Shown here one piece after another: positions 1 through 64,000 of a stretch of DNA of 64,000 bases. The stretch covers positions 343,850 to 407,849 of the forward strand of contig JAUIJL010000006.1 in the NCBI GenBank assembly GCA_030431255.1, written 5' to 3'. Numbering within the stretch: the stretch's first letter is position 1; each line of letters begins with the position of its first letter. Below the pieces are notes generated by a model that was given only the letters and a program-made list of their open reading frames with translations, was not told the DNA's origin and made no database searches. The translations under genes were made by a program, and so were the position numbers. Source of the stretch: Thermoanaerobaculia bacterium. GTDB taxonomy: Bacteria > Acidobacteriota > Thermoanaerobaculia > Multivoradales > J023.

Positions 1-546
1 TCGGCCCTTGATGTAGTGCCTCGGGACCGCTCCCCAAAAACGAGAATCGTAGGAGTGGTCTCGATTGTCCCCGAGGAAGAAGTAGTGCTCGTCGGGAACT
101 TGGAACGGACCGAAGTTGTCTCGAAGGCGTTCCTGCCTTCGGATGAACTTCTTATTTGGGAAGGTTCTCGGGTCTTTGTGTTGGGTAAAGGTGTCGTCAT
201 CGACCTCTTGATCGTTGACGAATAGCCGCTTCTCGACGATTTCGATCTTGTCACCCGGCAGACCGATACACCTTTTGACGAGATCGGTGGTCGGTTTTTC
301 CAAAGACCTAAAAATCACCACGTCCCCCCGCCTCAAATCACGGCTCGGGGCCACCCCTTCGGTAGCGGTCGTGCCGTAAATGAATCGGTTGACAAAGAGA
401 TGGTCACCGATCAACAGGGTGTTCTCCATCGATCCACTGGGAATATAGAAGGTCTTCACCAAGAAGGTGTTGCTGAATCCGAGGAAAATCCCAGCGATCA
501 ATAGTGCCTCGACATACTCCCGCATCCAAAATCTTCGATTTTCCAT
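1..546 (-). CDS. lepB: Signal peptidase I (3' end cut by window edge)
   Basis: This is a type I signal peptidase, the membrane serine protease that removes signal peptides from exported proteins. It reads 182 codons from an ATG at 546 and runs off the left edge without a stop. A hydrophobic N-terminal anchor (about residues 12-30) is followed by the IPSGSM box with nucleophile Ser39, the VKRCIGLPGD box with general base Lys91, and the GDNRDHSYDSRFWG box near residue 165. All conserved family boxes are present, so only a few C-terminal residues should be missing. It has a single N-terminal membrane segment. A sigma70-like promoter and operator-like palindromes lie just upstream. Confidence 0.95.
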   Translation of the reverse strand, partial: MENRRFWMREYVEALLIAGIFLGFSNTFLVKTFYIPSGSMENTLLIGDHLFVNRFIYGTTATEGVAPSRDLRRGDVVIFRSLEKPTTDLVKRCIGLPGDKIEIVEKRLFVNDQEVDDDTFTQHKDPRTFPNKKFIRRQERLRDNFGPFQVPDEHYFFLGDNRDHSYDSRFWGAVPRHYIKGR

Positions 547-632
547 TTAGCGCGCTATTCCTTCCACCCATTCTTCGATTCAGCTGCGGATTCAGCAGTC
601 TTTGGACCCTCGGTTCCCGGGGGGTGCAAAAG

Positions 633-661
633 ATTGTGCCCCTGTCAGGATCTTTTGACAA
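633..661 (-). promoter_or_regulatory. Predicted sigma70 promoter of lepB
   Basis: On the minus strand TTGTCA (656-661) and CACAAT (633-638) are separated by 17 bases, which fits -35 and -10 elements. The predicted start lies about 80 bases before the lepB ATG. The -35 hexamer overlaps the right edge of the palindrome-like element at 644-659. The -10 matches the consensus at four of six positions, so confidence is moderate. Confidence 0.45.
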
Positions 662-729
662 CCGTTGAAAGCTAATTTCTGGGCCTTATGGGGCCATTGC
701 GTGGGGGGACGTCAAAATCTTTTGACGTC
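644..729. promoter_or_regulatory. Two related palindromic operator-like sites
   Basis: A perfect 22-base palindrome occupies 708-729, with arms GACGTCAAAA and TTTTGACGTC around a TC centre. A second element at 644-659 matches the inner 16 bases of it (711-726) at 14 of 16 positions. The copies start 67 bases apart and the left one overlaps the predicted lepB promoter. This looks like a pair of sites for a dimeric DNA-binding protein; the regulator cannot be named from sequence. Confidence 0.5.
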
Positions 730-1035
730 AGGGTTCCTCCATAGCAAGCTGAGTTTCCATTAAGTCTATTGTTTTGAGCAATTAAATATTTTTCTCCAAC
801 CTGGCAAGGGGTTTGAAATAAGAGATTCCCGTCAACGTGACAAGAATCGACAAGCACTCAACAAACCCGGAAAGGAGGCACGAGGACGGCATCCATGGCG
901 GTGGAGGGAGCAGAGAGGGTCGCCGAATGTGACCTTTCCCAATCTAGCCAAGCCGAATCTAACCAGACCCACAAGATCAGCCCCTTGAAGGAATGGAATT
1001 CAGACGGGCCACCTTGTTGGGCATTTTCAAACCCC

Positions 1036-1055
1036 GGCTCGGCGTATGCCGAGCC
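1036..1055 (+). other. Perfect 8-bp hairpin upstream of the comEA-like gene
   Basis: GGCTCGGC (1036-1043) and GCCGAGCC (1048-1055) pair perfectly around a GTAT loop. No T-tract follows on the plus strand, so it is not a classical terminator. It sits 63 bases before the start codon and may be a stabilising or regulatory 5' leader structure. Confidence 0.4.
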
Positions 1056-1118
1056 GACCACCAAGCTCAATCAAAGAAGAAACTAAAGGATCGACAGATC
1101 CACATCAGGAGAAGACCC

Positions 1119-1499
1119 ATGGAAACTCACAGCCATTTTTCTAAGCTAGCTATCGTTCTCGCTCTCATCGTCTCGGTGCTCAGCCCTCTGGCCGCCCAAG
1201 CTCAGTCCCAGAATAAAGAGGTCGTCAATATCAATACGGCCTCCGCGGAAGAGCTGGCTCAGTTGCCGAGAGTGGGTCCGTCGCTCTCGCAACGGATTGT
1301 CGCCTTCCGAAAAGAGAATGGCGACTTCAAGAAAACCGAGGACTTGATCTTGGTGAAGGGAATCGGGGAAAAAACGTTCAAGAACCTGGAACCATTCATC
1401 GCCGTGGAAGGCAAGACCACCCTTTCCCGCAAGCTCAGGACCGCTGATGTGGAAGCGGCTAGGGGCGGTGGAAAATCGAGCACCCAAGGCGGCAGCTGA
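1119..1499 (+). CDS. Exported ComEA-like helix-hairpin-helix protein
   Basis: A 126-residue protein with an N-terminal signal sequence (hydrophobic residues about 9-28, ending AAQAQ) followed by a tandem helix-hairpin-helix domain of the ComEA type. Visible hallmarks are VVNINTASAEELAQLPRVG and the second hairpin VKGIGEKTFKNL. ComEA-family proteins bind DNA outside the inner membrane and help DNA uptake. The ATG at 1119 is chosen because AGGAG lies at 1107-1111 and because it gives a proper signal peptide; an upstream in-frame extension has neither. The next gene is a type II/IV pseudopilin, which fits an envelope or competence context, but a hairpin terminator separates the two. The C-terminal tail after residue 105 is short, basic and low-complexity. 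Confidence 0.8.
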   Translation: METHSHFSKLAIVLALIVSVLSPLAAQAQSQNKEVVNINTASAEELAQLPRVGPSLSQRIVAFRKENGDFKKTEDLILVKGIGEKTFKNLEPFIAVEGKTTLSRKLRTADVEAARGGGKSSTQGGS

Positions 1500-1519
1500 T
1501 CCCCTTCGACGACTCCTTC

Positions 1520-1547
1520 GCCCCGGAATTTCCGGGGCTCTTTTTTT
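1520..1547 (+). terminator. Intrinsic terminator after the comEA-like gene
   Basis: GCCCCGG (1520-1526) pairs with CCGGGGC (1532-1538) around AATTT and is followed by seven T residues at 1541-1547. It lies 20 bases after the stop codon. Confidence 0.85.
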
Positions 1548-1583
1548 GACCCGTCAATCGGAAGCAACAAGTAGGGAGCTCCT

Positions 1584-2222
1584 ATGCATCGCAATATGAT
1601 TTTTCCGAACAGGGGATCCTCGAGCCCGGGAAGGGGATTCACCGTCGTCGAGCTACTTTTGGTGTTGGCAATTCTGGGCTTGATGGCTGCCATCGCTTGG
1701 CCGCGGATCCACATGTGGGCCGGATATGTGCGGGTGCGCCTGGCCGCCGGCGAGGTGGCGGGTGCCTTAGCGGAAGCCAGGCTGAGCGCCATCAAACACA
1801 GCGCTAAAGTGGCGTTGCGGTTCGAGACCGCCGAGGACGGTGCCGTGACCATGACGCTCTATCGCGACACGGATGGTGATGGCGTCTTGAGCCGTGATAT
1901 CCGTCGCGGCACGGATCGAGTGGCGAAAGAACAGCGCCGGCTTCAAGGGTTCGACGAGAGAATCCATTTCGGATTTCCCTATGGGGAAGCGCCTAGAGAT
2001 ATCAGCCGACCCAGTAGGCGCATCACCCGATTGCGGGATCCTATCCGGTTCAATAGATCCGATATGGCCTCTTTCAGCAGCTTGGGCACGGCAACACCGG
2101 GCACCGTATATCTAACCGACGGCTTGAAAGCTCTGATCGCAGTGCGGGTCAACAACCGCTCCGGCATGATCTCCATCTGGTCATATGACAAAGATGAGGA
2201 GACATGGCGCATCATCGGATGA
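1584..2222 (+). CDS. GspH/FimT-type pseudopilin
   Basis: A 212-residue minor pilin or pseudopilin. A short basic leader ends at GRG, followed by the prepilin cleavage and methylation motif FTVVELLLVLAILGLMAAIAWP around residues 19-40; prepilin peptidase would cut after the glycine before FTVVE. The rest is a soluble head of the GspH/FimT kind, including a DTDGDG segment (about residues 94-99) that looks like a calcium-binding loop seen in related heads. GGGAG at 1574-1578 precedes the ATG. No assembly ATPase, secretin or other pilin genes are in the window, so type II secretion and type IV pilus roles cannot be separated. Confidence 0.85.
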   Translation: MHRNMIFPNRGSSSPGRGFTVVELLLVLAILGLMAAIAWPRIHMWAGYVRVRLAAGEVAGALAEARLSAIKHSAKVALRFETAEDGAVTMTLYRDTDGDGVLSRDIRRGTDRVAKEQRRLQGFDERIHFGFPYGEAPRDISRPSRRITRLRDPIRFNRSDMASFSSLGTATPGTVYLTDGLKALIAVRVNNRSGMISIWSYDKDEETWRIIG

Positions 2223-2265
2223 AGTGGTAAATATGGATTGACCCCAGTCGATGAAGTGAAGTAAT

Positions 2266-2640
2266 TTGCCGCGCATGAGCGCAATCGTGATGGTGACCAC
2301 CGTGGGGGACGAGGAGCAGGGGAACGAGCTGGCCCACGAGCTCGTTGCCCGTCGTCATGCAGCCTGTGTCAACATGTTACCGGTGACGAAGTCGTTCTAC
2401 CGGTGGCAAGGCAAGGTTTGTCGAGACTCTGAATATATGCTGGTGATCAAGACCCTAGACTCCGAATATGAGCGGGTCTGCGAGACCATCCACGAGATCC
2501 ACAGCTATGATCTGCCCGAGATATTGTCATTTGCGATCTCCAGGGCCGAGGAGCGTTTCCTGAGCTGGATCATAGGAAGCCTGGACAAGGAGGCGGACTT
2601 CTCCGACGAGGAAGATCCCTCCGAGATTCACGACCTGTAA
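2266..2640 (+). CDS. cutA: CutA1-family divalent ion tolerance protein
   Basis: A 124-residue CutA1 protein, a small trimeric ferredoxin-like-fold cytoplasmic protein linked to copper tolerance. The family pattern is clear: a strand with MVTTVGDEEQGNELAHELV, then RRHAACVNMLPVTKSFYRWQGK, EYMLVIKT, and the HSYDLPEI segment near residue 84. The given start is a TTG; an ATG at 2275 giving MSAIVMV is equally reasonable, as neither has a strong ribosome-binding site. The gene is convergent with the SUF operon end. Its cellular role is unresolved in most bacteria. Confidence 0.88.
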   Translation: MPRMSAIVMVTTVGDEEQGNELAHELVARRHAACVNMLPVTKSFYRWQGKVCRDSEYMLVIKTLDSEYERVCETIHEIHSYDLPEILSFAISRAEERFLSWIIGSLDKEADFSDEEDPSEIHDL

Positions 2641-2653
2641 CGCCACGCACCCA

Positions 2654-2669
2654 TGCCCTTTAAGGGGCA
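2654..2669. terminator. Possible bidirectional terminator between cutA and the SUF operon
   Basis: TGCCC (2654-2658) pairs with GGGCA (2665-2669) in a short hairpin located in the 38-base gap between two convergent genes. There is no clear T-tract on either strand, so the call rests mainly on position. Confidence 0.3.
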
Positions 2670-2678
2670 GGATAGAGG

Positions 2679-3017
2679 CTAGAGCAGACCGAGCTCTAGG
2701 CGAGCCGCTTCGGACATCATGCTCGGATTCCAGACAGGATCCCAGACGATGTCCACGTCGCAAGTTTCCACTCCGGGTACCCCTTCGACCTTATGTTGAA
2801 CATCGATCGGCAGGGTTCCGGCAACGGGGCAGGCGGGAGAGGTCAGAGTCATGATGACGTCCACGTGCCCGTTGTCTCCCACGGCGATGTTGTAGATCAG
2901 CCCCATCTCGTAGATGTTGACCGGGATCTCGGGATCGAAGACGGTTTTGATGGCTTCGACGATTTGCGACTCGAGATCTGCTGGGGCAGTTTCCGAAGGA
3001 AGGGTTTGGGTTTCCAT
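2679..3017 (-). CDS. sufT: SUF-associated MIP18/DUF59 protein (SufT-like)
   Basis: A 112-residue protein of the MIP18/DUF59 family, which helps mature or deliver iron-sulfur clusters. Hallmarks are the DPEIPVNIYEMGLIYNI segment near residue 28 and TLTSPACPVAG with the family cysteine near residue 63. The ATG at 3017 has AAGGAG just upstream; the open frame extends further upstream but that part overlaps sufU. It is the last gene of the SUF operon, 28 bases after sufU, the usual position for sufT in acidobacterial and Gram-positive-like SUF operons. Confidence 0.85.
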   Translation of the reverse strand: METQTLPSETAPADLESQIVEAIKTVFDPEIPVNIYEMGLIYNIAVGDNGHVDVIMTLTSPACPVAGTLPIDVQHKVEGVPGVETCDVDIVWDPVWNPSMMSEAARLELGLL

Positions 3018-3045
3018 CGTCAGCTCCTTCTTTTTCTTAGTGAGA

Positions 3046-3495
3046 TCATTCCGTGGAGACGGGCTCTGCCTCGCCTTGAATAGCTGCCTGCAAGGTGTGC
3101 CAGGCCAACGTCGCGCATTTGACGCGGATCGGTAGATCGCGAACTCCGGCCAAGGCCTCGAGCTTCCCGAGATCATGATCTCCGACTTCGTTCTTGCCGG
3201 TGACCATGTCTCGGAACCTGCTGAACAGCTCTCGGGCTTCTTGTAAGCTCTTGCCTTTGATCGACTCGGTCATCAAGGAGGCCGAAGCGGTGGAGATGGC
3301 ACAGCCGGCTCCTTCAAAGCCGACCTCTGACACCTTTCCCTGGTCGTCGACTTTGAGGGAAACCTTCACCCGGTCGCCACAGAGAGGGTTGTGCCCCGCG
3401 GCCTCGAATGATGGGTCATCCAAGGCCCCGAAATTTCGGGGTTTGCGATAGTGCTCGAGAATAATCTCTTGGTAGAGACTGGTGAGATCCGACAC
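3046..3495 (-). CDS. sufU: SufU iron-sulfur scaffold or sulfur-transfer protein
   Basis: A 149-residue SufU/IscU-fold protein. The three conserved cysteines are visible: Cys39 in HNPLCGD, Cys65 in GCAIS and Cys127 in RVKCATLAWHTL. The sequence between the second and third cysteine is long, typical of SufU rather than IscU; in characterised SufU proteins these residues bind zinc and accept persulfide sulfur from SufS. It lies nine bases after sufS, consistent with a working SufS-SufU pair. There is no SufE in the operon. Confidence 0.93.
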   Translation of the reverse strand: MSDLTSLYQEIILEHYRKPRNFGALDDPSFEAAGHNPLCGDRVKVSLKVDDQGKVSEVGFEGAGCAISTASASLMTESIKGKSLQEARELFSRFRDMVTGKNEVGDHDLGKLEALAGVRDLPIRVKCATLAWHTLQAAIQGEAEPVSTE

Positions 3496-3504
3496 GAAGA
3501 GCTC

Positions 3505-4773
3505 CTAGCAGAACATGTCGATCACTTTTCCGACGCCGTCCGCCAGACGATCGACCTCATCTAGAGTGTTGTAAAAGGCAAATGACGCCCGCGCGGTGGC
3601 GGGCAGCCCGAAGCGGTCCATGATCGGTTGGGCACAGTGGTGACCCGCCCGCACGGCAATACCCTGGTGATCCAAGATAGTGCCAATATCGTGGGGATGG
3701 GCACCGTCAATGGTGAAGGACACCACCGAGGCCTTGTGTTCCGCGGTGCCGATCAAACGCACTTGAGGGATGGCCGACAATCGCTGATGGGCATAGTCGA
3801 GAAGGGCCGCCTCGTGGGTCACGATCTCAGCGAAACCCAGACCCGTCACATAGTCCATGGCGGCCGCCATACCGATGGCGCCGACGATGTTGGGAGTGCC
3901 GGCTTCGAATCGATGGGGCGGCACGTTGTACTCGGTTTTGTCGAAAGACACATACCGAATCATCTCTCCGCCGCCTTGATAGGGCCGCATGGACTCGAGG
4001 TGCTCGTATCGTCCATAGAGCGCTCCGATTCCGGTGGGTCCGAAGAGCTTGTGGCTCGAGATGGCGTAGAAATCACAACCGAGCGCCTGGACGTCGACGG
4101 CACCGTGGGGAGCTGCCTGAGCTCCGTCCAGCATTACTGGAATGCCTTTTTCATGGGCCGCGGCAACCACTTCTTTCACCGGATTGATCGTGCCCAAGGC
4201 GTTGGAGATATGCACCAATGAGACCATCTTGGTCTTTGCCGAAAGCAGCGTTTTGAACGCTTCGAGATCGAGCTGCCCGCGATCGTCGATCGGCGCGACC
4301 ACCAGCTCAGCGCCGGAGTCCTCGCACACCATCTGCCAGGGCACGATGTTCGAGTGGTGCTCCATGTGCGAGATCAGCACTTGATCGCCCGGGCCCAAAC
4401 GAGGACGGGCAAAGCTCCAGGCCACCAAATTGATGGCCTCGGAGGTACCCCGGACGAACACGATCTCCTCGTCTTTTTCCGCACCGAGAAAGGCCCGAGC
4501 CGTGGATCGGGCTTGCTCGTAATCGTCCGTCGCCCGCTGCGAGAGGGTATGCACCCCGCGATGAACGTTGGAGTAGCTCTTGGAATACCCCTTCACCAGC
4601 GCGTCGATCACCGCCTGGGGCTTTTGTGCCGAGGCTGCATTGTCCAGATAGACCAACGGGTGTCCGTGGATTTCCTGGTGCAAGGCCGGGAAGTCCAAAC
4701 GAACCGCCCTAACATCCAAACCCTGTGGCGCGGCGTCCGGCACGGTCTTTTGGGAAGCGACTTCAACGCTCAT
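3505..4773 (-). CDS. sufS: Cysteine desulfurase SufS
   Basis: A 422-residue group II cysteine desulfurase (PLP-dependent, class V aminotransferase fold) that takes sulfur from cysteine for cluster assembly. VYLDNAASAQKP near residue 41, the HMEHHSN segment, the PLP-binding lysine Lys242 in SSHKLFGPTG, and the catalytic cysteine Cys380 in RAGHHCAQP are all present. The ATG at 4773 follows AAAGAGAG with good spacing; a GTG one codon earlier is also in frame. It lies between sufD and sufU on the same strand. Confidence 0.96.
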   Translation of the reverse strand: MSVEVASQKTVPDAAPQGLDVRAVRLDFPALHQEIHGHPLVYLDNAASAQKPQAVIDALVKGYSKSYSNVHRGVHTLSQRATDDYEQARSTARAFLGAEKDEEIVFVRGTSEAINLVAWSFARPRLGPGDQVLISHMEHHSNIVPWQMVCEDSGAELVVAPIDDRGQLDLEAFKTLLSAKTKMVSLVHISNALGTINPVKEVVAAAHEKGIPVMLDGAQAAPHGAVDVQALGCDFYAISSHKLFGPTGIGALYGRYEHLESMRPYQGGGEMIRYVSFDKTEYNVPPHRFEAGTPNIVGAIGMAAAMDYVTGLGFAEIVTHEAALLDYAHQRLSAIPQVRLIGTAEHKASVVSFTIDGAHPHDIGTILDHQGIAVRAGHHCAQPIMDRFGLPATARASFAFYNTLDEVDRLADGVGKVIDMFC

Positions 4774-4807
4774 CACGACTCTCTTTCACGGAATCAGACC
4801 TTCTGGG

Positions 4808-6136
4808 TCAAACCGCTTGGCGAACGATTTCGCCTTTGGGTAGACGGGTAAAGAGGAATTCCTCCAAACCTTTGCGCACCGTCTCGAGACGGAACTCCTC
4901 CAGGACCTCACACGCGAAGGCGTAGGTGAGCAGGCTGCGAGCCGCTTCCTGGCTGATGCCTCGAGAGCGGAGGTAGAAAACCGCTTCCTCATCCAGATGA
5001 CCGGTGGTGGACCCGTGGGTGCACTTCACGTCATCGGCGAAAATCTCGAGCTGGGGGTTGGAGTGAGCCAGCGCGTTGTCCGAAAGCAGCAGATGTTGGC
5101 TCGACTGTTTGGCATCGGTTTTCTGGGCATCTTCGTGGACCTTGATCCGGCCGTTGAACACAGCCCGAGACGAATCTTCCAGGATGCCTTTGAACAGCTC
5201 ATAGCTGTGGCAATTGGGTTTGGCGTGGTCCACCCACATGTGATGATCCACCAATTGTTTGCCCCGGCCGAGGTAAAGACCGTTGAGGGTGCAGTGGATG
5301 CCTTCACCGCCCAAATAGGCTTGAATGTCGTTACGCACGATGGCGCCGCCATGGTTCACCGAATGGGTGAAGAAGTTGGCGTCCCGCTCGAGATGGATCT
5401 TTAGCGTCGCCAAGTGGTAGGCGTCATTGCTTTCCTCACCCAGCCGGTAGTGGTCGACCACCGAATTGGCGCCACCGATGATTTCGGTCACCGGGCAGGT
5501 GAGGTACTTATCGCCGGTGAAACCGGCGTAGCTCTCAACTACCGTCAGCTCAGCGCTTTGCTCGGCGACGATCAGGTTGCGCGGGTAGGACACGGAAGCG
5601 GTCTCCCCGGCGGTCGCCACGAAGAGCAGATGCAGCGTCTGCTCGATCTTCTTGCCCTTGGGCACGAAAACGAAAGCTCCGTCTTCGATGTGCGCGGTGT
5701 TCAACGCCACGAAGGGGTGGCTGATATCCGCGTGGCGGCCGAGATGCTCGGTCACGATGTCGGGCATGGATTCCAATGCTTGCGCCAGGCTGCCCGCAAA
5801 GGCGCCTTCGGGAAGGTCCACGGTGTCCGAAAGCTCGGCGGAGAAACGGCCGTTGACGAATACCAGGTCGGTACAATCCGGAATCCGGAAGGGATCCAAT
5901 TTGGCGGACGTCAACCCGTGCAGCTCACCGCCGGCTCGGACATAGGATTCCTTGCCCACCGGCGCGACATTGGTATGACGCCAGGCTTCGTCACGGGTGG
6001 TTGGAAAACCTTGGTTTTCGAAGCTCTCGAGACCTTTGCTCCGGAGCTCGACGACCGACGCGGGCTGGGAGCTGAGCGAGCTCTCGAAGGAGCTGTAGTC
6101 AGCGACGAGGGATGGTTTTTCAGCGACTGCGACCAT
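4808..6136 (-). CDS. sufD: SufD subunit of the SufBCD complex
   Basis: A 442-residue SufD protein, partner of SufB and SufC in the scaffold that builds iron-sulfur clusters. The C-terminal beta-helix core carries family signatures such as DDVKCTHGSTTGHLDEEAVFYL and RGISQEAARSLLTYAF. The N-terminal part has the DEAWRHTN motif (about residue 51) typical of SufD. The ATG at 6136 is preferred because GAGG lies eight bases upstream; a GTG at 6145 in the same frame starts one base after the sufC stop. It is tightly coupled with sufC. Confidence 0.95.
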   Translation of the reverse strand: MVAVAEKPSLVADYSSFESSLSSQPASVVELRSKGLESFENQGFPTTRDEAWRHTNVAPVGKESYVRAGGELHGLTSAKLDPFRIPDCTDLVFVNGRFSAELSDTVDLPEGAFAGSLAQALESMPDIVTEHLGRHADISHPFVALNTAHIEDGAFVFVPKGKKIEQTLHLLFVATAGETASVSYPRNLIVAEQSAELTVVESYAGFTGDKYLTCPVTEIIGGANSVVDHYRLGEESNDAYHLATLKIHLERDANFFTHSVNHGGAIVRNDIQAYLGGEGIHCTLNGLYLGRGKQLVDHHMWVDHAKPNCHSYELFKGILEDSSRAVFNGRIKVHEDAQKTDAKQSSQHLLLSDNALAHSNPQLEIFADDVKCTHGSTTGHLDEEAVFYLRSRGISQEAARSLLTYAFACEVLEEFRLETVRKGLEEFLFTRLPKGEIVRQAV

Positions 6137-6146
6137 GGTCGACACC

Positions 6147-6926
6147 TCAGGCGCTCACCGCTGCCGGTTCTTTTCCGGCACGGATTTCGTCCTCGATCCA
6201 ACCATAACCCTTGTCTTCCAGCTCCTTCGCCAGCTCCGGCCCTCCGGAACGGACGATGCGGCCGTCCACCAAAACGTGCACCACATCGGGTTTGATGTAG
6301 TCGAGCAGACGTTGGTAGTGGGTGATGACCAAGAAGGCTCGCTTCTCGCCGCGCATGGTGTTGACGCCGTTGGCGACGATGCGCAGCGCGTCGATATCGA
6401 GACCCGAATCGGTTTCGTCGAGCACCGCGACCTTGGGGTCGAGCACGGCCATGTGGAAGATCTCGTTGCGCTTCTTCTCACCGCCGGAAAAGCCGTCGTT
6501 GACCGGGCGTTGGAGCAGCTTTTCGTCCATTTGAACCAACTTCATCTTCTCGCGCGCCAGCTTGAGGAAGTCGACCGCATCCACTTCCGGCTCGCCACGG
6601 TGCTCGCGGCAAGCGTTGAGAGCGGCTTTCAGGAAGTAGGTGTTGGACACACCGGGAATTTCCACCGGATATTGGAAGGCCAGGAACAGGCCTTCACGAG
6701 CCCGGTCCTCAGGTTCCATCTCGAGCAGATCGTTGCCGTCGAAGTCCACCGAGCCCTCGGTGATCTCATATTCATCACGGCCCGCCAAAACTTGGGCCAA
6801 GGTGCTTTTGCCGCTGCCGTTCGGGCCCATGATGGCATGGACCTCACCGGCTTTGACTTCCAGGCTCACACCTTTGAGGATCTCGGCATCTTCAATGCCG
6901 GCGTGTAGGTTTTCGATTTTCAACAT
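6147..6926 (-). CDS. sufC: SufC ATPase of the SufBCD complex
   Basis: A 259-residue ABC-type ATPase that drives conformational change of SufB-SufD. Walker A is GPNGSGKST (residues 34-42), the signature is FSGGEKKRNE, and Walker B is VAVLDETDSGLDIDAL. The GGEKKRNE form of the signature separates SufC from transporter ATPases. It follows sufB after a 105-base gap that contains a tandem repeat, and sits one base from an alternative sufD start, which suggests translational coupling. Confidence 0.97.
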   Translation of the reverse strand: MLKIENLHAGIEDAEILKGVSLEVKAGEVHAIMGPNGSGKSTLAQVLAGRDEYEITEGSVDFDGNDLLEMEPEDRAREGLFLAFQYPVEIPGVSNTYFLKAALNACREHRGEPEVDAVDFLKLAREKMKLVQMDEKLLQRPVNDGFSGGEKKRNEIFHMAVLDPKVAVLDETDSGLDIDALRIVANGVNTMRGEKRAFLVITHYQRLLDYIKPDVVHVLVDGRIVRSGGPELAKELEDKGYGWIEDEIRAGKEPAAVSA

Positions 6927-6980
6927 GGTTTCTATATCTCCGAAGCTCGAATAAGCGATCTGGGTGTTGAGAGTCTCAGC

Positions 6981-7020
6981 AAGTCCTAGCGAGTCCTAGT
7001 AAGTCCTAGCGAGTCCTAAA
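6981..7020. repeat. Four tandem decamers between sufB and sufC
   Basis: The decamers AAGTCCTAGC, GAGTCCTAGT, AAGTCCTAGC and GAGTCCTAAA lie head to tail, forming a 20-base unit present twice with two end mismatches. The array lies in the 105-base sufB-sufC gap, inside the operon, and ends 11 bases from the sufB stop. Confidence 0.85.
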
Positions 7021-7031
7021 GTGGGCGCAGA

Positions 7032-8477
<1,446 letters not shown>

Positions 8478-8559
8478 GTTATCTCCGAGATTTCCAGTTG
8501 AGCCGGATTTCCGATTGCCGGATTTCCAGAGTGGCCCCGGTGGTTTCAAAATTGAAGTT

Positions 8560-9051
8560 TTAGGCGTTGGCCGAGGTGGGCTCGCTATTGAAAGGCAATC
8601 CCTTGAGAGTCAGCTGGACCAGGCGATCGGGTTGAGCCTCGACGAGATCCGACAAGGAGATGGCCATCAGGGCGCCTCGGACCGCATCGTTGATCAACTG
8701 CCAGTTGCCGCGGATCCTGCAGGTCGCTTCCTGGCTGCAGCTGCCCGGGGTGTCTTCGATACATTCCGTGAAGGCGATCGGTCCATCGAGAGCCTCGATC
8801 ATTCGAACCACCGAAAGCTCTTCGGGAGCGTCAGCCAAGGAATAACCTCCCTTGACACCCCGGTGGGATTCGAGAACTCCGTCACGGGAAAGCAGTTTCA
8901 GAATCTTGCTTACTGTGGGCAGGGGTAAGCCGACGGCTTCCGCCAGCTCTGGAGCCGCGAAGCGATCTGCCGAGGCATCGGCTGTCTGCTGCCTTGCCAT
9001 GTGGGAGAGCAACACGATTCCGTAGTCCGCTTGTTTGGTCATTCGAAGCAT
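8560..9051 (-). CDS. Rrf2-family regulator of the SUF operon
   Basis: A 163-residue winged-helix Rrf2 protein. The helix-turn-helix is in residues 30-70 ([29 protein letters not shown]), and three cysteines follow as Cys97-x7-Cys105-x5-Cys111, the place where IscR-type regulators bind a [2Fe-2S] cluster. Spacing differs slightly from IscR but resembles SUF-linked Rrf2 proteins. As first gene of the operon it most likely senses cluster status and represses its own promoter. A matching promoter-operator lies far upstream at 9495-9544. The most probable reading is a SufR/IscR-like autorepressor. Confidence 0.9.
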
Positions 9052-9510
9052 GTTCAGCTCTCTTTAAGTTGCCGATGTAGCCACCCTGGGCGGTAACTTT
9101 CCGAGGACGTGGCGTTTTGTCGGTGCGCTTCGCCGGCCGAAAGCGGAGGTCCTGCGTTCCGGACGCAAGCAGGGGGCTCATACTCGGTGCACAGCACGAA
9201 GGCTGGGGATCCTAGAAGGCGATCAGGCACCGGGCGGAGCTCGATAAACGTGAAGCCCGCCGACGTGGGTCTAGCCGTGAATCGGCATAAATCTGTGACT
9301 ATGGTTTTCGTCCTGTCGAGCGCATTGGATGAATTGCTGCCGATGAGCGATGGTCTCAAGCTCGGAAACGATCGTCTTTCGAAACTCGCAGCTCGACGGT
9401 TCCGTGGGGTACTTCCGTGGTGTCTCAAAAGGGGCCCTGTCTCGATGAAGACCTGTCTCCAAGGGGCCTATCGGACGACCGGTGGAGCTTAAATAGTACC
9501 TCCACGGTAC
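9052..9510 (-). other. Long untranslated leader of the SUF operon
   Basis: About 460 bases separate the predicted operon start from the rrf2 start codon. Open frames on both strands here (for example 9054-9428 minus and 9109-9492 plus) show no protein family features and odd amino-acid composition. No riboswitch class is recognised. The stretch may be an untranslated leader with regulatory folding, or a second promoter may lie closer to rrf2. Confidence 0.45.
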
Positions 9511-9511
9511 T
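9495..9511. promoter_or_regulatory. Operator-like dyad of the SUF operon
   Basis: AGTACC (9495-9500) and GGTACT (9506-9511) are inverted repeats around TCCAC, a 17-base dyad. It starts six bases downstream of the predicted -10 element on the minus strand, so it would cover the transcription start, the classic position for a repressor. The first operon gene is an Rrf2 regulator, its likely ligand by inference. Confidence 0.6.
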
Positions 9512-9516
9512 TTTTT

Positions 9517-9544
9517 ATGATACCAGGGTTGTGGGGCAAGTCAA
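9517..9544 (-). promoter_or_regulatory. Predicted sigma70 promoter of the SUF operon
   Basis: On the minus strand TTGACT (9539-9544) and TATCAT (9517-9522) are separated by 16 bases. The -35 matches five of six consensus positions and the -10 four of six. Transcription would start near 9510, inside the AGTACC dyad. Confidence 0.6.
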
Positions 9545-9591
9545 GACTCGACCCGAGCCTTTCTAAGCGGGAAGATTTCGAACGGATCGGA

Positions 9592-11448
9592 TCAGGCGTC
9601 GAGAACGTTTCGAACCTTTCTCGCTAGATCGTCAGGGGAGAAAGGCTTGGGAATGAACGCGGATTTCTGCTTGGAAACCGACCGAACATCGCTGTGGGTA
9701 TCCGTGTAGCCGGACATGTAGAGCACCCGGAGGTCGTCGTACCGGTTCTTCAGGTCGGCAGCCAAGGCCAGCCCTCCGCGACCGGGCATGACGACGTCGG
9801 TCAGCAGCAACGCCGGGCGATCGTCGTCGGACTCATCCTGCCGGTCCAGGATTTCCAGGGCCTCTTGGGCACTCTCGGCAACACGGGCTCGATAGCCGTG
9901 CAGCTCGAGAATCTGCTTCACCAAGGTGCGCACTGAAGCTTCGTCTTCGACCACAAGAATCGTCTCGGAGCCGCTGGGTGCGATTTGGTTTTTCTCAGGG
10001 GATCTGAGCTGTGGATGATCGCTGGGGAAGTAGATCCGGAAGGTCGTTCCCTTGCCCGCACTGCTGTCGACATCGATGAAACCGTTGGCCTGGGTGACGA
10101 TGCCGTAAACAATCGACAAACCCAGGCCGGTGTTGTGACCTTGCTCCTTGGTGGTAAAGAAGGGCTCGAAGGCACGTTCCAAGACCTTTGAGCTCATGCC
10201 GCGGCCGGTGTCGTGGGCTTTCAACATCACCATCTCACCGCTTTTGGGTCCATGGGGTGGTGGGGGCAAGTCGTCCGGGATACGCAGAACCCGGGTTTGA
10301 AGCTCCAACAAACCCCCATCGGGCATGGCGTCTCGAGCATTGACCGCCAAATTCAAAATCACCTGCTCGACCTGGCTTTGGTCGGCGAAGATCGACGGCA
10401 GCTTTGGGTCCAAGCGGGTCCGCAGCACGATGTCCTCACCCAGCGCCCGCTGGAGCAGCTTCTCCATATCGAGAACGGCTCGGTTCAGGCTGATGCTTCG
10501 GGGTGACACCACTTGATGATGACTGAGGGTCAGCAGGCGCCGGGTCAGCTCGGTGGCCCTCTTTCCGGCTTTTCGAATTTCCTCCAATGCGCTTCGTCTT
10601 GGATCTTCGATATCCAATCGGGCGAGCACGAGCTCGCTGTAGCCGTTGATCGCGGTGAGCAGGTTGTTGAAATCGTGAGCCACGCCCCCTGCCAAACGAC
10701 CCACGGCTTCCATTTTCTGGGATTGTCGGAGCTGCTCCTGGAGTCGACGATGCTCCGTGACGTCCCTTAGGAATCCTTGGAAGCCGATCAGATTTCCCCG
10801 ATGGTCTCGAACCGCAGAAGCGGATTCCACCACCCGGATCTTATGGCCGTCTTTGGTCCGCAGCTCGATTTCCGTGTCCTGCATGTAGCCCTGGCTGCGA
10901 AAGAGGGCGCCGGTTCGCTCGCGGTCCTCAGGGTTCCAATAGAGGTCCTGGGCGATATCGAGGGAGAGCATCTCTTCTTTGGAATCGAAGCCGAAGAGCT
11001 TGACACCCGCGGGATTGATGTCGACGATGTGTCCTTCCAAGGTGCCGATGACGATCGCATCCCTGGATTCTTCGAAGAGTCGCTGGTAGCGCTTTTCAGC
11101 GGCGATGGTGCGGGCTCTCAAGAGCGCTCCGGAGGACGAATCGGCGGGCTCGGCCGGCAAGGGCCGAACCAGGGTCTCGAAATAAATCCAATGTCCCGAG
11201 GTGGCCCTGAACCGAACGTCGAGTGGCTCTGAATCGAGCTGAGGGTCGCGCAGCTGGCCCAAGAGGGAGATTTGTTCCTCTGGATGGACCAAGTCGAGGA
11301 TGTCCCGCCCCAAACAGTCCTCGGCTCGATGACCCAAGAGAGATTCGACGGCCTTGTTGATCGTCAGAACTTGGCCGTCGTCCTTCAACATCACCAGGAT
11401 GTCTGAGGAAAGCTCGACGAGAGCTTGAAGGGGCGAGTCGGTGTCCAT
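9592..11448 (-). CDS. PAS-PAS hybrid sensor histidine kinase with receiver domain
   Basis: A 618-residue soluble hybrid kinase. Order: PAS (about 7-110), PAS/PAC (about 118-235, ending GFQGFLRDVTEHRR), HisKA with phosphorylated His258 in GGVAHDFNN, HATPase with N-box NLAVNARDAM (Asn370), DTGRGM and GLGLSIVYG, and a C-terminal receiver with acidic pair EDE near 501 and phosphoacceptor Asp551 in LLLTDVVMPGRGG. No membrane segment or cytoplasm-crossing signal is seen, so it should sense an internal cue. No separate response regulator is adjacent; the receiver may act as output control or phosphate sink. It lies 17 bases downstream of the AI-2E-type permease gene on the same strand. Confidence 0.93.
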   Translation of the reverse strand: MDTDSPLQALVELSSDILVMLKDDGQVLTINKAVESLLGHRAEDCLGRDILDLVHPEEQISLLGQLRDPQLDSEPLDVRFRATSGHWIYFETLVRPLPAEPADSSSGALLRARTIAAEKRYQRLFEESRDAIVIGTLEGHIVDINPAGVKLFGFDSKEEMLSLDIAQDLYWNPEDRERTGALFRSQGYMQDTEIELRTKDGHKIRVVESASAVRDHRGNLIGFQGFLRDVTEHRRLQEQLRQSQKMEAVGRLAGGVAHDFNNLLTAINGYSELVLARLDIEDPRRSALEEIRKAGKRATELTRRLLTLSHHQVVSPRSISLNRAVLDMEKLLQRALGEDIVLRTRLDPKLPSIFADQSQVEQVILNLAVNARDAMPDGGLLELQTRVLRIPDDLPPPPHGPKSGEMVMLKAHDTGRGMSSKVLERAFEPFFTTKEQGHNTGLGLSIVYGIVTQANGFIDVDSSAGKGTTFRIYFPSDHPQLRSPEKNQIAPSGSETILVVEDEASVRTLVKQILELHGYRARVAESAQEALEILDRQDESDDDRPALLLTDVVMPGRGGLALAADLKNRYDDLRVLYMSGYTDTHSDVRSVSKQKSAFIPKPFSPDDLARKVRNVLDA

Positions 11449-11465
11449 GGTGCGGCTCGCGCGCC

Positions 11466-12698
11466 CTATGCGGCGCTATTGGTGTCGAGGCCCCTGGTGT
11501 CGAGAACCTCGGCGTCAAGAACCTCGGTGTCGAGAACCTCGGCTTCAAGACCTCGTGCGGATAGCGAGCTTTGAGGTCCTGTGTTGGCGGCATTGGCGGC
11601 GATCAGCTGGGCCACCCATCGTAGGTCTTGGGTGTTCTCCAACGCGATCCGTAGGATCATGGTCAACGGCACTGAAAGCAACATACCGACGGGTCCCCAC
11701 AGCCAACCCCAGAACACCAAAGAGAGGAAGACCACCAAGGTCGAGATGCCCAGGCGTCGGCCCATCAGGTGGGGTTCCAGGAAATTTCCAAGGGTCACAT
11801 TAACCGCCAAATAACCGAGACCCACCAGCACGGCGGTGGCAGTGCCGTGGTCGATCCAGGCGAGAAACACCACCGGTACGGCAGCGATGATCGACCCGAG
11901 GCTGGGAATGTAATTGAAGACGAACGCCAACACACCCCACAAGAGGGGAAAGTTGACCCCCAGGATCCAAACCCAAAAGCCGACGGCCAGGCCGGTTGCC
12001 AAGCTGATCAAGGTCTTGTAGACCAAGTACCTCTGAACCTCGGTTTGAGCCTTCTTCATCCGTTCCATGGCCACGGGTGTCCACCCCAGAGCAATTTCCA
12101 ATCGTTTGGGAAGACTGGGCGCCTCGGCCAAGATGAAGACCATCATCAAAACGACCAACAGGCCGGTAGCGAAGAGGGTAGCCACACCCCACAGGGTGCT
12201 GCCGATGACACCGACGATGGACTCCAGCTGAATGAAACCCTCCTGCTCGTCCTCGGAATCGACCGTCGGAGGCGGGGGAATCATCAGGGGTGGCCGAGGC
12301 TCCAAACGCGCCCTCTCCTGCAGCCATTCGAAGCTCGAGATATCAACGCCTTTTTCTTCCAGCCAATCCAACGTCGAGCCGGCTTTTGCTTCCGCTCGCT
12401 GTTGATAGACCGGCAGGGCGTTGCTGAAGGCGCTCAGCGATCCGCCTACCAGCGTAGCCATGGCTGCGAAGACCGCCAGATTCAACAAAACGGTCACCAC
12501 CACGGCGAGGAATTTCGGGGTCTTGTGGCGGAGCAGCCAAGCGAAAACAGGAGAGCTGAGCACGCAAAGAAAAACGGCGATCAACAACGGCAGCGCGATG
12601 GGCTTAATCTCGCGCAAACCCGCGATCACCAACACCAAGGCAGCGGAGACCATCAGGAACTTGGCTCCCTTGAGTTGCTGCTCCTGCGAAATTTGCAT
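11466..12698 (-). CDS. AI-2E/PerM-family membrane protein
   Basis: A 410-residue multi-spanning membrane protein of the AI-2E transporter (DUF20, PerM/TqsA-like) family. Two N-terminal hydrophobic hairpins (about residues 15-50 and 58-88), a soluble insert rich in Pro and Glu (about 95-150), then several membrane segments including the conserved FVFNYIPSLGSIIAAVP and GNFLEPHLMGRRLG motifs. Family members export signalling molecules or act as ion/proton antiporters; the substrate here is unknown. The last 25 residues are an EVLDT-type repeat encoded by a 15-base tandem repeat, absent from the usual family end. It precedes the hybrid kinase gene, possibly in one transcript. Confidence 0.88.
   Translation of the reverse strand: MQISQEQQLKGAKFLMVSAALVLVIAGLREIKPIALPLLIAVFLCVLSSPVFAWLLRHKTPKFLAVVVTVLLNLAVFAAMATLVGGSLSAFSNALPVYQQRAEAKAGSTLDWLEEKGVDISSFEWLQERARLEPRPPLMIPPPPTVDSEDEQEGFIQLESIVGVIGSTLWGVATLFATGLLVVLMMVFILAEAPSLPKRLEIALGWTPVAMERMKKAQTEVQRYLVYKTLISLATGLAVGFWVWILGVNFPLLWGVLAFVFNYIPSLGSIIAAVPVVFLAWIDHGTATAVLVGLGYLAVNVTLGNFLEPHLMGRRLGISTLVVFLSLVFWGWLWGPVGMLLSVPLTMILRIALENTQDLRWVAQLIAANAANTGPQSSLSARGLEAEVLDTEVLDAEVLDTRGLDTNSAA
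11481..11555. repeat. 15-base tandem repeat in the 3' end of the permease gene
   Basis: Units at 11481, 11496, 11511, 11526 and 11541 vary around GGTGTCGAGAACCTC. They encode successive E-V/G-L-D-T/A units on the minus strand. The reading frame stays open because the unit is a multiple of three. Confidence 0.85.
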
Positions 12699-12839
12699 GT
12701 CCTTATGCTCCCCAGAGAAATCTAAAACCGCTGTCCTAACTGCACCACGAGCTATTTTTCCACAAATCGCTCGCAGACCCGACCATCAGCCTTCAGTCGG
12801 GGACGAAAGGGTCGGTATGGCAGATGGGCGTCTATCGGA

Positions 12840-13181
12840 TCAGGAAGACTCGGCCATGTCTTTGACGCCCTTGAGTGCTCGAATGCGAACCATTCGACGA
12901 GCGGGTTGCGGCGGCACGATCATGTCTTCGCCGGTGGCGGGATTTTTCATGTGACGCTCGCGGGTAGCTTTGCGTACGCTGACCCGAAATTTGGCCAATC
13001 CCGGAAGGGTGAACTCGCCCGCGCCTCTTTTCTTCAGGTGTCGATGCATAAACCCCGCGAGGGAGTCGAATACCGCCGCGACTTCTCTCCGGGAAAGCCC
13101 GGTCTCCTCGCTGATAGCCGCATGGAGCTTGGCCTTGGTATAAGGCTGACGAATAGCGGTAAGTTTCCTTCCTGAAGCCAT
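12840..13181 (-). CDS. HU/IHF-type DNA-binding protein
   Basis: A 113-residue histone-like protein of the HU/IHF family. It shows the N-terminal helical part (KAKLHAAISEETGLSRREVAAVFDSL), the GAGEFTLPGLAKFRV strand pair, and the arm region KNPATGEDMIVPP, where the proline at the arm tip of HU would lie. It is somewhat longer than 90-residue HU at both ends, with a basic N-terminal leader (MASGRKLTAI). GGAGG lies six bases before the ATG at 13181; the open frame runs far upstream but without a start of comparable quality. Such proteins compact and bend DNA. A dyad sits in its predicted promoter. Confidence 0.88.
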   Translation of the reverse strand: MASGRKLTAIRQPYTKAKLHAAISEETGLSRREVAAVFDSLAGFMHRHLKKRGAGEFTLPGLAKFRVSVRKATRERHMKNPATGEDMIVPPQPARRMVRIRALKGVKDMAESS

Positions 13182-13562
13182 GTGTCCTCCACGGAATTGA
13201 GCGGTCGACTGAATGGGCTGGGGCTTGTGGACAGCCCGATGCACGGCGAATCGGCACCCGGCGTCTCGCGACGAGTTGGTGAGCATTCCGGGTTTGGGCT
13301 TGTAGGCAGCCGACCTGTGAGCAGCTCGCCGGATCGGACGACCCTGGGAGGTCAAGAAAAAGGAATATGGGGCTTTTCGGAACAGGTACCGAAAAGTATA
13401 AGTGAGAGCCGGCGACGGAACCAGGTCGAAGATGAAGGCTCCCGTCGACGAAATCTCTGATCGCCGGTGCCGGCAGCGGTCCACAACTCCCTCGAATCGG
13501 ATAAAATGCGGAGATGTGCCTCTTATTTGAGGCCGAATATCTTCTCTTGAAAGGAAGCCTCG
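13182..13562. other. Divergent intergenic region between the HU-like gene and msrA
   Basis: No gene is seen in this 381-base region. It contains a perfect inverted repeat CTTTTCGG (13373-13380) and CCGAAAAG (13389-13396) with an eight-base spacer. On the minus strand TATACT (13395-13400) overlaps its edge and could serve as the -10 of the HU-like gene, although a good -35 is not visible. The layout resembles an operator at a transcription start. Confidence 0.45.
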
Positions 13563-14225
13563 ATGTGGTTGCGAAAAAAGGCCGAAATGCCCTCTCCAGA
13601 GGAGGCGCTGCCCGGTCGATCTTCTGGATTCAGCGCGCTGGGAAACCACAGCGTGTTGGGAGCCCCCTTAGAGCCTCCGTTCCCGGACGGATTCGAGAAA
13701 GCCGTGTTCGGATTGGGCTGTTTCTGGGGCGCGGAGCGCATGTTCTGGACTCTCGAAGGCGCGTTCACCACCGCGGTGGGATATGCCGCCGGCTCAACTC
13801 CTCATCCGACCTATCAAGAGGTTTGCTCAGGATTGACCGGTCACAATGAGGTGGTTCTGGTGGTTTTCGACCCTCAGAGGCTGACCTACACGGATCTGCT
13901 CAAAGTCTTCTGGGAAGGCCATGATCCGACCCAAGGCATGCGCCAAGGAAATGACGTCGGGACCCAATACCGATCGGGCGTTTATACTTTTAACGACGAG
14001 CAGCGGCGGCAAGCCGAGGCGTCGAAGGACTTTTTTCAACAAGCCCTCTCGAGCGCGGGTTTTGGAGAGATCACCACCGAGATTCTGCCCGCTCCGACGT
14101 TCTATTACGCCGAGCTCTATCACCAACAGTATTTGGACAAGAATCCGGGAGGATACTGTGGGATCGGGGGGACGGGAGTCGCTTGTCAGACCGGAGTGAT
14201 TGCCGGAGCGATCGAAGACGGATAG
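13563..14225 (+). CDS. msrA: Peptide methionine sulfoxide reductase MsrA
   Basis: A 220-residue MsrA that reduces the S-form of methionine sulfoxide in proteins using thioredoxin. Catalytic Cys53 lies in [10 protein letters not shown], followed by the family blocks [56 protein letters not shown] and the C-terminal [16 protein letters not shown] with probable resolving cysteines (about 200 and 208). A 45-residue N-terminal extension matches the longer E. coli-type form. AAGGAAG precedes the ATG. It stands alone; no msrB is nearby. Confidence 0.96.
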
Positions 14226-14261
14226 CCGTGCGGCAACCTAGGAAGCACTGGCCCTTTCCGC

Positions 14262-14564
14262 TCAGTCGAGATCCCAGGGGCGTACCGGAGGTTTGCCGTC
14301 GTCCTCGCCCTCTGCCCTTTCCATCGCGGCTTTGAATTTCTCCTCAAGGATTCGGTCCTTGTCCTCAAGGGCCTTGAATTCTTGTTGAAAAATCTCGTCG
14401 GCGCGGGATTTTGCCTGATCGAGCCCGGCCAGAAGGGAGTCGAAGTCATGGCCGGCGGCGGCCTTCTGTGGAGATTGGTGCGAGAGTATCTGTCCGGTGG
14501 CGGCGTCGACTTTCATTTCCGAGCCGCAATCGGGGCAACGTATGGTCAGGGTTTGGGCGCTCAC
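14262..14564 (-). CDS. Small zinc-ribbon and coiled-coil protein of unknown function
   Basis: A predicted 100-residue protein starting at a GTG at 14564. Its N-terminus has a single CPDCG half-ribbon (about residue 12) that could bind metal as a dimer, then an acidic, charged helical stretch with coiled-coil character (about residues 45-85) and a tail PPVRPWDLD. The ORF extends upstream to 14690 but that part is low quality. It is convergent with msrA, with a 36-base gap. No known family is recognised with certainty; similar small conserved proteins exist in acidobacteria-like genomes by general impression only. Confidence 0.6.
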   Translation of the reverse strand: MSAQTLTIRCPDCGSEMKVDAATGQILSHQSPQKAAAGHDFDSLLAGLDQAKSRADEIFQQEFKALEDKDRILEEKFKAAMERAEGEDDGKPPVRPWDLD

Positions 14565-14903
14565 GGAACCTATTCTACGATGCTCTGCTCTAAAGCAATA
14601 GGGGTGTGCCGAGAAGCCCGTGGTGATGGACGGAGTGCCGATGGGGTACCGTATCCCGCCCAAACTTGGTAGTGTCGAAGCGGTTCCCAATGATAGGGCC
14701 TTGATCGGCGAGAGGTGCCGAAATAGGGCCCGGCAACGCCGGATGATGCCGGTCGCGGCCCAAGCTCCCGGAGCTTAGGGGTTTAACGTATTAGGAGACG
14801 GGCAACTCCAAATAGCCGGAAGCTCGGAAAGCCCGTGACACGATATTCGGTGCCGGCAGCGAGGTGCTGTGGCCCTGGAATCAATTTGAGAGAGGTTGAG
14901 GTT
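14565..14903. other. Divergent intergenic region before the LivK-like gene
   Basis: This 339-base gap between two divergent genes holds no supported gene. Repeated ATAGGG words at 14692-14732 are seen, but no promoter with both hexamers stands out on either strand. Confidence 0.4.
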
Positions 14904-16124
14904 ATGGAACGTCGATCCATCCGCACAATGCTGATGACGCTGCTGCTGACCGGCTTGGCCCTGGTCCTCCTGGGTTGCCCGCCGGAGGTCATCAAGATCG
15001 GCGCGGTCTTGCCGCTGACCGGTGACGGTGCCGCTTACGGCCAGGCCGTCCAAAAGGGCATGGAGCTGGCACTTGACGAGCTGAAGGCACAAGGCTCGAC
15101 CCTCGAGATCGAGGTGGTCGACACCGAAAGCAACCCGGAGAACGCCAACAAGCTCCTCAAGGAGCAATACAGCAGCGGCGCGATGGCGGCCATCGGCGGC
15201 GTGACTTCCGGTGAAGCCAAGCACATGATCGATGTGGTGGACCGTTACGATCGCATCTTGTTGTCACCGACCGCCTCGAGCCCCGACCTGACCGGCATCT
15301 CGAGGAACTTCTACCGCATCTTCCCGTCCGACCACACCGCGGCGAGCAAGATGGCCCAGGCTGCGGCCCAAGCCCTCAGCATTGCAAAAATCGTCATCAT
15401 CGCCGAGGAGCAACCCTACGCCAAAGGCATCCAAACCGTTTTTGCCCCGGCCTTCGAAGGCTTCGGTGGAGAGGTTTTGGAGACGATCGAGTTTCCGCCC
15501 CACACCACGGATATGGCCGCTTTGGTCAACCGCGCGGTTTCCCTGGAGCCGGATGGTGTCTATTTGGCGGGTTACGCGGACGGTATCGGCGCGACGATCA
15601 GCGAGCTGAGAAAGCAGAATTTCGAAGGCAAGATTCTCACCACCAGCGCCTTCGCTACCTCGACTGCGATCGCCCAGGTCGGCGATGCCGCCGCCGGTGT
15701 TTTCTTGACCCAAACGGTTTTTGAAACGGATAGCGACCATGCTCACATTCGGACCTTCGTCAACGGCTATCGCGAAAAATACGGTGAGCGGCCCGATATC
15801 TACGCCGCCCACGGTTACGATGCTATGAAAGTGATGGCCGCGGCGATCGAGGGTCGTCCCGCGCTACCGGGCGAGGTCAAAAAAGGCCTTCGCGACGCGA
15901 TCAAGGATTTCCCCGGTGTGACCGGCAGCATCCAATTCGACGATCTCGGAGATGTCCGGAAGTTCCCCCGTCTGTACATCATCGACAAGATCGACTCCGA
16001 CCTGATCATGGTGGACTACAATGACCGGGTCCGACGCAAGCAAGATGAAATCAAGAAGCGCCGCGAGGCCCTCAAACGTCAGCTGGAGCAGATTCAAAAG
16101 AAGGCATCTGGAATCTCGGGCTGA
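14904..16124 (+). CDS. LivK-like periplasmic-binding lipoprotein
   Basis: A 406-residue ABC-type amino-acid binding protein (Peripla_BP_6 fold). The start at 14904 gives a lipoprotein signal: hydrophobic residues about 9-24 ending LVLLGC, with Cys25 as the lipidation site. The mature part begins VIKIGAVLPLTGDGAAYGQAV, the typical first strand and ligand loop, followed by GGVTSGEAKHM and the YDAMKVMAAAIEG end motif. The C-terminal 35 residues are basic and coiled-coil-like, which is unusual. No LIV-type permease or ATPase is adjacent; the exporter genes after it are of another kind, separated by a terminator-like hairpin. It may work with a distant transporter or act as a sensor. Confidence 0.85.
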   Translation: MERRSIRTMLMTLLLTGLALVLLGCPPEVIKIGAVLPLTGDGAAYGQAVQKGMELALDELKAQGSTLEIEVVDTESNPENANKLLKEQYSSGAMAAIGGVTSGEAKHMIDVVDRYDRILLSPTASSPDLTGISRNFYRIFPSDHTAASKMAQAAAQALSIAKIVIIAEEQPYAKGIQTVFAPAFEGFGGEVLETIEFPPHTTDMAALVNRAVSLEPDGVYLAGYADGIGATISELRKQNFEGKILTTSAFATSTAIAQVGDAAAGVFLTQTVFETDSDHAHIRTFVNGYREKYGERPDIYAAHGYDAMKVMAAAIEGRPALPGEVKKGLRDAIKDFPGVTGSIQFDDLGDVRKFPRLYIIDKIDSDLIMVDYNDRVRRKQDEIKKRREALKRQLEQIQKKASGISG

Positions 16125-16192
16125 TCGAATCTCACCGGCGGCTCACCCCGTCGATCCGGTCGAACGGCCGGAATTCATAGGCGAGAATTGAG

Positions 16193-16217
16193 GAGGGGCG
16201 ACCCAAAGTCGCCCCTC
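16193..16217 (+). terminator. Terminator-like hairpin after the LivK-like gene
   Basis: GAGGGGCGAC (16193-16202) and GTCGCCCCTC (16208-16217) form a perfect 10-base-pair stem with a CCAAA loop. Only TT directly follows, then a mixed CGTGT, so termination may be partial. Confidence 0.65.
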
Positions 16218-16238
16218 TTCGTGTATGGTCCCAATCTT

Positions 16239-16267
16239 GCCGGGCACCCATCCCCGTGCCGGGCACC
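16239..16267. repeat. Pair of REP-like GCCGGGCACC motifs
   Basis: GCCGGGCACC occurs at 16239-16248 and 16258-16267. The core GTGCCGGGCA is the reverse complement of the TGCCCGGCAC core found repeatedly around the REP-associated transposase at 30600-32039 and at 38438-38567, about 14 kb and 22 kb away. Confidence 0.6.
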
Positions 16268-16339
16268 GCATCCCACAGTGGGTGTGGCCGGCAAATCCAC
16301 AAACGCCACCGCTCGTCGCGATCGAGCCCGACCAGAGCC

Positions 16340-17158
16340 ATGATCCGCATCGTCAAACGACTCTTCGACTACCGCCACCTCCTGGTGACCCTGACCCAAC
16401 GGGAGCTGACCGCCCGCTATCGGGGATCCATGTTGGGTTTCTTTTGGTCCCTGGTCAATCCGATCATGTTGCTAGCGGTGTACTCCTTTGTCTTCAACAC
16501 CATCTTCCAACCCCGGGATCCCAGCGTTTCGGATTACGGTCCATACGCTCTCTTCTTGGCCACGGGTGTGATCCCCTGGATTTGGATTCAAACCGCTTGG
16601 CTCGAAGGCACGATGGGGCTGCTGGCGAATGCCGGGCTGATCCGCAAAGCCACATTCCCAGCCGAGATCTTGCCGATGGTGTCGGTGGCCGCGAATTTGG
16701 TGCAATTCGTGTTGGCTTTGCCGATTCTGGCCCTCGCATTTCTGGTCACCGATTTGCTCACCGACAGTGTGATTTCATTGAGCTGGACGTTGATCTTTCT
16801 GCCCTTGATCACCCTGCTGCTATTGCCGGTGGTGGGTGGGCTGACCCTGGCCTTCGCGGCTCTCAATGTGCATTTCAAAGACGTCCGCGACATCTTGCAG
16901 AACCTGCTCACCCTGCTGTTCTTCATGACTCCGATTCTCTACAACCTCAGCACCTTGGAACCGTATCCGGCGCTCCATTTCGCGGTGGCGCGCAACCCGT
17001 TTACCCCCTTCATGGTCGCCTATCAGGAATCCGTGTTTTACGGCCGGGTCCCGGGCCCTGAGCTGTGGATAGAAATGGCCCTGGTCGGTTTGGTGTTGTG
17101 GGCTCTCGGGGCATGGATTTTCGATCGCTTGTCGGAAACCTTGGTGGAAGCGGTCTAG
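16340..17158 (+). CDS. wzm: ABC-2 permease for polysaccharide export (Wzm-like)
   Basis: A 272-residue inner-membrane permease of the ABC-2 polysaccharide export type. Signature beginning LTQRELTARYRGSMLGFFWSLVNPIMLLAVYSFVF, then membrane segments near 55-80, 105-130, 140-165, 170-195 and 235-255, with FKDVRDILQNLLTLLFFMTPILY near residue 180. With the following ATPase it moves undecaprenyl-linked polysaccharide from the cytoplasm to the periplasm. The ATG at 16340 aligns with the family N-terminus; the upstream in-frame extension contains REP-like sequence. No sugar synthesis genes are adjacent. Confidence 0.93.
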   Translation: MIRIVKRLFDYRHLLVTLTQRELTARYRGSMLGFFWSLVNPIMLLAVYSFVFNTIFQPRDPSVSDYGPYALFLATGVIPWIWIQTAWLEGTMGLLANAGLIRKATFPAEILPMVSVAANLVQFVLALPILALAFLVTDLLTDSVISLSWTLIFLPLITLLLLPVVGGLTLAFAALNVHFKDVRDILQNLLTLLFFMTPILYNLSTLEPYPALHFAVARNPFTPFMVAYQESVFYGRVPGPELWIEMALVGLVLWALGAWIFDRLSETLVEAV

Positions 17159-17201
17159 GTGATGGTGTGGACGAAGCCGAGCATTGGAGCCGGTCGCTGA
17201 T

Positions 17202-18509
17202 ATGAACCAAGAAAAAACCACCACCCCGGCCATTCAGGCTCGGGATCTGGTCAAGCTTTACCGCCGTAGCTCCGCCGGTCATCAGCTCAGGACCCTCAAA
17301 AGCGCATTGCTGGAAGGTAGCCTCGTTCAGGGTATCCGGGAAGAGGAAGCGATTCGCGCGGTCAAAGACATCTCTTTCGACGTCTTCCCGGGCCAAGCCG
17401 TGGGTTTGATCGGCTCTAACGGATCCGGAAAATCGACCCTCTTGAAAATGGCCGCCGGGATCCTCAAGCCGACCTCCGGAAGCCTCGAGGTCAACGGCCG
17501 CGTGGCTGCGTTGATCGAGCTCGGCGCCGGGTTTCATCCGGAGATCTCAGGTCGAGAGAACATTTTCATCAACGGCGCGGTGCTCGGTTTGTCGCGACGC
17601 CAGCTGGAGGAACGCTACGATTCCATCGTCGAGTTCTCGGGTTTGGCCGACTTCATCGAAGAGCCGGTGAAGAATTACTCCTCGGGCATGTACGTTCGGC
17701 TCGGTTTCGCCGTGGCCATCCACACGGATCCCGACGTCTTGATGGTCGACGAGGTGCTGTCGGTCGGAGACGAGGCTTTCGCACACCGCTGTCTCCGCCG
17801 CATTGAGGAATTCCTCGCCCGGGGCAAGACCTTGCTCTTGGTCAGCCATTCGCTGACCCTTATCGAGGAAATTTGTGATCGGGCCATCTGGTTAGAGAAA
17901 GGTGTCGTCCGCGCCGACGGTCACCCTCGGCGGGTGGTAGACGCTTATCGAGAAGCCATTGCCGACGAAGAAGGAGAGGCCCATCGGCTGGCCATGGCAG
18001 CGCGGGCCGGTGAGCAAGCCGAAACGGTCGGGGAGCCGGAGGACGAGGAGGATCACGATACCCTGCGCTGGGGGTCGGGAGTGGTCGAAATCCGTGGTCT
18101 TCGGGTTCGAGCCGGGGGCGAGGAAACGTACCACCTCCACTGCGGCGACACGGTGACCTTCGAAATGGACCTAGCGGTTCACGAGGCCCAAAAGGACTTC
18201 GTATTCGGTCTCGCCATCTCCACTCCCCGTGGCACGGAATGCTGGGGAACCAACAGTGGTCTGGCGGGCTTCGAGCCGCAGCTATTGGCGAAAGGTGAGA
18301 CCACCGTCGAGCTGAGCTGTCCGTCTCTTCGTCTGGCTCCGGGGGAGTATTTGGTCGATGTCGCGGTGCACGCCCACGACGGCACGCCCTATGACTATCG
18401 TCGTCAATTTGTCGGCCTGAGCGTTACGGCCTCCGAGCGGGGAGTGGGTGTCTATTTCCCGGAGCATCGCTGGCAATTCGGTCGCGGGATCGAGTGGCGC
18501 GATGGGTAG
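17202..18509 (+). CDS. wzt: ABC ATPase for polysaccharide export with C-terminal carbohydrate-binding domain (Wzt-like)
   Basis: A 435-residue ATPase. Residues about 10-245 form the nucleotide-binding domain: Walker A GSNGSGKSTLL (about 85), the YSSGMYVRLGFAVAI signature, Walker B DVLMVDEVLSVGD, and HRCLRRIEEFLARGKTLLLVSHS switch region. After a Glu-rich linker (about 255-285) comes a beta-rich Wzt C-terminal domain (about 285-430) that in characterised homologues recognises the terminal sugar of the O-polysaccharide. The ATG at 17202 is used; a TTG at 17184 in frame is possible. It lies 43 bases after the permease gene, an obvious pair. Confidence 0.93.
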   Translation: MNQEKTTTPAIQARDLVKLYRRSSAGHQLRTLKSALLEGSLVQGIREEEAIRAVKDISFDVFPGQAVGLIGSNGSGKSTLLKMAAGILKPTSGSLEVNGRVAALIELGAGFHPEISGRENIFINGAVLGLSRRQLEERYDSIVEFSGLADFIEEPVKNYSSGMYVRLGFAVAIHTDPDVLMVDEVLSVGDEAFAHRCLRRIEEFLARGKTLLLVSHSLTLIEEICDRAIWLEKGVVRADGHPRRVVDAYREAIADEEGEAHRLAMAARAGEQAETVGEPEDEEDHDTLRWGSGVVEIRGLRVRAGGEETYHLHCGDTVTFEMDLAVHEAQKDFVFGLAISTPRGTECWGTNSGLAGFEPQLLAKGETTVELSCPSLRLAPGEYLVDVAVHAHDGTPYDYRRQFVGLSVTASERGVGVYFPEHRWQFGRGIEWRDG

Positions 18510-18606
18510 CGAAAGAGAAGTGCGACGCGAAAAGCGAGTCGCGAGGTAACAGCTGTCGTCGGACTTGGATTCGAGCGTCAGAAAACCATCACAAGGAGTC
18601 GTCCAA

Positions 18607-18906
18607 ATGTCCGATTCTGATCCGTCGAAACAACAACGGGGCCTGAACATAAAAATCAGTGACGAAGAGCTCAAAGGAAGGTATGCCAACCTCGTACGAG
18701 CTAGTCACACGCGGGAAGAGTTCATTCTCGACTTCATCAATTTCATCCCACCACAAGGCGCGGTCACCGCTCGGGTGATCATGAGCCCGGGCCATTTGAA
18801 ACGCTTGATCGGCGCCTTGCACACGAACCTGAAAATGTACGAAGACAAATTCGGGTCCATCCACGAGGCGTCCGACCCCGACCCCGCCGGCGGCTCGGTG
18901 AATTGA
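18607..18906 (+). CDS. DUF3467 family protein
   Basis: A 99-residue acidic soluble protein that matches the DUF3467 pattern: LNIKISDEELKGRYANLVRASHTREEFILDFINF followed by ARVIMSPGHLKRLIGALHTNLKMYEDKFG. The biochemical role of the family is not known. AAGGAG lies eight bases before the ATG at 18607. It sits between wzt and thrC on the same strand, 40 bases ahead of thrC, so it may be co-transcribed with it. Confidence 0.82.
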   Translation: MSDSDPSKQQRGLNIKISDEELKGRYANLVRASHTREEFILDFINFIPPQGAVTARVIMSPGHLKRLIGALHTNLKMYEDKFGSIHEASDPDPAGGSVN

Positions 18907-18946
18907 AGTCGGCAATCAGCCCTCTCGGGGGCTTCGGAGATTTGAG

Positions 18947-20269
18947 ATGACCTTCGTCAGCACGCTCAATCCGGACGGACCTCGTTTCGATCTGTCCGAG
19001 GCCTTACGCTTAGGACCCGCGCCGGACGGCGGTCTATTTATGCCGACTAAGCTGGAGCCGTTGCCCGCCGGGGTTTTGGCCGAGCTGCGGGTCGCGGAGC
19101 CGGCCCAGATCGCGACGGTATTGCTGACCCATCTCGTGGGTGAGGACCTGAGCAGGGAGACCCTTCGACAGGTGGCCGAGCAGGCCCTCAATTTCGAGAT
19201 TCCCCTGCGACAGGTGACCGACCGTCAAGCGGTGCTGGAGATCTTCCATGGTCCGACCCTGGCGTTCAAGGATGTGGGTGCCAGGTGTTTAGCGCGTTTG
19301 TTGGCCGCGACTCGGGATGGGAATCGAAGCGAATCAGCCGACGGCTCTGCCACGATCCTGGTCGCGACCTCCGGAGACACCGGTGGTGCTGTGGCGCAAG
19401 CCTTCCATGGTGTGGAGGGCACACGGGTTGCGATCCTCTATCCCGACGGCAAAGTCAGCCCGGTCCAAGAACGGCAATTCACGACCTTGGGTGACAATGT
19501 GCGCGCCTTTGCCGTCGACGGCACGTTTGATGACTGCCAAAGATTGGTCAACGAGGCCTTTGCCGACCGCGAGCTGGCATCTCGGGTCCACTTGACCTCG
19601 GCCAACTCGATCAACGTGGGCAGACTTTTGCCCCAAATCGTCTACTACTTCTACGCCGCGGCGCAAGCCGCGCAACTCGGCCACGAATCACCGGTGTTCT
19701 GTGCTCCGAGCGGTAATTTCGGCAATTTGACAGCCGGTTTGATGGCCAAGCGCCTGGGATTGCGATGCCGATTCGTGGCCGCTACCAACGCCAACGATGT
19801 GGTTCCCGTCTACCTTCGAAGCGGACGGTTCGAGCCCCGTCCGTCGACTCGAACTATTTCCAATGCCATGGATGTGGGGCGGCCCAACAACTTTCCGCGC
19901 ATCCTTCATCTCTACCAGGGCGACGTGGAAGCCATCCGCCGAGATGTCTCCGGATATGCGCGGACCGACGAAGATACCCGAGAAACCATTGCACGGGTCT
20001 ACGGGCAAACGGGATATTTGCTCGATCCCCATACGGCCGTAGGATGGTCAGCCCTAGAGCAGGAGCTCGACCACGACCCGACAGCATTCGGCATCGTGCT
20101 CGGCACCGCCCACCCGGCAAAATTCGGTGAGGTGGTGTCACCGGCCATCGGCGAGTCAGTTCCGTTGCCGGAGGCCTTGTCCCGTCACCTCGACAAAGAG
20201 GTCAAGAGCGAGCCATTGGCCGCTCAGATCAGGCCGCTAAAGCACGCCCTGCTCAATTGGCCGGCTTAA
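18947..20269 (+). CDS. thrC: Threonine synthase
   Basis: A 440-residue PLP-dependent enzyme that converts O-phosphohomoserine to threonine. The E. coli/yeast-type architecture is clear: N-terminal SEALRLGPAPDGGLFMP, PLP lysine Lys109 in FHGPTLAFKDVGAR, phosphate loop VATSGDTGGAVAQAF, and VYPDGKVSPVQERQFTTLG-like segment with YPDGKVSPVQE. The long form (over 400 residues) separates it from short ThrC enzymes. It stands with the DUF3467 gene and no other threonine genes. Ordinary housekeeping gene with no irregularities. Confidence 0.96.
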   Translation: MTFVSTLNPDGPRFDLSEALRLGPAPDGGLFMPTKLEPLPAGVLAELRVAEPAQIATVLLTHLVGEDLSRETLRQVAEQALNFEIPLRQVTDRQAVLEIFHGPTLAFKDVGARCLARLLAATRDGNRSESADGSATILVATSGDTGGAVAQAFHGVEGTRVAILYPDGKVSPVQERQFTTLGDNVRAFAVDGTFDDCQRLVNEAFADRELASRVHLTSANSINVGRLLPQIVYYFYAAAQAAQLGHESPVFCAPSGNFGNLTAGLMAKRLGLRCRFVAATNANDVVPVYLRSGRFEPRPSTRTISNAMDVGRPNNFPRILHLYQGDVEAIRRDVSGYARTDEDTRETIARVYGQTGYLLDPHTAVGWSALEQELDHDPTAFGIVLGTAHPAKFGEVVSPAIGESVPLPEALSRHLDKEVKSEPLAAQIRPLKHALLNWPA

Positions 20270-20444
20270 TTTGAGACCGGTCCGAATCACTCGGCTCGTC
20301 CCTCTTTGTCGGCGGCTCACGCCCCCATGTCGCAGCTTATGGCGGCCCGCTTGAAGCAGCCCGTGGTTTGCGAGACCATGCAGGGGCAAAAATGCAGACT
20401 AAATACCATCGGCGGGCGGAGCGATCATCCGACGGGGGAAGGTA

Positions 20445-22217
20445 GTGATACGACTTTGGGGCAGGTTGTGCATGCTGGTTCTGTGGACGCTGGGTCTGTG
20501 GACGCTGGCCGCTTCGGTGCATGGGGATACGGAAAGCTCGTCCATAGAAGGGGTCGTCATTTCGGAACGGGATCAGGCCTTCGAAGAAACAGTCGATGTG
20601 CGATTGGTCAACGTGGAGGTCCGGGTCACAGACCGCAAGGGCCGCGCTGTTCACGGCTTGTCCCGCGAGGATTTCGAGGTCCTGGAAGATCGTCGACCGG
20701 TTGAGATTCGATATTTCGCGGAGCTGCACCAGGGCCGGCCGACGAGCCCACCCTCGAGCGCATCGTCCGGCCCGTCAGCATCACCGGAGCAGGAGTCGAC
20801 CCTCGAATCCCTGGGCGTCACGGCCGCCGAGCCGGCCCATCTGGTGTTCTACTTCGATAACGCCCATTTACGACCCGCGGGCCGGACCCGAGCCATCGCC
20901 GACCTCAGGGATCTGGTGGAGAGGGATCAAATCGATCCCAGCCGCGTGTTGTTGCTGGCCCAAAGCCCTTGGATTCAAAGCTTCGCACCCTTCGGCTCCA
21001 CGAAGGAGGAGCTTTTGGAGGGGCTCGATGCCCTGGAGCTGACCCCGGCCAAGGGCCCGGAGATCGATCGTCAACGCAAGCTGTTGTTCGATCATCTCTT
21101 CGAGCTCTTCGAATCCGTGCCGGAAGGCATTCCCCTCGGTCTTTCCCAATGCGGCCTGCTGCAGACCGACGGGGTTCAAGAGGTGCAGACCCATGGTCAG
21201 AGGGTGAGGGCGAGGGTCGGGACCACCCTGCGTCACCTAGCGACCTTGTCGAGCGCCTTGGCCGGAATCTCGGGCCCGAAGTCCGTGCTCTATTTCGGTG
21301 ACGGCTTGGAGCTGGTGCCGATCGCCGATCCGCTGCATTTTCTGACCGAGGTTTGTCCCCAATTCGCAGAGCAGATGCAGCGGTTTTCCCACCGCATCGA
21401 TCTCACCCGGAGATTCCAACAGCTCACTCGTCATGCCAACGGCAACGGCGTTACCTTCTATACCCTCGAAGCCGGAGGTTTGCCCCTGGGTTCCTCCAGC
21501 TCGGTGTTGTATGCGGATTTCAAATGGAAACCCTCCACCCTCAACGATCAGATTCGGCGCAACAACCTGCAAAACAGCTTGGCTTTTATGGCGTCCGACA
21601 CGGGAGGACGGGCGATTTTCAACACCAATCGCCTCGGCAAGGAGATGCTCGCCATTCAAGAAGAGGCGACCTCCTACTATTCCTTGGCCTACGAGCCTCC
21701 CCACGCCGGTGACGGCGGCGACCATATGATCGACGTCAAGGTCAGGAAGAAGGGCGCCCGGGCACAGCATCGATTGAGCTATCGCGATAAATCCGCGGAA
21801 GAGCGGATGGCCGATCGGCTGCAAGCTGCCCTAACCCTGGGAGTCCAGACCAATCCGATGGGTATTTCCTTGGGTCGGGGGCCGGCCGGACTGGGAAGCA
21901 CCAAAAAAGAACGCCGGATCCCCATGTGGATCAACGTGCCGCTGAGCTCGTTGGTGTTTCTGTCGGAGGGAGACGGGCATGTCGGCCGCATTCGAATGCA
22001 AATAGCCGCGCGGGACGAGCAGGGCAGGATGACGGCCTTCCACCAGAAGCATTTCGAGATTCAACTGGACCCGAGTCTCGGCGGGCATGCGCAGGGTGAG
22101 CACACCTTTGTGGTGGAACTCATCATGCGGTCGGGGCCCCATATAGTCGCCGTGGGTCTGCGGGACGAGCTGGGTAAGGAGACGTCATACCTGGCTTCGA
22201 AAGTCACCGTGGAATAA
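20445..22217 (+). CDS. Secreted VWFA-related protein of acidobacterial type
   Basis: A 590-residue exported protein. A hydrophobic signal (about residues 8-26, ending AASVHG) precedes VRLVNVEVRVTDRKGRAVHGLSREDFEVLEDRRPVEIRYF, the N-terminal motif of the VWFA-related domain that is highly expanded in Acidobacteria. A von Willebrand factor A-like core follows (about 120-450: HLVFYFDNAHL, SVLYFGDGLELVP, FYTLEAGG), then a C-terminal beta domain. The MIDAS-like residues are not canonical. GTG at 20445 has GGGGGAAGG upstream; an ATG at 20472 is an alternative. It is followed 32 bases later by the ECF sigma factor and may belong to its regulon. Confidence 0.88.
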   Translation: MIRLWGRLCMLVLWTLGLWTLAASVHGDTESSSIEGVVISERDQAFEETVDVRLVNVEVRVTDRKGRAVHGLSREDFEVLEDRRPVEIRYFAELHQGRPTSPPSSASSGPSASPEQESTLESLGVTAAEPAHLVFYFDNAHLRPAGRTRAIADLRDLVERDQIDPSRVLLLAQSPWIQSFAPFGSTKEELLEGLDALELTPAKGPEIDRQRKLLFDHLFELFESVPEGIPLGLSQCGLLQTDGVQEVQTHGQRVRARVGTTLRHLATLSSALAGISGPKSVLYFGDGLELVPIADPLHFLTEVCPQFAEQMQRFSHRIDLTRRFQQLTRHANGNGVTFYTLEAGGLPLGSSSSVLYADFKWKPSTLNDQIRRNNLQNSLAFMASDTGGRAIFNTNRLGKEMLAIQEEATSYYSLAYEPPHAGDGGDHMIDVKVRKKGARAQHRLSYRDKSAEERMADRLQAALTLGVQTNPMGISLGRGPAGLGSTKKERRIPMWINVPLSSLVFLSEGDGHVGRIRMQIAARDEQGRMTAFHQKHFEIQLDPSLGGHAQGEHTFVVELIMRSGPHIVAVGLRDELGKETSYLASKVTVE

Positions 22218-22249
22218 CGGTCCGCCGAGGGTTTGAGTATGATGCTGCC

Positions 22250-22795
22250 ATGGAAGAGATCACACAGCTCCTACAAAAGTGGCAAGACGGTGATCGCCAA
22301 GCCCTCGAAGACCTGATCCCCTTCGTCTACAGAGACTTGCATCGGCTGGCGAAACGCGAGCTCGGCCGCCGACTCGGACCCTCTACCTTGGATGCTACCG
22401 TCTTGGTTCACGAGGCCTATATGCGCCTCGAAAACGGTCAGAAAGTATGGAAGAACCGAGGCCATTTCTTCGCCGTGGCGTCCAAGGCCATGCGCCAGAT
22501 CGTGGTCGACCACGCCCGTCGTAGCCATGCGGAAAAACGAGGAGGAGGCGTCGCCGACCTCAGCCTGGAGGAGAGCCAGATTCCGGTGGACGAAAAGGCG
22601 GAGTCGTTGTTGGCTCTAGATCAAGCCTTGGACAATTTGAGCAAGCTCAACGAGCGCCTGACGCAAGTGGTGGAATGCCGCTTTTTCGCCGGTCTCTCGG
22701 TGGATGAAACCGCTGAGGCCCTGGGCGTGACACGGCGCACTGTGCACCGGGATTGGATCAAGGCCCAGACGTTGTTGCGGAGGGAGCTCGGATAA
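22250..22795 (+). CDS. ECF-type RNA polymerase sigma factor
   Basis: A 181-residue sigma factor of the acidobacterial-planctomycete ECF subfamily (sig-70_X6 type). Region 2 is visible as FVYRDLHRLAKRELGRR...LDATVLVHEAYMRL and RGHFFAVASKAMRQIVVDHAR; region 4 is LSVDETAEALGVTRRTVHRDWIKAQTLLRREL, a clear helix-turn-helix. No anti-sigma factor is adjacent, which is typical; such sigmas are often controlled by Ser/Thr kinases encoded next to them, and a kinase is here in convergent orientation. Its 3' end overlaps that kinase gene by 38 bases. Confidence 0.95.
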   Translation: MEEITQLLQKWQDGDRQALEDLIPFVYRDLHRLAKRELGRRLGPSTLDATVLVHEAYMRLENGQKVWKNRGHFFAVASKAMRQIVVDHARRSHAEKRGGGVADLSLEESQIPVDEKAESLLALDQALDNLSKLNERLTQVVECRFFAGLSVDETAEALGVTRRTVHRDWIKAQTLLRRELG

Positions 22796-25700
22796 GCTCG
22801 TCGGGCTTCAAACCGAGTGCCGTGGCCAGCTCCCGGAGCTCGGCGTAGCGCAGGGGATCCAGTGCCCTAGGTGCCTCGGTCTGACCTTCTGCCTGAAAAG
22901 CTCGGTCCTGTAGACGGCTCACCAACTTCTTGAGGATGGGTAGGTCCATGGCAAATACGCCGTGGGCTGGGCCCAAAGCATCGAGCTCCTCCGACACCGG
23001 TTTTAAACGCTCAGCGACGGCTTCCTTATCGGAAGGTTGCTCCATCGCCAAACGCCAGAGCTCGACCTCCACCATCAAAGCGCGGGCTTGGGCAAAGTCT
23101 GGCCGGTCGCGGACCAGGCCGTGGAGCCATCCAGCAGCTTCTTGAAGGCGAGCCGACCGCGCCGAAGCCTCCTTGGACGCCCTCGCTTTTTCCATCTCCA
23201 ACTGAGCAGCTCTCAGTTTCAGCAGGGAGCTGTCCGGGTCGGTTGCCAACGCTCTTCTCAAGAGACGCTCGATGCCCGAGAGAGACGACCGAGCCTCTTC
23301 TGCTCGAGGATCTCCGGACCGGCTTTGGATACTTCCTAGTCGGGCGGCGAAAAGCTGGGTCTCCGTCAGGTTTGAAATCAAGGTTTCGTGGTGGTCCGGG
23401 CTCAGGCTCAATGCCCTGGTCAGGGACGCTCGAGATGCATTGATCGAGGGCATTGGATCCTCTCCCTGAAGGAGATGGGCGTAGGCGCGGCTCAAGAAAA
23501 GAGCCCCCTCATTCACCCAACCGGCGGTGAAGTCCGGGTTGATGTCGCGGGCTCGGTCTAAGGCGGCTTTCGAGCCTTCGTAGAGTGAGAGGTCCACCGT
23601 TCCTTGTGCCAGCTCGAGACGGAATAGGGTCTCGAGCACCGCGCCTTTCAAATTCAGGGTCTGGTTGAGATCCGGATTGATGTCCAGGCTGCGATCGCAA
23701 GTTTCGAGAGCCTTTTTCAGGAGCGAAGAGGTTTCCTTACCCTGTTGCCCGAGAAAGTAGGCTCGGTTGAAAAGGAGATTACCGAGGTTGGTAAGGATCA
23801 CTCCATGGTCCGGGGATCGGTCGAGGGCCTCTTCAAAGCTTTGGACGGCCGAGGCAAAGGCCGGGTCGGGATCTCCACCCCGGGCTAGTCGCTCCTCGGC
23901 GAGCAGAGCCATCGCAGTGCCTCGATTCACATGGGCCACCACCAGACCGGGATCTTTCGTGACCGCTGTCTCCAGATGTTCGGCGGCCAGCTCGAGATCG
24001 TCACGGGGGTCCTCGCCCTTGGCTCTGGAAAGGAAGAAGGCTCGAGTGAGGTAGGCGGAGCCCAAGAGCGTGAGCGTTTCGGGATGACCGGTGTTGATCT
24101 GCAATGCTTGTTGGGCTAGCTCGAGACCTTTTTCGAGCTCCTTGAGGCGATCGTCGAGGGAAAGCGATGGATCTTGGACCGCAAAGACATGCAGGCGGGC
24201 CAGCTGCAAGCGGGAGTGGTTGAGCCCGGGATCCAGCGCCATGGCTTGCTCACAGCGCCCACGTCCGTCGGCCAGGTCTTGGGGGGCGCGTTGGAGTCGG
24301 GCGGGTGCCGAACGGGTGACATAGGCATCACAAAGGGCGTCGGCAATTTGGGTGTCGGAGGGTGCGAGCAACGCGGCTTGGTCGAGGGCGAGGATGGCTT
24401 GGTCAGCGGCCTCGATGGCTTCTTGCCAGCGGCTGTCTCCGAGCCGTTGGTCGGCGATTTGGCGCCAGGCCTCTCCTTGAAGGCGCAATCCGTCGGGCAG
24501 CCAGGGGGTTTCGTCCGCCGCTTGTTTCGCCAGCTCCAGGCCGCGCTCATACCTTTCGTCGAGCAGAGCGATCATGGAGGCGACCAGGGCGGGCGAAGCG
24601 ATCTCCGAGGTTTCTTGGACCTTGGACAAAAGCTCGACCGCGGGATCTCGATAGCTTCGTCCCAACCTTTCGATTTCCAGCTCCCTGAGCTTGGGATCGC
24701 GAATTTGGAACGCCGAGGTACGCTCATGCTGGTAGATCTCGCCCAGGGATTTTCCGAGGGCAAAGGCCACTTCTGAGGATGTGAGATCGGAGTCCCATGC
24801 CTGCCGCAAATGGTCGTGAGCGTCCCGTGGCTGGTGCATCATCAGATGGGCTCGGCCGAGGGCCAGATGCGACGCGCCCTCGGCGATCTCCCCCAATAGG
24901 TCGGCTTGGTCGCTGATTCGCTCCATTCTTTTTCGCGTCAGCTCTTTTTCACGGGAGACATCATGGCCGGGTAGGGCGTAGGCGTATCGAAGGAAGCTTT
25001 CAATGCGCTCCGCCTCGCGGGAGAAGTCGCGCACGATCTCGAGCCGTGAGCGGGCAATTTGGTGGTCACGCCACCAACCAAAAGACAATACGGCAACGAA
25101 GATCGCCGCCAAGGCGCCGGCGATCCAGCTCCAGCGATGGCGCTGCACGTGTTTTTGCCATAGATACAGCTTGGTGGCGGGCCGTGCTCGGACCGGTTTG
25201 CGCTCCAAAACTCGCCGCAGATCGTCGGCCAGCTCCGCCGCGGAGCCGTAGCGATGGGCGGGATTCTTCTCGAGGGCTTTGGCGACGACCGCGTCGAGAT
25301 CACGGGCGAACGGAAAGTCGGCGAGCGTGCTGGGCGACGGCGGCTCGAGCTCGGTCAATCGCCGGATCAGATCCGCGCTTCTTTCTTGGCGCCGCCCGAA
25401 AGGTAAGCGTCCGGTCAGCAATTGGAAGAGCACCACCCCGAGGGAGTAGACATCCGATGAGCTGGTGACCGTCTGCCCGCGCAGCTGCTCGGGCGCGGCG
25501 TAGTGGGGGGTCATGCGTCCACTGCTGCTGCTACCCGGGGCCGTATCCCGGCGATCGAGCATTTGGGCGATGCCGAAATCCAAGACCTTAGGCCGCCCGT
25601 CTTCGGTGACCAAAATATTCGAAGGTTTGAGATCCAGGTGGGCGACCCGCCGTCGATGGGCGTGGTCGATGGCGCCACAGATTTCGATCAACAGCTTCAA

Positions 25701-26255
25701 GCGTTGCTCGATGGAAGGGCTTGCGCTCTGGACGAAGAGATCGAGGGGCAAGCCTCGGACATAGTCCATGACCAAATACGGTAGGCCATCGTCACCCACG
25801 CCGCCGTCCAGCAGCTTGGCGATCGACGGGTGCTCGAGGTCCGCCAGGATTTGGCGCTCGAATCGGAAGCGCTCTAGGCTATCGCTGGAAAAACGTCGGG
25901 GACTGACGACCTTCACAGCTACCTGCTGCTCGAAGTGACCATCGGCTCGATGGGCCAGCAACACCGTGCCCATGCCACCGCGACCGAGGATCTCAACGGT
26001 TCGATAGGGACCGAATCTGCGATCCACCAAGCTTTCCTGGAACGAATGGTCGAGGGCCTTTTCCTTCGCGATCTCCAGGGTTTCTTGATCGAGAAAGCCG
26101 TCCACTTCCAAACAGTCGTCCAGGAAGTGCTCGATTTCCAAACGCAGCTCGGGATCCTTGCAATGTTGATCGAGATAGGAATCTCTGGCGCCCGGCTCGA
26201 GGTCCAATATCTCATCGAGCAGGGGCTCTAGCCGTCTCCACAGTGCTTCGTCCAT
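22758..26255 (-). CDS. Ser/Thr protein kinase with transmembrane segment and TPR-like sensor tail
   Basis: A 1165-residue kinase. An N-terminal alpha segment (1-80) precedes the kinase domain (about 83-352): GRGGMGTV loop, Lys115 in VAVKV, catalytic loop HLDLKPSN with Asp208 and DFG Asp226. The usual HRD is HLD here, so it is a non-RD kinase. A single membrane helix lies at about 376-395, then about 750 residues of helical TPR-like repeats (ERGLELAKQAADETPWLPDGL, ALEKNPAHR-like, LNQTLNLKGAVLETL). Orientation suggests a cytoplasmic kinase and an external repeat domain. It likely phosphorylates the ECF sigma factor next door, an inference from gene pairing seen in Acidobacteria. Confidence 0.93.
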   Translation of the reverse strand: MDEALWRRLEPLLDEILDLEPGARDSYLDQHCKDPELRLEIEHFLDDCLEVDGFLDQETLEIAKEKALDHSFQESLVDRRFGPYRTVEILGRGGMGTVLLAHRADGHFEQQVAVKVVSPRRFSSDSLERFRFERQILADLEHPSIAKLLDGGVGDDGLPYLVMDYVRGLPLDLFVQSASPSIEQRLKLLIEICGAIDHAHRRRVAHLDLKPSNILVTEDGRPKVLDFGIAQMLDRRDTAPGSSSSGRMTPHYAAPEQLRGQTVTSSSDVYSLGVVLFQLLTGRLPFGRRQERSADLIRRLTELEPPSPSTLADFPFARDLDAVVAKALEKNPAHRYGSAAELADDLRRVLERKPVRARPATKLYLWQKHVQRHRWSWIAGALAAIFVAVLSFGWWRDHQIARSRLEIVRDFSREAERIESFLRYAYALPGHDVSREKELTRKRMERISDQADLLGEIAEGASHLALGRAHLMMHQPRDAHDHLRQAWDSDLTSSEVAFALGKSLGEIYQHERTSAFQIRDPKLRELEIERLGRSYRDPAVELLSKVQETSEIASPALVASMIALLDERYERGLELAKQAADETPWLPDGLRLQGEAWRQIADQRLGDSRWQEAIEAADQAILALDQAALLAPSDTQIADALCDAYVTRSAPARLQRAPQDLADGRGRCEQAMALDPGLNHSRLQLARLHVFAVQDPSLSLDDRLKELEKGLELAQQALQINTGHPETLTLLGSAYLTRAFFLSRAKGEDPRDDLELAAEHLETAVTKDPGLVVAHVNRGTAMALLAEERLARGGDPDPAFASAVQSFEEALDRSPDHGVILTNLGNLLFNRAYFLGQQGKETSSLLKKALETCDRSLDINPDLNQTLNLKGAVLETLFRLELAQGTVDLSLYEGSKAALDRARDINPDFTAGWVNEGALFLSRAYAHLLQGEDPMPSINASRASLTRALSLSPDHHETLISNLTETQLFAARLGSIQSRSGDPRAEEARSSLSGIERLLRRALATDPDSSLLKLRAAQLEMEKARASKEASARSARLQEAAGWLHGLVRDRPDFAQARALMVEVELWRLAMEQPSDKEAVAERLKPVSEELDALGPAHGVFAMDLPILKKLVSRLQDRAFQAEGQTEAPRALDPLRYAELRELATALGLKPDELIRAPSATTSGP

Positions 26256-26441
26256 GGCCGGACTTTATCGCTTCAAGTTGTCGACTAGGGAGGACCATCT
26301 GTCTGGGAGGGTGATGCCGGGCGTAGCTTGGGAGAAGGTTCCAGCTACCCGGTGTTGGTGCTAGCATCGGCTTCGGTCGACAGCCGCTCAGGTGATACGG
26401 CGTGATCCAACACGCAACGCGTAAAACAGGGAAGAAGATAT

Positions 26442-27971
26442 TTGTCTATCCAAGCTTTTAAGAAGGTGTTGATCGCCAATCGAGGAGAAATCGCGGTTCG
26501 GGTGTTGAGGGGGCTGCGGGACCTCGGGATCCGTACGGCGGTGGTCTACTCCGAGGCGGATCGATCGAGCTTGCCCGTTCTCTTAGCCGATGAGATTTAT
26601 CCCATTGGCCCGGCACCGTCGGCGGAGAGCTATCTTCGAGCCGAGGCGATTGTGGACTTGGCGGTGGAAATCGGTGCGGACGCGATCCACCCCGGATACG
26701 GCTTTCTGTCGGAGAACGCCGATTTTGCCCGAATGTGCGAAGAAAAGGGTGTGGTGTTCATCGGTCCGGGCTCGTCGGCGATCGCCGCCATGGGCTCGAA
26801 GATCGAAAGTCGTCGCCTGATGATCGACGCCGGGGTTCCGGTAGTGCCCGGTGGCCGAGATCCGCTACCTGACGCAAACGCGGCGTTGGCCGCGGCGAAA
26901 GGCATCGGCTATCCGGTGATGATCAAGGCCTCCGCCGGAGGAGGCGGCAAGGGCATGCGGCGGATCGACTCGGCCGATGCTTTGCCACAGGCTTTCCGCG
27001 AAGCTCAGTCGGAAGCCGCGAGCGCGTTCGGCGACGACGCGGTCTACCTCGAAAAATTCATCGAAGAGCCGAGGCATGTGGAGATCCAGATCCTCGGTGA
27101 TCACCACGGTAAGGTGGTCTCCTTGGGCGAGCGGGAGTGCTCCCTGCAGCGGCGGAATCAAAAAGTGCTGGAGGAGGCTCCTTCTCCCGTGGTCGACGAG
27201 CCTTTGCGCCGGGCCATGGGCGAGGCCGCGGTCAAGGCAGCCGAAGCGGTGGGTTACCGCAACGCGGGCACGGTGGAGTTTTTGCTCGACGCCCACCAGC
27301 GTTTCTATTTCCTGGAAATGAATACCCGCCTCCAGGTCGAGCATCCGGTCACCGAGGAGGTCACGGGCATCGACTTGGTGCAGGCCCAAATTCGGGTCGC
27401 GGAAGGGCATCCGCTCGGACCGGAGCTCGACGATATTCAGATTCGCGGGCACGCCATCGAGGTCCGGCTCTATGCCGAGGATCCTTTCCGAAATTTCGCG
27501 CCGTCGCCGGGTCGGATCGATATCTTGCGTTGGCCGGAAGGGCCGGGAGTGCGCAACGATTCCGGGGTTTACGAGGGCGCTGAGGTGCCGATCTACTACG
27601 ATCCGATGATCGCCAAGCTGGTGGTCTTCGGATCCGACCGAGATCAAGCGATCCGGCGCCTGAAGCGTGCATTGACCGAGATGCGGGTCGAGGGCATTTC
27701 CACATCCACGCCGCTCTTTTTGCGGATTCTCGACGATGAGGACTTCAAGGCCGGACGGCTCGACATCCTAATGTTGGAACGTAAGCTGGCGTCCGGTGAG
27801 TGGATGCCGGACGATCAAGAAGATCAAGGTCTGCTGCCGTTTGTGGCCGCGGCGATCGCCCATGCCGAAAGGCAACAGAAAATCACCACCGTCACCTCGA
27901 CCGGCAAACCCACGAACGGGCATCGCAGCCGATGGCGAGAAGCCGGACGTCGAGAAAGTGTAGGGGGTTGA
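26442..27971 (+). CDS. accC: Biotin carboxylase subunit of an acyl-CoA carboxylase
   Basis: A 509-residue ATP-grasp biotin carboxylase that carboxylates biotin with bicarbonate and ATP. Markers: KVLIANRGEIAVRVLRG, GADAIHPGYGFLSENADFA, the glycine loop IKASAGGGGKGMR, the EKFIEEPRHVEIQ block, and FLEMNTRLQVEHPVTE. The C-terminal 55 residues exceed the core enzyme and are low-complexity. The start is TTG at 26442 after AGGGAAGAAG; a downstream ATG would remove the ANRGEIA core. It is followed one base later by the biotin carrier gene. Carboxyltransferase is not in the window, so acetyl-CoA and propionyl-CoA are both possible substrates. Confidence 0.95.
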   Translation: MSIQAFKKVLIANRGEIAVRVLRGLRDLGIRTAVVYSEADRSSLPVLLADEIYPIGPAPSAESYLRAEAIVDLAVEIGADAIHPGYGFLSENADFARMCEEKGVVFIGPGSSAIAAMGSKIESRRLMIDAGVPVVPGGRDPLPDANAALAAAKGIGYPVMIKASAGGGGKGMRRIDSADALPQAFREAQSEAASAFGDDAVYLEKFIEEPRHVEIQILGDHHGKVVSLGERECSLQRRNQKVLEEAPSPVVDEPLRRAMGEAAVKAAEAVGYRNAGTVEFLLDAHQRFYFLEMNTRLQVEHPVTEEVTGIDLVQAQIRVAEGHPLGPELDDIQIRGHAIEVRLYAEDPFRNFAPSPGRIDILRWPEGPGVRNDSGVYEGAEVPIYYDPMIAKLVVFGSDRDQAIRRLKRALTEMRVEGISTSTPLFLRILDDEDFKAGRLDILMLERKLASGEWMPDDQEDQGLLPFVAAAIAHAERQQKITTVTSTGKPTNGHRSRWREAGRRESVGG

Positions 27972-27972
27972 G

Positions 27973-28485
27973 ATGGAGCTGATCGTAAGAAGGGGCGAGC
28001 GCCAAGAAGAGATCGAGCTCGATCGGAAGGACGATGGCAGCTACCGGGTCACCGTTGGCGAGAGGAGCTTTGAGATCGATGTGGCCTCCGCGGGCGACAT
28101 CCTCAGCCTTGGGGTCAGTGACGGGCGCCAATTCGAGGTCGCGGTTCGGCGATTGAAGAGCCGAGGCCACAGCACCTACCAAGTCTCCAGCAATCGCGGG
28201 GTCGATACCGTGGAGGTCATGGATCCTCTGACCTACATGCTCGAGCAAGCCCACCCTGATTCGGGGGCCGGGGGGCGAAGGGTCTCGGCCCTGATGCCCG
28301 GTCGGGTGGTGGAGATCCTTCTCGAAGAAGGCAGCGCGGTGGAGAAGGGCCAAGGGGTTGTGGTGGTCGAGGCGATGAAGATGAAGAACGAGATCCATGC
28401 CGAAATGGACGGCACCGTGGCCAAGCTCTATGTTGAGGAAGGCCAGAACGTGGAGGGCGGCGACCCGCTGTTCGAAATCGAATGA
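27973..28485 (+). CDS. Biotin carboxyl carrier protein
   Basis: A 170-residue biotin/lipoyl-attachment protein. The C-terminal domain (about 103-170) holds VVVEAMKMKNEIHAEMDG with biotinylated Lys136. The N-terminal 80 residues form a beta-rich domain of the acyl-CoA carboxylase carrier type, rather than E. coli AccB type, suggesting a propionyl-CoA/acyl-CoA carboxylase. It starts one base after the accC stop codon and its last bases (ATGA) overlap the following membrane protein start, so translation is coupled. Confidence 0.92.
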   Translation: MELIVRRGERQEEIELDRKDDGSYRVTVGERSFEIDVASAGDILSLGVSDGRQFEVAVRRLKSRGHSTYQVSSNRGVDTVEVMDPLTYMLEQAHPDSGAGGRRVSALMPGRVVEILLEEGSAVEKGQGVVVVEAMKMKNEIHAEMDGTVAKLYVEEGQNVEGGDPLFEIE

Positions 28486-29198
28486 TCCGATTCGTCACCT
28501 ATGCATTTCCGCTGATCCTGCTTCTGCTGGCTCTCTTCGGCTTTGCCGTCGAGATGCTCGACCTGGAGCCGAGGTCCGGCGCCGTGATCAGGTTGGCGCT
28601 TTTTGAGCAACCTAGGGTGCCCGGTGCGGTGGTTTTGGGTGCTTGGATCATGGAAACCTGTGGCTTGTTAGCCCTATTTCTGCTCGCCCAAGGCCGGTGC
28701 GGGGCTTGGTGGCTCGACGGCCTGGTGGCCGGTTGGTTGGCCTGGGTATTCCGCGGGCCGCTATTGGTGCTGACGGTGGTGGTGGCGGCTCGGCAGCCCC
28801 AGGATCCGTGGTGGGATATCGCCTTCGGTTGGTGGATTCTCTACAGCATTTGCGGCTTGGCTCTGGCGATATTGGCACGGCGTTCAGGGGTCGTTTTTGC
28901 CGTCGAGCCCGATGTTGAAGGCGATGCCGAATTAGAGTCGTCGTCGGCCGTTTCCAATGAGCCGGAGCAGAAGATCGAGCCGGAGTGGACTGAGCCCGAA
29001 CCCGATCAGGAAGTCGCGGAAGAGCCGGCCACACCCCGAGAAGAGACTTCTTCGGAAGATGAGGCACCGACGGATAGTCCGGTGGCTGACGAGGATGATG
29101 GACAGGGCGCAGAGCGCGAAGAGGCCGGCCCCGAACGCGAAGAGGCCGGCCCCGAACAGGATTCGACAGGGGATGATCGGCGGCCGGTCGCGGACTGA
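28482..29198 (+). CDS. Membrane protein of unknown function with acidic tail
   Basis: A 238-residue protein with a hydrophobic N-terminal half: membrane segments about 5-25, 48-68, 78-102 and 112-132. The C-terminal 105 residues are highly acidic and Pro/Glu-rich, with a duplicated REEAGPE unit encoded by a 21-base duplication at 29116-29157. No family is recognised. It overlaps the biotin carrier gene by four bases and ends two bases before the type III polyketide synthase, so all four genes appear to be one transcription unit. It could be an accessory membrane anchor for lipid synthesis, but nothing in the sequence proves this. Confidence 0.7.
   Translation: MIRFVTYAFPLILLLLALFGFAVEMLDLEPRSGAVIRLALFEQPRVPGAVVLGAWIMETCGLLALFLLAQGRCGAWWLDGLVAGWLAWVFRGPLLVLTVVVAARQPQDPWWDIAFGWWILYSICGLALAILARRSGVVFAVEPDVEGDAELESSSAVSNEPEQKIEPEWTEPEPDQEVAEEPATPREETSSEDEAPTDSPVADEDDGQGAEREEAGPEREEAGPEQDSTGDDRRPVAD
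29116..29157. repeat. 21-base direct duplication in the membrane protein gene
   Basis: The unit starting CGCGAAGAGGCCGGCCCCGA occurs twice in tandem. It encodes REEAGPE twice and a partial third copy follows, so the reading frame is unaffected. Confidence 0.75.
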
Positions 29199-29200
29199 GC

Positions 29201-30301
29201 ATGCAGATCCTTTCAGTAGGCCGCGCCTTTCCCGAGCACTATTACGATCAAGACCAGCTGCTCGACGCCCTGCGGAGTCATTGGCTCAAGGAGCATTTCA
29301 ATCCTCAGCGTCTCGAGCGCCTGCACAAGAACGTCTTGGTTTCAGGCCGACATCTCGCTCTGCCCTTGGAATCCTACGAAAAACTCGACACCTGGGGTGC
29401 GGCCAATGATGCGTGGATTCGAGTCGCCCAGAAAGTAGGTGCCGAAGCGGTTCTCGACGCCCTGAACCGGGCGAAGGTGGAGCCTGAAGAAGTGCGCATG
29501 CTGATGACCGCCACGGTCACCGGTGTGGCGACGCCGTCACTCGATGCCCTTTTGATCAACCGGCTCGGTCTGCGCTCGGACACCAAGCGGGTGCCTATCT
29601 TCGGCCTGGGTTGTGTCGCCGGCGCCGCCGGAATCGCCCGGGCGGCGGATTATGTGAAGGCATATTCCGATCAGATCGCCGTATTTCTCTCGGTGGAGCT
29701 GTGCTCTCTGACCGTGCAGAAGGGAGATCTATCGATTCCCAACCTGATCGCCACGGGATTATTCGGTGATGGTGCGGCCGCCGTGGTCATCGCGGGTGCA
29801 GAAGCGGTTCAGAGGCGGTCGGCGCAGCGGTCGGCGACCGGGCCGATGGTGCCTAGCGGACAGCCGGTGCCGACCATCTTGGACACGCGATCGGTGTTCT
29901 ATCCGGACACCGAGCGGGTCATGGGTTGGGATATCTCGGATCGTGGTTTCCAGATCGTGCTTTCGGCCGATGTTCCCGACATGGTCCACCGCCATTTGCG
30001 GGAAGATGTCGACGGGTTCTTGGCGGAGCATCACCTCACACGAGCCGATATATCCACGTGGATCTGTCATCCGGGTGGGCCGAAGGTCCTTTCCGCCATG
30101 CAAGAAGGCCTGGAGCTACCCGACGGAGCCCTCGACCTCACGTGGAAGAGCTTGAGGTCTGTGGGCAATTTGTCGTCGAGCTCGGTGTTGATGGTGCTGC
30201 GCGACACTCTTGACCAGGGAGATCCATCCCCGGGGGATTTGGCGATGCTACTGGCGATGGGTCCTGGGTTTTGCTCGGAGCTGGTGTTGTTGAGGTGGTG
30301 A
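29201..30301 (+). CDS. Type III polyketide synthase
   Basis: A 366-residue chalcone-synthase-fold enzyme that extends an acyl starter with malonyl-type units on one active site. The triad is complete: Cys138 in FGLGCVAGAAG, His290 in ICHPGGPKVL and Asn323 in SVGNLSSSSVL. FGDGAAAVVI is near residue 188. The bacterial alkylpyrone/alkylresorcinol group fits best, meaning fatty acyl starters. Upstream biotin carboxylase and carrier could supply the extender. Usual partners (ICMT-like methyltransferase, flavoprotein hydroxylase, as in the srsABC operon of Streptomyces griseus) are not next to it but about 10 kb away at 40674-44516. Product is inferred to be a phenolic or pyrone lipid. Confidence 0.93.
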   Translation: MQILSVGRAFPEHYYDQDQLLDALRSHWLKEHFNPQRLERLHKNVLVSGRHLALPLESYEKLDTWGAANDAWIRVAQKVGAEAVLDALNRAKVEPEEVRMLMTATVTGVATPSLDALLINRLGLRSDTKRVPIFGLGCVAGAAGIARAADYVKAYSDQIAVFLSVELCSLTVQKGDLSIPNLIATGLFGDGAAAVVIAGAEAVQRRSAQRSATGPMVPSGQPVPTILDTRSVFYPDTERVMGWDISDRGFQIVLSADVPDMVHRHLREDVDGFLAEHHLTRADISTWICHPGGPKVLSAMQEGLELPDGALDLTWKSLRSVGNLSSSSVLMVLRDTLDQGDPSPGDLAMLLAMGPGFCSELVLLRW

Positions 30302-30599
30302 CGGGTTTCCCTATGAGGTGCTGAAGTGAGGTGCCACCCATTTCTGAGAAGGAAGTCCTCCTTCTGACGAAAGCCGTCGACAAAAGGTGCCCCATTTCGA
30401 AAGGTGCCACCCATCTTTTGTTCGGATGGGGAGTCGGGCCGTTTTGATCTCATTGGACATTGATCAAGCGACAAAACCGCCACTCCTAAGCACAGCTCAC
30501 CCATGGTCGAACACGATCCGTTCGACAAATTCCCGGAAGTCCAGCCGCTAAAATACAGGTCTGACTATTCTGACATGGCCGACCCAACCGCCGTCTTCT
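30302..30599. repeat. Repeat-bearing flank of the REP-associated transposase
   Basis: This 298-base gap holds no gene. AGGTGCCACCCAT occurs at 30329-30341 and 30400-30412, with a shortened form at 30384-30394. A perfect hairpin AGAAGGA-AGTCC-TCCTTCT lies at 30347-30365. Such short repeats and hairpins beside a RAYT gene are typical of REP-type elements, though the unit differs from the one on its other side. Confidence 0.5.
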
Positions 30600-31562
30600 T
30601 CAGAGCTCAGATGCAGCCGAAGCTCGAGCTGTTTCTAAGCTAAACGATACGAAGGGCAAACCCGGCGGAAAGGTGCCCTCAGGGAAAGCAACGCGTGTAA
30701 CGCCTGCTTTTAGTTTCGCCGAGGCCTCCCGATATCGTTGGACGACCTCCCTCCAGATGGAAAGCATTCGCCGAAAGACCGCGGGGCTGTGGGCGTGGAA
30801 AAGGGGCTTTGGAGACTTTTTCACCTGAGCTGGGCGCTCTTTCGGGTTTGCGGCTAGGACCTTGGAGGCCCCGAGGCTGAGCTTTCCTTGATCTCGACGA
30901 AGCGCTGCCGCTGTTCGGTCGATCTCCTCGACCAGATCCGAGACCGCTTGTCTCCACTGCTTTTCCGGCAGGTGTTGCCAGCATGGCAATGGAGAAATCG
31001 ACACTCGCTCTTCCCGAGCAAACTCGTCTCGTTCGGCGATGGCTCCGCCTCGGCGACCGGAGTTGATTTCGGCTGTGCGGTCGAACCATGTACCGATCAT
31101 ATCCTCGCCCTTGATGGTGGGTATGGCGCTGTGGATACCCGGCCAATTCTTGACCGAATCGACCAAGCTCTCTTTGACGCCGTGGGCGAGAATGTATCGG
31201 AGTGCTCCTACTTGAGCCGCTTCTTCGTCGGAAACGGGCGTCAGGTGGTAGCGGCCATCGAAGAAATTGCCGGTCCACCCGAGAAGGCGCCTGCCGATCT
31301 CTTTAGCGATGTTGGTCTTGATGAAGCACATGAAGGCTGCCAAATGAGCGACGTCCCTGGGTCGCAGCAAGTAGTGAATGTGCGTCGACATGACGACGAC
31401 GGCACATATGGGCATGCCATGCTTCCTCTGGGCTCGCCCGACGATTCCCAGCACAAGCTGATTGACCTCACTAGATGGCCGCAGGAATCGTCGATTCTGA
31501 AATGTGATGTCGGTTACGTGCTGCAGGCTGTTGGGTAGGATGAATCTGGGGTTTCGTCCCAT
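30600..31562 (-). CDS. REP-associated tyrosine transposase (RAYT, Y1/HUH family)
   Basis: A 320-residue single-strand DNA transposase of the IS200-like Y1 group. N-terminal FILPNSLQHVTDITFQNRRFL leads to the HUH motif in VVVMSTHIHYLLRP (about residue 60), then IGRRLLGWTGNFFDGRYHLTPV and the RYILAHGVKESLV region, which carries the tyrosine helix. The C-terminal 150 residues are basic and less conserved. The ATG at 31562 has GGAGG upstream. Repeats with TGCCCGGCAC cores lie beside it and at a distance, as expected for a domesticated REP-mobilising enzyme. It separates the polyketide synthase from its probable partner genes. Confidence 0.88.
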   Translation of the reverse strand: MGRNPRFILPNSLQHVTDITFQNRRFLRPSSEVNQLVLGIVGRAQRKHGMPICAVVVMSTHIHYLLRPRDVAHLAAFMCFIKTNIAKEIGRRLLGWTGNFFDGRYHLTPVSDEEAAQVGALRYILAHGVKESLVDSVKNWPGIHSAIPTIKGEDMIGTWFDRTAEINSGRRGGAIAERDEFAREERVSISPLPCWQHLPEKQWRQAVSDLVEEIDRTAAALRRDQGKLSLGASKVLAANPKERPAQVKKSPKPLFHAHSPAVFRRMLSIWREVVQRYREASAKLKAGVTRVAFPEGTFPPGLPFVSFSLETARASAASEL

Positions 31563-32039
31563 GAGATTTACCTCCAAGGGCTAGTCGTTTGGGGGGCTGC
31601 GTCTCGGACCCGATGCCTTGAGACACACTTCCCCCCGTCTTTATTCCTTGGACGCAAGTTGGGGCGCCAATTCTGCGCCGCTCGGAAATTTCTTGGGATT
31701 TCTAAGAAATCCGAAATGCCCGGCACAGAGATCCGGCACAGAGATCCGAAACGCCAGATCCGAAACGCCCGGCACCGGTCTACTACAGCACAGAGATCCG
31801 GCACAGAGATCCGAAACGCCCGGCACCGGTCTACCTACTTTGGGCCAGCTCCAAAATGCCCGGCACCGGCCTGCTAGCACCGAACACCGACCGATTTTGA
31901 GATTTCTCCGAGAGGATTTCTGCCTCGTCGACGTCTCCTAATTCCGAACCGGTTCCACAGCGTTTCAAGCGACAAAGCACCGGTGCGTCTTCATGAATCG
32001 ATCTATTTCGATATCAGCATGGAAAACAGGAGGCTAGAC
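31563..32039. other. Intergenic region with REP array between the transposase and the giant protein gene
   Basis: No supported gene lies in these 477 bases. The central part (31711-31885) is the repeat array given separately. The last 20 bases contain AGGAGG, the ribosome-binding site of the next gene. Short open frames across the array are repeat translations and are not credible. Confidence 0.55.
31711..31885. repeat. REP-like array beside the RAYT gene
   Basis: TGCCCGGCAC or CGCCCGGCACC cores recur at about 31718, 31767, 31818 and 31858. A longer unit of about 46-60 bases, beginning CACAGAGATCCGGCACAGAG and ending CGGCACCGGTCTAC, is tandemly duplicated (31724-31782 and 31790-31833), the first copy with an extra 14-base AGATCCGAAACGCC. 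Spacing is irregular and no unique spacers occur, so it is not a CRISPR array. Confidence 0.75.
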
Positions 32040-35000
32040 ATGTACTCAAGCAACTTCCGGAGTCGGCATCATTGCCGTAGAAGTCACCCAGATCACCCCC
32101 AGACGCTCTTCGTTTTTCGGCTCCTGATGAAGCTGAATCTGATTGCCCTCTGCTGGCTGACTTGCTTGCCGGTTTGGGCGTCGCTGCCTCTGGTATCCGG
32201 CTTCCCCGGAGACCATTCGTGGCCAATGCGAGGATTTGATGCGCAAAAGTCGAGCTTCAGTGCCGCGGTCGGTCCAGAAGATCCGTCTCAGCTTCCCCCT
32301 TGGCCATTCCAGGCAGCAGGACCGATCTATTCCTCTCCGGTAGTCGACCGAGGTAGCAGGTCCTATTTCGGATCCGAAGACGGGTCGATCTACGCCCTCC
32401 ATGCCGCGGCCGCTCAAACGGCCGGTCTCTTGGATTGGAGATTCGCCACCCAGGACGCGGTGCGATTCTCTCCGGCGTTGGCGACCGACATGGAAGGGTT
32501 GACCCTTGTTTATGCCGGTGATGAGTCCGGAACCGTCTATGCGCTGCGCGGCCGGGACGGGTCGCTGCGATGGAGCATTCAGCTTGGAGGTCCCGTCAGC
32601 TCCTCGTTGGTGACCACCGGCGGGGGCACAGAGGTTTGGATTTACCTCAAAGTCGGCTCGAGCCTCGTGGCATTGCGCGACGACACGTCTGCCAACACGG
32701 TGACCAAGGAATGGTCGACGACTCTTGGGCCCTCAACCCCCTTCGACAACCCTCCGGCGGTCGATGTCGTCGGCTCCCGGGTTGCGGTCACCGACGGCTC
32801 CATGCAGCTGCAGGTCTTCGACGCCCAGCTAGGTCTAACGATCTGCCCCGGAACATCCTTGGCGGGATCTCCTTCGTCGCCGATGTTCGATGACGAAGGG
32901 CGGATTTACATCACTTCGGAAGCCCAAGGCCAAGGCGTGCTCGAAGGATTCAGCATTGAAACGGCAGGCTTCGGCTTTTACTGCAAGCTGCAATTCACGA
33001 CCGCGCTGGGCTCACGTGCTTTAAGCGCGCCGGTGCTTGGACCGGATCAGCTAGTTCTGACCCATTCGAAAACCGAGCTCATCGGAGTCGATCGAATCAG
33101 CGGTGCCAGGCGTTTCGCAGAACCGACCCTTTGGGCCGCCCGAACCGAATCCGAGCCCGTGGTCGACGGTGCCGGTCGGGTCTATTTGACCGGTCTAGAT
33201 CGAAAGATCCACGCCTACCGGGTCGACATCAGCGGCGCCCGACAGGTCTGGGAATTCTTGACGGATCAGCACGGCGCCATGAGCCCCCCGGCGATCGACA
33301 ACCTGGGCCGCCTCCACGTGGCCTCCGCCGATCATCATCTTTATGTGCTGCAGGAGAATCCGGCCTTTCAAATCGCCTTCGACACCGATCTCGCTCAAAC
33401 TTCCGACCTTGAGCTGCACACCCTGCGGGACATCTATGGACGGCTCGATCCCATCACCCGGCCCTGGGCTCGGGTCGTGCGCCTGACCTTGGATCCGATG
33501 GAGGATCTACAAGCCGCCTATTCCACCGATGGACGCCTTCTGGCTTGGACCGCAGGATCTCCGGGCTCACCGACCGATGTGGTCTTGGCGGCGGCCGGTG
33601 CCCGAGACGGAGTAGTGATCACCGCCGACGATGGGACCGGAAAGCCGTTCACTGCTTCCAGCGCCGAGAGCGATCCAGCCTTCACGCCGGTTCGACCCGA
33701 CGGCACGTCCGCGTTGCCGGACCGGCGTCATTACCTCGCCTTCAGCGGTGACGACACAGATTTACTGACCCTTCAATTCATGGATCTTCGCAAGCTGGCG
33801 GTGACCGGCAATCGTACCGTTCTGGATTTTCGAGAATGGTTGGCTCTTCAATTCAACCTCTCGATCAACGATCCGCTGCTCAACAGCCTGGTGCCGTCGG
33901 GCGAAACCCATTCGCAGGTCGCTTTCTCCTCGGACGGTGATCGAATGGCCTATTCCGCCTGCTCTTTCTCCAACGGAGTGGCGGATTTACGATTGGTCTC
34001 CCTTCAGCTTCGGGGAGCAGGTCTTTCTCGCCAAGTGCTGGCTTCCACTCCCATTTCAGGAACCTGCCGCCAAGCTTTGGCCCTGGGTTACTCCCCATCG
34101 TTCGCGCCGGACGGATCGAGCTTCGTCTACCACGATCCTTTTGGTGGCTTGCGCATCCACGATTTCGTGGGCAATCGCTCGGTGATCCTCCCGGCTCCCA
34201 ATGGCATCAAACCCATGAATCCGTCGTGGTCCCCCGACGGCACGGAAATCGCGGCTCGGGACGGAGGCGGTTTCGGCTCGGGGGCCATGGACCTTCATGT
34301 CTTTCAAGGAGCGCTCTATCAGAATGCTGCCAATCTCACGGCGCCTCTGGCCCACGGTGGCTCCCGATTGGACCGGCCGGAATATCACCCCACCCGTTTG
34401 CCGGAACCTTTGCTGGTCACGGATTGCCGCAATCCGAACGGCAGCCCTTTCATTCTGCAGCCGCAGGAGGCGCGGCCCGGTGAGGTGGTGGAAGTCTACG
34501 GCTGTGGGTTCGATATCCGGGTTCCGGAGCGGAATCGAGTCGAGATGGTACACGCGCAGCAGACGTCTTTGCGGGTCGCGGGTCGGGTCCTGGACGCACG
34601 GGTGGATCTCGACACCGGGTTAGGTGTTTTGAGGGTCGTCGTGCCGTATTTGGCGGGCAACGGCCCGGTGACGGTGGCCACACCATTCGGGCGGTTTGAG
34701 AGCGGTGCTCAGGTGGAAGATTGCCGCGATGCCGACTCCACCAACAACGCGGGTTGCTTCACGGTGGCACCTTTGACCACCACTCTCTTACAACCGGAAA
34801 CCGTGATTGGAGCCAAAATCCGCGTGCTCGGCTATGGTTTCCAATTCCCGACCACCGCGCCGGGTGGCCCGCTTTGGAATAGGGTTCTGTTCACCGACGC
34901 AGCCGGACGCCAAACGGTGCCGGGTCAGGTCACGGCGGTGAGGCTTGAGGCGTGCGACACCAGCATGACCCCGTGTCCGCAGATTGCGCCCCGCGGCAGT

Positions 35001-38000
35001 GACGGGATCCGTCGGGTGGAGTGGCTCGAGGTGATCGTGCCCACCGGTACTCATCCCGGGCCGGTGAGCGTGGTCTCACCGTCAAATCTTGCCAATAGCC
35101 ACTCATGTTGCACTCTCGGTTTGTTGGAGCCACAAATCAGCGTGACGCCGAACAACGGCTCCGAAGGGCAGGGAGGAAATCCCGGTCAAGCTATGGGCCC
35201 GACCTTCTTCGACATGGAGGGGATCGGCTTCCCCTACGATCCATACTTCGGCTACGACCGGGTGCAACCGGCCCAAATCTCCTCCGATGGCATCAGCCGA
35301 GTGGCGTTCGCCCAACAATCGGCACTGCAGCCGGAGCCCGGCCAGGGTCACCGAGGGACCTTTACGCAGCGGAATCTTGCGGTTCAGCCCGATCCCACAT
35401 CTCAGGGAGGAATGATGGCCATGGAGGCGCAATCGGTGGGCAATCCTGCCCGAGCGACCACGCCCTTCCGGACGCCGAAACGCGGTTTGCCCGTGGTCTT
35501 CATTCCCGGTACCAGCGGTACTTTCATTAGCAACAACGGTGGGGCGTTTACCGGCTCGAGTTGTAGTGAAACCTACCCAGCCGGTGGCGACATATGGATG
35601 AGCTGCGACACCGTCAGCAAGATCCTGACGCTGAAGCTGCTAGGTATCAACCTAACGGGTTGCCAGGAATATCTGACCGAAGCGCTCGCTTTGCGGTCCA
35701 CTGCTGACGTACCCAACCCCGGTTTTGGAGCCATTGGACCAGCCAGTGTGATCGAAAGGGTCGATCTCGGCTGCCTGCGAAGCCAAGGAGCGTTCTGGCA
35801 AGACGATTTTAGCCTCTATGAGGACTTCTTCGACTTCATGACGGACCCTGCATCCAGTGGCGGTTTAGCCAGAGCCCGTGGCAACAACAGCACCGGTGCA
35901 TGTAGCTCTGCTGCAGGGGATTGCGTATACGCCTTCGGCATGGATTGGCGGATGGGCTACGAGTCTGAGGCAGCCCGTCTGAGCCAGTTGGTGGAGGGTA
36001 TTCACAACAACACGGGAAGGGAGGTGGTGATTGTCACCCACAGTATGGGCAGCATGGTCGCCGACTACTATTTGCGCACGCGAGCCCAGGCACCACAGAG
36101 AGTCGATCAGATCGTATCTTTAGGTGGTGGATATCTCGGGGTTCCGCTGCCGTATCAGATCCTACAAAAAGGAGACGATTGGGGTTTGAGCAAGGCCTTT
36201 TTAGGAACTGGATATGAGCCGGTGTCCAAGGACAATATCCAGAAGTTGGCCCAAAACTGGCCGACCGCCTATTGGCAATCTCCAGGTCATGCTTGGTTTA
36301 CGGATCCAAACGATGTCTGTGACGATGGAGACTGCTCTTTGATCTGGGAAGACGGTTGGGACGTAGACGGCGACGGACGCTGCGGCAGCACCGATACGGA
36401 CGTCACCCATCCGTGCGACAGTCGCGTCGCGCCCCGGGGATTCGTTGGCAAGCATCATGGTCCGGGCAAGACGTTGAGCTTCATGCGCAACGCGCCACAC
36501 GATGGCTGTCCGGGAAATTGCGACGGCGATCCGTCTCAGCCCGGGGACCAAGTCAACGTTTTCAAATTCGACTTGGCGAGGGCGGGTGTGCTCGGGACCG
36601 GGTCTCCGGATACCCGAGAGTGTTCGTTACTGGGTCGGAACCATCGAGCGGCCATGGGCGATTGGCGCTGTGGCACAGACGGAGTCTTCTTCCATCGCGT
36701 GGTCGGCTCGGGTGTGGATACGGTGGGCCGGATGCGATTCCATAAGGCGAGCATCTGTGCACGTCCATCCACTGCCAGCGCATTGATCGGCGGATTGTCC
36801 TACTACAACCCGCTCGCGCTGTTCGGCTGTGCCATCAAAGAAGAGCGTCGTGAAGTGATTCCCCTCGACGGTGACGCCACCGTTCCCCTGCGCAGCACAG
36901 TAGGTATTCTTGACGGCTTTGACGATCGAGTTTGGGGAATTGACTGGCGGACTGCCGATGATGAGGTTGCTCGTTATGGTGGTGACGAAGGCACATTCCA
37001 CCGGTTCATGCCCAGCGATCCAAGAGTCCACGCTTTGCTGAGGGCGCTCTTCGGTGGACGAATCACCAACCTGAGCCAGATGCCCGTGCCTCGGGACGAC
37101 GGCAGCCCCTACTTCCGGATTGCCCGAGGAAATCCGGCACCCACCCCCGGAAGCCCTGCGTTCAACGCCCTCTGTGGCTCGGGAGCCGGTTGCAACACCA
37201 CCTCCAACCTCACTGCCGGCGCGACCAAGAGTGGTCTGGGCTCTGTGGCTCAAGCCAAAGCAGGAGGTGGCAGTGAATGGATAGAGGCCGATCGCTTCCG
37301 CATCTCCGTGTCCGGCGACCTGGACCTCCACATCGTGGATCAGAAAGGACGCCATGTGGGTCCGAAACAGGACCCGTTCTCCTGGGAGAGCATTCCTGGC
37401 GTGACCTACAGTCGGAACGACAACGGCACCTGGGTGTCGTTGCCCAAGGCGGTAGGAGCGGTCTACCAGATCGAGCTTCGCCATGGCGGAGCGACGGACG
37501 GTGCCGGCATTGCCGTGCGCGAGGCGGGGTCCTTGACCCTCGAAGCCGCGTCGGGTCAGGAGGTCCTGCGTCGCGACGTATTCCACGGCATTCCTTTCGA
37601 CCGCGCGACCCTAGCGATCGGGCTCTTTGATCCCGAGGCGGGAGCTATCGAGCTGGAGCTGGACTATGCGGGGGACGGACAAACCGTGACCCTCGAGCCC
37701 GCCGTGCTGCTGGGTGACGGCATCGACGATCAGGATCGGCCTCGTACCGAGCTGACGGTGAAGAGCGGCGAGCTGACTCTGGACTCCACAGACGAAGGGT
37801 CCGGCGTAGATTATGTGCTCTACGGATTTGATCGCAATCGCAGGGTACCCAGGGTCTATGACGGTCCGGTCCAGCTGCCCCCGGGGGTCCGCCACGTTTG
37901 GGCCTACGCGGTCGATCACGCCGGCAATACCGAGCTACCTCAAACCTGGGATGAGCCGAGCTGCGAGGAAGGTCCGTTTGGGCTCTGTGTGGTGGATCTG

Positions 38001-38360
38001 ATCCCCCGTCTCGAGCTGATGGAAGGTGTGGTTCGGGCCGGCGAAACGATCGTGATCGGTGTGGAGCTGGAGAATCGAGGAGAGTCGGTTTCCTTCGCGC
38101 CGAGCTTGCGCCTTGCTCTCGACCCGAGGATCGCCGCGGTCACCCATGTTGAGATCGAAGGTTCCGAGTGCATCGATGGCGCCGGTACTGTGCTCTGTGA
38201 CCTCGAGATCTTGGAGCCCGGTCAGGTGTCGATGCTCAAAGTGGAAGTCGAGATCTTGAAGGGCGAGAACCTCGTCTATCGGCTTGAAACGCTGGTGGGT
38301 GAGCACCTCTCGAATTCCGAGGGAGCTACCTTGAGCGGTGTGCTCGAGTCCGACGGCTGA
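32040..38360 (+). CDS. Giant secreted protein: PQQ-like propeller, TolB-like propeller, IPT-like domains, LCAT-type acyltransferase/lipase
   Basis: A 2106-residue exported protein. AGGAGG lies before the ATG at 32040; a signal helix lies at about 31-50 (LNLIALCWLTCLPVWA). Order: PQQ-like beta-propeller (about 95-440, IYSSPVVDRG, HHLYVLQEN), TolB/WD-like propeller (about 510-755, FSSDGDRMAYS, PSWSPDGTEIA), two or three IPT/TIG-like domains (about 800-1130), then an alpha/beta-hydrolase of LCAT/PDAT type: VVFIPGTSGT (1152), nucleophile Ser1335 in THSMGS, DGDATVPLRS with Asp1612 or Asp1610, and His1654 or His1664. An EF-hand-like DVDGDGRCGSTDTD (1441) lies within the hydrolase. The C-terminus has beta domains of DUF11 type (about 1970-2100). 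Substrate unknown; a lipid ester is most likely. Confidence 0.82.
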   Translation: MYSSNFRSRHHCRRSHPDHPQTLFVFRLLMKLNLIALCWLTCLPVWASLPLVSGFPGDHSWPMRGFDAQKSSFSAAVGPEDPSQLPPWPFQAAGPIYSSPVVDRGSRSYFGSEDGSIYALHAAAAQTAGLLDWRFATQDAVRFSPALATDMEGLTLVYAGDESGTVYALRGRDGSLRWSIQLGGPVSSSLVTTGGGTEVWIYLKVGSSLVALRDDTSANTVTKEWSTTLGPSTPFDNPPAVDVVGSRVAVTDGSMQLQVFDAQLGLTICPGTSLAGSPSSPMFDDEGRIYITSEAQGQGVLEGFSIETAGFGFYCKLQFTTALGSRALSAPVLGPDQLVLTHSKTELIGVDRISGARRFAEPTLWAARTESEPVVDGAGRVYLTGLDRKIHAYRVDISGARQVWEFLTDQHGAMSPPAIDNLGRLHVASADHHLYVLQENPAFQIAFDTDLAQTSDLELHTLRDIYGRLDPITRPWARVVRLTLDPMEDLQAAYSTDGRLLAWTAGSPGSPTDVVLAAAGARDGVVITADDGTGKPFTASSAESDPAFTPVRPDGTSALPDRRHYLAFSGDDTDLLTLQFMDLRKLAVTGNRTVLDFREWLALQFNLSINDPLLNSLVPSGETHSQVAFSSDGDRMAYSACSFSNGVADLRLVSLQLRGAGLSRQVLASTPISGTCRQALALGYSPSFAPDGSSFVYHDPFGGLRIHDFVGNRSVILPAPNGIKPMNPSWSPDGTEIAARDGGGFGSGAMDLHVFQGALYQNAANLTAPLAHGGSRLDRPEYHPTRLPEPLLVTDCRNPNGSPFILQPQEARPGEVVEVYGCGFDIRVPERNRVEMVHAQQTSLRVAGRVLDARVDLDTGLGVLRVVVPYLAGNGPVTVATPFGRFESGAQVEDCRDADSTNNAGCFTVAPLTTTLLQPETVIGAKIRVLGYGFQFPTTAPGGPLWNRVLFTDAAGRQTVPGQVTAVRLEACDTSMTPCPQIAPRGSDGIRRVEWLEVIVPTGTHPGPVSVVSPSNLANSHSCCTLGLLEPQISVTPNNGSEGQGGNPGQAMGPTFFDMEGIGFPYDPYFGYDRVQPAQISSDGISRVAFAQQSALQPEPGQGHRGTFTQRNLAVQPDPTSQGGMMAMEAQSVGNPARATTPFRTPKRGLPVVFIPGTSGTFISNNGGAFTGSSCSETYPAGGDIWMSCDTVSKILTLKLLGINLTGCQEYLTEALALRSTADVPNPGFGAIGPASVIERVDLGCLRSQGAFWQDDFSLYEDFFDFMTDPASSGGLARARGNNSTGACSSAAGDCVYAFGMDWRMGYESEAARLSQLVEGIHNNTGREVVIVTHSMGSMVADYYLRTRAQAPQRVDQIVSLGGGYLGVPLPYQILQKGDDWGLSKAFLGTGYEPVSKDNIQKLAQNWPTAYWQSPGHAWFTDPNDVCDDGDCSLIWEDGWDVDGDGRCGSTDTDVTHPCDSRVAPRGFVGKHHGPGKTLSFMRNAPHDGCPGNCDGDPSQPGDQVNVFKFDLARAGVLGTGSPDTRECSLLGRNHRAAMGDWRCGTDGVFFHRVVGSGVDTVGRMRFHKASICARPSTASALIGGLSYYNPLALFGCAIKEERREVIPLDGDATVPLRSTVGILDGFDDRVWGIDWRTADDEVARYGGDEGTFHRFMPSDPRVHALLRALFGGRITNLSQMPVPRDDGSPYFRIARGNPAPTPGSPAFNALCGSGAGCNTTSNLTAGATKSGLGSVAQAKAGGGSEWIEADRFRISVSGDLDLHIVDQKGRHVGPKQDPFSWESIPGVTYSRNDNGTWVSLPKAVGAVYQIELRHGGATDGAGIAVREAGSLTLEAASGQEVLRRDVFHGIPFDRATLAIGLFDPEAGAIELELDYAGDGQTVTLEPAVLLGDGIDDQDRPRTELTVKSGELTLDSTDEGSGVDYVLYGFDRNRRVPRVYDGPVQLPPGVRHVWAYAVDHAGNTELPQTWDEPSCEEGPFGLCVVDLIPRLELMEGVVRAGETIVIGVELENRGESVSFAPSLRLALDPRIAAVTHVEIEGSECIDGAGTVLCDLEILEPGQVSMLKVEVEILKGENLVYRLETLVGEHLSNSEGATLSGVLESDG

Positions 38361-38371
38361 TGGTCTGAAGT

Positions 38372-38408
38372 CAAGGCCCTTGATTCCATGCTTGGATCAG
38401 GGGCCTTG
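38372..38408 (+). terminator. Hairpin downstream of the giant protein gene
   Basis: CAAGGCCC (38372-38379) pairs with GGGCCTTG (38401-38408); inner bases TGAT and ATCA also pair. It starts 11 bases after the stop codon. No T-tract follows, so it may protect RNA ends or terminate with help. Confidence 0.5.
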
Positions 38409-38437
38409 GTCTGGATCGAGTGGGCACCCGGCGAAAT

Positions 38438-38567
38438 GCCCGGCACCAAGAATCGACGGCACCAAGAATCGACGGCGTATTCGTCAAAATAAGCCGCCGA
38501 CGAAAAACGCATGGCACCACTCGATTGGGTTCGACAAGATGCCCGGCACCACTCCTTGCACCACTCC
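38438..38567. repeat. Second REP-like cluster
   Basis: ATGCCCGGCACC occurs at about 38438 and 38540, the same core as beside the RAYT gene. Between and around them GGCACCAAGAATCGAC is tandemly duplicated (38442-38457, 38458-38473) and GCACCACTCCTT repeats near the end. The cluster fills the gap between convergent genes. Confidence 0.7.
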
Positions 38568-39548
38568 TTAGGCGTTGACGAAGGCCATGCTGGCTTCTGG
38601 GTAGCGGGTTCCTTGGGCTTCGGGTAGTCGACTCTGGATGCGCTGCAAATCCTGCTCCGACAGCACCACGTCAGCCGCGGCGGCATTCTCCTTGAGCCGC
38701 TTCTTTTTGCGGGTGCCGGGGATCGGCACGATGTCCGGTCCTTGGGCCAGCAACCAGGAGAGGGCAAGCTGAGCCGGGGTGATCTCACGCTCCTCGGCGA
38801 GGCTCTCGACCTCTTCCAGCAGACGCAAGTTGGCCGCCAGATTTTCGCCTTGGAATCGAGGGTTGGTCCGTCGGTAGTCGTCTTCGGCCAGGTTGTCGAG
38901 ATTGCGCAGCGCGCCGGTCAAGAAACCGCGACCCAACGGGCTGTAGGCCACGAGGGCGATATTCAGCTCCCGGCAAGCGGGCAAGATGTCGTCTTCGACG
39001 TCCCGGGTCCACAGGGAATATTCCGTTTGCAAGGCGGTGATCGGGTGGACGGCCGACGCCCGGCGCAAGGTCGATGCGCCGGCTTCGGACAGCCCGAGGA
39101 AACGGACTTTGCCCGCCTCCACCAGCTCCTTCATCGCTCCGACGGTGTCCTCGATCGGTACCTCGGGATCGACGCGGTGCTGGTAGTAGAGGTCGATGTG
39201 CTCGATCCCTAGGCGCTGGAGGCTGGCGTCGCAAGCTTGTTTGACGTACTCCGGACGGCCACACAATCCAAGAAATGCGCCGTCTTCGCCCCGTTGAATA
39301 CCGAATTTGGTCGCTAGGACGACATCGTTTCGGCGGCTGGAGAGCACTTCCGACAATAGGCGCTCGTTGGCGCCGGCGCCGTACATATCCGCGGTATCCC
39401 AGAATTGAATACCCAGGTCCAGGGCGTGATTCAGGGTCGAGATGGACTCGGCGCGATCACTCTCGCCGTAGAATTCCGACATGCCCATGCAGCCGAGGCC
39501 GAGGGCGGAAACCTCGAGGCCACTATTTCCCAAGGTGCGCTTTTTCAT
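38568..39548 (-). CDS. Aldo/keto reductase
   Basis: A 326-residue NADPH-dependent aldo/keto reductase of the AKR13/YakC-like group. Family motifs: [12 protein letters not shown] at residue 17, catalytic tetrad residues Asp52 and Tyr57 in [13 protein letters not shown], Lys in LATKFGI, and His in [20 protein letters not shown]; the C-terminal [13 protein letters not shown] binds the NADPH phosphate. It is divergent from the AraC regulator gene, a common arrangement where the regulator controls the reductase. Substrate cannot be told from sequence. Confidence 0.93.
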
Positions 39549-39562
39549 TGGGTTCTCCTTAA

Positions 39563-39594
39563 ATCCGGGTCAGACTCCATATCCGGGTCAGACT
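39563..39594. promoter_or_regulatory. Direct repeats in the AKR-AraC divergent promoter region
   Basis: ATCCGGGTCAGACT occurs at 39563-39576 and 39581-39594, 18 bases start to start. AraC-type activators bind direct repeats at similar spacing, so these could be the operator for the adjacent regulator. Alternatively they are a REP-type motif, since GGGTCAGA words also occur elsewhere in the window, for example at 51809. Confidence 0.5.
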
Positions 39595-39699
39595 TCGGTA
39601 GGGTCGGTTTCGTGTTGCCGGTAAAAACTATCGAAGTTGCCGGCGAAACCGTTATCCGCTGACTGTCGAGGTCTTGCCTATTTCTGCAAGAATGGTCCC

Positions 39700-40677
39700 A
39701 TGCGAGCCTCAATCCGCGGTGTGGAGCCGCAACAACAGCTCACGAAGCTCTTGGACGCGCTGATTCGCGAGCAAGAGAGCCCCTGGCCCGGCCTCAAGGC
39801 CTACAAAGTCACCGCGCCCACGGAAGCGAGCCCGGTAGTCTATCGACCCTGCCTGTGCGTAGTGGCCCAAGGGGCCAAGGTCGCCACGTTGGGGACCCGG
39901 GTGTATCACTATGATCCCTTGAGATTTTTGATCATCGGTGCGCCGCTGCCCGTAACGGCGAGGATCGTGAAAGCCTCGCCGGAGGAGCCGTTCATCTCCA
40001 TGGTGCTCGACATCGACAGCTTGGTCGTTCACGAGCTGCTGTTGCAAATGGAAGAGCCAAGTCCCGCCGAGGCGTGGAACGGTCAGCCACCGATCCGGTC
40101 GTCACCGCTGGAAGAACCTCTGACCGATGCGCTGATGCGGTTCTTGCAAGCTGTCCGAAGGCCCACGGATCGGCAGATCCTCGCGCCGTCGATCTTTCGC
40201 GAGATCATCTACCATCTCCTGAGCAGCGAGCAGGGCGACATCCTGCGGGTCGTGGCGGCTCGCCACGGTCAAGCACGGGGTATCGTCCAAGCCTTGGACT
40301 ACATCCATCACCATTTCGACCGGCGCTTGGACATCCCGACTCTGGCGCGCGAAGCGGGTATGAGTGTCTCGGGCCTTCATCACAACTTCAAAGCGGCCAC
40401 GGACTTCTCGCCCATGCAATACCTCAAACGGATCCGCCTGGAACGGGCGTTGCACCTGATGCTCGATCAGGAGCTGGCGGCAGGAGAGGCCGCATTCAAG
40501 GTCGGCTATGTCAGCCCGTCGCAATTCAGCCGGGAGTTCAAGCGCCTATTCGGCTCGCCTCCGCGGGAGTATCTGGAGATTCAACGCGCTCAGCGGGGCA
40601 TGGAATCCATCGGCGCGTCCCTGCTGACCGAGGCTGGTCGAGACACGATCCACGGAACCGAGCGAGCCACTCCATGA
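39700..40677 (+). CDS. AraC-family transcriptional regulator
   Basis: A 325-residue regulator with an N-terminal AraC_N cupin-like domain (about 30-185: YRPCLCVVAQGAKVATLG, ISMVLDIDS) and a C-terminal double helix-turn-helix (about 205-300: DRRLDIPTLAREAGMSVSGLHHNFKAATDFSPMQYLKRIRLERA, then AFKVGYVSPSQFSREFKRLFGSPPREY). The ATG at 39700 gives a proper family N-terminus. It is divergent from an aldo/keto reductase gene and its stop codon overlaps the methyltransferase start by four bases, so it can link regulation of both flanks. Similar AraC_N regulators often respond to aldehydes; this is only a family tendency. Confidence 0.92.
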   Translation: MRASIRGVEPQQQLTKLLDALIREQESPWPGLKAYKVTAPTEASPVVYRPCLCVVAQGAKVATLGTRVYHYDPLRFLIIGAPLPVTARIVKASPEEPFISMVLDIDSLVVHELLLQMEEPSPAEAWNGQPPIRSSPLEEPLTDALMRFLQAVRRPTDRQILAPSIFREIIYHLLSSEQGDILRVVAARHGQARGIVQALDYIHHHFDRRLDIPTLAREAGMSVSGLHHNFKAATDFSPMQYLKRIRLERALHLMLDQELAAGEAAFKVGYVSPSQFSREFKRLFGSPPREYLEIQRAQRGMESIGASLLTEAGRDTIHGTERATP

Positions 40678-41267
40678 GCAGCCAAACGCTGTTTTTATGC
40701 CTGATGCTCGCCGTGGTCGCCGAGCGGGGCTTGGAGCTGCTCATCACCCGACGAAATGCCCGGCACCTCAAGGCGAGGGGAGGCCATGAGGTGGGGGAGG
40801 CCCATTATCCTTGGATGGCCTTGTTGCACACGGGCCTATTGGTGGGAGCGCCCCTGGAGGTCTACATGCTTCAACGGACCTTTGAGCCGTGGTTGGGCTG
40901 GCCCATGGTCGGCGTGCTGTGCGCGACCATGGCCTTGCGTTATTGGGCCATCATCACCCTGGGCGATCGTTGGACCGCGCGGGTCTTTGTGGTGCCGGGC
41001 GAATCTCCGGTGCTCGGAGGCCCGTACCGTTACTTCAGACACCCCAATTACCTGGCGGTGGTGCTGGAAGTCGCGGCCCTACCCTTGATCCACAGCGCTT
41101 GGCTGACGGCGAGTCTGGGCTCCGTGGGCAACGCCTTCATGTTGAGAACCCGCATTCGGGTAGAGGAGGAGGCGTTGCAGGACGCCGCGGAATATTTCGA
41201 GGTGCTCGGGGATCGGCCGAGCCTCCCCTTCGGATCCAGCCGTCGTCCTTCCAAGGACGAGAGATGA
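40674..41267 (+). CDS. ICMT-family integral membrane methyltransferase
   Basis: A 197-residue membrane protein of the isoprenylcysteine carboxyl methyltransferase superfamily. Several membrane helices (about 5-22, 45-65, 75-95, 128-145) frame the SAM-binding C-terminal segment GGPYRYFRHPNYLAVVLEVAALPL, followed by RTRIRVEEEAL, both diagnostic. Bacterial relatives such as SrsB O-methylate phenolic lipids made by type III polyketide synthases. It overlaps the araC stop and the next acyl carrier gene start (ATGA both times). A REP-like AATGCCCGGCACC core lies inside its coding sequence at 40754-40766, encoding N-A-R-H. Confidence 0.85.
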   Translation: MSSQTLFLCLMLAVVAERGLELLITRRNARHLKARGGHEVGEAHYPWMALLHTGLLVGAPLEVYMLQRTFEPWLGWPMVGVLCATMALRYWAIITLGDRWTARVFVVPGESPVLGGPYRYFRHPNYLAVVLEVAALPLIHSAWLTASLGSVGNAFMLRTRIRVEEEALQDAAEYFEVLGDRPSLPFGSSRRPSKDER

Positions 41268-41566
41268 ACGTGAGCCGAGCCGACCAAGAGCCCGCAACCA
41301 GTCCGGATCCCGCAGACATCCTCGGGCAGGTCGCCGAGATCGCGACCGACAAGCTCGATTGGTCCGGTCCTTTGGAGCCGCGGATGCGTCTAGTCGAGGA
41401 TCTTCGTTTGGACTCCATCCGCCTGCTGACCCTGGCCATGGAGGTAGAGGATCGATTTCGGATCTGCCTGGACGAGTCCGACGAAGCCGGCATAACCACG
41501 GTGGGAGATTTGGTGACCCTGATTCAAGCGAAGCTGCACGCCGACCCGGGAGCGACCGATGGCTGA
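41264..41566 (+). CDS. Acyl carrier protein
   Basis: A 100-residue acyl carrier protein. The phosphopantetheine attachment serine is Ser51 in VEDLRLDSIRLLTLAME, with the usual helix pattern before (DILGQVAEIATDKL) and after (GITTVGDLVTLI). It differs from housekeeping AcpP, which is shorter and more acidic. It starts within the methyltransferase stop and overlaps the fatty-acyl-AMP ligase by eight bases; FAAL-ACP pairs normally transfer an activated fatty acid to the ACP, which can then prime a polyketide synthase. Confidence 0.9.
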   Translation: MNVSRADQEPATSPDPADILGQVAEIATDKLDWSGPLEPRMRLVEDLRLDSIRLLTLAMEVEDRFRICLDESDEAGITTVGDLVTLIQAKLHADPGATDG

Positions 41567-43367
41567 TCATCACACCCTGCCGGAGCTGTTGAGCCGGGCC
41601 GCTGGTTTTCCCGGTACCGGCCTCCGCTTCCTCGACCGCCGAGAGCGACCGACCTTTCATGAATGGTCTGATATTTATTCGGCTTCTCTGCGGGTGGCCG
41701 AGGGTTTGAGGTCGTTGGGCATCGGTCGTGGAGACCGGGTGGCCCTAATCCACCCGACTTGTGTCGAGCTGATCCACGGCTTCTTCGGTATTCAGCTGGC
41801 CGGCGCCGTGCCAGTGCCGCTCTATCCACCGGTCCGTTTGGGTCGATTGGACGAGTATCACCCCCGTGCCGCGTCGCTCATGAGCGCGGTCGGCGCTCGT
41901 TTGGCACTGGTCGATTCCAAGGTTGCGAGGCTGCTCGGAAAAACCTGTGAGCTGGCGAGCTTGGAGCACGGCTTCGCCACGGTCGATCAAATCACGGAGA
42001 CGGTTTCGAGCGAGGATTTGAGTGTGGACCCGGAACGCTTCGGCTCCGGGGTCACTGCCGAGGACTTGGCCATGGTTCAGTTCTCGTCAGGAACCACCGT
42101 AGAGCCGAAACCCGTGGCCCTCTCTTATCGTGCGATCTCGGCGCAGGTGCATGCTCTCAACAGCTTCTGGCCCGACTCGGAAGACAGCGATCTCGTTCAC
42201 AGCGGGGTCAGCTGGTTGCCGCTTTACCACGACATGGGATTGATTGGGTGCGTATTTCCGGCCCTGGAGCGTCCGAGCGTCCTGACCTTGATCGGCCCGG
42301 AGGTCTTCGTCGCCAAACCCGCGGTTTGGTTGCGCGCCATCTCCCGCTGGCGAGCGACCATCTCCGTGGCACCCAATTTCGCCTACGGTCTATGTGTCCA
42401 CAAGATCCGAGATCAGGAGCTACATGGTGTGGATCTTTCCCATTGGCGGGTCGCCTTGAATGGGGCAGAGCCCGTGGCGCCCTCGGTGTTGCGCGCCTTT
42501 CAGCGTCGATTCGCGCATTGGGGCTTTCGCCCGGAAGCGCTGACTCCGGTCTATGGCTTGTCGGAAGCCACCCTAGCGGTGACGTTTTCCGAGCTGGACC
42601 AGGACTTCAGCTCGGCACGATTCGAACGCAAGGCCCTCGACCTCGGGATCGTCACCCCCGACCCCGGCGGTCGCGAGCTGATCTCGGTGGGCCGAGCATT
42701 GCCCGGCACCGAGGTGGCGATCACCTACGACCACGATCCACCATCCGCCGCCGCCGCCGGCCGAGAATCTCGTATCGGTCGGATCTGGGTGCGAGGCCCG
42801 TCCCTTATGGAAGGGTACCTCGGACGACCCGAAGCCACCGCCGCTGCCTTGCGGAACGGCTGGCTCGACACCGGGGATCTCGGATTCATGCATCGCGGAA
42901 GATTGTTCATCCACGGTCGCGAAAAAGACGTGTTGATCCTGCGCGGCCGGAATCACTCGCCAATCGACGTGGAGCAAGCCGTGGACGGAGTCGTCGGGGT
43001 GCGAACGGGTTGCGCGGTGGCGGTCTCTCACATGCCGGAAGACGGCGATCGAGAGCTGCTCATGCTCTTCGTGGAGAGACGACGACGGTTGTCGGACGCC
43101 CAACGCGAGCAAATGGCCATCGCCTGCCGGGAAGCGGTTCTGGCCGCCTGCGGGCTGCGGATCGATCGCCTGGAGGTGGTGGCACCCGGCACTCTGCCTC
43201 GCACTTCCTCCGGCAAGCTGCGACGGTCTGAGACCCTGAGGCTTTTCCTGGCCGACGAGCTCGGACCACCGTCGGATGTCGGGCCGATTCAACTGGCAGG
43301 TGAGCTGCTGGGCTCGGCCTTCGCCTATCGACGCTCCAAGGCCGAGAACGCGGCGGAGGAGGGCTGA
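41559..43367 (+). CDS. Fatty-acyl-AMP ligase (FAAL-type)
   Basis: A 602-residue AMP-forming ligase. The nucleotide loop is VQFSSGTTVEPKPVALSYRA (about residue 170), followed by SWLPLYHDMGLIGCV, VAPNFAYGLCV, the adenine motif LNGAEPV, YGLSEATLAVTFSE and the C-terminal hinge GREKDVLILRGRNHSPIDVE. The WLPLYHDMGL segment and the sequence around residue 345 fit FAAL enzymes, which make acyl-AMP for transfer to an ACP rather than to CoA. The preceding gene is that ACP. It likely prepares the starter for the type III polyketide synthase, an inference from clustering. Confidence 0.93.
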   Translation: MADHHTLPELLSRAAGFPGTGLRFLDRRERPTFHEWSDIYSASLRVAEGLRSLGIGRGDRVALIHPTCVELIHGFFGIQLAGAVPVPLYPPVRLGRLDEYHPRAASLMSAVGARLALVDSKVARLLGKTCELASLEHGFATVDQITETVSSEDLSVDPERFGSGVTAEDLAMVQFSSGTTVEPKPVALSYRAISAQVHALNSFWPDSEDSDLVHSGVSWLPLYHDMGLIGCVFPALERPSVLTLIGPEVFVAKPAVWLRAISRWRATISVAPNFAYGLCVHKIRDQELHGVDLSHWRVALNGAEPVAPSVLRAFQRRFAHWGFRPEALTPVYGLSEATLAVTFSELDQDFSSARFERKALDLGIVTPDPGGRELISVGRALPGTEVAITYDHDPPSAAAAGRESRIGRIWVRGPSLMEGYLGRPEATAAALRNGWLDTGDLGFMHRGRLFIHGREKDVLILRGRNHSPIDVEQAVDGVVGVRTGCAVAVSHMPEDGDRELLMLFVERRRRLSDAQREQMAIACREAVLAACGLRIDRLEVVAPGTLPRTSSGKLRRSETLRLFLADELGPPSDVGPIQLAGELLGSAFAYRRSKAENAAEEG

Positions 43368-43370
43368 GGT

Positions 43371-44516
43371 TTGGCCGACAGCCGGTCACGGGCAAGAATT
43401 CTGGTGGTCGGGGCCGGTCCGGCGGGGTTGGCCACGGCGATCGAAGCGCGCTTGCGCGGCCTGACGGTCCGGGTGATCGACCGCCGGCTGCCACCAATCG
43501 ACAAACCGTGCGGAGAAGGGTTGATGCCCGACGGGCTGAGCCGTCTGGTTTCAATGGGGGTCCGCCTCGGAGCCGACGACTTGAGCCCGATCCGAGGGAT
43601 CCGCTATGTGGATGGTTCCACCGTCGCGGAGGCGGAGTTTCCGGGGTCGCGGGGAGCCGGAATTCGGCGGCTTCGATTGCACCGCGCCCTGGTCGGGCGT
43701 GCCGAAGAGCTGGGTGCCGAGCTGAGCTGGGGCGTTGAGCTGCTCGACATGGAGGCGCACCGCGGAACCTGCCGCCTACGGGCCGTGGACGACCGAGCCG
43801 AGCAGACCGTGGAAGCGGAATTCATGGTGGTCGCCGATGGTCTCCGCTCACCGACGCGAGCCTCTCTGGGCCTCGAAAGCCCGGATAAGCCAGAGCCGGA
43901 GTGGCGGCGATACGGCGCCCGTCGCCACTATCGGATCGCGCCATGGACGGATCATGTGGAGGTCTATTGGAGCGATCGGGCCGAAGCTTATGTGACGCCC
44001 GTGGCCCCGGACGAGGTCGGCGTCGCCGTGCTCTGGGGCGGACGTAAGGCGAGCTTCCAGACGTTGGTGGACGAGCTGCCGGAGCTGGCCTCGCGCTTGC
44101 GGGACGCGCGTGTGATCTCGAAGCTGAGCGGTATTGGGCCCCTGCGTCGACGAGCACTTTCCGTGGTCAAAGGACGAGCGGCCTTGGTGGGAGACGCGGC
44201 CGGTTACGTGGATGCGATCACCGGGGAGGGATTGTCGGTGGCTTTTCATCAAGCCGGCGCCCTGGCAGAGGCTATGGCCCGCGGGGATCTCCGGGGTTAT
44301 GCGAAGGCATATCCATCCATCGTGCGTCTGCCCAACGCCATGACCGAGCTGATGTTGCTTCTGGAGCGACGGCCGTGGCTCCGGCGTCGAGCGATTCGGG
44401 CCTTGTCCAAAGCACCGGCGGTCTTCGAGCGATTCCTGGCGGTGCACTGCCGCCATCGGTCGGCGGGATCTTTAATTCCCGTCGCACCCAGGCTGCTCAG
44501 GCATCTGCTGCTCTAG
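43371..44516 (+). CDS. FAD-dependent oxidoreductase (geranylgeranyl reductase/hydroxylase group)
   Basis: A 381-residue flavoprotein. Rossmann loop VGAGPAGLATAIEARLRGLTV starts at residue 13, KPCGEGLMPDG follows near 45, VVADGLRSPTRASLG near 160, and GDAAGYVDAITGEGLSVAFHQAG near 280 is the second FAD motif. Both geranylgeranyl reductases and aromatic hydroxylases of the PHBH fold share these. In the srs operon a flavoprotein hydroxylates the alkylresorcinol ring, the role proposed here. The start is TTG at 43371, three bases after the ligase stop, with GAGGAGGG upstream. It ends the operon, facing an unrelated convergent gene after six bases. Confidence 0.88.
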   Translation: MADSRSRARILVVGAGPAGLATAIEARLRGLTVRVIDRRLPPIDKPCGEGLMPDGLSRLVSMGVRLGADDLSPIRGIRYVDGSTVAEAEFPGSRGAGIRRLRLHRALVGRAEELGAELSWGVELLDMEAHRGTCRLRAVDDRAEQTVEAEFMVVADGLRSPTRASLGLESPDKPEPEWRRYGARRHYRIAPWTDHVEVYWSDRAEAYVTPVAPDEVGVAVLWGGRKASFQTLVDELPELASRLRDARVISKLSGIGPLRRRALSVVKGRAALVGDAAGYVDAITGEGLSVAFHQAGALAEAMARGDLRGYAKAYPSIVRLPNAMTELMLLLERRPWLRRRAIRALSKAPAVFERFLAVHCRHRSAGSLIPVAPRLLRHLLL

Positions 44517-44522
44517 CTGACT

Positions 44523-45059
44523 TTACTCGCGCCATTGGGCCAACCAACGGGCGGGTTTGTCCAAGCTTCCAGTGCGCAGGGACTTCACTTGGACGGCTCG
44601 AGCTCCACCGATTCGCAGCATTTCGGCGATGTAGCCCTTCATCCATCGGCAGAATTCTTCCTCGGCGTAGGCGTAGTCGGCCACCTGGATTTGGGCCCGA
44701 TGGGCATCGACCTGACCGACATCGGCACGCCCGCTGTTGTGGTAGAGCCGCCACAACCGAGGTAGACGTTGGAGGGTGCCCATGGGCGATCCCTTCTGCA
44801 CCATGGACGAGTAAATCTGGAGTAAGTCCACATGGGCGATCGATCGGCCCATCCATGGCCAAGGATCCTTTTCAGTGTCGGGTCGAGCTTCGGCTAGGGC
44901 CTGCAGGAGAGAGAAAAAGTCTTCCTCCGGATACCAGCTTGCCACCAGCACCCGCCCGTCGAGGTAGGGCCTCAGCGAGTCTGGGACCTCGACAGGGGAG
45001 CCCTGGTCCTTGAGCAAACGGACCACCGTGGAAATTGCCGTTCCTTTGATCTTGGCCAT
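44523..45059 (-). CDS. Conserved protein resembling DUF2378/TIGR02265
   Basis: A 178-residue soluble protein. The sequence pattern MAKIKGTAISTVVRLLKD, ASWYPEEDFFSLLQALAEA, and LPRLWRLYHNSGRADV, followed by a region rich in charged helices with AEEEFCRWMKGYIAEMLRIGGAR, resembles the DUF2378 family known from Myxococcales, which may be related to heme-NO-binding-like folds. The match is by eye and could be wrong. It precedes the symporter gene's end on the same strand, with an 18-base gap, so it may be the last gene of that transcript. Confidence 0.6.
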   Translation of the reverse strand: MAKIKGTAISTVVRLLKDQGSPVEVPDSLRPYLDGRVLVASWYPEEDFFSLLQALAEARPDTEKDPWPWMGRSIAHVDLLQIYSSMVQKGSPMGTLQRLPRLWRLYHNSGRADVGQVDAHRAQIQVADYAYAEEEFCRWMKGYIAEMLRIGGARAVQVKSLRTGSLDKPARWLAQWRE

Positions 45060-45077
45060 ATCCGCCCGACGGAGGCT

Positions 45078-46550
45078 CTACGCCTCGGTGAATGCCTTTA
45101 CCGTTTCTGGGTCGTCAGGTGGGGTCAACAAGCTGACCCCAATCAACAGCGGGATGTTCACCGCCAACCCATAGATTCCTTCGTGCACGTCCGGCCAGGG
45201 CCGCAGCTCGGGCATCCAAAGAAAAATCGCATTGGCCACCAGACCGCCGAAGAGCGCGGCCAGAGCACCCTTGCCGGTGGCCCGGGGCCAATAGAATGCC
45301 GCAAAGATGAGAGGGAAAATTTGTGCGACTCCACCGTAGGCCGCGAGCAGGAGGTCTACGAGGGAGGATTGCGAGAAGGCGGCGTAGTAAAAGGCCACCG
45401 CGGACAGCGCGACGACCAATCCACGGATGGCCCATTGCTCCTGGCGGTCGCTCAGAGGCTTGGGGCTGACTTTGGCCCAGCCGTCGCGAATGCCGATCGA
45501 GGCACCGGCGTGCAGGATGGAGTCGCCGGACGACATGGACGCCGCCAGAGCTCCGGCACAGACCAAGCCGATCAAGAGGGGTGACAGCTCGAGCTGGGTC
45601 AACAAATAGGGCAGGATGGTATCCGCAGGCTCGACTCCCGGAAACGCGAGAACACCCGAGAATCCAATCAGCAAGATAGGGACCAGAAAGAGCTGGAAGG
45701 TGGGGTACATGACCACCGTCAACCGCAGAACGCGGTCACTCTTGGCGGCATAGCTCTTCATGAAGAGATGAGGCCACATACAAAAACCCAGGGCCGAAAC
45801 CACCACCGCCGAAGAGAATCCCGCCCAAGACCAGGGCTCGCCGTCGGGTAGGAGACCGGGGACCACGAGCATGTCCGCCTTTTCGCTGGCGGCCAATTGC
45901 TCGAACATGGGGCGGACGCCGCCATAGAGCTTGAAGGGTAGGTAGAGCCCGAGGAACCAGGCGATGACCAACATGAACACGCCCTGGAAGGTGTTGGTCC
46001 AGCCTACCCCCAAGACACCGCTCCAGAGCACGTAGATCATGACCACCGAATAGGTGATCGCCGCGCCCATAACCTCGGAGACCCGACCGCCGGAAATGGT
46101 CGAGAGGATATATCCGGCCCCTTTCATTTGTAGGGTGAGGTAGGGAATGAACGCGCCCACTGAGACCAAGGCCAGCAATACAGAGACCATTCGGCTGTCG
46201 AATCGATGGGTCAAGAGCTCCGCTTGGGTCACGAAGCCGAAACGCTCGCCGAGGCGTCGCGCCCTCGGGCCGAAGAAATAGAACGGTGCCATGCCGATGG
46301 CGCCGTAGGCCAAGATGTAGAAGGCGGAAGCGCCCCTGGAATAGGCCCAACCCGGGGCGCCGAGGAACGCGAACGACGAAAATACCGACGCGCCGAGCAC
46401 GAAATACAAGACCAGAAAATTCATCGAGCGATCGGCTGCGACGTAACCGGTGACACTCTTGGATACCCGGAAGCTGGGCAAGATGCCCATGACCAAGGTC
46501 GCGATCAAATAGACACCGCAGACGATCAAGGCCACCACACCCGTATCCAT
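45078..46550 (-). CDS. Sodium:solute symporter (SSS family)
   Basis: A 490-residue transporter with about 13 membrane helices of the SSS/LeuT fold. Family marks: GYVAADRSMNFLVLYFVLGASVFSSFAFLGAPGWAYSRGASAFYILAYGAIG near the start, VLWSGVLGVGWTNTFQGVFML in the middle and AGALAASMSSGDSILHAGASI with the sodium-site serines. The PutP/PanF branch seems closest; substrate is unknown. It overlaps by one base with the small membrane protein gene upstream, a pairing that is common for PanF-like symporters. An inverted repeat (GGGGTCA/TGACCCC, 45121-45140) lies inside its 3' end. Confidence 0.92.
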   Translation of the reverse strand: MDTGVVALIVCGVYLIATLVMGILPSFRVSKSVTGYVAADRSMNFLVLYFVLGASVFSSFAFLGAPGWAYSRGASAFYILAYGAIGMAPFYFFGPRARRLGERFGFVTQAELLTHRFDSRMVSVLLALVSVGAFIPYLTLQMKGAGYILSTISGGRVSEVMGAAITYSVVMIYVLWSGVLGVGWTNTFQGVFMLVIAWFLGLYLPFKLYGGVRPMFEQLAASEKADMLVVPGLLPDGEPWSWAGFSSAVVVSALGFCMWPHLFMKSYAAKSDRVLRLTVVMYPTFQLFLVPILLIGFSGVLAFPGVEPADTILPYLLTQLELSPLLIGLVCAGALAASMSSGDSILHAGASIGIRDGWAKVSPKPLSDRQEQWAIRGLVVALSAVAFYYAAFSQSSLVDLLLAAYGGVAQIFPLIFAAFYWPRATGKGALAALFGGLVANAIFLWMPELRPWPDVHEGIYGLAVNIPLLIGVSLLTPPDDPETVKAFTEA

Positions 46551-46789
46551 CAGCGGTCCTCACCCAGGTAGAGCCACAGCAGGGCGAAGAAAACGATCAA
46601 GATGGCTGCGATCACCCACACCAAACCCAGGGGCAAGCCCAGAATGAGGGGCTCGATGCCCGCGAAACGAGGGTAAATCGGCCACATCAACATGGCCGCG
46701 GTCATCGTCCAAATGGCGACGAAGATCCAACGTCGCCGACGGGCCGGGGCCGAGGTACCGGGTTTGAAGAAGGAAAGACCCGATCGCAT
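46550..46789 (-). CDS. Small membrane partner of the symporter (DUF3311-like)
   Basis: A 79-residue protein with two membrane helices (about 22-40 and 48-72), including the PLILGLPLGLVWVIAAILIVFF segment typical of DUF3311 proteins, which accompany SSS symporters. The ATG at 46789 has CGGAG nine bases upstream; the open frame extends 17 codons further. Its TGA overlaps the symporter ATG by one base, so translation is coupled. Confidence 0.8.
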   Translation of the reverse strand: MRSGLSFFKPGTSAPARRRRWIFVAIWTMTAAMLMWPIYPRFAGIEPLILGLPLGLVWVIAAILIVFFALLWLYLGEDR

Positions 46790-46928
46790 AGGCGTGTCTC
46801 CGAAAGTGCAAATCTTCTTGGCTGATGATCTACGGATCATAGCTTAGATCCATCCCGAAAGGCCCTCCGTCGGATCGCCTGATAGGGGCGGCGCAGACAA
46901 GGACGCTAAAGTCCCGTACCATTCGCCC

Positions 46929-47645
46929 ATGGAGCTGATGAAGATACTCGACGAGCTGTCGGCGGAGCTTGAGGAGCTGAGCTTTTCGTCTCCGGTGGCC
47001 TACGTATACAACCCGCTGGTCTATGCCCGCGAGCCGATTCGCAAATACCTGGGGCGCTACGCGAGTCTAGGTGCCGAGAACGTGTTCATCGGCATGAATC
47101 CCGGACCTTGGGGCATGGCCCAAACCGGTGTTCCCTTCGGCGCCGTGGAGCCCGTGCGGGATTGGTTGGGTCTCGAATCCGAGGTCGGCCGCCCGCCGAA
47201 CGAGCATCCCAAGCGACCGGTGGAGGGCTTTGCCTGCGGTCGAGCCGAGGTCAGCGGCATGAGGGTTTGGGGTTGGGCTCAGGAGACCTTCGGCAGCCCA
47301 GAGTCCTTCTTCAAGATCTTCTTCATCCACAATTATTGTCCGCTGCTCTTTCTCGCCGACACCGGCCGCAACCTCACCCCGGACAAGCTCAAGGCCGCCG
47401 AGCGCAACGCCATGCTCGAGCCCTGCAATCGGGCCCTGCGGCGATTTATCCAGGTGATGGCTCCCAAGCGGGTGATCGGAGTCGGGGTATGGGCCGAGGC
47501 CCGCGCCCGAGACACCCTGGGCGATCTGGACGTGGAGATCTCGAAGATCCTGCACCCCAGCCCCGCCAGCCCCGTGGCCAATCGCGGCTGGGCCCCGCAA
47601 GCGAGCGCTCAGCTGCGGGAGATGGGCATCGAGCTCGGCACGTAA
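46929..47645 (+). CDS. SMUG1-type single-strand-selective uracil-DNA glycosylase
   Basis: A 238-residue glycosylase very similar in motif content to vertebrate SMUG1, which removes uracil and hydroxymethyluracil from DNA. The block FIGMNPGPWGMAQTGVPFG with catalytic Asn57, RDWLGLESEVGRPPNEHPKRPVEG, and AEVSGMRVWGWA follow the SMUG1 pattern closely; His209 in ILHPSPASP is the second catalytic residue. SMUG1 has a limited distribution in bacteria. It is a lone gene, divergent from the symporter partner and convergent with a thioesterase gene. Confidence 0.93.
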   Translation: MELMKILDELSAELEELSFSSPVAYVYNPLVYAREPIRKYLGRYASLGAENVFIGMNPGPWGMAQTGVPFGAVEPVRDWLGLESEVGRPPNEHPKRPVEGFACGRAEVSGMRVWGWAQETFGSPESFFKIFFIHNYCPLLFLADTGRNLTPDKLKAAERNAMLEPCNRALRRFIQVMAPKRVIGVGVWAEARARDTLGDLDVEISKILHPSPASPVANRGWAPQASAQLREMGIELGT

Positions 47646-47665
47646 CGGCGGCAGCGCCGGCCGGC

Positions 47666-48136
47666 TCAACCGACGATGTAGGTGCCTGTGCCGGTGGCGA
47701 GCAGCTTGTCCTGCTCGTTGTGAAGCTCCATGCGCGTGACCGCTACTCGGCTACCCGTGCGAAGAATGTAACCCGTAGCGTAGAAGCTTTTGCCCACTCC
47801 CCGGCGCAGGAAGTCGACCCGCAGGTCGATGGTGCCGATTTTCGAAAGCACCGCGCTGCGCTCTTCCGGGCCGCTGCCTTCCATGCGCTTCAGGGCATTG
47901 ATCATGGCCACCAATCCGCCGGTGGCGTCGAGGGCGGCCGAGATCACACCGCCGTGCAAAATGCCGTGCACGAAGTTGCCGATTTGCTCGGGGCGCATAT
48001 CCCAGCTCAGCACCACCCGATCCAGGGACAGCTCGGAAACGGTCAAGCCGAGGGCTTTATTAAAGGGGATCCGCTCCTCGAACGTCTTCTTGATCTGGGA
48101 AACGGTCTCCGGGGTCAGAAACGACGCAGCGCTCAT
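47666..48136 (-). CDS. Hotdog-fold acyl-CoA thioesterase (PaaI-like)
   Basis: A 156-residue hotdog-fold protein. FVHGILHGGVISAALDATGG contains the HGG(V) segment with the catalytic Asp nearby, typical of PaaI/YiiD thioesterases; a strand pattern RVDFLRRGVGKSFYATGYILRTGSRVAVTRMEL follows. These hydrolyse acyl-CoA thioesters. The ATG at 48136 has GAGG upstream; the longer frame overlaps the transporter gene. It lies seven bases after the MFS gene on the same strand, so they are probably co-transcribed. Substrate is unknown. Confidence 0.87.
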   Translation of the reverse strand: MSAASFLTPETVSQIKKTFEERIPFNKALGLTVSELSLDRVVLSWDMRPEQIGNFVHGILHGGVISAALDATGGLVAMINALKRMEGSGPEERSAVLSKIGTIDLRVDFLRRGVGKSFYATGYILRTGSRVAVTRMELHNEQDKLLATGTGTYIVG

Positions 48137-48143
48137 AGCCACC

Positions 48144-49478
48144 TCAATGCAATCGGGCTTCCGCCGCCAGAGCCTGACGTTGCCCTTCCTCCACATTCAC
48201 CCGGCTGAGCACGAAGCCGCCGAGCACGAAGAAGACCACCACCGACAACATGGCGTGTTGAATCGATCCGGTGGCTTCGATCACCAGACCGAAGAAGAGC
48301 GGGCCGAAGATACCGGCCACCTTGGCGAAGACCGAGAAGAAGCCGAAGAATTCGGACGCCTTATGTTTGGGGATCATCGTGCCGAAGAGGGAGCGCGAAA
48401 GCCCCTGGGTTCCCCCTTGGACCATGGCGATCATGAAGGCCATGACATAGAACTGATTCAGGGTATCCATAAAGAAGGCGACCACGCTGATGCCCGCGTA
48501 GATGGCGATACCCAACATGATGGCCCTCTTGGTGCCCAGCAGCGGGCCGAGGTTGCCGAAGAGGAAAGCGAAGGGAATGCCAACGAATTGGATCATCAGA
48601 ATGCCGATGATCACCGACTGCTCGGGGAATTCTTTGGAGACGGCGTAAATGCCGCCCATGCGGATGATCGTGCCGATGCCCTCGTTGTAGATCATGTAGG
48701 CCAGCAGCATGGTGAAGCCTTGTTTGTAGCTGCCACTCAGCTCCTGAGCCGTTTCCCGCAGACGGCTCAGCGCCGCTTTGATCGCCGAAGCGCTGTTGGT
48801 TTCATCGGCTTCGATTTTGCGCGGCGGCTCGGACACCCGCAGGAAGAGCGGAATCGAAAAAGCCGCCCACCAGATTCCGGTGACCAAGAAACCCAAACGA
48901 GTGGCGGCGCTACCGTCCTCGAGACCGACCCAGTCCGGATTTTGCACCACCAGGATCAACGCCACCAACAAGAGGGCGCTGCCCAAATAACCCACGGCAT
49001 AGCCGGCGGTCGAGACGCGGTCGAGCTCCTGCTCGGACTTCGAGATGTGGGGAAGGAGAGAATCGTAGAAGACGAAGCTCAGGAAAAGAGCCATGTTGCC
49101 CAAGGCGAAGAGCACCAGGGCAAGCACCCAATCCCCACTTTGGATGAAGAAGAGCAAGCAGGTGGAAATGGATCCCATGGCGACGAACACCGCCAAGAAT
49201 TTCTTTTTGGCCCCTTGGAAATCCGCCATGGCGCCGAGCACCGGCGATAGGAGAGCGACGAAGAGCAGGGACGCGGTGGTGGCGTAGCTGAGCCATTTGG
49301 TGGCGTCTTCCGCGCTCAGGCCGGCGCCACCCGCCACGAGCTTCTGGTAGTAGATCGGAAAGACGGCGGTGATGATGATGAGCACAAACGCCGAGTTGGC
49401 CCAATCGTAGAGAGCCCAAGCCCGCAGCTCTGGACGGTGGAGGCCGAAACGTTCTAATACCGAAGGCCGATCCTGCAT
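48144..49478 (-). CDS. UMF1/Atg22-type MFS transporter
   Basis: A 444-residue transporter with about 12 membrane helices. The N-terminal ELRAWALYDWANSAFVLIIITAVFP is the hallmark of the UMF1 (Atg22-like) branch of the major facilitator superfamily; PVLGAMADFQGAKKKFLAVFVA is the loop 2-3 motif and GTQGLSRSLFGTMIPKHKASEFFGFFSVFAKVAGIFGP the family C-terminal motif. Vacuolar Atg22 exports amino acids, but bacterial substrates are unknown. It forms a unit with the downstream thioesterase; MMPL transporter lies 58 bases upstream of its start on the same strand. Confidence 0.9.
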   Translation of the reverse strand: MQDRPSVLERFGLHRPELRAWALYDWANSAFVLIIITAVFPIYYQKLVAGGAGLSAEDATKWLSYATTASLLFVALLSPVLGAMADFQGAKKKFLAVFVAMGSISTCLLFFIQSGDWVLALVLFALGNMALFLSFVFYDSLLPHISKSEQELDRVSTAGYAVGYLGSALLLVALILVVQNPDWVGLEDGSAATRLGFLVTGIWWAAFSIPLFLRVSEPPRKIEADETNSASAIKAALSRLRETAQELSGSYKQGFTMLLAYMIYNEGIGTIIRMGGIYAVSKEFPEQSVIIGILMIQFVGIPFAFLFGNLGPLLGTKRAIMLGIAIYAGISVVAFFMDTLNQFYVMAFMIAMVQGGTQGLSRSLFGTMIPKHKASEFFGFFSVFAKVAGIFGPLFFGLVIEATGSIQHAMLSVVVFFVLGGFVLSRVNVEEGQRQALAAEARLH

Positions 49479-49536
49479 CTAGAGCTCCCTCATGTGTTGA
49501 CGTCTTGAAACGCGTGTTTTGCGAGGTTGGAGACTA

Positions 49537-51786
49537 TCAGGACAGGCGTTGAGTGACTTCTTTTGGGGTCAAGCTCAGTAGAGCGGGTAGGAGCAAAAGG
49601 TCACCCACCAGCGCCAAGCCGATGGCGATCGCCGAGAGACCGCCGAAACGGGCGATCGGGGCGAAGCTCGAAAGGGCGCAAACCCCAAAGCCGGCGATCA
49701 GAATGCAGGCGGTCAGCACATAGGCCGGAGCGGTGGCGAAAAGGGTCTCTTCCACCGCGGCCCGGCTGCCGTGGACCGGGGCGAGACGGCGAAAATGCCC
49801 CAGGGTGTGGATGGAATCGTCGACCGCCAAACCGAGCACCACGGACGCGGTCATCACCGAAGCGATGTCCAACGGCACCCCCACCCAGCCCATATAACCG
49901 AAGACCCCCACCACCGGCCACAGATTGGGCAGGAGCGCCAGGAGCGCTAGGCGAAAGCTCGGCAAGACCAGCCGCAATACGAACGCGATCACCAACAGGG
50001 TCAGCCCGAGGGAGGTGGCCAACGTGGAAATAAGGTGTTTCTGGGCTTCCAGCAACAGCGGGTATTGGCCGGTGGTTTCCACGGTAGCTTCGGGAAAATG
50101 CCCGAGGGACAGCTCGGAGATCTTCTGATTCAGGTGATCCAGGTCCTCGATATCCGAGGTTTTGACGAAAACTGTGGCGTGGGCGGCGAGCCGACCCTCG
50201 GTCAAGAGGGCGTTCAGGACCCTTTTGCCCTCGACGTCGCCTTGCAAGCCCGCTAGAGCCATCTGTTGACGCATGTGGACGTTGGTCGGGGTGGTCGGCA
50301 CGTGTCTAAGCGCGTCTCGCAGCACCGTGCCGGCACTGACCACCCCAAAGACGTCCGGCAATTGCTCCAGCTCGGTGCCCAAATCCGCCAGTCGGTCCAC
50401 CTCGATGGCCGACGTGAACGCCGGTGGAGCGCCGCCGTTGCTGGCCGGCATGTGGATGACCAGCTCCACCGCCGCGACTCCGATGCCGTGGGACTCGAGG
50501 CGCTCGATGCCCGATCGGAGAGGGTGATCCGGGGCGAGGTAGTGCAGGGCATTGCTGGCGGTCTGGATTTGTGGAACGCCGAGCAAGGCCACCCCGGAGA
50601 TCAACGCCGCAATCAACAACACGGCCGCACGATGAGTGTGGGACCAACGCCCCAACGCCTTGCCGCGACGAGCCCAGCGACCCTCCCAGGAGCTGGTGGC
50701 CGACGCGGTGCCGAAGCCCAGGGTGGCGAGGATCGGGGGGAAGCATACGAAGGCGCAAAACGTCGTGAGCCCGAGACCGATCGCGGCCCAGATTCCTAGG
50801 GAGCGAACAGGAGCCAGCGGGCTGATGGCCAACGATGCGAATCCGATCACCGTGGTAATGCCGGTCCACAGCAGGGCCCAGCCTTTAGCCCTGAAGACCC
50901 TCGCCACCCGAGCTTCACTGGGCTCGTCACCCGCGGGCGCACGGCGCAGGTAGAGCACTACGTGCACCGCGGTCGCCAGGGCGATGACGAAAAGCAACGG
51001 CGGCAGGATGGCCAGCACCATATTCAGCCGCACACCCATGTAGCCGATGGTGGCCATGACCAACAGCTGGCAGAGACCGACGAAAAGCAAAGACGCCACC
51101 ACCTCACTGGCCCGCCGCAAGACCCATCCGAGCAAAACGACCGTGAACAAGATCAGGAGCGGAAAAAAGACGGTTTCGATTTCCTTCGAGGATTCGTCCA
51201 GCTCCCGGTTGAGCACCGGCAAGCCCAAAACCCTGCACACGAGGCCCGGAGGCGGATCGGCGATGATCCGATTCAACGCGTCCAGAAGATCGGAATTGGC
51301 GTCGGAGGGCAGGGGCTCGATCTGCACCAGCAGGGTGACCAAATGACCATCGGCGGAAATCCAGCCGGCTCCACGGTCCAAAGAGTTACCGGCCGCCGAG
51401 GACCGAAAAGCGTCGATATCCTCCGGAGGCCATCCGAATCGCCGGTGGTGCCCGTGCAAGCTGGAGACCTGAAGCACCCCCGGCAGCTCGGCGATCTGCC
51501 GCTCGATCTCCGCCATCCAAACCAGGCTTTCCGGGCTCCACAGCCGGGGACCCTCGATCAGCAGTCGGAGGGTGACGTCACTGCCGAATATCCGTCGGTG
51601 CTCGTCGTATTGGCGGAGCCCTTCCGAATCCTCGACGAAGAAGACCTTTGGCGAATTGTCGGTCTCCAGCTGGAGCAAGCCGGGCAGCATGGTCAGGACC
51701 AAGAGTGTCAGAAATGTCAAGACCACTCGGCGGTGTCGGAGCCAGCGCGTCAAGATGGCGCGATTGGGATTCGGATGGGAGCTCAT
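49537..51786 (-). CDS. RND/MMPL-family exporter
   Basis: A 749-residue RND superfamily protein of the HAE3/MMPL type. It has an N-terminal helix (about 18-36), a first periplasmic domain (about 40-205) and a first helix bundle (about 205-370), a second helix (about 390-410), a second periplasmic domain, and a C-terminal bundle with SVVLGLAVDDSIHTLGHFRR, the conserved aspartates that couple proton flow. These export lipids, hopanoids or similar hydrophobic molecules. The single-polypeptide, two-fold repeat layout without adaptor protein is usual. Function of this one cannot be refined. Confidence 0.9.
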   Translation of the reverse strand: MSSHPNPNRAILTRWLRHRRVVLTFLTLLVLTMLPGLLQLETDNSPKVFFVEDSEGLRQYDEHRRIFGSDVTLRLLIEGPRLWSPESLVWMAEIERQIAELPGVLQVSSLHGHHRRFGWPPEDIDAFRSSAAGNSLDRGAGWISADGHLVTLLVQIEPLPSDANSDLLDALNRIIADPPPGLVCRVLGLPVLNRELDESSKEIETVFFPLLILFTVVLLGWVLRRASEVVASLLFVGLCQLLVMATIGYMGVRLNMVLAILPPLLFVIALATAVHVVLYLRRAPAGDEPSEARVARVFRAKGWALLWTGITTVIGFASLAISPLAPVRSLGIWAAIGLGLTTFCAFVCFPPILATLGFGTASATSSWEGRWARRGKALGRWSHTHRAAVLLIAALISGVALLGVPQIQTASNALHYLAPDHPLRSGIERLESHGIGVAAVELVIHMPASNGGAPPAFTSAIEVDRLADLGTELEQLPDVFGVVSAGTVLRDALRHVPTTPTNVHMRQQMALAGLQGDVEGKRVLNALLTEGRLAAHATVFVKTSDIEDLDHLNQKISELSLGHFPEATVETTGQYPLLLEAQKHLISTLATSLGLTLLVIAFVLRLVLPSFRLALLALLPNLWPVVGVFGYMGWVGVPLDIASVMTASVVLGLAVDDSIHTLGHFRRLAPVHGSRAAVEETLFATAPAYVLTACILIAGFGVCALSSFAPIARFGGLSAIAIGLALVGDLLLLPALLSLTPKEVTQRLS

Positions 51787-51839
51787 AAAGGGATTGGGTC
51801 GGGAGCGGGGTCAGAATTTTGTTTTTTTTCGGGGTCCGA

Positions 51840-51869
51840 TTGACGCCCGCCGGTCAATGGGAATACGGT
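51840..51869 (+). promoter_or_regulatory. Possible promoter of the hppD operon
   Basis: TTGACG (51840-51845) and TACGGT (51864-51869) with 18 bases between. The -10 is poor (three of six), so this is tentative. A short inverted repeat TTGAC/GTCAA (51840-51857) overlaps the -35 and could be a binding site. Confidence 0.3.
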
Positions 51870-51926
51870 GTTTGCAGGAGGTCGAGCCGGGATGCGCTCG
51901 ATCACCGACTGGACGATGCTTTATCG

Positions 51927-51974
51927 CGGATGCCCGTCCGCCTGGGAAGAGTAACCCAGGCAGACGGCAATCCG
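51927..51974 (+). other. Long imperfect hairpin in the hppD leader
   Basis: CGGAT (51927-51931) pairs with ATCCG (51970-51974), and the inner GCC-GTC-GCCTGGG arm pairs with CCCAGGC-GAC-GGC around an AAGAGTAA loop (51946-51953), with a few single-base bulges. There is no T-tract. It lies 78 bases before the hppD start and could be a leader RNA element or a protein-binding site. No known riboswitch class matches. Confidence 0.55.
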
Positions 51975-52052
51975 ATTCGCGCACCATAGAATTTCTCGAT
52001 CCGGGAATTTCTCGCAGATCGGCGCTCACCCATACCTAACGGAGCTCTCGAC

Positions 52053-53141
52053 ATGAGCGAAAACCCACTGAGATTACGGAAGATTCACCACGTTGAAATG
52101 TGGGTAGGCAACGCACGGCAAGCGGCCTACTTCTATCGTCAAGCGTTCGGCTTCTCCCAATTCGCCTATCGGGGTTTGGAAACCGGCGAGCGAGACACGA
52201 TCTCGTTCGCTCTGCGCCAAGGCCAGGCCGTGTTGGTCGTCACCTCTTCCTACGACCCGGAGTCCGACATCAGCCGCCATGTTCAGCTCCACGGTGACGG
52301 GGTCAAAGATATTTGCTTCCATGTCAGTGATGTGGACGCCACCTACGCCAGGGTGATGGAGAACGGTGCGGTGAGCGTGGCCGAGCCCTACGACATGGAG
52401 GATGAAAACGGCACCGTACGTCGTGCCACGATCGAGACCTACGGCGAGACGGTCCACTCCTTCGTGTCCGACAAGGGTTACAACGGCCCGTTTCTGCCGG
52501 GATTCGTGGAAGATGTGGTGGAGACAGAGGACGCCGGCCTGTTGCGTTTCGACCACATGGTCGGCAACGTGGAGCTGGGAAAAATGGAAACCTGGGCATC
52601 CTTCTACGAGAAGGTGCTCGGCTTTAAGCGCTACATCCACTTCGACGAGAGCCAGATCTCCACGGAATACTCGGCTCTGATGTCGATCGTCATGTCCGAC
52701 AACTCCTACGCCATCAAATTCCCGATCAACGAGCCGGCCGCCGGGCTCAAAAAGAGCCAAATCGAGGAATATTTGGAGTTCTATCGGGGTGCCGGCGTGC
52801 AACACATCGCGATGTTGACGAAGGACATCGTCAAAACGGTCTCTCGCCTGATCGACAACGGAGTCAAATTCATCACCGTGCCGGAAACCTACTACGAAGA
52901 GCTGCCGAATCGCGTGGGGCCCATCGAAGAGGATGTGTCCGCCCTGCAGCCCCTCGGCATCCTGGTGGACCGAGACGATGAGGGCTATTTGCTCCAGCTC
53001 TTCACCCAGCCGGTCATGGATCGACCGACCCTTTTCTTTGAGATCATCCAGCGCAAAGGATCCAAGGGTTTCGGCGAAGGAAATTTCAAGGCGCTGTTCG
53101 AGGCCATCGAGAGAGAGCAAGCCAAGCGCGGAAATCTATAA
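52053..53141 (+). CDS. hppD: 4-hydroxyphenylpyruvate dioxygenase
   Basis: A 362-residue Fe(II) dioxygenase that turns 4-hydroxyphenylpyruvate into homogentisate in tyrosine breakdown. Two vicinal-oxygen-chelate halves are visible. Iron ligands are His168 (RFDHMVGN), His251 (GVQHIAML) and Glu330 ([11 protein letters not shown]). The C-terminal [21 protein letters not shown] closes the active site, as in characterised enzymes. It leads an operon with hmgA 24 bases downstream. Confidence 0.97.
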
Positions 53142-53165
53142 TCAGCCGCCGAAGCGAGGACCAAG

Positions 53166-54332
53166 ATGACGTACTACTACAAGCTCGGAGACATACCCCA
53201 TAAGCGGCATGTGCAATTCCGCCAGCCGGACGGCTCGCTCTTCCATGAAGAGCTGATGGGGATCCACGGTTTTGCCGGCATCCAATCGATCCTCTATCAC
53301 GTGCACCCGCCGACCGAGGTCCGCGAGGTGGATGTGGTGGCCGACGCCGCCATCGAATACGAAGAGCAAGAGCACCTGCGGCACCGGCACTTCCGTTCGG
53401 ACATGGTGGAGCCCGGTGGAGACGCCGTCCAGGGTCGAGTCCCTTTGATGGGCAACCAAGAAGTGGTGCTCTATGCCGTGCGTCCGACCCGGGCCATGGA
53501 CTACTACTACCGCTTTGCCCACGGCGACGAGGTCATCTTCGTGCACGACGGCACCGGTATTCTGGAGAGCCAATTCGGTCGCTTGAGCTATCGCCCGGGC
53601 GACTATCTGGTGATTCCCACCGGGGTTATGTGGCGCATCATTCCCGACGACGGTGTCGATCAGCGATTCTTTGTGACCGAAGCCTTCGGTCATATCGAGC
53701 CGCCCAAGCGCTATTTGAACCGCTACGGCCAATTCCTGGAGCATTCCCCCTTCTGTGAGCGCGACATTCGGCCGCCCGAAGAGCTCGTGACCTACGACGA
53801 AAAGGGTGAGTTTGAGGTCCACGTCAAGGCCCGGGGACGCATTACCCGCTTCGTCTACGACAACCATCCCCTCGACGTGGTGGGCTGGGACGGGCATCTC
53901 TGGCCTTACGCCTTCAACATTGAAGACTTTGAGCCGATCACCGGCCGTGTTCACCAGCCACCGCCGGTCCACCAGACCTTCGATGGCCCGGGATTCGTCA
54001 TCTGTTCCTTCGTTCCGCGTCTATTCGACTATCACCCCGAAGCCATTCCGGCTCCGTACAACCACTCCAACGTCGATTCCGACGAGGTGTTGTACTACGT
54101 GGAAGGCGACTTCATGTCCCGCAAGGGCATCGATCGTGCCTCGTTGACCGTGCATCCGAACGGCATCCCCCACGGGCCGCACCCCGGCACCTATGAGGCC
54201 TCGATCGGCAAGGAGAAAACCGAAGAGCTGGCGGTCATGGTCGATACCTTCCGGCCGCTCAAGATCGCCAAATCGGTGTTGTCCATGGAAGACGCCGACT
54301 ATCCCTTCAGCTGGTTGCCGAAGAACCACTGA
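53166..54332 (+). CDS. hmgA: Homogentisate 1,2-dioxygenase
   Basis: A 388-residue cupin dioxygenase that opens homogentisate to maleylacetoacetate. Start MTYYYKLGDIPHKRHVQFR is typical of bacterial short forms. The iron-binding region is seen in PYNHSNVDSDEVLYYVEGDF (His and Glu ligands) and HPNGIPHGPHPG (His). It is shorter than the human enzyme (445) but matches bacterial lengths. Maleylacetoacetate isomerase and fumarylacetoacetase are not in the window, so the pathway finishes elsewhere. Its stop codon overlaps the next gene start. Confidence 0.96.
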   Translation: MTYYYKLGDIPHKRHVQFRQPDGSLFHEELMGIHGFAGIQSILYHVHPPTEVREVDVVADAAIEYEEQEHLRHRHFRSDMVEPGGDAVQGRVPLMGNQEVVLYAVRPTRAMDYYYRFAHGDEVIFVHDGTGILESQFGRLSYRPGDYLVIPTGVMWRIIPDDGVDQRFFVTEAFGHIEPPKRYLNRYGQFLEHSPFCERDIRPPEELVTYDEKGEFEVHVKARGRITRFVYDNHPLDVVGWDGHLWPYAFNIEDFEPITGRVHQPPPVHQTFDGPGFVICSFVPRLFDYHPEAIPAPYNHSNVDSDEVLYYVEGDFMSRKGIDRASLTVHPNGIPHGPHPGTYEASIGKEKTEELAVMVDTFRPLKIAKSVLSMEDADYPFSWLPKNH

Positions 54333-54988
54333 TGCGGATCTTCTTGATCCACGGCATGGGTCGAACCCCCGCTTCCATGTGGGGGTTGTCCGTGGCGTTG
54401 CGGCTGGCCGGCCACCGACCCAGCCTCTTCGGATATTCAGTCATGTTTGAGTCCCTCGAGCGGATCGCCGAGAGATTCCATCGGCATATCGAGAAGACCC
54501 TTGCGGAGGATCGCGAAGAGCCCGCGGCAGACGGCTCGGCGGTGGTTCCCGCCACCGCCGAGGTCCCCTACGCGGTGATCGGCCACTCTCTGGGCAACAT
54601 CATCACCCGGTTGACCTTGCCGCAGCTGCCGCCGGGATTCCAGAGATTCATCATGTTGGCTCCCCCCAACAGCTCGCCCGCCATGGCGAGAGAGCTTCAG
54701 GATCATCCTCTCTACCAGGCGGTCACCCGGGACGCCGGACAGAAGCTGTGCGATGACGAGTTCTACGAGGGATTGCCGATTCCCGACATGCCGGCGTTGA
54801 TTCTCGCGGGTACTCGCGGCTTCGATGCCTCTTGGCACCCCCTCGGCCACAAGGTCAACGACGCGGTCGTGGCCCTCGACGAGACCCGCTTGGCGGACAT
54901 TCAGGTGGAAGAGGTGCCGGGTATCCACTCTTTTCTGATGAATCGCCCCGATGTCATCTCTCGCATCAAAGAATTCCTCTCTTATTGA
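54332..54988 (+). CDS. Alpha/beta hydrolase coupled to hmgA
   Basis: A 218-residue alpha/beta-hydrolase-fold protein. IFLIHGMGRTPASMW forms the oxyanion loop, the nucleophile is in VIGHSLGNII (about Ser89), and the acid and base are plausibly in VNDAVVALDE and VPGIHSFLM. A lipase or PGAP1-like esterase fold is likely. The TGATG overlap with hmgA shows coupling, so it may process a product of aromatic breakdown, or simply share the transcript. It is not a fumarylacetoacetase. Confidence 0.82.
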   Translation: MRIFLIHGMGRTPASMWGLSVALRLAGHRPSLFGYSVMFESLERIAERFHRHIEKTLAEDREEPAADGSAVVPATAEVPYAVIGHSLGNIITRLTLPQLPPGFQRFIMLAPPNSSPAMARELQDHPLYQAVTRDAGQKLCDDEFYEGLPIPDMPALILAGTRGFDASWHPLGHKVNDAVVALDETRLADIQVEEVPGIHSFLMNRPDVISRIKEFLSY

Positions 54989-55241
54989 GAGCTGGCCTGC
55001 TCCCGTGGTGTGCCTTCCCAGCCCGCTCAGAAATGGACCCTTGCGGCGTCCCCCGCGCGTCGCAAAGATTGCTCGTCTAAGAACGGATGAGAGAATTGGC
55101 GACTCATTGAGCTCCTCCAAAAGAATCCTGTCTGGTAGAATCCGCGTTCCAAGTTGATGGACACGTGTTCTAGCGTCACGGGCAAGCGTTCGTGAGCACC
55201 CGCAGGAGGAGGAGCCGGCCCTAGCCGGGACCAAGTCGCCC

Positions 55242-55961
55242 ATGGCGTATACATCCGAGGAATACAAGCCAAGGCAGAATGTCTTCAAGCAAGGCGAGTC
55301 GGGCAGCTATATGTGCCTGGTCCAGAAGGGCGAGTTTGAGGTCATCCAGGAGCTCGGTGGCTACGAGAAACAAGTAGCCGTGCTTCAACGCGGCGATTTC
55401 TTCGGCGAGATGGCCATTCTCGACGACGAGCCGCGCACCCATTCCGTCCGTGCGAAGGCCGAAGCCAAGCTGATCAAAATCGAGCGCAACGACTTTCCGG
55501 GTCTGCTGATCAAGAAACCGGAAATCGCCGTGCGCATGATCAGGAAGCTCGGTAATCGATTGTCGGAAGCCCAGGACATGTTGTTGCGCGCATGGGCCGG
55601 TGCGGAAAGCATCTCCTCCGACGCCCCGACCATGGTCGAAAGCCGAGCTCGCTTGGTGTATCTCACCAACAACACCGAGCTGGAGCTGGCGGTGCAGCCG
55701 GAGGTCAAAATCGGTCGAGTCGACCCGGTCAACAACGTCGAGCCGGACATCGACCTGACCCAGATCGACACCCAGCTGACCACAAGCCGCCGCCACGCCA
55801 AGATTCTGCGCCGGGCCGACGGTTTCTACATCCTGGAAGAACGGGCGACCAACGGCACCTTCGTCAACGGCCAACGGATTTCCGCCGAGCGACCGCTGCT
55901 GATTCGATCCGGCGATGACATCATGTTCGGTGCGGTTCGAATGAGATTTTTAGTGGATTGA
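55242..55961 (+). CDS. Cyclic-nucleotide-binding and FHA-domain fusion protein
   Basis: A 239-residue soluble signalling protein. Residues about 10-115 form a cNMP-binding domain with the phosphate-binding GDFFGEMAILDDEPRTHSV. Residues about 150-239 form an FHA domain, with KIGRVDPVNN, TSRRHAKILRR and ATNGTFVNGQRI, which binds phosphothreonine. The pair suggests a receptor that integrates a cyclic nucleotide or similar ligand with Ser/Thr kinase output, such as the kinase at 22758-26255; no direct link is shown. It is a lone gene with a 253-base upstream region. Confidence 0.9.
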   Translation: MAYTSEEYKPRQNVFKQGESGSYMCLVQKGEFEVIQELGGYEKQVAVLQRGDFFGEMAILDDEPRTHSVRAKAEAKLIKIERNDFPGLLIKKPEIAVRMIRKLGNRLSEAQDMLLRAWAGAESISSDAPTMVESRARLVYLTNNTELELAVQPEVKIGRVDPVNNVEPDIDLTQIDTQLTTSRRHAKILRRADGFYILEERATNGTFVNGQRISAERPLLIRSGDDIMFGAVRMRFLVD

Positions 55962-56106
55962 TGATCGATTTAGCCCTGCCGCGATCCAAAGACGGTCGTC
56001 ACACGTAAGAACAACGAGCAACCGAGCCCGCGGCACCACGGCCGAAATCGCGGCTCTACGCTTCACTCGTCTCATCCTTCGATTGCCTTTTTGGAGGTAG
56101 TAAACC

Positions 56107-57261
56107 TTGCTGACCCAGATCGACGCGGAATCCGCGGTCAAGGAGCGCTACGGCGCCGCCGCCCAAGCCCAGGAAGCCCAGCTTTGCTGTCCGGTGGATT
56201 ACGATCCCCAATATTTGAAAATCATTCCCCAAGAAGTCATCGAGCGAGACTACGGTTGTGGTGACCCGTCGAAACATCTGAAAAAGGGTGAAACCGTGCT
56301 CGACTTGGGTAGCGGCACGGGCAAGATCTGCTTCATTGCCTCCCAGGTGGTCGGCGCCGAAGGTAAGGTCATCGGCATCGACATGACGTCCGAGATGTTG
56401 GATGTGGCCCGGCGGAATACTCCGGTGGTGGCCGAGCGAACCGGCTTCGACAACGTGGAGTTTCGGCGTGGCCGGATTCAGGATCTCGCCCTAGATCTCG
56501 AGCTTCTGGAGCAGCATCTAAAGGAATCCCCGGTTTCCACTACCGAAGGATTCTTCGAGCTCGAATCCATAGCTAGCCGGCTTCGCCGGGAGCGCCCGTT
56601 GGTGGAAAACGATTCTGTCGACGTGGTGGTTTCCAATTGCGTCCTCAACCTGGTCGCTGATGTGGAAAAACACCAAATGTTCCGCGAGATTCACCGGGTG
56701 CTGCGTCGCGGCGGCCGGGCAGTGATTTCCGACATCGTTTCCGACGAGCGGGTCAGCGACGAGATGCAACGGGATCCGGAGCTTTGGAGCGGCTGTATTT
56801 CCGGTGCGCTCACCGAGCACGGTTTCCTGAAGGCATTTGAGGACGCGGGTTTTTACGGCGTTCGGGTCCTCGAACGGCAGGAGGAGCCTTGGCAAACCGT
56901 TGCCGGCATCGAGTTTCGCTCGTTGACCGTCGAGGCCTTCAAAGGCAAGGAAGGCCCTTGTTTGGAGCGGAATCAAGCGGTGATCTACCGGGGTCCGTTC
57001 AAAGAGGTGTTGGACGACGATGGCCATCGCATGGAACGCGGGCGCCGCTACGCAGTGTGCGACAAGACCTATCAGATGTACAAACGGGCCCCCTATCAAG
57101 GTCAATTCGACTTTATCGAGCCCCGGATCCAGATCCCGCTCGAGCAAGCTCAGCCGTTCGATTGTGCTCGAACCGTTGAGCGAGATCCCCGGGAGACCAA
57201 AGGGGAAGGTTATTCGCTGACCACAGAAGTGGAAGCCTGCTGCGGACCGGATTGCTGCTGA
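56107..57261 (+). CDS. arsM: ArsM-type arsenite methyltransferase with extended C-terminus
   Basis: A 384-residue SAM-dependent methyltransferase. The three arsenic-binding cysteines of ArsM are placed as expected: Cys51 in DYGCGDP, Cys178 in VVSNCVLNLV and Cys230 in SGCISGAL. SAM motif VLDLGSGTGKICF is at about 64-76. Past residue 275 comes an extension with a VIYRGPFKEVLDDDGH motif and further cysteines, ending CCGPDCC; a CC pair also lies at 27-28. These extra cysteine pairs suggest additional metalloid or thiol chemistry. TTG start at 56107 follows GGAGGTAG. It overlaps nothing upstream and is followed at once by the radical SAM gene. Confidence 0.88.
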   Translation: MLTQIDAESAVKERYGAAAQAQEAQLCCPVDYDPQYLKIIPQEVIERDYGCGDPSKHLKKGETVLDLGSGTGKICFIASQVVGAEGKVIGIDMTSEMLDVARRNTPVVAERTGFDNVEFRRGRIQDLALDLELLEQHLKESPVSTTEGFFELESIASRLRRERPLVENDSVDVVVSNCVLNLVADVEKHQMFREIHRVLRRGGRAVISDIVSDERVSDEMQRDPELWSGCISGALTEHGFLKAFEDAGFYGVRVLERQEEPWQTVAGIEFRSLTVEAFKGKEGPCLERNQAVIYRGPFKEVLDDDGHRMERGRRYAVCDKTYQMYKRAPYQGQFDFIEPRIQIPLEQAQPFDCARTVERDPRETKGEGYSLTTEVEACCGPDCC

Positions 57262-57263
57262 GG

Positions 57264-58202
57264 ATGGCCGGCTCCGCGGAAAACGTCGTCGAAACAGGCA
57301 ACGCAGCCGGCCGAGCTGCGACCGGCCGAGCTGCGGCGAGACAAGCCGTGCCCCGGGTCGAGCTGCGTTCCCTCGACACGTTGTGGTTTCAGGTCGCGGG
57401 CACATTGTGCAATCTGGCGTGCAACCACTGCTTCATCTCGTGCTCTCCCACCAACCACACCCACGAATACCTGTCTCTCGAAGAGGTTCAGCGGTATTTG
57501 GACGAGGCCGTGCAGCTCGGGGTTAAGGAGTACTACTTCACCGGAGGCGAGCCGTTTCTGAATCCCGACATGGAGGCGATTTTAGAGGCCACCTTGAAGC
57601 TCGGTCCGGCCACGGTCTTGACCAACGGTTTGTTGTTGGATCCCGAGCGATGTGCTCGGTTGGCGGCGATCGCCCAGGCTTCGGAATATTCCTTTGATCT
57701 CAGAATCTCAATCGACGGCTATGACGCTGAGGGCAACGATCCGATCCGCGGCCCCGGCACCTTCGATCGCATTCTCGAAGGGGCTCAAAATGCCCAACGG
57801 GCCGGCGTCAACCCGGTGTTGACGGTGACCGAGGTGCGCGAGGAGAACGGCTCTCGTCGAGGGCGGGAAAAGTTCATGGCATTGCTCAGGGAGCTGGGCA
57901 TCGAGCGTCCACGATTGAAGATCTTGCCGGTCTTTCACCTCGGCGCCGAGGCTCAACGGAGCGGTGCCTACGAGGCGTGGCAGAAACTTGCCGACCAAGA
58001 TGCCGCGGGTGAGGGCTGGGACCACCTTCAATGCAGCTCGTGCCGGATGGTCACGGACCAGGGGGTGTGGGTGTGCCCGATCTTGGTCAACGAGCCCGAG
58101 GGCCGCATGGGACAGACCTTGGCCGACACCCTCGACAGCTTCCCTCTCGAGCACCCGGCATGTTGGACTTGCCATGTCCACGGCGTGAGCTGCCGAACCT
58201 AG
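57264..58202 (+). CDS. Radical SAM protein with SPASM-like cysteine-rich C-terminus
   Basis: A 312-residue radical SAM enzyme. The CxxxCxxC motif is CNLACNHC with Cys49, Cys53 and Cys56, followed by FTGGEPFLNPDME and LTNGLLLDPER. The C-terminus carries CSSCRMVTDQGVWVCPILVNEP and ACWTCHVHGVSC, enough cysteines for an auxiliary cluster. The ATG at 57264 follows the arsM stop by two bases; a TTG at 57252 would overlap it. A tandem 15-base duplication (57307-57336) encodes Ala/Gly/Arg-rich residues near the N-terminus. It differs from ArsS of arsenosugar clusters in sequence around the cluster motif. Substrate unknown. Confidence 0.88.
   Translation: MAGSAENVVETGNAAGRAATGRAAARQAVPRVELRSLDTLWFQVAGTLCNLACNHCFISCSPTNHTHEYLSLEEVQRYLDEAVQLGVKEYYFTGGEPFLNPDMEAILEATLKLGPATVLTNGLLLDPERCARLAAIAQASEYSFDLRISIDGYDAEGNDPIRGPGTFDRILEGAQNAQRAGVNPVLTVTEVREENGSRRGREKFMALLRELGIERPRLKILPVFHLGAEAQRSGAYEAWQKLADQDAAGEGWDHLQCSSCRMVTDQGVWVCPILVNEPEGRMGQTLADTLDSFPLEHPACWTCHVHGVSCRT
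57307..57336. repeat. 15-base duplication in the radical SAM gene
   Basis: The unit CCGGCCGAGCTGCGA/G is present twice head to tail, with one terminal mismatch. It extends an Ala/Arg-rich N-terminal leader that precedes the catalytic core. Confidence 0.7.
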
Positions 58203-58261
58203 ACGGACGAGCCCAATTTTGGGCCAACAGCCCGGACATTCCGTTCGTGCGAGGCGTATCC

Positions 58262-59284
58262 ATGAGCCATCGAATTCCAGAAGATCAATCCGTAAGGCTC
58301 GACCGAGCCCTGCTCCGGGAGCATCGGGAGAAGCTACAAGCCCACCGCGGTAAAGCGACCTGGGGCGAGAAGCTGGTTCCCTTGCGGGAATTCAAAGAGG
58401 CGGCCCAAGGTTATGGTCGAGCCCTCGAGCCGAAGCACCGGGAGCAAGAGGTCAGTCGCTTCTTGGACGCCCGCAACGACGGGATACCCCATGAGGGACC
58501 CTTCTCGAAAATCGTCGCCTTTGGTGGTATTTACAACAATAGCTACGGCCTGGAAGCTGTGCTCGAGCAGGCGTCGGCAAGCGGGGCCGAGGCAACCTAT
58601 TGCCTGGGTGACTTCGGGGGGTTTGGTCCGCACCCCGAAAAGGTCTGGCCGCTGCTGGTCCAAGGTGGCGTCCGTTGCATCCAAGGCAACTACGAGGAAT
58701 CGTTGTCGTCGGGTAGGGACGATTGCAATTGCGGTTATTCCGATCCGAGAGACAACCATTTCGCCACCATCTCCTATGGTTATACCGCGGAGAATTGCTC
58801 TCCGGAGTTCCGTGCTTGGATGGGTACCCACCCCAAACGACGTCGGGTGTTGGTGGGAGATCGCCGGGTTCTTCTGGTTCACGGCTCACCGCGCCAAGTG
58901 AACGAATTTCTCTTCGCCTCTACCAGTCCGACGGCGTTCCTGGAGGTCTTGCTCGATCAAGAGCAGTGTGACGCGATCCTGTGCACCCATACGGGGCTTC
59001 ACTGGCACCGCAAGCTGCCCTCGGGTCGGGATGTGGTCAATGTGGGAGTGATAGGGCGACCGGCCAACGACGGCAATACCCATGTTTGGTATGCCGAAAT
59101 CACTGATCGAGGTTCCGAGCTCGGTGTTCAGCTCAAACCGTTATCCTATGACTTTCAGGCGTTGGCCCAGGACATGCGCGCGGCAGGCTTGCCCGAAGAG
59201 TTTGTGGAGACCGTTCTGACCGGCTGGTGGACGACCTGCCTCGAGATTCTGCCGGCCCGTGAGCGCGCGTCATCACGATTCTGA
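58262..59284 (+). CDS. Metallophosphoesterase with altered first metal motif
   Basis: A 340-residue calcineurin-like phosphoesterase. Motifs II-V are present: GDFGGFGPHPEKVW (GDxxG), GNYEESL (GNHE-like), LLVHGSP and LCTHTGLHW. Motif I, normally DxHGN, is FGGIYNNSYGLEAVL: the metal-binding aspartate is a glycine and the histidine a tyrosine. The residual fold is otherwise typical of YfcE-type enzymes. GAGG lies before the ATG at 58262. It lies 59 bases after the radical SAM gene, in the same direction. Loss of motif I may mean altered metal use or a non-hydrolytic role. Confidence 0.82.
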   Translation: MSHRIPEDQSVRLDRALLREHREKLQAHRGKATWGEKLVPLREFKEAAQGYGRALEPKHREQEVSRFLDARNDGIPHEGPFSKIVAFGGIYNNSYGLEAVLEQASASGAEATYCLGDFGGFGPHPEKVWPLLVQGGVRCIQGNYEESLSSGRDDCNCGYSDPRDNHFATISYGYTAENCSPEFRAWMGTHPKRRRVLVGDRRVLLVHGSPRQVNEFLFASTSPTAFLEVLLDQEQCDAILCTHTGLHWHRKLPSGRDVVNVGVIGRPANDGNTHVWYAEITDRGSELGVQLKPLSYDFQALAQDMRAAGLPEEFVETVLTGWWTTCLEILPARERASSRF

Positions 59285-59325
59285 CTCGGGGTTTCGTTTT
59301 GTTCCGAGACGAGGTGGAGATTTCG

Positions 59326-60561
59326 ATGGGTGAAACAGCGAAAGAAGCGACAGCCGAGAACCTGAAAGGTCATATCGCAATTCTCGGCGCGGGACCGACC
59401 GGAATCGAAGCGGCCCTAGCCGCACACGAGCACGGTTACGGCTTCAGCCTCTACGAAGCCTCGCCTCAGATTGCCGGTCACGTCCAGAGCTGGAGCCATG
59501 TCAGGCTCTTCACTCCGTGGGCCATGAATATCTCGGCCAGGATGTCCCGCGCCCTGGAGCGACAAGGTTTGGATCTTCCCGAGCCGGATGACTATCCCAC
59601 TGGAGGAGACCTGGTCCGTCGCCTATTCGATCCCTTGAGCCGACTGCCGGAAATCGCTCCGAGCCTCGCGCTCGGAACCAAGGTGATCTCCGTGGGTCGG
59701 GAGGGTCTGCTCAAACACGAGGAAATCGGCAGCGAGCTCAGGTCCCATCGTCCATTCAGGCTGCTGTTGGAGAGTGCCGACGGTAAGGAGCGGCTGGAAT
59801 CCGCGGATGTGGTGCTCGACTGCTCGGGCAACGCGGTCCCGAATACCTTAGGGGGAAGCGGGCTGCCGGCTCTCGGTGAGAGGCATCTGGAAAATCGGAT
59901 CGGGAGAGAGGTTCCGGGCTCGGAGGAGCTGCGTCGTCTGGCGGATCAACGAATCCTGTTGGTGGGTGCCGGGCATTCTGCACAAACGGCTCTTCGAGAG
60001 CTCGCGGGTCTGGCGAAAGAGCATCCGGACACACAAATCCACTGGGTCTTGCGGGGGCAAGCGCCCGCGCCCTTGGAGGACGATCCGCTGGAAGAGCGCT
60101 TTCGCCTGATGTCCCATGCGGCTGATCTTGCAGCCGCCCAGCCGGACTATCTGACCATTCATGAGCGATGCACCGTCGACGGCTTGGCGGAGCAGGGGGA
60201 GGCCCCCAATGAGCACCCGGTCTCCGTCACCTTACGGCGCCTAGACGGAACCACCGAAAACGTGGAGGCCGATCATATTCTCGCCCTAACCGGCCGGGTC
60301 GGAGATCATCTGCTGTATCGCCAGCTGCAAGTCCACGAGTGTTACGCCACCAGCGGGCCCATGAAACTGGCCGCAGCCTTGTTGGGGGCCTCAGGCGCGG
60401 GTGGCGATTGTTTGGCTCAGACAAGCCTCGGACCCGAGACTTTACGCAGCCCGGAGCCCGGATTCTTTATCCTGGGAAGCAAGTCTTACGGCCGGCGAAA
60501 CGACTACTTGATGCAGGTGGGCTGGCAGCAAGTGGACGAGATCTTCCAGCTCCTGGACTGA
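59326..60561 (+). CDS. FAD/NAD(P)-dependent oxidoreductase, flavin monooxygenase-like
   Basis: A 411-residue flavoprotein. FAD loop ILGAGPTGIEAALAAHEHGYGFSLYEAS is at about residue 17, and a second Rossmann loop ILLVGAGHSAQTALRELAGL near 210 should bind NADPH. The segment HVQSWSHVRLFTPWAMNIS after the first loop marks the flavin monooxygenase/thioredoxin reductase-like group. It begins 41 bases after the phosphoesterase stop, with GGAG before the ATG at 59326, and completes a four-gene run with arsM and the radical SAM gene. It probably oxidises or hydroxylates a cassette intermediate. Confidence 0.85.
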   Translation: MGETAKEATAENLKGHIAILGAGPTGIEAALAAHEHGYGFSLYEASPQIAGHVQSWSHVRLFTPWAMNISARMSRALERQGLDLPEPDDYPTGGDLVRRLFDPLSRLPEIAPSLALGTKVISVGREGLLKHEEIGSELRSHRPFRLLLESADGKERLESADVVLDCSGNAVPNTLGGSGLPALGERHLENRIGREVPGSEELRRLADQRILLVGAGHSAQTALRELAGLAKEHPDTQIHWVLRGQAPAPLEDDPLEERFRLMSHAADLAAAQPDYLTIHERCTVDGLAEQGEAPNEHPVSVTLRRLDGTTENVEADHILALTGRVGDHLLYRQLQVHECYATSGPMKLAAALLGASGAGGDCLAQTSLGPETLRSPEPGFFILGSKSYGRRNDYLMQVGWQQVDEIFQLLD

Positions 60562-60574
60562 CCGAGACCCCGTC

Positions 60575-61228
60575 TCAGCCCAGAAGCCAGTCGGGGAGCC
60601 GGCCAAGGTGGTCGAGTATGGCCACCGGTTGGTGTCGGAGCAGGATCCGCTCCGGGTGAGAGCCGGAAAGCACCGCCACCGCGTCGACCGACGCATTGTT
60701 GGCCATCTTCAGATCGTGACTGGTATCACCCACCATCAACGTTTGCTCGGGTCTGACGCCCAGCTCGTCGATGATTTCCAGCAACATGCCCGGGCTGGGT
60801 TTGGCGGGGGATTCGTCGGCGGTTCTCGAGGCCATGAAAAGCGGACCCAGTCCCGTGCTTTGAAAGTCTCGGTTCAAACCCCGGCGGCTCTTACCGGTAG
60901 CGACCGCCAGGAAGAGCTCTCTTTCGGCGAGGCTTTCGACCGCTTGGCGGGCGTGGGGCAGCAGGCTCAGGCGATCGTGGAAGGTGTGAATCCAGTGGTG
61001 GCTGTAGCGCTTGACCCACGCTTCCCGCTGATTCGGATGGTTCGGCAATAAGCGCTCGGACATCAAGCTGAGGGGCAGGCCGACGAGATGCCGAATATCC
61101 TCGTCCGGCGGAATTGGGACGTCTAAATCGCGGGCACCCTGTTGGGCGCAGGCGACAATGACGCCGATGGAATCCATCACTGTACCGTCCCAGTCGAGAA
61201 CGATCAGCTTGTAGTCGCGAGCGGGCAT
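60575..61228 (-). CDS. HAD-family phosphatase (phosphoglycolate phosphatase-like)
   Basis: A 217-residue haloacid dehalogenase phosphatase. Motif I is IVLDWDGTVMDS with nucleophile Asp (residue 12), motif II ATGKSRRGL, motif III KPSPGMLLEII with Lys, motif IV MVGDTSHDLKMANNA. Subfamily I with a helical cap places it with Gph/PhnX-like enzymes; substrate unclear. The ATG at 61228 has GGAGGAATT upstream. It is convergent with the flavin oxidoreductase after a 13-base gap, so it belongs to a different transcript. Confidence 0.92.
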   Translation of the reverse strand: MPARDYKLIVLDWDGTVMDSIGVIVACAQQGARDLDVPIPPDEDIRHLVGLPLSLMSERLLPNHPNQREAWVKRYSHHWIHTFHDRLSLLPHARQAVESLAERELFLAVATGKSRRGLNRDFQSTGLGPLFMASRTADESPAKPSPGMLLEIIDELGVRPEQTLMVGDTSHDLKMANNASVDAVAVLSGSHPERILLRHQPVAILDHLGRLPDWLLG

Positions 61229-61337
61229 AATTCCTCCATGCGGGCTGTTCCGGGGTGGGATTATGCCGGCATGGAGATAGAAGTCGAGACAGAGGCCGAA
61301 CATTTAGGGCCGAAGAAACGAGCGCGGGAAATGGGTG

Positions 61338-61367
61338 TTGACAAGGATCCTAGAGCTTTCCTACAAT
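61338..61367 (+). promoter_or_regulatory. Predicted sigma70 promoter for tRNA-Asn
   Basis: TTGACA (61338-61343, perfect) and TACAAT (61362-61367, five of six) are separated by 18 bases. The start would be near 61375, giving a roughly 100-base tRNA leader. Confidence 0.65.
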
Positions 61368-61476
61368 CGGCGCCCCGGCGACGGAACCGGTGCCCGAACG
61401 GCGACATCGCACGCCCAAAGCGGCGATGAAAGTTTCGCCCGGCACGGACCGTCCGGCATGGACCTCAAGATTTTGT

Positions 61477-61551
61477 TCCTCGGTAGCTCAATGGTAGAGC
61501 AATCGGCTGTTAACCGATTGGTTGGGGGTTCAAGTCCCTCCCGAGGAGCCA
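61477..61551 (+). tRNA. tRNA-Asn (anticodon GTT)
   Basis: Acceptor stem TCCTCGG pairs with CCGAGGA (61541-61547). The D arm GCTC...GAGC, the anticodon stem ATCGG/CCGAT with loop CTGTTAA, and the T arm with GTTCAAG are all in place. CCA is encoded at 61549-61551. A GTT anticodon decodes AAC and AAU as asparagine. A terminator follows directly. Confidence 0.97.
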
Positions 61552-61558
61552 ACTTTTT

Positions 61559-61588
61559 AACCCCCGTGGGAATCCCCGGGGGTTTCTC
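61559..61588 (+). terminator. Terminator after tRNA-Asn
   Basis: AACCCCCG (61559-61566) and CGGGGGTT (61577-61584) form a perfect eight-pair stem, extended by GGG/CCC inside. The T residues at 61583-61585 and a TCTCGT follow. Confidence 0.75.
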
Positions 61589-61687
61589 GTATGCGCCCTT
61601 CTCCTTCCGATGCGCCAAATCGAGTGTGTCGAGGTGCTGGTTCGAAGACGCGAGCGCTCCAGTCACATAGCTCTCCAAGAGGATCGA

Positions 61688-63052
61688 ATGGCCGTTCAAA
61701 AGAGACCCTCTTGTTTCGCGAAGATCCTTCTGGCTCTCCTGAGTGTGCTTTGGTCCTCCAGCACGGGTGCGTCTGAAGCTCGGCGCTTTCCGAATATCCT
61801 GGTGATCTCGGTCGACACCCTTCGTTACGACCGCCTCTCCATCAGCGGCTATGAGCGCCCGACGAGCCCTCATATCGACAGTCTGTTGCGCAAGGGTGTG
61901 CGCTTCGAGCAGGCGCGCACGGTGGAGCCGTTGACGGCGCCGTCGATGGTCTCTGTCTTTACCTCCCTCTATCCCCACGACCATGGGGCATCCCGCAACG
62001 GCATCCGAATCCGTCCACAATTGCCTTCTTGGCCTCGGGCCTTGGCGGCAAGGGGTTATAAGACCGCGGCTTTTGTCGGCAACTGGACATTGCGCGACGA
62101 GCTGTTGGGTCTCGGTGAGCACTTCGAAACCTACCAGGAAGTCCTCAATAGGAAACGCTGGGGGCTTTTTCTCGGCGAAGCCACCGCGGGGGACCTCAAT
62201 GAGCGATCCGTGGATTGGCTGGCCGGCCACCAAGCAAAAAATGGAGACTGGCCATTCTTACTCTGGGTTCACTACGTGGAGCCCCATGCGCCGTATCGGT
62301 TTCGGGCCAAGCTGGCGAAGCGATTGGGTATCAAAAGCCGGGACAAACGCAGTGACCGCTACGACACGGAGGTTGCGTTCGTCGACCGGGCCATTGGCGA
62401 TTTGTTGACCGAGGTCTATATGCGGGTGCCGGCCCAGGATCTATTGGTCGTCTTCCTCAGCGATCACGGCGAAAGCCTCGGAGAGCACGGATATTGGGGG
62501 CACGGACGTAATCTCCATGAGCCCAGCCTTCGAATACCCATGGGTTTGACTTGGGAGGGCAAAATTCGCAGCGGGCGTGTTCTGAGGTCCCCGGCCTCGA
62601 CCCTGGATCTAGGACCCACCCTTCTGGGTTTGATCGGCCTGCCGGTGCCTCAAGCCTTTCGAGGATTGGATTGGTCTCAGGGCCTTTTGGGCGAGGACGC
62701 GCCCGCGGCGATTTCGAGGACCACCTTCCATCAAGCCCACAAGGGAGCGGTCCAGAGGCGAAAGAACACTCAGGCGAGGAGGCTCGGGCTGCTGGCGGTG
62801 GGAACGGTGAAGGACGGGGACCACAAGGAAATCCTGCGGCTCAAGCAAGAAGATACGCCCCTCAAGTCGTTCGGTCTCAGCTCCGACCCCAAGGAGCTCA
62901 ACAACACGGCCGACGGCTCCGAGCCGAGTGAGACGCTCACCGACTGGTTGAGCGAGGTACGTGCCGGTCTCGAGGCATCTGATGAGCTGCCTCCACCCTC
63001 CCTAGATGAAGAGAATCTCGAGCAGCTGAGGGCCCTCGGCTACATCGACTGA
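61688..63052 (+). CDS. Sulfatase-fold (alkaline phosphatase superfamily) exported hydrolase
   Basis: A 454-residue protein with an N-terminal signal (about 10-30, LLALLSVLWSSSTGA). ILVISVDTLRYDRLS holds the first metal aspartate; VEPLTAPSMVSVFTSLYPHDHG carries the nucleophile region, which is TAPS rather than the FGly-type CxPxR, so it would use a threonine or serine and not need sulfatase maturation. Metal ligands continue in VVFLSDHGESLGEHG. C-terminal EQLRALGYID is common in acidobacterial sulfatase-like proteins. The ATG at 61688 has AGAGG upstream. It could be a phosphodiesterase, phosphonate or sulfate hydrolase. Confidence 0.87.
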   Translation: MAVQKRPSCFAKILLALLSVLWSSSTGASEARRFPNILVISVDTLRYDRLSISGYERPTSPHIDSLLRKGVRFEQARTVEPLTAPSMVSVFTSLYPHDHGASRNGIRIRPQLPSWPRALAARGYKTAAFVGNWTLRDELLGLGEHFETYQEVLNRKRWGLFLGEATAGDLNERSVDWLAGHQAKNGDWPFLLWVHYVEPHAPYRFRAKLAKRLGIKSRDKRSDRYDTEVAFVDRAIGDLLTEVYMRVPAQDLLVVFLSDHGESLGEHGYWGHGRNLHEPSLRIPMGLTWEGKIRSGRVLRSPASTLDLGPTLLGLIGLPVPQAFRGLDWSQGLLGEDAPAAISRTTFHQAHKGAVQRRKNTQARRLGLLAVGTVKDGDHKEILRLKQEDTPLKSFGLSSDPKELNNTADGSEPSETLTDWLSEVRAGLEASDELPPPSLDEENLEQLRALGYID

Positions 63053-63163
63053 ACCCGCCGCCTCAAATGAGATCCCGGCGCTGTTGAGGATTCGCGGTCG
63101 CAGCGGGAGCTCTTTTGCCCAGAGCCCCTTCTTCGACCGGTGAAATCGGCGGAGACAGGCAAA

Positions 63164-63189
63164 AGGCGCGATGATTTTGCATCGCGCCT
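63164..63189 (-). terminator. Perfect 10-bp hairpin with a T-run on the minus strand
   Basis: AGGCGCGATG (63164-63173) and CATCGCGCCT (63180-63189) pair perfectly with an ATTTTG loop. On the minus strand TTT follows, on the plus strand A5 follows. It may terminate transcripts from the right, or mark the end of the sulfatase transcript as a stabilising structure. Confidence 0.5.
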
Positions 63190-63487
63190 AAAAATACCGT
63201 CCGGTCGGTTTCTGCTAATCGCCCTGAAAGTCAACAATGGATTTGGACAATACGCGTCCAGCACCTTGAGAATCGCAAAACCTCAGGGACAATAATGGTC
63301 AAGTTCGTGCCCTTGCACGTGGTGGATTGGGTTCTCTGATCCGAATTCTCTTTGTTGATTTTCCGAAAAAGGATTGGGCCATGGCCACTCTCCCTCATTT
63401 CGAACACTCTCGATCTGTTTCCTTTGCAGAATCCGGCGGCTATCCTTCGTGCCGCTGTCTAGGAAAAGCAGCTTTCCTAAACGGAAA

Positions 63488-63514
63488 ATCAAGCCCACCG
63501 GGGGTGAGCTTGAT
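63488..63514 (-). terminator. Terminator of the right-edge TPR gene
   Basis: ATCAAGC and GCTTGAT (63488-63494, 63508-63514) pair, extended by CACC/GGTG. On the minus strand a TTTTCCGTTT tract follows. It lies 27 bases after the TPR gene stop. Confidence 0.75.
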
Positions 63515-63540
63515 GATCGATCCGATCGGCTGATCTGATC

Positions 63541-64000
63541 TTAGGCCATCGCGGTCGTCTGCGTGCGTTGCAGCGACTTGCGGGCCTTGTCGAGCACCAT
63601 GCTGTTGAGCTTCCGCTCCTGCACCGCTCGGTGGAAGAGCTGCAGGGAGACGTAGGCTTCTCGGTGATGCTGTAGCGCGCTGAAGAGTGGCACCATGGAG
63701 GTCGCCAGATCTTCCAGATCGCCGAATCGATTCTGACGGTAGTAGAGCTGGGCGATGTCCAAGCAAACCAAAGCCGCGGTCACCGTGTCGTTGATGCGAG
63801 TGAAAGATTCGCGAGCTTCCACCAAGGCAGCCTCTGCCTGCTCGAATTGGCCACGGCCTCGAAGAATGACGCCTTCCAACCAGCGCAAACGGATCCGGTG
63901 GTAGCCCCTGCCGTATTTGGCCGACAGCTCGCGGGTCTGGGACAGCAGCTCCAGAGCCTGTGAGTAGCGTCCGGTTTCCGCGTAGGCGGTGACCAGATTG
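63541..64000 (-). CDS. C-terminal part of a TPR-type protein (cut by window edge)
   Basis: A minus-strand open frame continues to the right edge with no start in the window. The 153 visible codons are helical repeats of TPR character: YAETGRYSQALELLSQTREL, LRWLEGVILRGRGQFEQAEAALVEARESF, AALVCLDIAQLYYRQNRFGDLEDLATSMVPLF, and HREAYVSLQLFHRAVQERK near the end. This pattern, with LRWLEG, LDIAQLY and HREA blocks, resembles the C-terminus of large repeat proteins with an N-terminal DNA-binding part in Thermoanaerobaculia, but the N-terminal half is outside the window. An intrinsic terminator follows. Confidence 0.8.
   Translation of the reverse strand, partial: NLVTAYAETGRYSQALELLSQTRELSAKYGRGYHRIRLRWLEGVILRGRGQFEQAEAALVEARESFTRINDTVTAALVCLDIAQLYYRQNRFGDLEDLATSMVPLFSALQHHREAYVSLQLFHRAVQERKLNSMVLDKARKSLQRTQTTAMA

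Follow-up and report, generated by a model that had tools for sequence, protein, structure and literature searches.

What is the purpose of a gene cassette in which an ArsM-type methyltransferase is encoded next to a radical SAM enzyme that is not ArsS, a metallophosphoesterase-fold protein and a flavoprotein? Such a set is present in the 64,000-nt stretch of DNA analyzed here (the window) as four co-directional open reading frames on the + strand at positions 56107-60561, referred to in the following as MT, RS, MPE and FAD; the cassette is not described in the literature that we searched.

56107..57261, + strand: MT, ArsM-type SAM methyltransferase, 384 aa; TTG start with GGAGG upstream
57264..58202, + strand: RS, radical SAM enzyme, 312 aa; PF04055, E 2.6e-23
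58262..59284, + strand: MPE, metallophosphoesterase-fold protein, 340 aa from ATG; PF12850, 29 bits
59299 or 59326 (ATG) to 60561, + strand: FAD, flavoprotein with a pyridine-nucleotide reductase/N-hydroxylase fold; PF07992, 34 bits

An earlier note on this DNA had described four genes running in one direction with gaps of 2, 59 and 41 bases, and this layout agrees with ATG start codons at 57264, 58262 and 59326. An upstream TTG at 57252 would alternatively yield an RS of 316 aa that overlaps MT. A longer MPE frame also exists, and our numbering of MPE residues is counted from 58250.

Relationship of the four proteins to known families

Judged by its profile and PDB matches (ArsM structures 4kw7/4fr0, E 2e-36), MT is related to ArsM and is not a member of either of two curated models, since it scores 344 bits with the arsinothricin ArsM model NF040538 (cut-off 500) and 206 bits with PRK11873 (cut-off 263). 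It possesses Cys27/28, Cys51, Cys178 and Cys230, plus a C-terminal Cys tail. The three ArsM cysteines previously reported as retained, those at 51, 178 and 230, are invariant in 15/15 close sequences; in a wider alignment of 13 MT sequences, Cys178 and Cys230 are found in all and Cys51 in 12, the sole exception being the protein from locus L110, whose N terminus is cut short. The proposal that MT carries an added C-terminal domain did not hold, as this feature is not peculiar to MT. The NF040538 alignment extends to residue 336 of 384, so that only the last part of the protein with its Cys tail lies beyond the match, and the accessible part of PMC8552651 gives BgArsM as a protein of 378 aa with Cys residues at 30/54/181/233, a similar length and a Cys spacing identical to that of MT with an offset of 3. 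The notion of an ArsM with a new domain was consequently rejected: the architecture of MT is that of the known BgArsM/NF040538 type. An ArsS-associated MT of the same type (L213) scores 357 bits with NF040538. Since the MT type thus occurs together with ArsS as well, it is uninformative on the product.

The radical SAM motif CX3CX2C of RS (C53, C57, C60) is present in 25/25 aligned sequences, one row of a wider alignment being called too short to hold it. With five further invariant Cys residues (261, 275, 304, 307 and 314, numbered from the 57252 start), eight are conserved in all. The best NCBIfam model for RS is that of the Rv1681-family radical SAM protein (NF049973), yet its 114 bits are far below the cut-off of 380; a literature search on Rv1681 with "radical SAM" found no paper. 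That RS differs from ArsS, as had been noted before, is borne out by a score of 50.7 bits with the ArsS model TIGR04167 (cut-off 300), and no ArsS match was found in the own genome of the cassette. Furthermore, the RS profile gives 23-63 bits on 23 ArsS proteins and more than 250 bits on 114 RS proteins, a separation so clean that we rejected RS as a sequence-divergent ArsS. A profile-profile alignment of RS with ArsS covers 236 columns (E 1.3e-17, 22% identity), which counts for an ArsS-like role, and the late Cys pattern of RS is present in ArsS, too. This pattern resembles SPASM/twitch domains generally, which counts against the explanation that we favor below. The solved structures matching RS belong to other radical SAM families only, and no PhnJ model is found among the best 25 of the 55 models matching it.

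MPE had been regarded as a metallophosphoesterase, and its calcineurin-like fold is confirmed by a structural model (pLDDT 88.8) whose nearest PDB fold in Foldseek is SapH (Spr1479; 3qfm, E 2.5e-17, 23% identity, TM 0.79 by target), an asymmetric Ap4A hydrolase/phosphodiesterase to which, together with the 3rqz-type metallophosphoesterases, its likeness extends; a literature search on SapH gave no lead. In 29/29 aligned members, however, G93-x-Y95 replaces the D-x-H of motif I and Tyr148 replaces the catalytic His (GNY for GNH), whereas structure 3rqz, aligned to MPE, keeps both D-x-H and GNHD. MPE also differs in its invariant cysteines, C159-x-C161 and C330. As metal and catalytic motif residues are missing, phosphoester hydrolysis by MPE is doubtful.

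For FAD, previously termed a flavin monooxygenase, the flavoprotein part of this assignment stands and the monooxygenase part is not established: the nearest folds to its model (pLDDT 86.4) are YpdA (7a76, E 6.7e-18), a bacillithiol disulfide reductase, and also N-hydroxylases such as PvdA (3s5w, E 1.5e-15). Despite the likeness in fold to YpdA, model scores are far below the curated cut-offs. The FAD homologue in L094 matches the YpdA model with 57 bits (cut-off 340) and the ArsO model NF040505 with 41 bits (cut-off 425), and the FAD protein of the window has no match to the latter at E<=0.001.

Conservation of the cassette and exchange of partners with ArsS

The partnership of the four genes is seen again in other genera and phyla, usually with a shared direction and in varying order, and the set is therefore more than a product of chance. 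All four genes are present in 24/80 named RS loci, including Caldithrix/KSB1 and a Chthoniobacterales bin with other gene orders, so that the concern raised earlier, that these genes might not be kept together elsewhere, has been settled in favor of a cassette. Our gene caller, which relies on codon usage, misses or shortens some genes (RS in L100, a late start in L105, an uncalled ArsS in L226); this count and those of the ArsS-locus survey are therefore lowered.

Among 396 Acidobacteriota genomes, RS (at least 200 bits) and MPE (at least 300 bits) occur together in 27, where 28 possess RS and 27 possess MPE (expected 1.9); the RS-MPE pair is hence near-obligate in the Acidobacteriota sampled. 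Two weaker MPE matches were dropped from this count, and nine weaker radical SAM matches were counted separately as RS2. Two RS2 proteins (99 and 87 bits) and one divergent RS (94 bits) likewise have NF049973 as their best named model. Outside the core group, 17/42 RS genomes have neither the MT type nor a match to NF008823 (arsenite methyltransferase) at E<=1e-20, many of the genomes without a detected ArsM being MAGs whose completeness is not established. Apparently, RS-MPE can therefore exist without arsenic methylation. MPE, in turn, is missing from nine planctomycete RS genomes; both observations count against our favored explanation. The viral contigs searched held no match, and among the 20 listed of 42 plasmid records the best reached only 34% identity. 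A search for 16S in the own genome of the cassette gave no match.

The MT type is found in 28 of the 396 genomes, and 27 of these possess RS (11), ArsS (13) or RS2 (3), where 7.1 would be expected. One and the same MT type is common to RS, RS2 and ArsS. In a tree of 40 MT proteins, the six ArsS-partnered ones fall in three places as drawn, and well-supported branches force three changes of the ArsS label, which may amount to one gain followed by two losses; the only RS2-partnered MT is placed inside a clade of 26 rows that are otherwise RS-partnered or unlinked. In L213, L223, L228, L288, L289 and L290, no more than a few genes separate a window-type MT gene from ArsS, and a classic or ArsM-like methyltransferase gene is abutted by an RS2 or RS-like gene in L283 and L246. 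RS and ArsS overlap in two genomes (4.7 expected, P 0.12), MPE and ArsS in one (4.5 expected, P 0.041), a signal too weak to uphold a strict exclusion of RS and ArsS, which we rejected. In the ArsS loci (20 fetched, ArsS called in 19), no MPE or FAD homologue is found within 7 kb of ArsS.

Genes adjoining the cassette in related genomes

TIGR04169 and TIGR04282 are families that NCBI associates with arsenosugars. Homologues of TIGR04169 adjoin ArsS, with at most one gene in between, in 11/19 ArsS loci, and the two that were scanned exceed the cut-off (156 and 180 bits). Six Acidobacteriota loci (L094, L095, L098, L101, L103 and L104) likewise have a TIGR04169-type relative beside FAD or FAD-RS, and all six of these proteins score 112-118 bits, just under the cut-off of 120. 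With these neighbors and the swapping of partners, the arsenical theme proposed earlier has gained in strength, whereas arsenic as the actual substrate is still a prediction. TIGR04169 had appeared to be the single commonest neighbor of RS in a biased, hand-picked set of 97; this was rejected, as a rule-based scan of 118 RS neighbors gives a tie between ABC transporter ATPases (6) and TIGR04169/CMD proteins (6), followed by DUF2064 (TIGR04282 proteins; 5); this tie counts against the explanation given below.

A TIGR04282 copy over the cut-off is present in 50/59 relatives, 19 of these without MPE, and the arsenosugar name of the family is therefore weak evidence. We consequently rejected genomic TIGR04282 as proof of arsenosugar synthesis; only a second, divergent and mostly cassette-linked copy is informative, which is found in 23/36 MPE-bearing relatives (19 on the MPE contig) and in 0/23 without MPE. 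All cassette-linked TIGR04282 proteins covered by a scan or a listing reach 54-105 bits, below the cut-off of 134. Neither a TIGR04169 nor a TIGR04282 gene adjoins the window's own cassette, and its own genome has no acr3 match; these findings, and the scores of both families below their cut-offs, count against our explanation. A MIP channel (aquaporin) is encoded beside MT in L090 and L110 (162 and 180 bits, cut-off 171). PstS/PstC/PstB-type genes reside inside the cassette in L063, and the same clusters are found in L067 and L079. These channel and transporter genes likewise favor the arsenic reading.

A model for the cassette and its alternatives

We consider it somewhat more probable than an even chance that the cassette encodes an arsenic-metabolizing ArsM plus radical SAM system, with RS standing where arsenosugar clusters have ArsS. 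With the arsenosugar pair ArsM-ArsS (TIGR04167, with TIGR04169/TIGR04282/TIGR04283-type neighbors), it has in common that a radical SAM enzyme is encoded near a methyltransferase of the ArsM type, and in related genomes ArsS is accompanied by the same MT type and by TIGR04169 proteins; it differs in that RS is not ArsS by score and in MPE and FAD, whose homologues were unseen near ArsS (19 loci, 7 kb). The substrate, the transferred group and the functions assigned to FAD and MPE we infer, and the chemistry is predicted. MT would bind trivalent arsenic via Cys51/178/230, with Cys27/28 as a relay, and then methylate it. The CX3CX2C cluster of RS would cleave SAM, and a SAM-derived carbon fragment, most likely the 5'-deoxyadenosyl group as with ArsS, would be joined to trivalent arsenic. 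FAD may give or take electrons in thiol steps or in those between As(III) and As(V). MPE, with its nucleotide-phosphoesterase fold and the lost ligands of one metal site, would not act as an ordinary phosphatase; it might bind or position a nucleotide-like intermediate or RS.

The accessible part of PMC12159101 names two radical SAM enzymes that form C-As bonds, ArsS (adenosylation) and ArsL (3-amino-3-carboxypropyl transfer). It is conceivable, though we advance this tentatively, that RS represents a third class beside them, equipped with a dedicated pseudo-phosphoesterase and its own flavoprotein, and replacing ArsS in several phyla to make undescribed organoarsenicals. If so, a different radical SAM subfamily would form this bond with the same ArsM lineage, and the suspected makers of complex organoarsenicals would extend to Acidobacteriota, Gemmatimonadota, Planctomycetota, Calditrichota/KSB1 and Verrucomicrobiota. 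One would then also have to ask what use a radical SAM enzyme has for a phosphoesterase fold that lacks the usual metal site.

Unlikely, in our view, is that RS-MPE constitutes an older module for a non-arsenic substrate (e.g., a nucleotide, lipid or peptide) to which arsenic genes were added in some lineages, or that MT has a different metalloid, such as selenium, as its substrate. This would suit the 17/42 RS genomes without detected ArsM, the Planctomycetota with RS and without MPE, the position of RS behind an AMP-binding/ACP/acyltransferase gene in L137 (scanned), L138, L237-L239 and related loci, and that, in Gemmatimonadota loci such as L117, of RS-MPE beside a gene for a sigma factor. 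It is disfavored by the same ArsM lineage being partnered by RS, RS2 and ArsS, and by the recurrence beside RS of TIGR04169-type proteins that are ArsS-linked in the same phylum.

Yet more improbable is that RS-MPE cleaves C-As (or C-P) bonds in the salvage or detoxification of organoarsenicals, by analogy to the radical SAM C-P lyase, with the linked phosphate/phosphonate-type ABC transporters importing the substrate. L093 encodes, together with RS, a substrate-binding protein of the phosphonate type (PhnS-like, 106 bits, cut-off 310), genes of the same clusters lie upstream of RS in L099, L110 and L242, ABC ATPases tie as the commonest RS neighbors, and the RS genomes lacking a detected ArsM would fit as well. 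However, the MT-RS pairing across phyla and the exchange with ArsS better suit synthesis, and PhnJ is absent among the best models for RS named above.

We give an equally low chance to an ArsL-like transfer of an aminocarboxypropyl group to arsenic by RS, as in the arsinothricin cluster arsQML of B. gladioli: the arsinothricin ArsM model gives the highest score for MT, which resembles BgArsM in length and Cys spacing, a radical SAM gene directly follows MT, and RS in genomes without detected ArsM suits an enzyme acting before methylation, but the MT type, found with ArsS too, does not tell the product, MT stays at 344 of the required 500 bits, the four-gene set has MPE and FAD in addition and no permease gene, and RS, with 312-316 aa and eight conserved Cys residues, five more than in BgArsL, is set apart by the description of the latter in the accessible part of PMC8552651 as a protein of 428 aa with three.

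The four-gene cassette and its conservation

Positions 56107-60561 of the window (G000:C53:343850-407849, from the bacterium's own genome of 10.2 Mb in 54 contigs) are filled by four open reading frames, all on the + strand:

56107-57261, + strand, ArsM-type SAM methyltransferase (MT)
57264-58202, + strand, radical SAM enzyme (RS)
58262-59284, + strand, metallophosphoesterase-fold protein (MPE)
59299-60561, + strand, flavoprotein (FAD)

The short intergenic gaps given in the earlier note are reproduced if RS, MPE and FAD each begin at their ATG. The protein encoded upstream of the cassette carries cyclic-nucleotide-binding and FHA domains, and downstream follow a HAD hydrolase on the opposite strand and a sulfatase. 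A second genome of the same genus (G001) also carries the cassette, on a 95,288-base contig. By eye, two genes at 52053-54332 resemble 4-hydroxyphenylpyruvate dioxygenase and homogentisate dioxygenase; this pair is syntenic with the cassette in the close relatives L039 and L044. A type III polyketide synthase-like gene (29201-30301) and an isoprenylcysteine-methyltransferase-like gene (40674-41267) belong to clusters whose members also occur close to the cassette elsewhere, in 15 and 11 further loci, respectively.

With a best match of at least 330 bits as the orthologue threshold, MPE is present in 36 of 59 relatives and in 22 of 26 genera, own genus counted; full-domain paralogues scored below 95 bits, two further rows being split orthologue pieces. 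Among the loci compared, 20 wider and 11 short, the gene set recurs with altered order, insertions and absences, and in genome G023 it is split on one 60,117-base contig, with MT and RS together and MPE-FAD about 20 kb away (L067, L053). Scanning the RS alignment against a named-genome collection of 84,980 species yielded 95 relatives. The 80 best were retained, and their gene content was scored by local profiles, each locus extending up to about 21 kb. All four genes are present in 24 of these 80 loci, RS-MPE-FAD in 17, RS-MPE in 20, RS-MPE-MT and RS-MT in two each, and RS-FAD and RS-FAD-MT in one each; at one locus (L100) MPE only was called, although RS was found there by tblastn. RS stands alone in the remaining 12, every one titled Planctomycetota, Phycisphaerae or Phycisphaerales. 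Complete sets extend beyond the Acidobacteriota to L105 (Caldithrix), L111, L113, L132 (KSB1) and L110 (Chthoniobacterales). The planctomycete loci with RS and no MPE nearby are L108, L109, L115, L116, L120, L122, L123, L127, L129, L130, L133 and L136; in the nine of these 12 genomes that were searched, MPE was not found.

Properties of the four proteins

The best model for MT is that of the arsinothricin ArsM (NF040538; 344 bits, cut-off 500); it scores 206 bits against PRK11873 (cut-off 263) and matches solved ArsM structures at an E-value of about 2e-36. Its Cys27, 51, 178 and 230 have their counterparts three positions further along in the 378-residue BgArsM from B. gladioli, at Cys30, 54, 181 and 233 (PMC8552651).

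RS matches PF04055; among the best 25 of its 55 NCBIfam matches, the Rv1681 family ranks first with 114 bits and the arsenosugar enzyme ArsS (TIGR04167) reaches 50.7 bits. Numbered from the upstream start at 57252, C53, C57 and C60 are kept in 25 of 25 aligned sequences, and C261, C275, C304, C307 and C314 in 27 of 27.

MPE has a weak Metallophos_2 match, and its AlphaFold2 model (pLDDT 88.8) resembles SapH (3qfm). In all 29 members, motif I reads G-x-Y, not D-x-H, and GNY replaces GNH, whereas 3rqz, aligned to the family profile, has the usual D-x-H and GNHD. Still present in the 29-member alignment are D121, N147, H211 and H247 (numbered from 58250), and C159-x-C161 and C330 are invariant. 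An ordinary phosphatase role for MPE is unlikely. FAD matches Pyr_redox_2, and the nearest folds of its model (pLDDT 86.4) are YpdA and, among others, PvdA-type N-hydroxylases.

Neighbours of RS and its predicted reaction

RS was called in 76 of 81 examined loci, and in 19 of the 76 a TIGR04282-type gene (cluster 4) lies less than 7 kb away, members of this cluster being identified as such at 54-99 bits, below the cut-off of 134. In six Acidobacteriota loci, a TIGR04169-type gene stands next to FAD or FAD-RS; all six proteins were scanned and scored 112-118 bits, below the cut-off of 120. L063 contains PstS (150 bits, cut-off 207), PstC (above cut-off) and PstB (246 bits, cut-off 343), and its Pst clusters also occur in L067 and L079; a MIP channel adjoins MT in L090 and L110 (162 and 180 bits, cut-off 171). 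A rule-based neighbour set took in 140 of 192 proteins, or 118 after removal of 22 from six Gemmatimonadota loci with repeated synteny. Among these 118, the commonest Pfam families were ABC_tran (6), CMD (6, the TIGR04169 proteins), DUF2064 (5, the TIGR04282 proteins) and LptF_LptG (4), and the 25 NCBIfam models listed were all generic ABC ATPases with six members each. TIGR04169 had ranked first in a hand-picked set of 97, partly through selection; in the rule-based set it is level with ABC_tran. In L093 (scanned), L099, L110 and L242, the genes directly upstream of RS encode an ABC transporter whose substrate-binding protein is of the phosphonate type. In L137 (7225-9900; scanned), L138, L237-L239, L241, L244 and L245, RS follows an AMP-binding/ACP/acyltransferase-type gene of about 890 codons, an arrangement that suggests a lipid link in some Acidobacteriota.

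We group RS functionally with ArsS because the ArsM lineage and the ArsS-adjoining TIGR04169 partner are common to both. The two profiles align over 236 columns with 22% identity, and both enzymes have a late set of five cysteines with near-equal spacing; this pattern resembles SPASM/twitch domains in general and is therefore not diagnostic. The RS step is most likely an ArsS-like formation of a C-As bond with other helpers, in which the transferred group may be that of ArsS or another one. According to the review PMC12159101, ArsS adenosylates arsenic and the arsinothricin enzyme ArsL transfers a 3-amino-3-carboxypropyl group. Among the papers listed by searches on arsenosugar, arsinothricin and organoarsenical clusters, which covered few subscription journals, none described the cassette.

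Several findings count against the arsenic reading. Above-cut-off TIGR04282 occurs in 50 of the 59 relatives, 19 of the 50 being without MPE, and a second, divergent copy in 23 of the 36 with MPE (19 on the MPE contig) and in none of the 23 without. Only the second copy tracks the cassette. The own genome holds one above-cut-off TIGR04282 gene, on contig C45; the cassette's own contig gave no match at E<=1e-10, and a search of the genome for acr3 gave none. Of the RS genomes that lie beyond the core group, 13 of 43 carry a window-type MT and 25 of 42 an NF008823 match at E<=1e-20 (11 above cut-off; some are MT itself); 17 of 42 lack both. Ten of these 43 are without MPE, namely nine planctomycetes and the 2.2-Mb bin of L112 (titled Caldithrix).

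Partner exchange between RS, RS2 and ArsS

Among 396 Acidobacteriota genomes, RS was counted in 28 (>200 bits; G101 truncated, G083 divergent), MPE in 27 (>300 bits; two weaker matches dropped), MT in 28 (some fragmentary), ArsS in 66 (all above cut-off) and RS2, a separate, RS-related radical SAM class, in nine (142-163 bits). In statistics that ignore kinship between genomes, RS and MPE overlap in 27 genomes (1.9 expected), and MT overlaps with RS in 11 (2.0), with ArsS in 13 (4.7) and with RS2 in three (0.6). Taken together, 27 of the 28 MT genomes have RS, RS2 or ArsS (7.1 expected), the exception being G322. The overlap of ArsS is one genome with MPE (4.5 expected, P 0.041), two with RS (4.7 expected, P 0.12) and none with RS2 (1.5 expected); genus g63 contains both kinds, two genomes with RS and two with ArsS.

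Twenty ArsS loci of the same phylum were fetched and ArsS was called in 19, in 11 of which a TIGR04169 homologue adjoins it with at most one gene between; the two that were scanned both exceed the model cut-off. A window-type MT lies a few genes from ArsS in L213, L223, L228, L288, L289 and L290. By eye, the L223 and L228 clusters also contain a PiT-like phosphate transporter, a TVP38-like protein, a TIGR04283-type transferase and a MerA/dihydrolipoyl-dehydrogenase-type flavoprotein, the last also scanned. PstSCAB, FAD and TIGR04282 of the RS cassettes may have functions analogous to these ArsS-cluster helpers.

In a tree of 40 MT sequences, the six ArsS-partnered ones fall in three places, and the starred branches force three changes of the ArsS label, which could be a single gain with two losses. 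The one RS2-partnered MT in the tree lies inside a 26-row clade (100/100), the rest of which is RS-partnered or unlinked. RS2 adjoins MT in L278 (9099-10043), L279 and L285, and a classic ArsM in L283 (5379-6377); with 146-166 bits to the RS profile in these four loci, RS2 is possibly another arsenic-linked radical SAM subfamily. A divergent RS adjoins an ArsM-like methyltransferase in L246.
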